Shown: in pieces, positions 1 through 27,387 of the stretch | Position numbering within the stretch: position 1 is the first letter of the stretch | Layout of the letters: each line of letters opens with the position of its first letter | DNA from: Fibrobacter sp. | Lineage (GTDB): Bacteria > Fibrobacterota > Fibrobacteria > Fibrobacterales > Fibrobacteraceae | DNA length: 27,387 bases | Direction: 5' to 3' | NCBI GenBank assembly: GCA_017520105.1 | Contig: JAFWRL010000265.1 | Coordinates: 1 to 27,387 of the forward strand | Made by a program: the position numbers and the translations under genes | Notes under the pieces: model-generated | The model's database searches: none | Told to the model about the DNA's origin: nothing | Seen by the model: the letters and a program-made list of their open reading frames with translations, nothing else

Positions 1-75
1 CGGCACTTCCATCTTCCAGTGGGTGCGGCGCTTGTCACGACGGGCGGTCGAGGTTTTTCTTTTAGGTACTGCCAT
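1..75 (-). CDS. rpmF: 50S ribosomal protein L32, N-terminal part (runs off the window)
   Basis: Structural protein of the large ribosomal subunit. The reverse strand encodes 25 residues beginning MAVPKRKTSTARRDKRR, the characteristic basic N-terminus of bacterial L32, followed by THWKMEVP. L32 is normally about 55-65 residues, so more than half lies beyond base 1. The ATG is at 75-73. An AGGAG ribosome binding site about 6 nt upstream overlaps the stop codon of yceD, and only 2 nt separate the two genes, so they are surely one transcript. The yceD-rpmF order is widely conserved in bacteria. It is usually followed by plsX and fabH, which would be expected outside the window. Confidence 0.95.
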   Translation of the reverse strand, partial: MAVPKRKTSTARRDKRRTHWKMEVP

Positions 76-77
76 TT

Positions 78-605
78 TTAACTCCTGTTTTCCATTTTGC
101 TCTTAAGAGCTTTGAGTTTCTCCCAGCGGGGGTCCAGCGGCTTTTCGGCCTCGGCACCATCGCCGGTTTGATTGTTTGTTACAAAGATAAAATCTTCGTC
201 AGGATTTTTCACGGGTGCAATGGGTTCCTGTAGGGTCACCAACTGTCGGACGCACTCGGAAACATCAACGAAGTCCTGTGTCTGCGGAATCGTGTAGGCG
301 AAAACGTCATCGTCGTCGTCGTGAAGTTCCTGTGCAGCGCATGCTCCGCGTTCCACCTCGACAACGATCTCGGTTTCGAACGGACGGTCAAAAAGATCCA
401 GGCTGCGGACACAAGTGAGTGTTTGCACTCCAGAGATAGTACCGGTCACAAGGCACTTGCCGTTGCCTTCGGGGCTAACCAACACCTCGGCTACCAGATC
501 GCCCTTGAGGTGCAGTTCGTCGAAGATTTCGGGAGCGTCGGCATGGGACCAGACCACTCGTTGGTCTTCGGATTCAGTAAGTTTTTGTGCGATATCTATT
601 CTCAA
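78..605 (-). CDS. yceD: YceD/DUF177 family protein
   Basis: A 175-residue protein of the DUF177 (YceD) family, which is linked to large-subunit rRNA/ribosome production, although its biochemical activity is not settled. Family features are the central segment TISGVQTLTCVRSLDLFDRP, an acidic stretch (HDDDDD, about residue 95), and a C-terminal segment ending DPRWEKLKALKSK. The length is typical. The position immediately upstream of rpmF is the classical arrangement and the strongest support. The start is TTG (605-603); no in-frame ATG fits the conserved N-terminus RIDIAQKL. A good sigma-70-like promoter lies so close that the TTG may be at or near the transcript's 5' end. Confidence 0.88.
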   Translation of the reverse strand: MRIDIAQKLTESEDQRVVWSHADAPEIFDELHLKGDLVAEVLVSPEGNGKCLVTGTISGVQTLTCVRSLDLFDRPFETEIVVEVERGACAAQELHDDDDDVFAYTIPQTQDFVDVSECVRQLVTLQEPIAPVKNPDEDFIFVTNNQTGDGAEAEKPLDPRWEKLKALKSKMENRS

Positions 606-614
606 AGCGGCTCA

Positions 615-643
615 AATGTAGTAAAACGTGAAAAAGGGGTCAA
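615..643 (-). promoter_or_regulatory. Predicted promoter of yceD-rpmF
   Basis: On the minus strand TTGACC (643-638) and TACATT (620-615) are separated by exactly 17 nt. Only 9 nt lie between the -10 hexamer and the TTG start codon, with no Shine-Dalgarno sequence. Transcription would begin at or within a few bases of the start codon. Confidence 0.6.
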
Positions 644-654
644 GTGGGGATTAG

Positions 655-675
655 TAGGAAGTAGGCGGTAGGAAG
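655..675. repeat. Heptanucleotide tandem repeat, TAGGAAG type (3 units)
   Basis: TAGGAAG, TAGGCGG and TAGGAAG follow one another without gaps between yceD and the TPR gene. The same units occur at 7786-7813. Confidence 0.75.
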
Positions 676-709
676 AGCCAGCGTCGTCCTTGGTAGTCTT
701 GTTTAGGGT

Positions 710-2878
710 TTAAAATTTCATTTCGGAAATACCTTTTATGTCGCCGTTTGCGTCAAACGAGACGTCCATGTAGAATACTCCTTCCGCGCTACTGATGTAC
801 AACGGCTTTACGGTGTTCGTCCAGGCGGTCTGCTTTTCGAATTCGACATCGATATGGTCCCCGTTCAAAACGACAGAAACGGGCATGACGGCGTCCTTGT
901 TGTTCAACAGTCCAAACGAAAAATACGGGTTCAGTCCATCCAGAATGCGCGGGAAATGGAACGCCATGTTCTTCGAGCCCATCACGGAACCCAGAAGTCC
1001 CTTTCGGTCCTTCATTTCGGCAGAAGTCGCCGAACGTACGAAATCCGCAAATCGCTTTCCGTTCCAGTTTTTGTCCATGTAGAAGAAATCCTTATTCTCG
1101 AAACTCTTGCGGTTCATGCGCGAGCCAATCTTGTCCAGAATATTCGTCCGCTTGACCTTGTCCTCATCGACCCAAATTATAAGGCTATCCGTCATGATGA
1201 CGGCCCTTACCGAAACGATATCCGAAACGCTGTTCTTCTTCTTGCCGTAAATTTCATAGTCCAGCTGCAACTTTCCAAAATCGGCGACGGAATGCGGCTC
1301 GATGTTGTTGACGGTCGTCTCCATCTTTTTCACCTGGTACTCGTCCTTGTACATATCGGTCAGGTGCAGGCACAGGAACAGGCGCACGTTCGAAAGTTTC
1401 CTGTCCGAACGGTTCTCGACCTTCACGGCTAACTTGTCCGAAAAAGAAAGCGTCGGGTTGTACGCTTGCAAGTCCAGGAACGAATGCTCCTCGAAAATCA
1501 TGTTCAAAAGCGTCGGCATGTACCGTTCCACATACTTCATGTCCGCAATCAGGTAATCATAGACATTCTGGTTCCCGCGGCGGAAAAAGTGGCGGAAAAT
1601 TTCTTCTTTGGCCTTCGCGAAATCACCTTTCTTGTAGGCAATGATGGCCTTCTGGAAATTGGGCGAGAAGAATCCGAAGCCTTCCATCATCGACTTGTAC
1701 ATCGTCTGTACAAAATGGCCTTCCACCGATTTCATCAGGTAGTTCCTGTAATTGTACGAATTGTACATATCCAAAAGTTCTTCGGAACCCCGTGGATACT
1801 CGACCGAAGACTGGTCAAACATGTTCTTCGCTTGCGTCTCGTCGCCCAACAGCATGTGGCAAGCCCCCAACAGCACAAGTGCAGGCGCCGACTTCTCGGG
1901 ATAATCACGAACAAAATTTCCGAGCAACTGTTTCGCTTCTTCAAGACCGCCTTGAAGTTCCGAGTTCACCTCGCCCAGCTGGGCGCGCCGCACAAGGCAG
2001 AACGATTTCAGCAAGATAGACTCCCGGTCGTGAGGGTACTCCGAAAGTACTTGCGACAACACGACTAGCGCCCCATCGACATCGCCATTGCTTATCGAGA
2101 TGTATGCCTTGTCCCTCATGAGGCAAAGGCGGTTCCACTTGGCCATGTAGCTCACATAAAGCCTGATGTATTCTTCCAGATACGCGAGGTAGGCGTCCTG
2201 ATGTTTTTCGAGAGCTAGGCGCGCTTCTTTCTCGATTTTTTCGTTCTTCTGCAGGTTCTTGAAAAAATCCGTACCCACCAAAACACCCTTCGTCACCAAG
2301 TTCGAAACGGCAATGACATCCAGGCCGCCAGAAAATGCCGCCCGGATTCCTTCTGCAATAGGCGAATTCACTGAAAGCAGGGTCTCGTTCCCGGCCACAG
2401 CATCCCAGAGGTTGCGCTTTTCAGCTTCGTTCAAGTCTTCTTCGGCACGGCGCAAGGTCTTGTAATACGGAATGAGCTTTTTCTTCGCACGGATGACTTC
2501 GGGAGGGATGCCGCGATAATCCTGCACGGCCAAGAACTGGAGGTATTCCTGAATGTTGTGGCTTTTTTCGTAGCCTGCATCCAGGATATGGAACAGCCTG
2601 ATCGTTTTTTCCAAATCAAACGGAGACTTATCGCCGGAAGAATCGCCGGGCTGCTCGACCGGGGCCTCAACCGAATCGGGAATCGACTCGGAACCACTAA
2701 CGTCGGCAGAAGTCGCGATATCGCTATCGCCCGAGGCTTCGTCGAGGACTTTCACGACGGCATCAATTTCTTGCTGGACTTTCTTGTCCTTCGCATTGTC
2801 GGACATTATCCACCACACGACAACCGCCCCAATAGCAAGGACGGCCAAAACAATGCCCACTATTTTCGTTTTGCTCAT
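710..2878 (-). CDS. Membrane-anchored TPR-containing protein of unknown function
   Basis: A 722-residue protein that I do not recognise as a named family. Residues about 5-25 (IVGIVLAVLAIGAVVVWWIM) form one membrane helix after a short MSKTK head, so the bulk is probably periplasmic. A low-complexity Asp/Ser/Glu/Pro linker follows (about 45-85), then a mostly alpha-helical region. Tetratricopeptide-like helix pairs are visible at roughly 260-420, for example GDVDGALVVLSQVLSEYPHD and GDETQAKNMFDQSSVEYPRG. From about residue 480 the sequence turns beta-rich (LSFSDKLAVKVENRSDRKLS), as in an immunoglobulin-like or carboxypeptidase-regulatory-like fold. The ATG at 2878 has a weak AGAGAG 5 nt upstream. 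It lies 86 nt downstream of the nuclease-family gene on the same strand and could share its transcript. A scaffold or secretion/cell-envelope role is only a guess. Confidence 0.72.
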   Translation of the reverse strand: MSKTKIVGIVLAVLAIGAVVVWWIMSDNAKDKKVQQEIDAVVKVLDEASGDSDIATSADVSGSESIPDSVEAPVEQPGDSSGDKSPFDLEKTIRLFHILDAGYEKSHNIQEYLQFLAVQDYRGIPPEVIRAKKKLIPYYKTLRRAEEDLNEAEKRNLWDAVAGNETLLSVNSPIAEGIRAAFSGGLDVIAVSNLVTKGVLVGTDFFKNLQKNEKIEKEARLALEKHQDAYLAYLEEYIRLYVSYMAKWNRLCLMRDKAYISISNGDVDGALVVLSQVLSEYPHDRESILLKSFCLVRRAQLGEVNSELQGGLEEAKQLLGNFVRDYPEKSAPALVLLGACHMLLGDETQAKNMFDQSSVEYPRGSEELLDMYNSYNYRNYLMKSVEGHFVQTMYKSMMEGFGFFSPNFQKAIIAYKKGDFAKAKEEIFRHFFRRGNQNVYDYLIADMKYVERYMPTLLNMIFEEHSFLDLQAYNPTLSFSDKLAVKVENRSDRKLSNVRLFLCLHLTDMYKDEYQVKKMETTVNNIEPHSVADFGKLQLDYEIYGKKKNSVSDIVSVRAVIMTDSLIIWVDEDKVKRTNILDKIGSRMNRKSFENKDFFYMDKNWNGKRFADFVRSATSAEMKDRKGLLGSVMGSKNMAFHFPRILDGLNPYFSFGLLNNKDAVMPVSVVLNGDHIDVEFEKQTAWTNTVKPLYISSAEGVFYMDVSFDANGDIKGISEMKF

Positions 2879-2964
2879 AGCAACTCTCTAAGACTCAAAA
2901 AACGACTACTTTCAGCAGGCTCACCAACCTTAGGCCAGGGAAACAGAGCGAGGGGCTTATGACC

Positions 2965-3939
2965 TTATTTGATGGAAAGAGCCGTTGCCACACCTTCTGC
3001 AGAAACACCTATTGAACGCAGGTATTCCGCGATTTTCTTGTCGCGGGCTGCGTTTTCAACTTCGTTCTTCTCGCGTTCCTTTTCAACGCCATTCGCTTCA
3101 CCCTTGAGATAGGTTTCCGCCATGATGGCTTCATATACGTGCTTCTCGTCGAACATGTATTCCTCCATGGATTTCAAGAGTTCAGGTTTAGCGTTGCTCA
3201 CACGCAAGCGGTCCAGGGCGTTCAAAAAGAGCGGATCTTCGGTTTCGGGAACGCCGAGCGGGCCTTCGCACAGGAGCTGAAGCCAGAAATCTTCATGGCT
3301 GTTCACGCCCTTGTGGAGCTTCGCGAACTTGAGCAGGTCAACAATAATATATTTATTTTTCGAGAACAGCGGAAGGGGCTCAACTGCATTTTTGTCACGC
3401 CGGTTTACGTCGTATTTGCTGTAAAGCATCCAGGTATCCTTGTAAGTATTCCTCGGTTCCAGAATCGAAAAGCCGCAGAGCCAGATGGAGACCGTTTCAG
3501 GGACTTCGTAGTAATGGACCTTCTTCTCGTATTCCGTAAAAGCGACAAACTGTTCCGACTTGTTGTAATCGTGCTTTCCGCGAAGGGTCTGGTAAGCGTT
3601 GTATAGCCGCATGCGGTCTCCGAAAAACGGATTTTGCCTGTTTTGCAATTCAATGTCCATAAAGCGGTTGTCTCGCGTTTCAACCCAAACATCAAGCCGC
3701 ATGGGTTCGTCGCCGGGCATGAACACATCGATGTACTTTTCGAATTCGTAAGTGAGATCGATGATTTCATGGTCGTGGTCGAGTTCAAGTATGCTGTTCA
3801 GCATGTCACGGATGGTGTCCTTGTCGTCCATCAGGGCCCGGAATGTCGCCGGATAAGTCGGAATCAGGTATTCCACGCCGTTGGCGTCCCTGACAATGTA
3901 AGGTTTTGTAGTTTCGGCTTTCTTTTCGTTTTCAGACAT
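2965..3939 (-). CDS. PD-(D/E)XK nuclease family protein (Rpn/PDDEXK_2 type)
   Basis: A 324-residue member of the group annotated as 'Rpn family recombination-promoting nuclease / PD-(D/E)XK nuclease family transposase'. The nuclease core is MRLDVWVETRDNRF followed by MDIELQNRQ. D83, E97 and Q99 match the D...(D/E)xQ active site of this group. The rest (NPFFGDRMRLYNAYQ; LPLFSKNKYIIVDLLKF) follows the family pattern, and the C-terminal 40 residues are Lys/Glu-rich and helical. I chose the ATG at 3939 because an AAAGGAAA ribosome binding site precedes it by about 6 nt. The ORF is open 29 codons further upstream, but that extension looks untranslated. No terminal inverted repeats or target duplications are visible, so 'transposase' is probably a misnomer here. 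Known members such as E. coli RpnA are Ca2+-stimulated DNA endonucleases. Confidence 0.82.
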   Translation of the reverse strand: MSENEKKAETTKPYIVRDANGVEYLIPTYPATFRALMDDKDTIRDMLNSILELDHDHEIIDLTYEFEKYIDVFMPGDEPMRLDVWVETRDNRFMDIELQNRQNPFFGDRMRLYNAYQTLRGKHDYNKSEQFVAFTEYEKKVHYYEVPETVSIWLCGFSILEPRNTYKDTWMLYSKYDVNRRDKNAVEPLPLFSKNKYIIVDLLKFAKLHKGVNSHEDFWLQLLCEGPLGVPETEDPLFLNALDRLRVSNAKPELLKSMEEYMFDEKHVYEAIMAETYLKGEANGVEKEREKNEVENAARDKKIAEYLRSIGVSAEGVATALSIK

Positions 3940-4105
3940 AGAAATTTCCTTTTTTTGAAGAGTCTCTATATCTTTAACACGCTTTTTTGGTGTTCCTTGT
4001 CCGGAAAAATTTTGTAAAAAACACATACTACACGTCTGTTCAGCACCTTACTCCTTACTATTATATTATATCCTCAAAAATGCCCCGTCATTCGGTGGCG
4101 GCGTT

Positions 4106-4134
4106 TTAAACTTTCAAAAAAACCTTATTACATT
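4106..4134 (+). promoter_or_regulatory. Possible promoter of the glycosyltransferase gene
   Basis: TTAAAC (4106-4111) and TACATT (4129-4134) are 17 nt apart, and the ATG follows 13 nt later. The -35 match is weak. The region 3940-4147 separates two divergent genes and contains AT-rich DNA but no other recognisable element. Confidence 0.35.
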
Positions 4135-4147
4135 TTGCCGAAGAAAA

Positions 4148-5281
4148 ATGATTTTGTCGATTTTGACATACGTGGTCATAGGGCTTTTGGCGCTCCTCGG
4201 ACTCTTCTACCTCGGGTTGGAAGTCCGTTTTTACCGTGCGCTCGGAAAGGTTCGCGAAGGCTACGCCGATTCAGAACCGCTCCCGAAGGTGAGCATCTTG
4301 ATTGCGGCCCGAAACGAAGCCGAAGGGCTCCGCGAGACGCTCGAATCGGTTTTGGCGCAGGATTACGCAGGAGAATGGGAAGTCTGGATAGCCGATGACC
4401 GTTCTACGGACGACACCCCGAAGATTCTCGCCGAATACGAGGCGAAATTCGACCGACTCCATGTACTTACCATCGATTCCATTCCCGAGGGCGTGAGCCC
4501 CAAAAAGCAGGCTCTATCGAAGCTCATCGACGCTTGCAACGGGGAAATTCTCTGTCTCACGGATGCGGACTGCATCGTGCAGCCGTCCTGGATCAAGGGT
4601 ATCGTCAAGGAATTCGAACCGGGGATTGAGCTTGTCGCCGGGCATTCCTACATCCCCACCGTTCCCGGCAAATCGCCGATTATTATCTGCATGCAAGCAA
4701 TCGAGACGCTCATTTACCGCATCGCGGGTACTGCGGGGCTCGCCATGCACCTGCCGCTCACGAGTACGGGTAACAACCTCGCCTACCGCAAAAGCTTTTT
4801 CAAAAGCGTAAACGGATTCTCGGGAGTCATCAACATCCAGAGCGGCGATGACGACCTGTTGATGCAGAAACTCGCAAGCGACCGTCCTTGGGCCATGCGC
4901 TACTGCATCACGCCATCGACGTTTGTGACCACGAACGGCAAGGAAACGCTCAAGGAACTCTGGGAACAACGCAAGCGCTGGGCTTCAAAGACCATCTACT
5001 ATACCCCGAAAATAGTCTTCGTGCTCTCGATGGTTTTCATGTTCCTCATGATGCTCTGCGTCACCGCAACCCTTTCGATTTTCAGTTATAAAATATTCGT
5101 CGCCACCTTGATTGCGTTCCTGTGCAAGAGCGTTGGCGACATGGTTCTCATTATTCGCGGGCTCAAAATATTCAAGCAGGAACACCTTCTCAAATGGTGC
5201 ATTCCGGTTGAGTTCATCCATGCCCCCTTTACCGTACTGGCCGTTCTGTTCGGACTGTTCGGACGTTTCAAGTGGAAATAA
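4148..5281 (+). CDS. Membrane-bound glycosyltransferase, family 2
   Basis: A 377-residue GT-A fold glycosyltransferase that transfers a sugar from a nucleotide-sugar donor at the cytoplasmic face of the membrane. An N-terminal helix (about 3-25) is followed by the GT2 core: VSILIAARNEAEGLRETLES (48-67), IADDRS with the nucleotide-binding D83-D84, LTDAD with the DxD-type metal site at 139-141, the acceptor-site acidic cluster SGDDD (232-236), and QRKRW (274-278), the Q/RxxRW motif of processive GT2 enzymes. Three membrane helices close the protein (about 287-312, 317-338, 352-372). This layout resembles polysaccharide or glycolipid synthases, and the acceptor cannot be read from the sequence. 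Its stop codon lies just before the topoisomerase ATG, so the two are probably co-transcribed, though no functional link is apparent. Confidence 0.9.
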   Translation: MILSILTYVVIGLLALLGLFYLGLEVRFYRALGKVREGYADSEPLPKVSILIAARNEAEGLRETLESVLAQDYAGEWEVWIADDRSTDDTPKILAEYEAKFDRLHVLTIDSIPEGVSPKKQALSKLIDACNGEILCLTDADCIVQPSWIKGIVKEFEPGIELVAGHSYIPTVPGKSPIIICMQAIETLIYRIAGTAGLAMHLPLTSTGNNLAYRKSFFKSVNGFSGVINIQSGDDDLLMQKLASDRPWAMRYCITPSTFVTTNGKETLKELWEQRKRWASKTIYYTPKIVFVLSMVFMFLMMLCVTATLSIFSYKIFVATLIAFLCKSVGDMVLIIRGLKIFKQEHLLKWCIPVEFIHAPFTVLAVLFGLFGRFKWK

Positions 5282-5283
5282 AA

Positions 5284-7788
5284 ATGGCAACGACTAAAAC
5301 AACAACTAAGGCGACTAAAACCACAGCAACAAAAACCGCCGCAAAAGCAACAAAGACGGCTAAAGCGGCAGTCGAGGGCAAGACCCTCATCATCGCGGAA
5401 AAGCCAAGCGTAGCAGCGGACTTAGTCAAGGTTCTCGGAGCAAAATCGTTCAAGAAAGAAACCGCCTATTACGAAAGCGATACGACCATCGTAAGCCATG
5501 CGATTGGCCACCTCGTAGGCATAGCCGACCCGAAAGACATTGACGAAAGGTACAAGGCATGGGACATGAAGACTCTCCCCATGCTCCCCGAAAAGTTCCC
5601 GCTTGTCGCCCTCCCCACCACTAGAGGCCACCTCTCCGCTTTGGGCAAGCTCATCAAGCGCAAGGACGTGACGACGATTATAAACGCGTGCGATGCGGGC
5701 CGCGAAGGTGAACTGATATTCTATTACATCGTAGATTACGTTCTCAAGGGGAACTTCAAGGGCAAGACCTTTAAGAGACTTTGGATGCAGAGCATGACGC
5801 CTGCCGCCATCAAGGACGCGTTCGAGCACCTACGCACCGAAGAAGACATGGTGAACTTGAGGAACGCCGCCCTCTGCCGTAGCGAAGCCGACTGGCTCGT
5901 GGGCATGAACGGCAGCCGCGGGCTCACCGCCTACAACAGTTCCATGGGCGGGTTCCAGATTACGCCGTGCGGGCGCGTGCAGACCCCGACGCTTGCCATC
6001 ATCGTCAAGCGCGAAGAAGAACGCAACCGCTTTGTACCGAAAAAGTACTGGACCATCGAGGCCTCGTTCAAGAACAACAGTGCGGTTTACCAAGGCAAGT
6101 GGTTCGAGACCGAGAACAAGGACCGCCAAAAGCAAATTTTTGACGAAAAGCGCGTTCAGGAAATCCTCGCCAAATGTAAGGGCAAGAAAGGCACCATCGA
6201 AGAAACCACCGCCCCCAGCCAGCAAAAGTGCGGCCAGCTATACGACCTCACCACGCTCCAGCGCGAAGCGAACAACCGCTTCGGGTTTAGCGCCAAGACG
6301 ACACTTTCCATCGCGCAGAGCCTCTACGAACACTACAAGGCAACCACGTATCCGCGTACCGACAGCCGTTGCCTGCCCGAAGACTACGTGGCCCCGGTGA
6401 AGGCGACTTTAGGCAAGATAGAAGGCCCCCTCCAGAAGTTTGCCCAAGAAGCGCTCGAAAAGAATTATGTCAAGCGCACGCCGAAAGTTTTCGACAACTC
6501 GAAGATTTCAGACCACTTCGCCATCATCCCGACAGGCGTCGTGCCAAAGGGCCTCTCCGAAGCCGAAGAAAAAATCTACACGATGATTTGCCAGCGCTTT
6601 ATTGCGGTGTTCTTCCCGCCGGCGCAGTACCTCAACACGACCCGCATCACGACCGTCGAAAAAGAGACGTTCATCACCGAAGGCAAGATTCTCGTGGATC
6701 CGGGCTTCAAGGCGATTTACGGCAAGGAATCCGACGAAGATTCGAACATTCCGCAGCTAGACGGCAACTCGGCCAAGACGACCGCACTTGAAGCAAACGA
6801 AGACTTCACCAAGCCGCCTGCCCACTACACCGAAAGCACGCTACTTTCGATGATGGAAAGTGCAGGCAAGCTCGTCGAAGACGATGAAATCCGCGACGCC
6901 ATGAAAGAACGCGGTCTCGGAACGCCGGCCACGCGTGCCGCCATCATTGAAAAACTCGTGAGCGACAAGTATGTTGTCCGCGACGGCAAGGAAATGATTC
7001 CGACCGCAAAGGCGTTCGACCTCATCAAGGTTCTCTCCGCCATGAACTGCGAAGCCCTCACCAGCCCGGAACTCACCGGCGAATGGGAATACAAGATGGA
7101 CCTCATCAGCAAGGGCAAGGAATCGCGCGAAGCGTTCATGAACGGCATCGTTGAGATGACGAAAACCATGGTGAAAAACATCAAGGGGTTCAAGGAAGTC
7201 GATACGACAGGCGAAGCGAGCTTCAGCCCGGTGAACGGCAAGAAGGTATTCGAAACCGTAAGCCGCTACACTACCGAAGACGGCATCGTCATCAGGAAGA
7301 TTATCGGCGGCAAGCACTTGACCGAAAGCGAAATCGTAGAACTCTTGACCAAACGAAAAATTGGCCCCTTGACCGGCTTCCGCAGCAAGAAAGGCGCGGA
7401 ATTTTCCGCCGTGCTCACCATCAATGACGAAAACAAGATTGAATTCGTCTTTGACGAAAAGCCCGAAGAAATCGAGCTTGGCGAAGTCATCGGCAAATCC
7501 CCGGTCGATGGTTCTAATGTCTATGAAACGCTCACCGGTTACGTCTCCGACAGCTTTGTCAAGAAGGAACCGAGCGGAATCACGCTCCCGAAGATTCTCC
7601 TTGGCAAGGAAATCCCGCTCGACGAAATCAAGAAACTGCTAGAAGGGCAAAAGACTTCGCTGATTAAGGGTTTCCGCAGCAACAAGACGCACCGCCTGTT
7701 CGATGCGTACCTGACTCTCGTCAAGGGAAAACTCAAGTTCGAGTTCCCGCCGCGCGAGTTCAAGCCAAGACGATTTGTGAAGAAGTAG
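5284..7788 (+). CDS. topB: DNA topoisomerase III (type IA) with a basic N-terminal tail
   Basis: Type IA topoisomerase that passes DNA strands through a transient single-strand break and mainly decatenates. The TOPRIM domain starts KTLIIAEKPSVAADLVKVLG and contains DAGREGEL (D137 onward) for Mg2+. TPCGRVQTPTLA follows, and the catalytic tyrosine is Y356 in TTYPRTDSRCLPEDY. LGTPATRAAIIEKL is the conserved late core motif. Two C-terminal topoisomerase repeats follow (roughly 635-725 and 725-815), each with a GFRSK/N turn (LTGFRSKKG; IKGFRSNKT). There are no zinc-finger cysteines as in TopA. The first ~30 residues are made of Thr/Lys/Ala repeats like a histone H1 tail. Start: ATG 5284 with GTGGAAA just upstream; a GTG at 5272 is in frame and overlaps the glycosyltransferase end. 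The TAG stop is also the first three bases of a TAGGAAG heptad. Confidence 0.93.
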   Translation: MATTKTTTKATKTTATKTAAKATKTAKAAVEGKTLIIAEKPSVAADLVKVLGAKSFKKETAYYESDTTIVSHAIGHLVGIADPKDIDERYKAWDMKTLPMLPEKFPLVALPTTRGHLSALGKLIKRKDVTTIINACDAGREGELIFYYIVDYVLKGNFKGKTFKRLWMQSMTPAAIKDAFEHLRTEEDMVNLRNAALCRSEADWLVGMNGSRGLTAYNSSMGGFQITPCGRVQTPTLAIIVKREEERNRFVPKKYWTIEASFKNNSAVYQGKWFETENKDRQKQIFDEKRVQEILAKCKGKKGTIEETTAPSQQKCGQLYDLTTLQREANNRFGFSAKTTLSIAQSLYEHYKATTYPRTDSRCLPEDYVAPVKATLGKIEGPLQKFAQEALEKNYVKRTPKVFDNSKISDHFAIIPTGVVPKGLSEAEEKIYTMICQRFIAVFFPPAQYLNTTRITTVEKETFITEGKILVDPGFKAIYGKESDEDSNIPQLDGNSAKTTALEANEDFTKPPAHYTESTLLSMMESAGKLVEDDEIRDAMKERGLGTPATRAAIIEKLVSDKYVVRDGKEMIPTAKAFDLIKVLSAMNCEALTSPELTGEWEYKMDLISKGKESREAFMNGIVEMTKTMVKNIKGFKEVDTTGEASFSPVNGKKVFETVSRYTTEDGIVIRKIIGGKHLTESEIVELLTKRKIGPLTGFRSKKGAEFSAVLTINDENKIEFVFDEKPEEIELGEVIGKSPVDGSNVYETLTGYVSDSFVKKEPSGITLPKILLGKEIPLDEIKKLLEGQKTSLIKGFRSNKTHRLFDAYLTLVKGKLKFEFPPREFKPRRFVKK

Positions 7789-7813
7789 GAAGTAGACAGT
7801 AGGCGGTAGGAAG
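7786..7813. repeat. Heptanucleotide tandem repeat, TAGGAAG type (4 units)
   Basis: TAGGAAG, TAGACAG, TAGGCGG and TAGGAAG are arranged head to tail. The topB stop codon TAG is the start of the first unit. The outer units and TAGGCGG are identical to those at 655-675. Confidence 0.8.
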
Positions 7814-7818
7814 GACTG

Positions 7819-7836
7819 CGTCATCCTGGAGGGAGC
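7819..7836 (+). promoter_or_regulatory. Repeat-derived segment carrying a GGAGG ribosome binding site
   Basis: GTCATCCTGGAGGGAGCG resembles the GTCATCCTGAACGAA... arm of the 62-bp repeat (seen in reverse at 15701, 16341 and 16412). It contains GGAGG (7828-7832), 11 nt before the ATG of the GH3 gene. A dispersed repeat may thus supply the Shine-Dalgarno sequence, though the spacing is longer than ideal. Confidence 0.4.
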
Positions 7837-7843
7837 GCAATAC

Positions 7844-9130
7844 ATGCGCATAAAGATTCTGTTTATCATTGCATTTCTCGGGGCGTTTTCGGCAGCTATT
7901 GCCGAAGACTTGTTCGAAAGGCAATTTACCCCGATAAATTCATTAACGGAATCCTTACTGCTAAAGTCCAAACCCCAAATCAGCTCCTTAAGCGATACGG
8001 CAACCGCTCTTTCTGCCACGAGTTCATCTTCGACAACTCTCGCAAATAGTTCTGCCGCCCAAGCAAAAAGCAAACCGAATCCGTACAACCTGCCCGACGC
8101 CCTCATGCCGCTATGGGATTCGATGACCTTGCGCCAGAAAGCCGCACAAATGATTATGGTGTTCCTCACGACATCGCAGTTCATCATCGAGAACGAAATA
8201 GGCGGAGTCCTCATTACGGGCAAGCATCTTAGCAATACGGAAAGCTACCAGAAAAAATTATCAGAAATCAACGACAGCCTCCGAATTCCGCTTTTTGTCG
8301 CCACGGACCAAGAAGGCGGAATCGTCAACCGTCTGCGTTCGCATTCCACCCAATGGAACAGCTTGCCTAGCGCCCGCGAAATGCGAATCATGGATACCGC
8401 CAAAATCCATTCGTTATCGAATAAAATCGGGCGTGCTCTCAAAGAAATCAAAATCAACATGAACTTGGCGCCAGTCCTCGACCCGTCCAAGGATCACCGC
8501 AACACCAACTCGTTCATGGAAGAAAGCAGGCGTTCTTGGGGATACGATACGACAAACGCATACAAAGTCCGTTCATTTGTCAAAGGCATGCGCGAAAGCG
8601 GAATCATCTGCGTTTCCAAGCACTTCCCCGGATACGATTCCTGGACTAACAGCGACTTGCAAATCGCCATCAGTGCCTCGCCCCTCGAAAAAATACAGAA
8701 GAACATCCTCTTTTTCAGGACGCTTGCCAACGACATTCCCGTTACGATGATGTCTAGCGTTCGCTTCTTGCGCATTTCGAGCCGACCCGCCGTTTTCGAC
8801 AGGAACATCGTCAAAATCGCCCGCGAAAAGACGCCGGACATGGTCGTGCTGACAGACGACCTCTGGGGCACTTCGCTACGCGCCTGGGCCAGCGGCAAGG
8901 ACCACATTCCCCCGCGCAAGAGCTACCCCGACAAGGATTTCAAACGCCTCATCACCGCGATTATCGATGCAGGCAACGACATCCTAATGATTTCTTATAC
9001 GTCCAAGGCCAAGGACATGCTCGACATCATGATGGAGCTCAGCGAAAAGAGTTCCAAGTACAAGCGCCGCATCGAAGAATCCGCCGCCCGCATTTTGAAG
9101 CTAAAGTATAAAGCCGGATTGTTGAAGTAG
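7844..9130 (+). CDS. Secreted glycoside hydrolase family 3 (NagZ-like) protein, catalytic dyad degenerate
   Basis: A 428-residue exported protein. A signal peptide (MRIKILFIIAFLGAFSAAIA, likely cut before ED) is followed by a Ser/Thr/Ala-rich linker (about 47-80) and one GH3 N-terminal (beta/alpha)8 domain. GH3/NagZ features are MTLRQKAAQM (94-103), IGGVLI (119-124), ATDQEGGIVNRL (153-164), NLAPVLD (207-213), KHFPG (259-263) and VVLTDDL (334-340) with the nucleophile aspartate at D338. NagZ enzymes normally read KHFPGHGDT...DSH, where the Asp/His pair is the acid/base. Here the sequence is KHFPGYDSWTNSDLQ and the histidine is gone. Activity may be altered or lost, so beta-N-acetylhexosaminidase activity should not be assumed. 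There is no GH3 C-terminal domain, as in NagZ. It is convergent with the exonuclease gene, only 14 nt apart, with no terminator visible. Confidence 0.85.
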   Translation: MRIKILFIIAFLGAFSAAIAEDLFERQFTPINSLTESLLLKSKPQISSLSDTATALSATSSSSTTLANSSAAQAKSKPNPYNLPDALMPLWDSMTLRQKAAQMIMVFLTTSQFIIENEIGGVLITGKHLSNTESYQKKLSEINDSLRIPLFVATDQEGGIVNRLRSHSTQWNSLPSAREMRIMDTAKIHSLSNKIGRALKEIKINMNLAPVLDPSKDHRNTNSFMEESRRSWGYDTTNAYKVRSFVKGMRESGIICVSKHFPGYDSWTNSDLQIAISASPLEKIQKNILFFRTLANDIPVTMMSSVRFLRISSRPAVFDRNIVKIAREKTPDMVVLTDDLWGTSLRAWASGKDHIPPRKSYPDKDFKRLITAIIDAGNDILMISYTSKAKDMLDIMMELSEKSSKYKRRIEESAARILKLKYKAGLLK

Positions 9131-9144
9131 GAAGTTGGTGCGCG

Positions 9145-9693
9145 TCACTTATTTTTCTTTTGGTTCACCACGTATTTCAAAACGCCTTCCTCGCCCACTT
9201 TTGCAAGAGCAAGTTTCAAGATTTCGGCGGCGGCCATCGTATCGTCCAGCGCCCGATGGTGATTGAAGTCCGGTAGTCCCAGAGATTCCGTGAGCTTATG
9301 CAAACTGTAGCTTGGCTGCCCCGGGAAAACACGCCTCGAAAGTTTGACCGTACAAAGCCTTGGCGGATTGAACTTGATACAGCAGCGTTTCAATTCTGTC
9401 GTCATGAACTTGCAATCGAACTGCACGTTGTGCGCAACAAAAATGCGGTCATCCAAAAGTTCCGCCACATGTTCCGCAATCGATGCAAACTGCGGTTGCC
9501 CCTGGACCATCTCGTCGCTGATTCCCGTCAGTTCACGGACAAACGGCGTAATCGGATGCCCCGGATCGACCAGTGCATGGTATGTATCGACAATATCGGA
9601 ACCGTCCATCAAGACGATTCCGACCTCCATAATCCGGTTTAAATCTTTATGACCGCCAGTCGTTTCTAAATCGACTACTGCAAATTTCAGCAA
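9145..9693 (-). CDS. DEDDh 3'-5' exonuclease, DnaQ/PolC epsilon-like
   Basis: A 182-residue RNase T/DnaQ-superfamily exonuclease. All motifs are present: Exo I VVDLETTG (D8, E10), Exo II AHNVQFDCKF, and Exo IIIe HHRALDDTMAAAEIL with the histidine and aspartate of the DEDDh active site. LVDPGHPITPFVRELTGI is the typical motif of the polymerase III epsilon/PolC-type group. The stand-alone length without a clamp-binding or polymerase region makes the role (proofreading subunit, repair or RNA trimming) undecidable. The start is TTG at 9693. The upstream gene's TAA (9702-9700) lies 6 nt before it, with AAGG just before that stop, which suggests translational coupling. Confidence 0.88.
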   Translation of the reverse strand: MLKFAVVDLETTGGHKDLNRIMEVGIVLMDGSDIVDTYHALVDPGHPITPFVRELTGISDEMVQGQPQFASIAEHVAELLDDRIFVAHNVQFDCKFMTTELKRCCIKFNPPRLCTVKLSRRVFPGQPSYSLHKLTESLGLPDFNHHRALDDTMAAAEILKLALAKVGEEGVLKYVVNQKKNK

Positions 9694-9699
9694 CGCAAA

Positions 9700-10287
9700 T
9701 TACCTTATCGGAATATCGATATCGAGCGTTTCCATTCCGTCACGTGCCTGCACACGCGCCAGCATGACTTTAGACTTCGGACGCCCATAGACTGGAATTA
9801 CAAGTAAATTGGAAACCCCGTTAAGTTCGCTCGGAACAGCTTCGGTATCGTAAGCCGTCTTTGTAAAGATGGGATTCTTGCCGCCATCGTACAAGAAGTA
9901 CGTGAGCTTGCGGGGCATGCCCTTCTTGATTTGCGAAGTCTTCACCTGGAAATAAATGTAGCCGCCCTTCGGCACATTTCTCAAGCTGTCCTTGATTTCT
10001 TCTTCCGTCGCGAATTCGGCTTCCATCGCCAAGCGAATGTTCTTGCGCACGCGATCGGGGCTCTCGTACTCGACCATGACGTTGAACTTCGCATCTTCGG
10101 GAATGGCACTCTGGCGGATATCCCGAATCTTGGAGTTGTTCTGATAATACTCCCAGCGGCCATTGTCATGCAAGATGACTGTTGCGCCATTGGACGCCGT
10201 CGCCATGATATCATCGGCAAAAGCATTTACCGTACAAACAAGAACAAGAGCAACAAAAGCCCTCAAGAGAGTTTTCATTCCAACCAT
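9700..10287 (-). CDS. Secreted protein of unknown function
   Basis: A 195-residue protein starting MVGMKTLLRAFVALVLVC and continuing TVNAFA|DD, a clear Sec signal peptide. The mature part begins with DIMATASNGATVILHDNGRWEY, a pattern common in small secreted or lipoprotein-like proteins where a 'DG.W' strand follows the cleavage site. The rest looks all-beta, with YIYFQVKTSQIKKG and LLVIPVYGRPKSKVMLARVQ. I do not recognise a catalytic motif. I chose ATG 10287 because GGAG lies 5 nt upstream; the ORF is open 42 codons further, but that part crosses a TATATT -10-like box (10333-10328) and is probably not coding. It is coupled to the downstream exonuclease gene. The role is unknown. Confidence 0.72.
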   Translation of the reverse strand: MVGMKTLLRAFVALVLVCTVNAFADDIMATASNGATVILHDNGRWEYYQNNSKIRDIRQSAIPEDAKFNVMVEYESPDRVRKNIRLAMEAEFATEEEIKDSLRNVPKGGYIYFQVKTSQIKKGMPRKLTYFLYDGGKNPIFTKTAYDTEAVPSELNGVSNLLVIPVYGRPKSKVMLARVQARDGMETLDIDIPIR

Positions 10288-10415
10288 AGATACTCCAGTG
10301 TTTGTAATACATCCCATCATTTTCCAAAATATACATTCATATACAACGTTTGGGTGAAATTGTAATGTTAATAACATTGTAAAAAATTTACATTTGTGAC
10401 GAATCTTACACAACT

Positions 10416-11387
10416 ATGTCTGGAATTATTCGATTTGCGCCAAGCCCCACGGGATATCTCCATGAAGGCCATCTGCTTTCTGCGCTTTACGTATGGGCCG
10501 CCGCTGCAAAATGGGATTTGAAGGTCCATCTGCGAATCGAAGACCACGACCAGAGCAGGGCGCGCCCCGCCTATATCGAGGGAATCCGCGAAGACCTCGC
10601 GTGGCTCGGATTCCGGTACGATTCCGAAAGCATCCAAAGCGGGCGTTCCGCCATTTACGAAGCGGCTCTCCAAAAGCTCAAAGCGAAATCGCTGGTATAT
10701 CCCTGCTATTGCAGTCGAAAGCAGCTCCAAGACGAGAACCCCAAGAGCGAGACTGGAGAAGTCATTTATCAGGGGAAATGCTATTATAGACGAGAGACGA
10801 AAGACGAGAGACGAAAGTCGAGAGAATTTTCAGCATCCGATATAGCAAACGCACCTCGTCATTTTGAACAAAGTGAAGGATCCAGTGAAGTTCAATGTTG
10901 CAGTTCCGCGCCTCATAGTCTTCGCTTCGTCGTTTCAGACAAAGTAATTCATTGGCACGATTTGCGGCTCGGAGATTTCCACGAGAATCCGAAACTCCAG
11001 TGCGGCGACTTCCCTATCCGCGACCGCGAAGGCCAATGGACATACCAGTTCGCCGTCTGCGTTGACGACATCGACGAAAACATCACGCACATTGTACGCG
11101 GCGAGGACATCCGCAGCTCCACGGCCCGCCAAATCGCTTTGATGGAAGCGCTCGGACGCACCGAACGCCCTATTTACCTACACCACCCGCTCATCGTCGA
11201 TGAAAACAACAAGAAGCTATCCAAGCGAGAACTCGCCCACAGCCTAAGACAGGATAAAGAAGCCGGCATCACCCCCGAAATGCTATTCGGGCGAGTCTGC
11301 CACAAGGCCCACCTCACCGAAAGCAATGCGCCCATTTCGCTACAAGAAGCCACGGCTCTAGTCGCCCACACGCTCCCGTCGCTTTAG
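10416..11387 (+). CDS. gluQ: Glutamyl-Q tRNA(Asp) synthetase, with an in-frame repeat insertion
   Basis: Class I synthetase paralogue that activates glutamate and attaches it to queuosine at position 34 of tRNA(Asp). IIRFAPSPTGYLHEGHLLSA (4-23) holds the HIGH-like signature. The zinc site reads C97-x-C99, then Y118-x3-C122, as in E. coli GluQRS. YLHHPLIVDENNKKLSKREL (254-273) contains the KMSKS-like loop. GEDIRSSTARQIALMEALGR is typical. There is no anticodon-binding domain, as expected for GluQ rather than GltX. It is 323 residues against about 290-300. The excess is residues ~125-167, between the zinc site and SLRFVVSDKVIHWHDLRLG, encoded by dispersed repeat DNA (see 10789-10886). The frame is intact, so the protein is probably made. 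No Shine-Dalgarno is visible before ATG 10416. Confidence 0.9.
   Translation: MSGIIRFAPSPTGYLHEGHLLSALYVWAAAAKWDLKVHLRIEDHDQSRARPAYIEGIREDLAWLGFRYDSESIQSGRSAIYEAALQKLKAKSLVYPCYCSRKQLQDENPKSETGEVIYQGKCYYRRETKDERRKSREFSASDIANAPRHFEQSEGSSEVQCCSSAPHSLRFVVSDKVIHWHDLRLGDFHENPKLQCGDFPIRDREGQWTYQFAVCVDDIDENITHIVRGEDIRSSTARQIALMEALGRTERPIYLHHPLIVDENNKKLSKRELAHSLRQDKEAGITPEMLFGRVCHKAHLTESNAPISLQEATALVAHTLPSL
10789..10886. repeat. Composite dispersed repeat inside gluQ
   Basis: Five heptads (GACGAGA, GACGAAA, GACGAGA, GACGAAA, GTCGAGA; 10789-10823) are followed at 10858-10886 by GTCATTTTGAACAAAGTG then AAGGATCCAGT. The latter part is the reverse complement of the core of the 62-bp repeats at 15701, 16341 and 16412, with only a few differences. 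The whole is read through in frame by gluQ. Confidence 0.82.
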
Positions 11388-11447
11388 AAAAGCCTTGAAA
11401 AGCTCTCTAAATTCGCGGTTCTGCGAGGCTGAGCCATAAAAAAAATT

Positions 11448-11453
11448 TATATT
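11448..11453 (+). promoter_or_regulatory. Predicted -10 box, leaderless start of the DUF4011-like gene
   Basis: TATATT lies 6 nt before ATG 11460, leaving no room for a Shine-Dalgarno sequence in a conventional leader. No convincing -35 box is seen 16-18 nt upstream. Confidence 0.5.
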
Positions 11454-11459
11454 CATGAC

Positions 11460-14400
11460 ATGGCCTCCACGTCAATGTCAGCTACAATCGGGAAAATTCG
11501 CTTAGAAGCAGCCTCCTTCGATAACAAGGACCGTCTGCTCTGTTTTTCGCAAAAGAATAAATTCCAGTCACCACTTTTTTTTGACTACGGGGATCAGTTT
11601 TTTGAGAAATGGCAAAACGAGAACAAGCCTCGAGCGCTAGCCTCGTTTTTCCCGGTATCCGCAAAGTACAACGAAGAAATGCAAAAGGCGGATCTTGAAA
11701 ATTTCCGCCAAGTTCTAAAGTCAAAGGACGAAGATTTCTGCAACCAAGATTTGTACATGGCGACGGGCTTTATCAAGTGGGGCGAGAAATCACTGGCACC
11801 CGCGCTGCTCATTCCGCTGAACTACGACTACGAACACGATACGGTAGCCATCTCTACCCGTGCACCCGTAGAAAACATTGCTCTTTCGACACTTGACAGG
11901 AACATCCATTTCCCCGTAGCGACGGACTTTTACAAGAACGGGCATTTCGATATCAAGAAGTTTATCGAAGTCCTCGAGAAAAAAATTGCAGAAAAGCCCG
12001 AATGGAAGTTCACACGTAATGGATGCTGTATCACGTTCTACAGTACCAACAAGCTCCTCCTCAAAAAGGATTTAGCAAGCGAAAAATGGGCAACAGCCAA
12101 GGTCGCAAACAACGTCTTTTTCAACGCCACCATCGGAAACGACGGATTCTTGCCGCAGCCATCCCTTTTTGAAGTCAACACGTACGACCACGTCTTTAAT
12201 CCGGCGGACCACTACTTCCCATACGTAATGGATTCGCAAACAAACAAAGCGGCCATCGACGCGCTGAACGAGCAAGTCCCCGTCTATGCAATACAAACGC
12301 TTCCGGGTTCCGAAAAGGCGAAACTCGGCGTGAATATTGTCGCAGACCTTATCCAGCAGAAAAAGAAAGTTTGCGTCATCAGCCGAAGGACCATTTCCAA
12401 ACTGAATTTCGAAAACGCATGGAAGCCGCCGTTCCGCTCGTTCCAAGGCCCCGAACGGGAACCGTTACAAAAAGCACTGAACGACGTGCGCACAAAGCTT
12501 GTCTCTTACTACGACGTGGTCAACAACCCACTCAAGCCTAGCGGAATTAAGCTTACGGAACTCTTTGACGAAATGGCAAAACTCAAACCCGTCAAGACAA
12601 GGTTCCCCAACAACCTATTCAAGAATATCGAGCGCATCCGCTATCCAAAGTACAAGTCGATGCATGCCAGTCTGCAGCAGATGACTCAGCTTTTTTTCAA
12701 CGAAAATGGAATCGAAATCTACAACGCATTCCAGGGAATTAAGCTGCCCGCCATTTCTCAAGACCGGAGAAACATGATTGGCGAAGACCTGGAACACGCC
12801 AAGAGCCTTCTTGAAAAGAACAAGCCGTTCTTCGATAGCATCGTAAAATCAAATCTATATCCCTTCGGATACAGGCTCTCGGACGCACAAGAACTCATCG
12901 AAACCTTCAAGAAAAATTTCGACCCGGAATTGCCGGGCTTTGAAGAATGGAATCTCCATTCCAGCGGCTGGGTTGCCTACCAGGACAACTTAAACGAACT
13001 ACCCAATGCAGGCAACCGCTGGTCCAGTTTCCGTCGCATGGGCTCGGACCTCTACACTGAAGACGCCATTGACGAAAACATTCTCGAAGTACGAGATGAA
13101 TTTGCACGCAGCCTCGGTTCTCCGCTCCGCGGACTGTCCGACCATTACCGCAGACCCAAGCGCATTTTGCTCGCTCTCTTCAAGGAGCCGAAAAATATAT
13201 CTTCGGACGAAATGTTGCTCGATAATATAAACAAACTTATCGACATCCAGGAAAACAGGCGCAAATACAGGGATTCATCAGTCCTCGCCTTGAGGCTTTT
13301 CGGCAAAGACTGGAAATTCGAAAAGACCGACTGGAAAGAGCTTGCGAACAAAATCCAGAGCTATTACTCTTTCCGTTCAAGGAACAAGAACGACGAACAG
13401 TACGACCAACTCATCCATATCCTTGAGCAATGGCATCTTTTCAAGCCGTTTGTCAGCGAATTCGAAAACATCCAAAAGAATATCGAATTTTTGCAAAAAG
13501 TTTTGCAGTCCATAAGCAAATCGCTTGACTTGAATGATTCCTTGGATACGCAGAATGTCGATTTGTGGAGCAACATGATTGATTCCTGGTCAAAGCACTG
13601 GAAAGATCAGGACATCTACTTGCAACTTTGTGAACACATCGGCAACATCGGCGACTCTCAATGCGAAGACCTCGCCGAGTTCGTCAAGGAATCCAAGAAC
13701 GCAAACAAAGAAATTGCCACGGCGTTTGCCCGTGCTTGGACCAATTGCCAAATGCAGGCCGTCACAACAGAATGTCCCGACCTGTTCACAGCATCTTCAA
13801 AAGCACGGAGTAAACAAAGTAACCTGTACAGAGCACTACTGGACAAGTTCTCCAATTCAAACTTCCGTGCAGCACATGAGCTTGTAGAAAAGAACCCCGA
13901 TTTGCTCCAGAGCATTGCGCTATCACAATCCTACGAGCACGAATCAAGCACTTTTGACGTTACCTTGTTCCTAGACGCAGATTGTACAACAATCGCAGAA
14001 GCCATGCCAGGCACCATCCGTTCTAAAAAAATTATCCTGCTTGGCAATCCCTGCGCACCGTCACTGGAAATGCTGCCCATGGACGCCTGCAACATGGACG
14101 TGTCCCAGCAATCCGTATTTTATAAGGACAGCATGCTTTCGGCAGCGCTTCGCAAAGGCATCCCGACAAGAGTTATCGGTTTTACAACTCAGTATGCAGA
14201 TCCTTCGCTATTCCATTTTGCGAACAAGAACATTTACAACAACGAAATAGCTCAATTCCCGAATTCGTATCTGCATACAAGTTCATTGCAGACCATCAAG
14301 ATTGTCCGCAACAAAGCCAAGGCTATCGCAGAACAGGCAATACGCCATTCCATCAAGAACCCAAGCCAGACGCTCGGCATCGTTACGTTCAACCAAGCGC

Positions 14401-15554
14401 TCAGCAGTGAAATCAGGGATGAACTCAAAAAGCTTTTGGAAAGCAATCCCGATTCGTCAAAGTTCTTTACACGCGGCAATCTACAAAACAGGTTTTACAT
14501 CAAGACCGTCGAACGAGCTGTAGATTTATACCGCGATGTCATTTTTGTTTGCCCAGATATTGACGGGGCGACCGCCACTGCGGGGAACCGCAAGCTTTCT
14601 ATTTGTACAACGCTTGCAAAGCAAAAACTGAATCTATTCATATCCGAAGAAGATTCCGACAAGTTAGCAAATTCAAAGCCTGGACTTTTCTTGGATTGGG
14701 TCAACCAGCTCAAGTCTAAAGAACCCGTCAAAGCAGACGAAACCCATATCGAATCCGTATTGGACGAACAAATTCACCAGGTATTAAAAAAGGATTCTAT
14801 CCCATTCAAGGAGTTTCTCGCACAAGGCGGCATTCCAATTGGACCTGTCGTCGTAGATGCGAACAATCCCAAACGGTTCCTTGTTTTTATTGAAACGGAT
14901 TGCTCTAGTGGACTTTATAAGGAGTCTGTCGAAGACCGCGAATACATCCGTCCGAACACGCTTTCTAGATTGGGCTGGAAGATTTTGAACATGTGGCTTC
15001 CGCTATGGAACATCACCAATGCGGACGAAACAGAAAACCTCGTGACGACAATCGCGATTGAACAAAGCGTCGCACCGCCACCCCAAGAAGAAGGCGAAGC
15101 AAGCGACGATGAAGACGATTCACAGGATTTATCGCTAAGAATAGAGCCCTACATCGTAACGCACATGCCTATAGAAGGGACTCAAGACGATTTGCCGATT
15201 CTGGAACTTTCGACAGACAAACTTATCCAACAATTGAAGTTCTATGTCGATAACGAATCGCCTATCCACAGCGAGCTTCTGTTGCAGAGGGTTCTGGAAC
15301 TGCACCATATCGAGCGCGTCGGTCCGAAGATGGAAGACGTGTTGAACGAGACTATCAAGCAGGCGCTGCACGAGAAGCAATTCGTCAAGACGGGGCCGTT
15401 CTTCTACTCGCTCACGAACAAAGAAATCAAAGCCAGGGATCGCTCCAAAAGGCCGGACAACGAACGCAAAATTGCGTACGTCTCGCCCGAAGAACGCGCG
15501 CTACTGACAAAGACCGACGACTTCAGCATAAAGCAGGCCCTCGGACTATTGTAA
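11460..15554 (+). CDS. DUF4011-type SF1 helicase/nuclease homologue with lost ATPase motifs
   Basis: A 1364-residue protein matching, in order, the large bacterial family DUF4011 / SF1 helicase / MTES_1575-type nuclease / DUF3320. N-terminal landmarks are LYMATGFIKWGEKSLAPALL (98-117) and FPYVMDSQTNKAAIDALNEQ (253-272). The expected Walker A (GPPGTGKSQT) is here QTLPGSEKAKLG (279-290). Walker B/DEAD (FDEAS) is LDADCTTIAEAMPG (D839-A-D-C). The QGDERDV motif is AVDLYRDV (1020-1027) and the TRAR motif is TLAK (1051-1054). The nuclease-like part is GGIPIGPVVVDANNPKRFLV then FIETDC (1123 onward), with REYIRPNTLSRLGWKILNMW. The C-terminus (~1249-1364, ARDRSKRP, KIAYVSPEE) is DUF3320-like. The fold seems kept, but ATP hydrolysis is unlikely. 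Homologues are associated with DNA repair/defence; the role here is unknown. The gene is uninterrupted, and 237 nt of repeats follow it. Confidence 0.75.
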   Translation: MASTSMSATIGKIRLEAASFDNKDRLLCFSQKNKFQSPLFFDYGDQFFEKWQNENKPRALASFFPVSAKYNEEMQKADLENFRQVLKSKDEDFCNQDLYMATGFIKWGEKSLAPALLIPLNYDYEHDTVAISTRAPVENIALSTLDRNIHFPVATDFYKNGHFDIKKFIEVLEKKIAEKPEWKFTRNGCCITFYSTNKLLLKKDLASEKWATAKVANNVFFNATIGNDGFLPQPSLFEVNTYDHVFNPADHYFPYVMDSQTNKAAIDALNEQVPVYAIQTLPGSEKAKLGVNIVADLIQQKKKVCVISRRTISKLNFENAWKPPFRSFQGPEREPLQKALNDVRTKLVSYYDVVNNPLKPSGIKLTELFDEMAKLKPVKTRFPNNLFKNIERIRYPKYKSMHASLQQMTQLFFNENGIEIYNAFQGIKLPAISQDRRNMIGEDLEHAKSLLEKNKPFFDSIVKSNLYPFGYRLSDAQELIETFKKNFDPELPGFEEWNLHSSGWVAYQDNLNELPNAGNRWSSFRRMGSDLYTEDAIDENILEVRDEFARSLGSPLRGLSDHYRRPKRILLALFKEPKNISSDEMLLDNINKLIDIQENRRKYRDSSVLALRLFGKDWKFEKTDWKELANKIQSYYSFRSRNKNDEQYDQLIHILEQWHLFKPFVSEFENIQKNIEFLQKVLQSISKSLDLNDSLDTQNVDLWSNMIDSWSKHWKDQDIYLQLCEHIGNIGDSQCEDLAEFVKESKNANKEIATAFARAWTNCQMQAVTTECPDLFTASSKARSKQSNLYRALLDKFSNSNFRAAHELVEKNPDLLQSIALSQSYEHESSTFDVTLFLDADCTTIAEAMPGTIRSKKIILLGNPCAPSLEMLPMDACNMDVSQQSVFYKDSMLSAALRKGIPTRVIGFTTQYADPSLFHFANKNIYNNEIAQFPNSYLHTSSLQTIKIVRNKAKAIAEQAIRHSIKNPSQTLGIVTFNQALSSEIRDELKKLLESNPDSSKFFTRGNLQNRFYIKTVERAVDLYRDVIFVCPDIDGATATAGNRKLSICTTLAKQKLNLFISEEDSDKLANSKPGLFLDWVNQLKSKEPVKADETHIESVLDEQIHQVLKKDSIPFKEFLAQGGIPIGPVVVDANNPKRFLVFIETDCSSGLYKESVEDREYIRPNTLSRLGWKILNMWLPLWNITNADETENLVTTIAIEQSVAPPPQEEGEASDDEDDSQDLSLRIEPYIVTHMPIEGTQDDLPILELSTDKLIQQLKFYVDNESPIHSELLLQRVLELHHIERVGPKMEDVLNETIKQALHEKQFVKTGPFFYSLTNKEIKARDRSKRPDNERKIAYVSPEERALLTKTDDFSIKQALGLL

Positions 15555-15558
15555 ATTA

Positions 15559-15594
15559 GACGAGAGATTGTCATGCCGGCCTCAGTGCCGGCAT
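15559..15594. repeat. GACGAGA unit plus palindromic TGTCATGCC element
   Basis: A single GACGAGA unit in the context ATTAGACGAGAG (as at 24631) precedes a perfect hairpin ATGCCGGC-CTCAGT-GCCGGCAT (15573-15594). The same design with a different stem, ATGCCTGC-CTCCGA-GCAGGCAT, is at 26428-26449. Confidence 0.75.
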
Positions 15595-15618
15595 CGGTTA
15601 TTCTGTATAAACAACAGA

Positions 15619-15665
15619 CCCCGACATCCCGGAATAAATCCGGGACAGGCTCTGGCCGGGGTGAC
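15619..15665. repeat. 47-bp palindromic repeat (CCCGG-AATAAAT-CCGGG core), intact copy
   Basis: It runs from CCCCGACATCCCG through AATAAATCCGGGACAGGC to CCGGGGTGAC. The inner hairpin TCCCGG-AATAAAT-CCGGGA has the same loop as the element at 22548-22574. An otherwise matching copy at 16231-16331 is split by 54 bp. A further CCGGGGTGAC end follows at 15681-15690. Confidence 0.78.
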
Positions 15666-15700
15666 AGGTGAAGCGCAAGGCCGGGGTGACAAGACAAAAA

Positions 15701-15762
15701 GAACCGTGACTGGATCCTTCACATTCGTTCAGGATGACGACAAGGCGAATGCCGGGGTGACA
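15701..15762. repeat. 62-bp dispersed repeat, copy 1
   Basis: It begins GAACCGTGACTGGATCCTTC, contains TTCGTTCAGGATGAC, and ends GAATGCCGGGGTGACA. Copies 2 and 3 (16341-16402 and 16412-16473) have the same length and only a few substitutions. Together with the preceding elements it fills the region 15555-15791, where I see no gene. Confidence 0.88.
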
Positions 15763-15791
15763 GTAAAAGAAGTCTAAACGACGAAAAAAAT

Positions 15792-16187
15792 TTAGCGGAT
15801 TTTTACGACAAACGCGGGAATGTTGTACGCAGAAAGTTCGCGGGCCTTGTCCTCGGCCACCTTGCGCTTGCTCCATCCACCAGCACGCAGCTTGTAGAAC
15901 GGCGTATCAAAAACGACCTGAATCGTATAACCCGTGCTCGCAGAAAGCTGAGCTTTACGCCTCTGTGCCGCATCAAAATCGCCTACAGCTTCGAACTGGA
16001 GCATATAGAAGCCATCGGACTTGTCATTCTTGGCAGCAACCTTAGCAGGGATGCTCGACGACGTATCGCGGAGCGAAGAACTGAGAGAGGGCTTGTACTC
16101 GTTTCCACGGAAAAGAGAATCTAAATCCGTTGGAGAAGCGGCCCACGCCAAAGCAAACAAAGAGGCAATAATTAAAAACTTTCGCAT
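15792..16187 (-). CDS. Small secreted SPOR-domain protein
   Basis: A 131-residue exported protein. A Sec signal peptide (MRKFLIIASLFALAWAASP) is followed by a short Ser/Leu-rich linker (about 25-60) and one C-terminal SPOR domain: GFYMLQFEAVGDFDAAQRRK, then YTIQVVFDTPFYKLRAGGWS, then a final strand AFVVKIR. SPOR domains bind peptidoglycan strands stripped of stem peptides, typically at division sites, so a periplasmic wall-binding role is likely. The start ATG 16187 immediately precedes the signal peptide; the ORF extends 30 codons further, but that part lies over repeat DNA. A TATATT box ends 7 nt before the ATG and there is no Shine-Dalgarno. The gene is flanked on both sides by dispersed repeats and convergent with the DUF4011-like gene. 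Confidence 0.82.
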   Translation of the reverse strand: MRKFLIIASLFALAWAASPTDLDSLFRGNEYKPSLSSSLRDTSSSIPAKVAAKNDKSDGFYMLQFEAVGDFDAAQRRKAQLSASTGYTIQVVFDTPFYKLRAGGWSKRKVAEDKARELSAYNIPAFVVKIR

Positions 16188-16194
16188 GCTATGA

Positions 16195-16200
16195 AATATA
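16195..16200 (-). promoter_or_regulatory. Predicted -10 box, leaderless start of the SPOR gene
   Basis: On the minus strand TATATT is followed by 7 nt (TCATAGC) and then ATG. TTACAC about 19 nt upstream could serve as a weak -35. Confidence 0.5.
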
Positions 16201-16230
16201 GAAAAAGCTAAGGATAAATGTGTAAACTGA

Positions 16231-16331
16231 CCCCGGCATCCCGTCCCCATTCGCGGATCATGACCACATAAGCACAAATGTGCTAAGTGGTCAAAGAGAA
16301 TAAATCCGGGACAGGCTCTGGCCGGGGTGAC
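16231..16331. repeat. 47-bp palindromic repeat split by a 54-bp insertion
   Basis: The left 13 bp (16231-16243) and right 34 bp (16298-16331) match the intact element at 15619-15665 with one difference. The 54 bp between them (16244-16297) are unrelated to it and contain the inverted repeat listed separately. Confidence 0.72.
16261..16293. repeat. 33-bp inverted repeat inside the 54-bp insertion
   Basis: Arms TGACCACATAAGCACA and TGTGCTAAGTGGTCA pair along almost their whole length, with one bulge and a very small loop. It is upstream of the SPOR promoter but outside its likely -35 region. Confidence 0.7.
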
Positions 16332-16340
16332 AAGACAAAA

Positions 16341-16402
16341 GAACCGTGACTGGATCCTTCACATTCGTTCAGGATGACAACAAGGCGAATGCCGGGGTGA
16401 CA
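16341..16402. repeat. 62-bp dispersed repeat, copy 2
   Basis: It is nearly identical to copy 1 (15701-15762), including the preceding GCCGGGGTGACAAGACAAAA context. The stretch 16188-16500 contains only such repeats and the SPOR promoter. Confidence 0.88.
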
Positions 16403-16411
16403 AGACAAAAA

Positions 16412-16473
16412 GAACCTTGACTGGATCCTTCACATTCGTTCGGGATGATGACAAGGCGAATGCCGGGGTGACA
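16412..16473. repeat. 62-bp dispersed repeat, copy 3
   Basis: It lies 71 bp downstream of copy 2 in the same orientation and shows slightly more substitutions (GAACCTTGAC, TTCGGGATGAT). Confidence 0.86.
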
Positions 16474-16500
16474 GGTGATGCTGGATTGCGATACAAAAAA

Positions 16501-16523
16501 GCCTCCCGAATGGGAGGCTTTTT
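16501..16523 (-). terminator. Rho-independent terminator, usable in both directions
   Basis: A perfect 7-bp stem GCCTCCC/GGGAGGC with loop GAAT is flanked by six A on one side and five T on the other. It starts about 20 nt after the stop codon of the fibro-slime gene on the minus strand. Confidence 0.9.
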
Positions 16524-16541
16524 AAATTCTATCGAAGTCGA

Positions 16542-19500
16542 TTACTTGCTATTTTCGATATTCATGTTGCCAATAACCTTCGTGTTATGGCGGACACCCC
16601 ACATCTCGGTCTTGTCGTTCTTGTTCTTCTTACCGAAGTTAGCAAGCTGGACGTAAGTCTTCAACTTGGCAACGTAGGCTCCAGAACCCACGAGGCGATC
16701 CTTGTTGGACTTCATGTTCCATACGATGAAGAAGTTCTTCGGCTTATCAACGCAGTTCTTGCCTTCGAAGAAGTACTTGCCATTTTCTTTCTTGTTCATG
16801 GCGTCATCGCAGTAGATGCGGCCCTTCTTGGTCACAACATGAGAACCGAGGTTCGTGAAGAACTGGAGTTCGTAGTTGAAGAAGACAGAAGCATAGTTGT
16901 TACCGATTGCAGCCTGCGTCGTCGTATCCTGAACAATCAAGGCGCTCATATCGCTCTTGACGAACCAGCCATGCGGCACAAAGCCGTAATTGGCAAGATT
17001 CGGATCAACAGAGGCATCCTTATTGATCATAGCCTTCTTGAAGTCGCTTTCATCCTTATAGGCATCGAAGGTGAATGCTTCGATATCCGGAAGCTTAGCG
17101 TATTCAGACGGTGTGAGCGGAATACTTCCGATAGCATCCGGCATAAGTCTTACAGCGTAATCTTTCACGGCACCCGTAATCAAAGCCCACGGAGACGGAA
17201 CACGGACGCTCGGGTCCGAATCGTAGGCCGGAGCAATGTTCCAATTGTATTCATCAGCAGGACGGAGCCCTTCGGCACCCGGCATAGAATCTGTAACAGC
17301 CTTATAGTTAGATTGGTCCATGACAAGACCAGTGCCATTGATACCCCTAAAGTGGATGTAGTCACCCGCCTGCGGGAATTCAGAAGCCTGGCTGTAAAGG
17401 ATGGTCTGGTTAGAATCGAGCTGTCTTCCATAAGACACACCCGAAGCAATCGGAATGTACTCTACAAAATGATGTTCCTTAGCGGCATTAATGTAGAAGG
17501 AGAACACGTTATCTCCCTGCTGAGCACCTTCACTCGTCTTCTCGACGTTTTCAGAGAACTTAATCTTCAGCTGAGCGGTCGAACCCTTGGCGGTGTCGGT
17601 AACGGCCCTTGCAGAGATGATAATCGGGGCAATACGGTCGAGAAGGACGCCCGAGTATTCCGAAGTCACAACCACTCCACGAGCCGAGTATGTAGCCCAA
17701 GACTTAACCTTAGCCGAGCCATCAGTATAAGTCTTCACATCCTTGGAAAGTTTCTTACCACCAAGAGTAATTCTCGGGATACAGGTGGAATCCGTCTTAG
17801 CACCCTTAGCAGTACCGCAAGCAGCACCCTTCACGACTTCATCATGTTCAAAGAGCACGGAATCCTTGTCACTTTCCCAGAACACAGCAACCTTATCCGG
17901 GAGAGAGTCCTTATGGAATTCACGATGGTAGTAAACGACCACGGAGTCGCCAATACCGTCGAGGTATTCCTTTTCGGGACTGAAGTACGGAGGCGGAACA
18001 TTTATAGTAGCCTCGGACGGTGCGCCATGGACGTCAAAGATGTCTGCAAACAGCGGATACGGAACCGGCGGTTCAGTGAACTGCATATTGTCATAAGTTG
18101 CCTGCATGAGTGCTGGGCTCGGGCCAACAACATGAAGCGTAGCGGTGCCCTTGCAAGCAGGACCTTCGCCCACTCTGCAATATTCCTTGGAGGACTGAAT
18201 CGTAACCTTGGCGCGACCATTCACGACTTCACCGCCAGCAATGATTCTTACCCCATCAGAGGTCTTGGAACCCTGCGTAAGCTTGAAGTTGCAATCCGTG
18301 CACGGAGAATCGTCACCATTAAGGGCAACCACATAGAATTCATAGGCAGAACCCTTCATGCGGACCGGATCGGAATCCTTGTCTCCCGTCACAACCTTGA
18401 ACGTAGTTTCGGAATCCACGAACACGAGACGCGGCACGAAGAACTTGATTTCGGCCTTGCGAGCGCTGCCGTTCACATTGACATGAACCGTTTCGACAGC
18501 TTTGGTATCCATTTCATCGAACGGAATCGTCACGTAAATGGTATCGATACCACCATCACCGACAGTGCGCTTCGAAGTCGGGCTGAACGGCGTAAGCTTG
18601 CCACCCTTCATGGCAAAGAACTGGGCCTTGGGGTTGTCCACCTGCAAGCTGTATTCAGAACCAGGAGCCATTTGCATTTCAAGAGGATCTTTACAATCCG
18701 CAGCGTTACTGCACGGATCAATCATCGGAGCGACATAGAGCGGAATCATCTGGTCGATGTCCGGAGTGCCATCTTCCTTCAACTGGGAAGCCATGGCCTG
18801 AGACTTGAACAAATACGGGAGGCTGAGGTTGCCGTTTTCATCAACGGTAACGGCTTCGCGGTTAGCGACTGCGAGAGAACCCTTGATGTTGATTTCGATG
18901 GGCTTCTGGTCAGTACCAATCTTGATGATAAGGAAGTACTTACCGCTCGGCAATGCAGCCTTGAGCTTATCCTCATTGATAATCGGAGTGGACGGTTCAG
19001 AAACGTCAATACCACCATCATACGGTTTCGGGTTTGCAGCGAAATCGTCGGCACTATACTTTGTCTTGGTCGGATCCTGTCCGCTCTTGTCCGTCGAGAA
19101 GATATAGGTAATCGGTTCGGTAATGTCCTTACCGCACTTGAGTTCTTCTCCGCCACCGCCCAAAGCGGCACCGCAAGAACCACCACCGGACTTCTTGTAG
19201 CAGATTTTGAAGATGTTATCACCTTTTTCAATGAAGGCCTTTGTATCCTGCTTACCTTCAGGAATAATACCGGTCGTCTGTTCGATGAACATGTTCGTCT
19301 TGATGTGGACGTTACTCATCGTCGTACGACGGTCGCAGAAGTAGATATCGATGTCATAGGACTTGCCGACTTCGGCATTCGGCATGAACTTATCCAAATC
19401 GACATAGCCCGGAGCGGCAAGGTGAGTACCACCAAGGTCCACAGCAAGCTTGTTATCAATAAAGACCCAAATATCGTCGTCACCACGGAAGCTGAACTTC

Positions 19501-21338
19501 AAGCCGTTTCTGAAACGGAAGTTAGCATGAGATTCAAAGCAGAAATGCTGGTTACGGCCGCCCTTTGTAAGAGCCTTACTGTCATCATCTCCAGAGGTCC
19601 AACGATAAGTAGAAGCGGTTGCTGTACCCGGATTTTCTGTACCTCCAGTATATCTCGGCCATCCTTCTGGAGAGGGCAGACCTTCGCAGCCCCAGGCCCA
19701 ACCATCACCGACCCAGGTAACACCGAGCTTTCTCGAAATCTGGGTAGCAATAGCGTTAGTACCAATTGTAAATTCGGAACCGGCAGCAAACAAACCATCG
19801 CAGTCAACGCCGCCATCCCAGCCAGGGCCATTACACATCAAATCGCTCTTCGGAACGCCTTCTTTTTCGTCAATCGTACGAAGGCCGAGCGGAGTCGTTG
19901 ACGGTTCCTGGTCACCGCAGAAATAGACCGGACCTTCAGCCTTGCGCTTGGTTTCAGCAGCAGGCAGACGTTCAGACATCATCTTGTCTGCATCAGGCTC
20001 TTTTTCGGCCGGATAGAAACCACCCGGAACAGTAGCACCGGGACTCTGGTAGTAATCCGATTCAAATTCAAACTTGCCATCGGCCGCCTGTTCAAAAGGC
20101 ATGTTGAAGCAATACTGTTCGTTGACACCCTGCGTAAAGTTAAACATAGCGGCAAAAGCTTCATCAGCCTGAGCACCGAAGCACTTCTTACCCGTAGAAG
20201 TCAACTTCATCTTCTTGGTCTTCGGGTCAAGCGTAGATTCCACCATTCCTTTGGTCACGCCAATACAGGGCATTTCAGCCGTAGCCGAAGAAAGCACCTG
20301 GAACTTAGCACTTGGCGAATAGCAAGCGTTAGCGTGAGCCTGCTCAGGAGTCTGCCCAGCATTCCAGTCCGGGTTGCAAGTAAATGCACCATGCAAGCTA
20401 GCATCGGTATCGTAAATTATAGCAGCCAAGTCATAACCACACTTGCCCGTCACATCAGGGCGTTTTACGTACCAGCCCTGGTTTGAGCTGGGGAGTTTCT
20501 GAGATTCTTCGGCATCAGCCACGAAATAAAGCGCTTTGTTATAGCCCGGTTCAGTCGAATAAATTTCAAACAACCCTTCCAAAGCAATGGGCGTGGCAGC
20601 ACCTTCTTCCCAGGCGCCGTTCATACCGATAGCGTCTTCCATCTTGGGATCATCGTTTCTGTGAATGACAACACTTTCCGGGAATTTTTCATCAATATAA
20701 CGCCTGTAGTACCAACCGCAGTTTGCACCATCATTGTACAACGCAACTTCTTTTGTCTTGCCACTGGCATCGGTTTCACTGATGTAAGGTTCAGCACTCT
20801 TCCAAGTCGTATTGTTAGGCAAGAAGATGTAGAAGTCATAAACCTTCGGTTCTTCGTAGGTGATATAAGTCTTGCCAGACTTCTTGATATCCGGATGGTC
20901 CTGAATCCAGACTTCGCCACCATCGACCCAAGATTTATTACCCGTTTCAAACGTACTGCAAGAGAAACTTGCGGTACGGGTGTCATTGGTCCTTATGCCA
21001 AACTGTGTAGGCATTACGCACTTCTGTTGGCAGGTGTTGTCAGCAACGCTGTTAATAAAGAAACGGTCATCGTTATTCGTACCCACAGCCTTCGCATCGC
21101 TGAAATCAATGGTAGCCCATCCATTTTCGTCAGGAACGCCCATCGCATGTGCAGAACCACCAATCACGACGTAAGCTCTGGTCCAACTATCTGGAACTTT
21201 GAAGTGAATCTTGGGCGAGCACACCGTATTATCCTGACGACGTAAATCAGCCCATGCTCCCTGTGCCCCAATCAGGAGCAGAACCAGCATAATCGCAAAA
21301 CTTTGCAAAGCTCTATTACTTTTTTTCATATTTTTCAT
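16542..21338 (-). CDS. Large secreted fibro-slime domain protein
   Basis: A 1598-residue exported protein. The signal peptide MKNMKKSNRALQSFAIM then LVLLLIGAQGAWA ends before DLRR. The N-terminal 500 residues are Cys- and Trp-containing. The fibro-slime domain lies at about 590-680: QHFCFESHANFRFRNGLKFS, FRGDDDIWVFIDNKLAVDLG, GTHLAAPGYVDLD, then YDIDIYFCDRRTTMSNVHIK. This is a PA14-like beta domain typical of Fibrobacter surface proteins, several reported among cellulose-adhesion proteins. Later residues include repeated beta-strand segments like invasin/Ig-like domains (about 900-1300, for example AKVTIQSSKEYC). The C-terminus ends MWGVRHNTKVIGN, possibly a genus-specific tail. A role in adhesion to plant cell walls is inferred, not shown. 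Alternative start: the second Met, 3 codons in. A terminator follows the stop. Confidence 0.88.
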   Translation of the reverse strand: MKNMKKSNRALQSFAIMLVLLLIGAQGAWADLRRQDNTVCSPKIHFKVPDSWTRAYVVIGGSAHAMGVPDENGWATIDFSDAKAVGTNNDDRFFINSVADNTCQQKCVMPTQFGIRTNDTRTASFSCSTFETGNKSWVDGGEVWIQDHPDIKKSGKTYITYEEPKVYDFYIFLPNNTTWKSAEPYISETDASGKTKEVALYNDGANCGWYYRRYIDEKFPESVVIHRNDDPKMEDAIGMNGAWEEGAATPIALEGLFEIYSTEPGYNKALYFVADAEESQKLPSSNQGWYVKRPDVTGKCGYDLAAIIYDTDASLHGAFTCNPDWNAGQTPEQAHANACYSPSAKFQVLSSATAEMPCIGVTKGMVESTLDPKTKKMKLTSTGKKCFGAQADEAFAAMFNFTQGVNEQYCFNMPFEQAADGKFEFESDYYQSPGATVPGGFYPAEKEPDADKMMSERLPAAETKRKAEGPVYFCGDQEPSTTPLGLRTIDEKEGVPKSDLMCNGPGWDGGVDCDGLFAAGSEFTIGTNAIATQISRKLGVTWVGDGWAWGCEGLPSPEGWPRYTGGTENPGTATASTYRWTSGDDDSKALTKGGRNQHFCFESHANFRFRNGLKFSFRGDDDIWVFIDNKLAVDLGGTHLAAPGYVDLDKFMPNAEVGKSYDIDIYFCDRRTTMSNVHIKTNMFIEQTTGIIPEGKQDTKAFIEKGDNIFKICYKKSGGGSCGAALGGGGEELKCGKDITEPITYIFSTDKSGQDPTKTKYSADDFAANPKPYDGGIDVSEPSTPIINEDKLKAALPSGKYFLIIKIGTDQKPIEINIKGSLAVANREAVTVDENGNLSLPYLFKSQAMASQLKEDGTPDIDQMIPLYVAPMIDPCSNAADCKDPLEMQMAPGSEYSLQVDNPKAQFFAMKGGKLTPFSPTSKRTVGDGGIDTIYVTIPFDEMDTKAVETVHVNVNGSARKAEIKFFVPRLVFVDSETTFKVVTGDKDSDPVRMKGSAYEFYVVALNGDDSPCTDCNFKLTQGSKTSDGVRIIAGGEVVNGRAKVTIQSSKEYCRVGEGPACKGTATLHVVGPSPALMQATYDNMQFTEPPVPYPLFADIFDVHGAPSEATINVPPPYFSPEKEYLDGIGDSVVVYYHREFHKDSLPDKVAVFWESDKDSVLFEHDEVVKGAACGTAKGAKTDSTCIPRITLGGKKLSKDVKTYTDGSAKVKSWATYSARGVVVTSEYSGVLLDRIAPIIISARAVTDTAKGSTAQLKIKFSENVEKTSEGAQQGDNVFSFYINAAKEHHFVEYIPIASGVSYGRQLDSNQTILYSQASEFPQAGDYIHFRGINGTGLVMDQSNYKAVTDSMPGAEGLRPADEYNWNIAPAYDSDPSVRVPSPWALITGAVKDYAVRLMPDAIGSIPLTPSEYAKLPDIEAFTFDAYKDESDFKKAMINKDASVDPNLANYGFVPHGWFVKSDMSALIVQDTTTQAAIGNNYASVFFNYELQFFTNLGSHVVTKKGRIYCDDAMNKKENGKYFFEGKNCVDKPKNFFIVWNMKSNKDRLVGSGAYVAKLKTYVQLANFGKKNKNDKTEMWGVRHNTKVIGNMNIENSK

Positions 21339-21637
21339 CCATTTAGGTTCTTAATCCACTGAGGCATAACAAAAAGACCGGCCTTCTTGATAAGCCACAC
21401 CTGCACGAAATCTACTTTTTTTAGGGAAAAAAGGGAGATTTTTCTTCCAAAGAATTGTGAAAAAAAGTTTATGTAAGCCAATCCACCAACCAATTCACAA
21501 ATTCTCAACATGTTTATAAATTTAATTTTACAATAGGTGTATCATAAGAAATAATCGCAAAAAATGATTTGATTTTCGTCACATAAATCTAGATTTTCAA
21601 TAGAAGAAAAATGACCCCGAGGTGACGGAAAAAAATT
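21339..21637. other. AT-rich divergent intergenic region
   Basis: About 300 bp between the divergent fibro-slime and FHA-GGDEF genes. The fibro-slime leader would be long. A weak TTGTGA-18 nt-TTACAT candidate promoter lies on the minus strand near 21475-21505. A short quasi-palindrome AAGACCGGCCTTCTT sits at about 21374-21388. A TGACCCCGAGGTGAC repeat trace lies just before the GGDEF gene (21612-21626). Nothing else is clear. Confidence 0.5.
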
Positions 21638-22513
21638 ATGGAAGACGAAACCATCATGAGCAACGACAATACCATCCAATTCGACCAGATGGTGGTACAT
21701 CCGCATTTGATTGTCCTGTATCCGCAGAATCAGTTTGCGCAGATTCCGCTCGAAAGGGGAACTGTCGTTCTCGGGCGCGGACAAGATGCCGACATCCGCT
21801 TCGAAGACGAGCTTGTAAGCCGGAGGCATTGCGCCCTTTCCTTTGACGGAGGGAGTGTCACGGTCGAAGACCTCGGCAGCACCAACGGCACCTTTGTCGA
21901 TGGAAACTTTGTGCACAAGCAGATTCTCGATTCCGACAACAGGCTCCAGATTGGCAGGATGGTATTGAAGGTCGCCTACAAGGATCCGAGCGAAGAGGCG
22001 TTCAGCCGCGAACTTTACGAAGCGGCGACAAAGGACCCGCTTACCGGGATTTTAAACCGCCAGGCATTTGCAGAACGTTCCGCCGGTGAACTTGTCTATG
22101 CCCGCCGCAACGACACGTTCATCAACATCGTGATGATTGACATCGACAATTTCAAGCAAGTCAACGACACGTGGGGGCATCAGTGCGGAGACCTTGTCTT
22201 AAAGGAAATCGCACGGTTGCTGAGCGACGAAAAGCGGGATTCCGACTTGCTTGCCCGCTACGGCGGCGAAGAATTTTTGCTGCTGATGAACGGGATTACG
22301 CCCGAGGACGCAAAGAAGCGGGCCGAAAAGTTGCGCATCGCTATAGCGCACCACATTTTCTCGTGGATGGACACGAGGATTCCTGTGACGATTTCGCTCG
22401 GGATTTCGTCGCGAAAGGGGGCTGACGTGTCGCAAATTGCGGACCTCATCGCCGAAAGCGACAAACTGTTGTATGTCGCCAAAGGAAACGGGAAGAATCA
22501 GGTGGCTGTTTAG
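21638..22513 (+). CDS. FHA-GGDEF diguanylate cyclase
   Basis: A 291-residue cytoplasmic protein that should make cyclic di-GMP from two GTP. An FHA domain (about 25-112) has VVLGRGQDADI (R47), SRRH (61-64) and GSTNGTFVDG (80-89), the phosphothreonine-binding loops. The GGDEF domain (127-291) has TKDPLTGILNRQAF, IDIDNFKQVNDTWGHQCGD and the active-site loop RYGGEEF (207-213). RDSD (200-203), five residues before GGEEF, is a canonical RxxD product-inhibition site, so the enzyme should be active and feedback-controlled. The FHA domain suggests control through binding of a phosphorylated partner, such as a Ser/Thr kinase substrate. The start is ATG 21638 with GGAAA upstream; Met-7 is an alternative. 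The gene appears monocistronic. Confidence 0.93.
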   Translation: MEDETIMSNDNTIQFDQMVVHPHLIVLYPQNQFAQIPLERGTVVLGRGQDADIRFEDELVSRRHCALSFDGGSVTVEDLGSTNGTFVDGNFVHKQILDSDNRLQIGRMVLKVAYKDPSEEAFSRELYEAATKDPLTGILNRQAFAERSAGELVYARRNDTFINIVMIDIDNFKQVNDTWGHQCGDLVLKEIARLLSDEKRDSDLLARYGGEEFLLLMNGITPEDAKKRAEKLRIAIAHHIFSWMDTRIPVTISLGISSRKGADVSQIADLIAESDKLLYVAKGNGKNQVAV

Positions 22514-22610
22514 ATTGGTACCGTGTCTGTTATTGGTGCCGTGTAAGGTGACCCCGGAATAAATCCGGGGTGACAATGTGATTAGTGCCGTGTCTGTTAT
22601 TGGTGCCGTG
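22514..22610. repeat. 30-bp direct repeats bracketing a GTGACCCCGG palindrome
   Basis: ATTGGTACCGTGTCTGTT plus ATTGGTGCCGTG (22514-22543) recurs at 22581-22610 with two mismatches. Within each copy the ATTGGTGCCGTG unit appears twice. Between the copies lies GTGACCCCGG-AATAAAT-CCGGGGTGAC (22548-22574), a hairpin sharing its loop with 15619-15665. Confidence 0.82.
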
Positions 22611-22622
22611 CAAGCGGGGGCT

Positions 22623-22657
22623 CCTAAGACCTATAACCTAACACCTACTTCCTAAAA
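22623..22657. repeat. Heptanucleotide repeat, CCTANNN type (5 units)
   Basis: CCTA recurs exactly every 7 bp at 22623, 22630, 22637, 22644 and 22651. On the minus strand this reads TAGGNNN, including TAGGAAG, the same unit as at 655 and 7786. Confidence 0.75.
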
Positions 22658-22675
22658 AACATAGTTCCAAGGAAC

Positions 22676-22704
22676 TTGCATAGGCTTGTACCTTTTTCTA
22701 TATT
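22676..22704 (+). promoter_or_regulatory. Predicted promoter of the MATE gene
   Basis: TTGCAT (22676-22681), 17 nt, TATATT (22699-22704), then 9 nt to ATG 22714. This is the best-formed of the leaderless-type promoters in the window. Confidence 0.65.
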
Positions 22705-22713
22705 TGCGCGCCG

Positions 22714-24099
22714 ATGAGTGAATTTTACTCCAAGCGCCTTAATTCCTTTGGCACAGCAAGCATCCCGAAATTGGTGTTGCAGTTTTCCGTTCCCGCCATC
22801 ATCAGCATGTGTGTGAACGCCCTCTACAATATAGTGGATCGATATTATGTGGGGCAAGGAGTCGGAAGTTTAGGAATTGCAGGTATTACGCTCTGCTTTC
22901 CGATTTGCCTGTTCATCATGGCGCTTTCGATGATGGTAGGCGTTGGCGGCAACACGCTCTTCGCCATCCGCCTTGGGCAAAAGAAATACCTCCAGGCAAG
23001 CATCATCCTCAACAACTCTTTTTCGCTGCTAATTATCATGGCGGTTCTCGCCTTCACGTTCGGCGAAATTTTCATGACGCCGCTCCTCAAGCTGTTCGGG
23101 GCAAGCGAGCAGACGCTCCCCGTTGCCGAAAGTTACATGCGCATTTTGCTTTGCGGAGCCGTTTTCCAGACGATAGCCCCCGGCATGAACCACTTTATCC
23201 GTTCGATGGGTCACCCAAAGACAGCCATGTTCCGCGAAATTGTAGGCGCGGTCAGCAATATCATTTTGGACTGGCTGTTCATCATGAAATTCCATTGGGG
23301 AATCGAAGGGGCGGCCTGGGCTACCATTTGTTCACAACTAATCGCAAGCGCATTGATAACGCAGTTTTTCGTGAAGAAATCCTCGCCCATCAAGATTCGC
23401 TTACGCCACATGAAGCTGCGTCTCCCCTACGTTCGAAAAATCTACATCTTGGGCCTCCCGCCATCCGTGATGCAAATTTGCAACAGTCTCATGAACGCTA
23501 TTCTGGCCTGGAGCCTCACGACTTACGGCAACATAAGCCTTAAGCCCACCGGAACGCTTTCGGGCGGAGACATAGCTATTTCCGCTTTTGGCATCATCAA
23601 CAGCGTCGTATCCATCATTGTGCTCCCGCTCATGGGTTTTGTCCACGGTACGCAGCCCATCATCGGCTATAATTATGGCGCCAGGCTCAACAGCCGCGTC
23701 AAACAGACTCTCAAGTTTTCAATTATTTATGCGGGCTCGTTCATGGCAATCTGCTGGGTCGCCGTGATGTTGAAGGCCGAAGCATTCGTCGCCCCCTTTG
23801 CCCCCGGAGACCTCGAATTACAAGAAACCTCCGCCTGGGCCATGCGGATTTTCACCGCCGCATTCTTCATGATACCGTTCGGCATGCTGGCTGGCAACTT
23901 TTTCCAGGGAACCGGAAAAGCTCTCAGAGCGATGTTCCTCAACGCTTGCCGTCAGGTGATTCTCCTGATTCCCTTCTTGCTGATTCTGCCACACTTCTTT
24001 GAACTGAAGGGTGTGTTCATGGCGCAGCCCATTGCCGACACCGGAGCGGCCATCATCGGCATGGCGATGCTGATGCACGAACTGAAAAAACTGAAATAA
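22714..24099 (+). CDS. MATE family multidrug/cation efflux transporter
   Basis: A 461-residue inner-membrane protein with about 12 hydrophobic helices in two halves, typical of the multidrug and toxic compound extrusion family, which expels cationic compounds in exchange for Na+ or H+. The first helix region reads PKLVLQFSVPAIISMCVNAL then YNIVDRYYVG, the conserved MATE start (normally 'P...s.l...ly.ivD..fvG'). GVGGNTLFAIRLGQKK corresponds to the loop after helix 2, GHPKTAMFREIVGAVSNIIL to the middle, and ALPLMGF-type and PIIGYNYGARL segments to the second half. The length matches the family (440-480). The closest subfamily is probably the DinF/MepA-like bacterial group. The substrate cannot be deduced. 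The promoter lies directly before the ATG with no ribosome binding site. Confidence 0.93.
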   Translation: MSEFYSKRLNSFGTASIPKLVLQFSVPAIISMCVNALYNIVDRYYVGQGVGSLGIAGITLCFPICLFIMALSMMVGVGGNTLFAIRLGQKKYLQASIILNNSFSLLIIMAVLAFTFGEIFMTPLLKLFGASEQTLPVAESYMRILLCGAVFQTIAPGMNHFIRSMGHPKTAMFREIVGAVSNIILDWLFIMKFHWGIEGAAWATICSQLIASALITQFFVKKSSPIKIRLRHMKLRLPYVRKIYILGLPPSVMQICNSLMNAILAWSLTTYGNISLKPTGTLSGGDIAISAFGIINSVVSIIVLPLMGFVHGTQPIIGYNYGARLNSRVKQTLKFSIIYAGSFMAICWVAVMLKAEAFVAPFAPGDLELQETSAWAMRIFTAAFFMIPFGMLAGNFFQGTGKALRAMFLNACRQVILLIPFLLILPHFFELKGVFMAQPIADTGAAIIGMAMLMHELKKLK

Positions 24100-24108
24100 A
24101 AGACGGCA

Positions 24109-24160
24109 TATTTTTACGAGAATGCCGCCGAGATGACGTATTTTTACGAGAATGCCGCCG
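24109..24160. repeat. Two identical 22-bp direct repeats
   Basis: TATTTTTACGAGAATGCCGC (plus CG) occurs at 24109-24130 and 24139-24160, 30 bp apart. The region separates the convergent MATE and acetyltransferase-like genes. CGGCAT...ATGCCG could form a weak hairpin around the first copy. Confidence 0.8.
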
Positions 24161-24170
24161 TGGCGTCGGG

Positions 24171-25031
24171 TTACTTTTTTTCCAGGATGTTCAGGGCTTT
24201 TTCGATGATGGTTGGGGAAAGTTTGAAGATGTCGCTGAGGGTCTGCACGCGGTCGGCAGGGTCGATTTTCGTCATTTTCGAGCCGGTGGCGTTGCGCACG
24301 ACAAGGTTCCCTTTCTGGTAGTAATACTGGACGCCCTTTTCGCGGTCGAGGCGGTTCAGTACGGGGTACGTCATCATTTCGCGGTAGAAACTTTCGTTCC
24401 AGTGATGCTTGAATTCTTCGACGGAGACGCCTTCGACGGGGTATTCGAAGCGGAGTTTCATGGGGGCGCCTGCGCCGCCGGTCCAGAGTTCCATGGATTC
24501 TAGCGTCGGACGCACGAGACGAACGCAGTTCGGGGAAAGCGGAAAAAATGCTTCGCCAGTGCCAAACGGCTGCGGGAGTGGCATAGGGAGCGGGTCGAAA
24601 ATCAGGTAACCGGGGTCGAGAAGGTAGGAATTAGACGAGAGACGAGAGACGAGAGACGAGAGAGGTGACCCCGGCACGGAGGTCGGGGTGACATTCGTAG
24701 AAAAAAGTTGCCCGGGGGTGACAACGCTGTCGTCAGGGTCAGGAAGAATCAGCGCGCAGTGGATGTTGCGTTCTTTGCGCTTGTGTCCCATGACAAGACG
24801 CGGCTTGAAGCCCATGTCGGTCAGCGCCTGGTAGAGGTGCCACGTCATGCTGAAACAGGTGCCGCCGCCCATCCAGGAATCGATATCGTTCTGGTCACTG
24901 TCGTCAAGTTTGCGCGCGCCGGTGGCGCTCCCCGTCTGTTCAAGGCGGATGATTTTTGTCAAATTTTCGTAGGTGATGTTCGAAATCTGGTTGCAGAGAT
25001 CGACGACCTTTTTCATGTTCTCGGGAGACAT
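24171..25031 (-). CDS. Arylamine N-acetyltransferase-like cysteine protein with repeat insertion
   Basis: A 286-residue protein resembling the arylamine N-acetyltransferase / transglutaminase-like fold. The candidate Cys-His-Asp triad is GGGTCFSMTWHLYQALTDMG (C59), ERNIHCALIL (H91) and YLLDPGY (D139), in the order and contexts of NAT enzymes (RGG.C.E; H..L.V; YL.D.G). NATs transfer an acyl group from CoA to an amine; the substrate here is unknown. Residues about 101-135, between His and Asp, are encoded by GACGAGA heptads and GTGACCCC repeat DNA and read through in frame. The start is ATG 25031 with AGGTG 5 nt upstream, overlapping the stop of the SAHH-like gene (8 nt gap), so the two are one operon. 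A transglutaminase-like protease is the main alternative. Confidence 0.65.
   Translation of the reverse strand: MSPENMKKVVDLCNQISNITYENLTKIIRLEQTGSATGARKLDDSDQNDIDSWMGGGTCFSMTWHLYQALTDMGFKPRLVMGHKRKERNIHCALILPDPDDSVVTPGQLFSTNVTPTSVPGSPLSSLVSRLSSNSYLLDPGYLIFDPLPMPLPQPFGTGEAFFPLSPNCVRLVRPTLESMELWTGGAGAPMKLRFEYPVEGVSVEEFKHHWNESFYREMMTYPVLNRLDREKGVQYYYQKGNLVVRNATGSKMTKIDPADRVQTLSDIFKLSPTIIEKALNILEKK
24625..24692. repeat. Composite dispersed repeat inside the acetyltransferase-like gene
   Basis: In 7-bp phase: TAGGAAT, TAGACGA, then GAGACGA three times (24625-24659). GTGACCCCGG ... GGTCGGGGTGAC (24665-24692) follows, of the same family as 22548-22574. A third GGGGTGAC lies at 24715-24722. All of it falls inside the open reading frame. 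Confidence 0.82.
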
Positions 25032-25039
25032 TGTCGCAC

Positions 25040-26287
25040 CTAATCCATTTCGGCAGGAAAGCCGCCGAGCATGTCGCAGATTTCAGGGCCGATGACGCCA
25101 TTTTGAATGGCGATGGAAAGGAGTCGCTGTTCGATTTCCTGCGGCGGGAAGCGAAGACCGACCGTTCCAACCGGAGTCGCGATACCCTCGCTTTCAAAAT
25201 TCGCGCGTTCCGCAAGAGTCGCAGATTTTGCCTCTTGCACGAGAAGTTCTGCAAGCGCGGCGTGCAATGCCAGTGACGTGTCGATGTACTTGAGGTGTGT
25301 TGGTTCTTCGAGAATAAAGTTCAGCGGACCTTTGGCGTTGAGCACTTTTTCGGCAGGAATTGCCTCGCCATATTCGTCCTCGACGCCCATGTTCGCAAGG
25401 ACAGCCTTTGTCGAAAGGAGCGATTTTTTAAGTTCGGGAGCGTTCAAAGCGCCGGCAACCCCCGTCGCCGTCACGACGAAATCGGCCTTTTCAATCAAGG
25501 CTGCGACAGCCGCATAGTCATGGCAATCGACAACTTCTACGCCGTTTTGCAAAAGCACCGCCGAAAAATCGCCCGCCGGCATGGAATTTGCGGTTTTTTC
25601 AGGATTCGCCGCATTTTTTGCATTTTCGGACTGCGCGGACTGTTCAGATTGCGCGCGTTTCAAATCCGTCACTACGGTAACACAGCAACCGCGACGCACG
25701 CCCTGAAGCGCAATTCCCGAACCGACCTTGCCACTTCCGAAAACCAATAGTTTCTTGCCTTCAAAATTGCCACCAAAGCCCAACTTTTCAAGCGCCCTAA
25801 AATAGCCGTCTCCAGTGCCCAAGGAAGTCTCAATCCGCTTCACGATGCCGCTATCGGCGACAAAAACCGGCTTTTTCGCGTCCTTGTAGTACTGCACGCC
25901 CGAACGGGTGAGTTCCACAAAGCCAATTTTCGGGTGAAGCCCCGCAAAAGGCCCAGCGCAATCGAGCACCAAATCGACAAATTCACCCCGGGACTCCGCT
26001 TCGAGCATTTCCGCAGGCGTCACGACCGACACGCCCCACTCCCCCATGAAATCGACAACATCGGGGTCGTTCATTCCCGAAAGCCCCACAAGAAGTTCCG
26101 CCCCGCCAGCCACGAGAGCGCGGTACTGCGTCATGGTATTGCGGTAAATCGGAGTCGCCACAAGCACGCGGAGCCCTTCGAACGGGCGCGTTTCGCTCCA
26201 TTCGCTTTGGAGCGCCACAAGTGCGGGATATTCGTTTTTTTCGTAAACTTCGTCCAGAACGGAGGAGAAAATCGACAGCAAATCCAT
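25040..26287 (-). CDS. S-adenosylhomocysteine hydrolase-like NAD-binding protein
   Basis: A 415-residue protein with the overall plan of adenosylhomocysteinase. The N-terminal part has VLVATPIYRNTMTQYRALVA then GGAELLVG (the catalytic-domain core). KKPVFVADSGIVKRIETSLG corresponds to the family's NDS..K..FDN.YG segment. A Rossmann NAD site reads LLVFGSGKVGSGIALQGVRR (180-199), with acidic D208 favouring NAD(H). FVVTATGVAGAL and AVLANMGVEDEYG follow. Several catalytic residues of true SAHH appear replaced (FDN to ETS; no active-site cysteine or typical C-terminal KxxHY tail), so the reaction may differ. A 26-residue Gln/Ser/Ala/Asn-rich insert (213-238) interrupts the Rossmann domain. It is co-transcribed with the NAT-like gene. 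The ATG at 26287 has a TATATT box 7 nt upstream and no ribosome binding site. Confidence 0.65.
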   Translation of the reverse strand: MDLLSIFSSVLDEVYEKNEYPALVALQSEWSETRPFEGLRVLVATPIYRNTMTQYRALVAGGAELLVGLSGMNDPDVVDFMGEWGVSVVTPAEMLEAESRGEFVDLVLDCAGPFAGLHPKIGFVELTRSGVQYYKDAKKPVFVADSGIVKRIETSLGTGDGYFRALEKLGFGGNFEGKKLLVFGSGKVGSGIALQGVRRGCCVTVVTDLKRAQSEQSAQSENAKNAANPEKTANSMPAGDFSAVLLQNGVEVVDCHDYAAVAALIEKADFVVTATGVAGALNAPELKKSLLSTKAVLANMGVEDEYGEAIPAEKVLNAKGPLNFILEEPTHLKYIDTSLALHAALAELLVQEAKSATLAERANFESEGIATPVGTVGLRFPPQEIEQRLLSIAIQNGVIGPEICDMLGGFPAEMD

Positions 26288-26294
26288 GAAGATA

Positions 26295-26300
26295 AATATA
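26295..26300 (-). promoter_or_regulatory. Predicted -10 box, leaderless start of the SAHH-like gene
   Basis: Minus strand: TATATT, 7 nt (TATCTTC), ATG. The DNA upstream, where a -35 box should be, consists of TAGTTAC heptads, and no good -35 match is seen. Confidence 0.5.
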
Positions 26301-26316
26301 GTTAGTTGGGTACCTT

Positions 26317-26351
26317 TAGTTACTATTTAGTAGTTACTAGTTACTAGATAT
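26317..26351. repeat. Heptanucleotide repeat, TAGTTAC type (5 units)
   Basis: TAGTTAC, TATTTAG, TAGTTAC, TAGTTAC, TAGATAT in perfect 7-bp phase. A more degenerate GT-rich continuation in the same period runs to about 26400 (TTAGTTG, AGGTTAG, TTGGTTA, CTGGTTG). It lies between the SAHH-like gene and the GIY-YIG remnant. Confidence 0.75.
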
Positions 26352-26397
26352 TTCGGAGTTAGTTGAGGTTAGTTGGTTAATGTTGACTGGTTGATGT

Positions 26398-26607
26398 TTA
26401 AATTAGGAATTTGGATTTGAGGTTGTCATGCCTGCCTCCGAGCAGGCATCTCCTATTTTTCCGAACAGCATTATACTTTTCAGAAAAGCCATCACTTAGT
26501 TTCGTCTTATGTTCAAAAGTTCTTCTATACAAATCATTAGTTACGCCTGTATAAAAGACGGTTTTGTATTTATTCGTCAATATGTAAACGTAATAGTTAT
26601 TGTTCAT
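26398..26607 (-). pseudogene. GIY-YIG nuclease family protein, 3' end replaced by a repeat
   Basis: The 69-codon ORF begins NNNYYVYILTNKYKTVFYTG (residues 2-21), with the YVYILTN...FYTGVTNDLYRR motif of small single-domain GIY-YIG proteins (usually 80-100 residues), and continues EHKTKLSDGFSEKYN. After that point normal members read on through a conserved helix with the catalytic Glu. Here the frame instead runs through a palindromic repeat (26428-26449) and ends in unrelated residues RRCLLGGRHDNLKSKFLI. The ATG at 26607 has a perfect AGGAG 5 nt upstream, so a short peptide may still be made, but nuclease activity is unlikely. Confidence 0.75.
26428..26449. repeat. Palindromic TGTCATGCC element
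   Basis: Perfect hairpin ATGCCTGC-CTCCGA-GCAGGCAT, preceded by TTGTC and followed by CTCC. It marks the break of the GIY-YIG reading frame. The relative at 15573-15594 has a compensated stem change. Confidence 0.8.
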
Positions 26608-26624
26608 TGTTTCTCCTAAAAGGG

Positions 26625-26703
26625 GATTCCCACCTAAAGGTGGCCATGCGCACTAAGGAGCAGAGCTCCAAGTGCTGTCCGCCCGATCAAGTCGGGAATG
26701 ACA
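26625..26703. repeat. 79-bp structured repeat, copy 1
   Basis: It starts GATTCCCACCTAAAGGTGGC and ends CCCGATCAAGTCGGGAATGA plus CA. Internal inverted repeats: CCACC-TAAA-GGTGG, GCACTAAGGAGC/GCTCCAAGTGC, and CCCGA-TCAAG-TCGGG, enclosed by ATTCCC/GGGAAT. Confidence 0.88.
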
Positions 26704-26801
26704 AAAAGGAATTGCTATAGAAAGGGATTCCCGCTTATTTAACACGCTTTTTTCAGGGAAACGGATCAAAATTTTATGATAAATAAATCTTACAAAAGGG
26801 A

Positions 26802-26880
26802 GATTCCCACCTAAAGGTGGCCATGCGCACTAAGGAGCAGAGCTCCAAGTGCTGTCCGCCCCATCAAGTGGGGAATGACA
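26802..26880. repeat. 79-bp structured repeat, copy 2
   Basis: It is identical to copy 1 except for a compensated change in the last stem, CCCCA-TCAAG-TGGGG. Between the copies (26704-26801) only a partial GGGATTCCCGC arm at 26724-26734 is recognisable. Confidence 0.88.
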
Positions 26881-26903
26881 ATGCAAAAACATCTTCAAAA
26901 GGA

Positions 26904-26929
26904 GATTCCCGGTCAAGCCGGGAATGACA
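26904..26929. repeat. 26-bp palindromic repeat (short form), copy 1
   Basis: GATTCCCGG-TCAAG-CCGGGAATGACA: an 8-bp stem ATTCCCGG/CCGGGAAT with the same TCAAG loop as the 79-bp copies. Confidence 0.85.
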
Positions 26930-26954
26930 ATGTAAACACATCTTCAAAAAGGGA

Positions 26955-26980
26955 GATTCCCGGTCAAGCCGGGAATGACA
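26955..26980. repeat. 26-bp palindromic repeat (short form), copy 2
   Basis: It is identical to the copy at 26904-26929. The flanks (ACATCTTCAAAA upstream) are repeated too, giving a tandem period of about 51 bp. Confidence 0.85.
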
Positions 26981-27079
26981 GGGCAAATTTTCCCTGTTGC
27001 ATTACTATACAACAAAAAGAAATTTTCGAAGGGACTGTTCATTATATATGGAGTTAGATTAGTTTCGGGGTTAAACCAT

Positions 27080-27096
27080 TTTTGCATAATGCAAAA
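27080..27096. promoter_or_regulatory. 17-bp palindrome in the leader of the deacetylase gene
   Basis: TTTTGCAT-A-ATGCAAAA lies 18 nt before the ATG and just before the AAGGTGTGG ribosome binding site. It could be a repressor operator or a leader hairpin. A TATATA -10-like box is at 27043-27048. Confidence 0.4.
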
Positions 27097-27114
27097 CAAA
27101 TAAGGTGTGGATAT

Positions 27115-27387
27115 ATGAACAATAAAAAAATTTCTATTGCCGCCGCAGCAACTGGATTGTTTATGGTTGGCACAGCTTTTGCTCAAACGGCCGAAATCGG
27201 CACTTGGGCAGGTTTCCGCAAGGGTGCAGCGTCTTTCACGTTCGATGATGGCGCACCGAGCCACGTGACCGACGCTGGTCCGATGTTCAAGAAGTATGGC
27301 TACAAGGCTACCTTCAACCTGGTGGTGAACTGGAACCCCAACTGGAGCGGATTCCAGGGTCTGGCCGACGAAGGGCACGAAATCGCA
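27115..27387 (+). CDS. Secreted polysaccharide deacetylase (NodB homology), 5' part
   Basis: The first 91 residues of an exported protein that continues beyond the window. MNNKKISIAAAATGLFMVG then TAFA|QT is a Sec signal peptide. The mature part reads IGTWAGFRKGAASFTFDDGA, in which TFDDG is motif 1 of carbohydrate esterase 4 / NodB domains (catalytic base and metal-binding Asp). PMFKKYGYKATFNLVVN and GLADEGHEIA follow the family pattern leading to the metal-binding H-x-x-S/T-H motif just outside the window. Such enzymes remove N- or O-acetyl groups from chitin, peptidoglycan or xylan; in a plant-wall degrader xylan deacetylation is plausible. The start has a good AAGGTGTGG ribosome binding site. 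Repeat DNA fills most of the ~500 bp upstream. Confidence 0.88.
   Translation, partial: MNNKKISIAAAATGLFMVGTAFAQTAEIGTWAGFRKGAASFTFDDGAPSHVTDAGPMFKKYGYKATFNLVVNWNPNWSGFQGLADEGHEIA

Follow-up and report, generated by a model that had tools for sequence, protein, structure and literature searches.

The window, that is, the whole stretch of 27,387 nucleotides of Fibrobacter DNA analysed here, contains a single-frame gene coding for a protein (P0001) with the domain order DUF4011, split SF1 helicase, Vsr-like (MTES_1575) domain and DUF3320 (Table 1, with segment borders set by us). An earlier note on this DNA had described a 1364-residue frame on this plan with changed motifs; the coordinates, the intact frame and the altered motifs were all confirmed. 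Full-length relatives with 40-95% identity numbered 59 among about 8,000 candidates scored in the protein search. Among the Pfam profiles, DUF3320 exceeds its cut-off of 25 with 26.3 bits, and MTES_1575 (residues 1103-1198; 31.5 bits, cut-off 38.2), DUF4011 (15.9 bits, cut-off 22.2) and AAA_12 (14.6 bits, cut-off 27) fall under theirs; MTES_1575 passes in the relatives P0055, P0060 and P0063, and not in P0064. The structure prediction that the note had called for yielded an intact fold (pLDDT 88.9 over residues 1-1198). A Foldseek search with the C-terminal model gave no match at E 0.001 or better, the assignment of this domain being based on VIA-align and Pfam, and a sequence search for solved relatives of P0001 found none. 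The gene lies 72 bp downstream of a gluQRS-like gene, with which it is possibly co-transcribed. Terminator-like sites in the region numbered 17 against 8.9 expected from shuffles, and a search of the window for RNA families and tRNAs found none.

Table 1. Features of the P0001 locus (positions in the window)
Feature	Residues	Positions	Strand	Basis or conservation
gluQRS-like gene (tRNA glutamyl-Q(34) synthetase type), upstream neighbour		10416..11387	+	NCBIfam 236.9 bits, under 276.7 cut-off
Pseudo-helicase/pseudo-nuclease gene (P0001), 1,364 aa		11460..15554	+	ATG start, no internal stop
N-terminal DUF4011-type region	1-245	11460..12194	+	Partial sub-threshold Pfam DUF4011 (67-125); alignment to canonical proteins
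RecA-like lobe 1	246-330	12195..12449	+	Model strand 275-280, helix 286-299; alignment
Degenerate Walker A, TLPGSEKA vs GPPGTGKS	280-287	12297..12320	+	GK[ST] in register 0/124, out of register 2
Long helical insert separating both RecA lobes	331-810	12450..13889	+	Structure model, conservation
RecA-like lobe 2	811-1065	13890..14654	+	Alignment, structure model
Degenerate Walker B, LDADC vs DEASQ	838-842	13971..13985	+	DE 0/124 in any register of 837-842
Degenerate motif V, VDLYRD vs QGDERD	1021-1026	14520..14537	+	R1025-D1026 retained
Degenerate motif VI, RKLSICTTLAK vs RRLNVAVSRAR	1044-1054	14589..14621	+	Arg at 1052 in 0/124
Vsr-like (MTES_1575) pseudo-nuclease domain	1096-1198	14745..15053	+	
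Gly1128 codon, replacing metal-binding Asp of nuclease	1128	14841..14843	+	Asp 0/123
E1145-T-D1147	1145-1147	14892..14900	+	E 123/123, D 123/123
DUF3320 winged helix and conserved C-terminal tail	1229-1364	15144..15551	+	Pfam DUF3320; winged-helix fold matches
Terminator-like hairpin 3' of gene, tail CGGTTATTCT		15573..15594	+	Consensus match only

Motifs were counted in 124 of 127 family sequences (three exact duplicates removed, the shortened L029 and L039 included) and placed in register by an alignment of 28 family and 20 canonical sequences; another family alignment took 50 of 60. The ATPase residues (GPPGTGKS, DEAS, the motif IV Arg, QGDERD and the motif VI Arg) are kept in 20/20 canonical proteins, a set mostly from one subtype. 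The intact ATPase motifs that are a feature of ProA and PDC-S37 proteins are not found in the family: GxxxxGK[ST] is absent anywhere in all 124 sequences, so that no other segment supplies the valid P-loop by which the earlier note would have been refuted. The loss in Walker A is real, yet the register proposed earlier was off, as the correct pairing leaves P282, G283 and Lys286 of P0001 in place and places the substitutions at Gly285 (to Glu) and Ser287 (to Ala). Across the family P282 is present in 123/124, G283 in 124/124 and Lys286 in 107/124, with Ser or Thr following the lysine in nine; the in-register second glycine is lost in every sequence, and 17 have W, G, A, L, R or N in place of Lys286, seven of these being among the 14 loci of the deep lineage. 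The nearest miss is the PGTD[GN]GKT of the deepest lineage (L053, L127 and P0184-P0186), in which the GKT is two residues out of register and the first glycine is missing; P0184-P0186, which stand outside the 124, share the same motif losses, and P0186 matched a rough Walker B pattern at residue 221 and not at Walker B. At Walker B itself the missing DE pair was correctly noticed, but without gaps DEAS pairs with L-D-A-D and not with DADC, bringing D opposite Leu838 (123/124) and E opposite Asp839 (124/124), followed by Asp or Glu at position 841 in 123/124. Tyr912 is conserved in 112/124, and the motif IV Arg is present in one sequence. Motif V is degenerate as claimed, except that its R1025-D1026 is retained in 124/124; the arginine motif reported as changed is indeed so, with Leu1052 (TLAK, 115/124) opposite the VSRAR arginine. 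The description of the ATPase motifs as erased is therefore slightly too strong, given the widespread Walker A lysine and the shifted GKT.

These remnants admit a nucleotide-gated switch, in which a P-G-x-x-K loop would bind nucleotide without hydrolysis and alter the grip of the protein on nucleic acid or a partner. The conserved proline, glycine and lysine, the invariant R1025-D1026, the shifted GKT of L053 and L127, the strand-loop-helix geometry of the P-loop, which is preserved in the P0001 model, and the low lobe 1 dN/dS of 0.055 are consistent with it; set against the replaced lysines, the universally missing second glycine and the leucine at the Walker B Asp position, we regard such a switch as unlikely.

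The nuclease centre has fared no better. The metal Asp (RID) and the Gly of DG are both kept in 20/20 canonical proteins; in P0001 they correspond to Gly1128 and Cys1148, which recur in 110/123 and 104/123 sequences respectively, and a Gly after Asp1147 is found in 0/123. The Vsr-like nuclease core is hence not intact, and a nuclease-only role, one of the defence functions offered by the earlier note, is very unlikely with the metal-binding Asp missing from all 123. Its partly kept IExD core is borne out for D1147, a remnant common to the family and canonical proteins; E1145 is family-invariant, yet canonical proteins mostly have Leu here (17/20, Glu in 2/20), and it is therefore not simply a kept residue.

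The best-scoring named families for P0001 are the anti-phage helicase-nucleases ProA (NF058533) and PDC-S37 (PDLC05009), with which it shares the order DUF4011, SF1 helicase, MTES_1575 and DUF3320. Each matches in three stretches, best over residues 826-1347, with 238.3 bits for NCBIfam ProA and 387.4 bits for PADLOC PDC-S37. The 1500-bit NCBIfam cut-off for ProA, not reached by P0001, is passed by canonical P0061 (2288.8) and L128 (1998.8) and failed by canonical P0187, P0188 and L129 (1240.7-1414.1); the latter three, like P0001, are without the long stretch with which the 1,950-residue ProA type begins at its N-terminus. Of the canonical proteins P0187 is nearest: the family HMM spans it over family positions 91-796 and 831-1348 with 441 bits, and PDC-S37 matches it with 1902 bits. 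A tree of the 28 family and 20 canonical rows, built by a quick method without bootstrap, carried warnings on long branches and composition. Unlike ProA and PDC-S37, P0001 has lost the ATPase and nuclease residues and, rather than occurring sporadically, is present in most members of a single family; in view of the PDC-S37 kinship, defence-finding tools may nevertheless flag the gene. The DUF4011 anti-phage protein Hhe (NF042953/PDLC02194) has its C-terminal helicase-nuclease half in common with P0001, in which the catalytic motifs are lost, but is a far weaker match (72.5 bits NCBIfam, 54.2 PADLOC). RAP/FASTK-type Vsr-like domains, which have an RNA role, belong to proteins that differ from P0001 overall, and as the weak RAP matches seen here have counterparts in canonical L128 and L129, they reflect a superfamily resemblance.

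The dead form was found in 93 of the 111 Fibrobacteraceae genomes, and the rest of Fibrobacterota gave a single match to P0001, of 81 residues, among 167 phylum genomes. The gene was missing from 18 of the 111, so that parts of the family can do without it, if these absences are not due to gaps in the assemblies. Five of these (G152, G047, G056, G050 and G046) have a gluQRS-like match of 36-49% identity, with no remnant of the gene in the stretch fetched; in G068, G085 and G148 we found ~490-residue frames, taken for gltX, or nothing, and as no match was of gluQRS size, gaps may explain the absence there. The gene stands after gluQRS in 65/67 loci and is largely core, probably vertically inherited and usually at one fixed chromosome site. 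Its named neighbours are housekeeping-type, with one transposase-like nuclease 7 kb off and no RecB/RecD-type gene among them. Degenerate forms beyond the family were not found, as all 76 non-family matches among 7,994 candidates scored keep GxxxxGK[ST], 13 of them failing one of the other two rough motif patterns. A mobile carrier was rejected: viral contigs held no confirmed relative of P0001, phage records gave one weak match, and plasmid records gave 324, all under 60% identity, with none in either set covering 80% of the query; four of the eight plasmid matches listed are annotated as DUF3320/DUF4011 proteins. A literature search, also by the name Fibrobacter, whose reach took in a minority of subscription journals, found no paper on the protein; PMC10250203 places a DUF4011 core gene at the flank of a Pseudomonas aeruginosa defence hotspot.

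In light of its nearest named families being anti-phage systems, P0001 might still act in defence without catalysis, as a sensor or a scaffold for other nucleases. The fixed locus amid housekeeping-type genes, the presence in most of one family, the phage, plasmid and viral-contig results and a dN/dS of 0.08, in our judgement low for an arms-race gene, make this improbable. The earlier note had also proposed an inhibitor or decoy restraining an active paralogue, and a canonical DUF4011 protein does accompany the dead form in three genomes (G080, G106 and G108), but in only those among 167 of the phylum, against 93 with the dead form, as far as searches with Pfam DUF4011 and P0001 could detect; this makes it unlikely as a general role. 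RecBCD would be an available target, as RecB homologues (E 1e-40 or better) occur in 101 of the 111 family genomes, the other ten having weaker or short matches taken to be mostly UvrD-type, and 100 have RecC homologues (E 1e-30 or better), two more giving partial matches and nine none; none of these homologues exceeds its NCBIfam cut-off. Both also occur in gene-less genomes such as G050, G056 and G152, and we consider restraint of either target quite improbable. RecC and AddB are helicase-nuclease-shaped subunits that have lost helicase and/or nuclease function and guide DNA for active partners. P0001 was rejected as a missing RecC/AddB, most family genomes having RecB and RecC homologues at other sites, whether or not they carry the gene. 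A moved or new active site, with D839/D841 and E1145/D1147 supporting a different chemistry, would account for the conservation of these acids and for E1145 being mostly Leu in canonical proteins; with the motif IV arginine in a single sequence, the motif VI arginine and the nuclease metal Asp in none, and the acids perhaps simply structural, it is highly improbable.

Pooled dN/dS is 0.080 (NG86, 11 hand-picked non-overlapping pairs from 75 pairs over 80% identity), ranging from 0.03 to 0.10 per pair and from 0.048 in the C-terminal DUF3320 region to 0.095 in the helical insert. The check proposed in the earlier note thus returned purifying and not neutral evolution, and with the conserved substitutions at motif positions this supports selection for a non-catalytic role. 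Motif losses are common to relatives down to ~24-27% identity to P0001, which together with purifying selection implies more than chance. Among 15-residue segments, conservation in the family peaks at 611-625, within the helical insert, which has 47 columns at least 90% conserved, 12 of them common to the canonical consensus. Mean entropy is 2.00 bits in the insert, 1.60 in lobe 1 and 1.59 in the C-terminal part, and the segment ranked fifth, 1013-1027, spans motif V. Decay into a neutral pseudogene, hinted at by an internal TAG in G076 and a split frame in G077, is rejected as scarcely credible on the dN/dS values, the frame being unbroken in 88 of 93 genomes and only partially matched in three more.

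Based on kinship and architecture, motif loss, fold prediction, purifying selection and the fixed locus, all of them computed, we propose, with a probability of about one half, that P0001 is a dual pseudoenzyme derived from a ProA/PDC-S37-type ancestor and retained as a scaffold that has no catalytic role and probably binds nucleic acid; of the options in the earlier note, whose interpretation is partly supported overall, a structural DNA-binding subunit is the best. Nucleic-acid binding, a partner and a housekeeping rather than defence role are what we infer beyond these data. The ancestral DUF4011 helicase-nuclease, which joined an SF1 helicase of the Upf1/senataxin-like kind with a Vsr-like nuclease and a winged helix, would have lost both its ATPase and its nuclease activity no later than in the common ancestor of those Fibrobacteraceae that carry the gene. 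The product would neither pump nor cut nucleic acid but most likely bind it with its winged helix, the groove of the helicase and the Vsr-like domain, now unable to cleave; it might present the nucleic acid to another protein, or restrain that protein, as RecC or Deinococcus PriA does, perhaps contacting the partner through conserved patches of the helical insert and the C-terminal tail. PMC4504706 describes PriA of Deinococcus radiodurans as a retained helicase in which Walker A and Walker B have decayed; devoid of ATPase and helicase activity, it still binds DNA as well as the DnaB helicase. P0001 likewise combines helicase ancestry, decayed motifs I and II and an intact gene under selection, but PriA is of another helicase family with a replication-restart role, whereas P0001 has two dead catalytic domains. 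We know of no nuclease domain in Deinococcus PriA. Against the scaffold stand the Lys286 and shifted GKT that leave nucleotide binding possible, a helical insert that overall has the highest dN/dS and a higher mean entropy than lobe 1 or the C-terminal part, the 18 genomes without the gene, a gluQRS link that does not point clearly to a function and fails in 2/67 loci, and the mostly sub-threshold Pfam and NCBIfam scores.

More tentatively, a defence helicase-nuclease may have been captured once by the ancestor of the Fibrobacteraceae with the gene, disarmed in both centres and domesticated into a core factor specific to this clade that serves nucleic-acid metabolism, for example a scaffold, co-expressed with gluQRS, for replication, repair, tRNA or the handling of RNA. 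We know of no bacterial precedent for a housekeeping dual pseudoenzyme beyond the RecC-like analogy, and a helicase and a nuclease both dead in one strongly selected bacterial protein that is present in most of a family are, to our knowledge, rare. With catalysis lost, any remaining function of the dead form must rest on binding, and nature here offers a separation-of-function variant of the DUF4011 proteins, which are poorly understood. Its selective retention points to an undiscovered non-catalytic job, and domestication, if true, would link phage-defence enzymes to the core biology of a cellulose-degrading gut lineage of ecological importance.

We propose, with a probability of about 0.9, that P0001, the DUF4011-type protein of the window, and its Fibrobacteraceae homologues form a dual pseudoenzyme family under selection, the dead form of a helicase-nuclease. 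The frame of P0001 is full-length and unbroken, as the earlier note had it, with an ATG start, 1,364 codons and no internal stop. A protein search recovered 59 full-length relatives (1,350-1,378 aa, 40-95% identity), below which the next-best matches were canonical DUF4011 helicase-nucleases at 23-25% identity. All 55 loci from a scan of reference genomes bear Fibrobacter, Fibrobacteraceae or Fibrobacterales titles, and a whole-genome search found the gene in 93 of 111 Fibrobacteraceae genomes, 88 of which hold a single unbroken full-length frame; the others have an internal TAG (G076), a split frame (G077) or partial matches alone (G062, on two contigs, G087 and G140). Across the phylum 94 of 167 Fibrobacterota genomes gave a match, the extra one outside the family (G039) being 81 residues long. 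A check for an active paralogue found canonical DUF4011 proteins (frames of 1,537-1,986 aa) in three of these 167 genomes (G080, G106 and G108), each of which also carries the dead form; these sporadic loci, L128, L129 and L130, have intact motifs. A profile search from the deepest family members returned three family matches (P0184-P0186, two of them apparent near-copies of the deepest-lineage loci L053 and L127) and 76 others, every one of the latter with an intact P-loop pattern. In a tree built by a quick method and attended by long-branch warnings, a branch supported at SH-aLRT 100 had all 28 sampled family members to one side.

The motifs were scored in 124 family sequences against 20 canonical proteins. 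The proposed erasure of Walker A holds in part: GPPGTGKS has become TLPGSEKA and GK[ST] in register is absent throughout (0/124), with the second Gly lost from all and Ser kept in 9, but P (123/124), G (124/124) and mostly Lys286 (107/124) remain. Lys286 is retained in 7 of 14 deep-lineage loci, and in the 17 sequences of the 124 that lost it the substitute is W (10), G, A, L, R or N. L053 and L127 carry PGTD[GN]GKT, with GKT two residues out of canonical register, which may represent either a remnant or a loop that has shifted. We regard a role for P0001 as a nucleotide-binding switch, considered beside these retained and lost residues, as unlikely. The change at Walker B (DEAS to LDAD) is borne out, with no DE pair across 837-842 in any of the 124; Leu takes the Asp place in 123 and Asp the Glu place in all. 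A deletion has removed the motif III Gln from all 28 aligned family sequences; the motif IV Arg remains in 1/124 and the motif VI Arg, also claimed to be lost, in none. Motif V (QGDERD) is altered less completely than was thought: Q and E are lost from all 124, but R-D is retained in all.

At the nuclease centre, the metal-binding Asp is absent (0/123; Gly instead in 110) and so is the Gly of the DG pair (0/123). Of the core said to be partly kept, D1147 does persist (123/123), but E1145, equally invariant (123/123), corresponds to a position that in canonical proteins is mostly Leu (17/20, against Glu in 2/20; by a rough pattern over 197 proteins, Leu 120, Glu 29, others 9 and not found 39). 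Computation shows the relationship to the DUF4011 helicase-nucleases, an intact predicted fold and the loss of key residues of both chemistries. Given these losses across 124 sequences, hydrolysis and cleavage were most likely lost earlier than the sampled family; the loss of nucleotide binding by that point is less certain.

Purifying selection, which the dN/dS check was to reveal, is evident in a pooled dN/dS of 0.080 over eleven independent close pairs, and by domain in values that run from 0.048 (C-terminal) and 0.055 (lobe 1) through 0.069 (both N-terminal and nuclease-like) to 0.084 (lobe 2) and 0.095 (helical insert). It accompanies a broad spread in one family and a fixed genomic place. 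The most conserved 15-residue windows (611-625, 1258-1272, 1335-1349 and 1193-1207) all lie outside the ATPase motifs, and a fifth, 1013-1027, spans motif V. The insert between the lobes (residues 331-810) has 47 columns conserved to at least 90%, of which 12 match a canonical consensus of at least 70%, and its mean entropy of 2.00 bits exceeds those of lobe 1 (1.60) and the C-terminal part (1.59). Together these show that the family is under constraints of its own, distributed in patches and not shifted wholesale into the insert.

The gene lies in a Fibrobacter-type chromosome stretch, with glycosyltransferase, topoisomerase III, GH3, DnaQ-like exonuclease and gluQRS-like genes upstream. Downstream are genes encoding SPOR-domain, giant PA14 and FHA-GGDEF proteins as well as a MATE transporter. 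In 65 of 67 loci, all but L004 and L123, the P0001-type gene is preceded by a co-directional gluQRS-like gene, which lies 15-85 bp away in 61 of the 65. No terminator-like site occurs between the two on the + strand, the promoter-like sites in our scan did not exceed shuffles, and co-transcription with gluQRS is likely. Five genomes devoid of the gene have a gluQRS-like match, the dead form having left no remnant in the stretch fetched. The SPOR gene was detected in 56 of 67 loci, some of which are short. The DnaQ-like gene keeps its synteny near gluQRS in many loci; the PDDEXK_2 nuclease was detected, among the 55 loci, only in L001, many loci ending before that point; and in L003, L004, L007 and L008 the best downstream MATE match, ~20-22 kb into the locus, is on the opposite strand relative to the window. 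The ORF antisense to the PA14 gene, which has no Pfam match, is probably a by-product of codon bias.

Features located in the window around the P0001 gene
Feature	Position	Strand	Remark
PDDEXK_2/Rpn-type transposase-like nuclease	2965-4026	-	between TPR and glycosyltransferase genes
DnaQ-like RNase_T exonuclease	9145-9693	-	128.8 bits
P0001 gene	11460-15554	+	
Terminator-like site	15573-15594		after P0001 gene
PA14 gene	16542-21338	-	1,598 aa
ATG ORF	16587-19901	+	1,104 aa; antisense within PA14 gene

By architecture and best score, the nearest kind is ProA (NCBIfam) or PDC-S37 (PADLOC), the anti-phage DUF4011 helicase-nucleases, but P0001 fails their catalytic features and hence is not to be filed as a working system of this type. 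A PADLOC scan of five window ORFs matched P0001 and its topB neighbor alone, the latter over its first ~460 residues, and no defence island was seen around the gene within the window. In Pseudomonas aeruginosa a DUF4011 gene is described as a core gene beside a defence hotspot (PMC10250203).

The idea that P0001 supplies the family's missing RecC was ruled out by RecB/RecC homologue searches of Fibrobacteraceae genomes. As precedent for lost catalysis, RecC is a case similar to Deinococcus PriA. The latter is described as having no ATPase or helicase activity while still binding DNA and DnaB (PMC4504706). For the P0001 family we give even odds to a role as a non-catalytic nucleic-acid-binding scaffold working with a partner, in which P0001 would hold nucleic acid, neither moving nor cutting it, and would act together with that partner.
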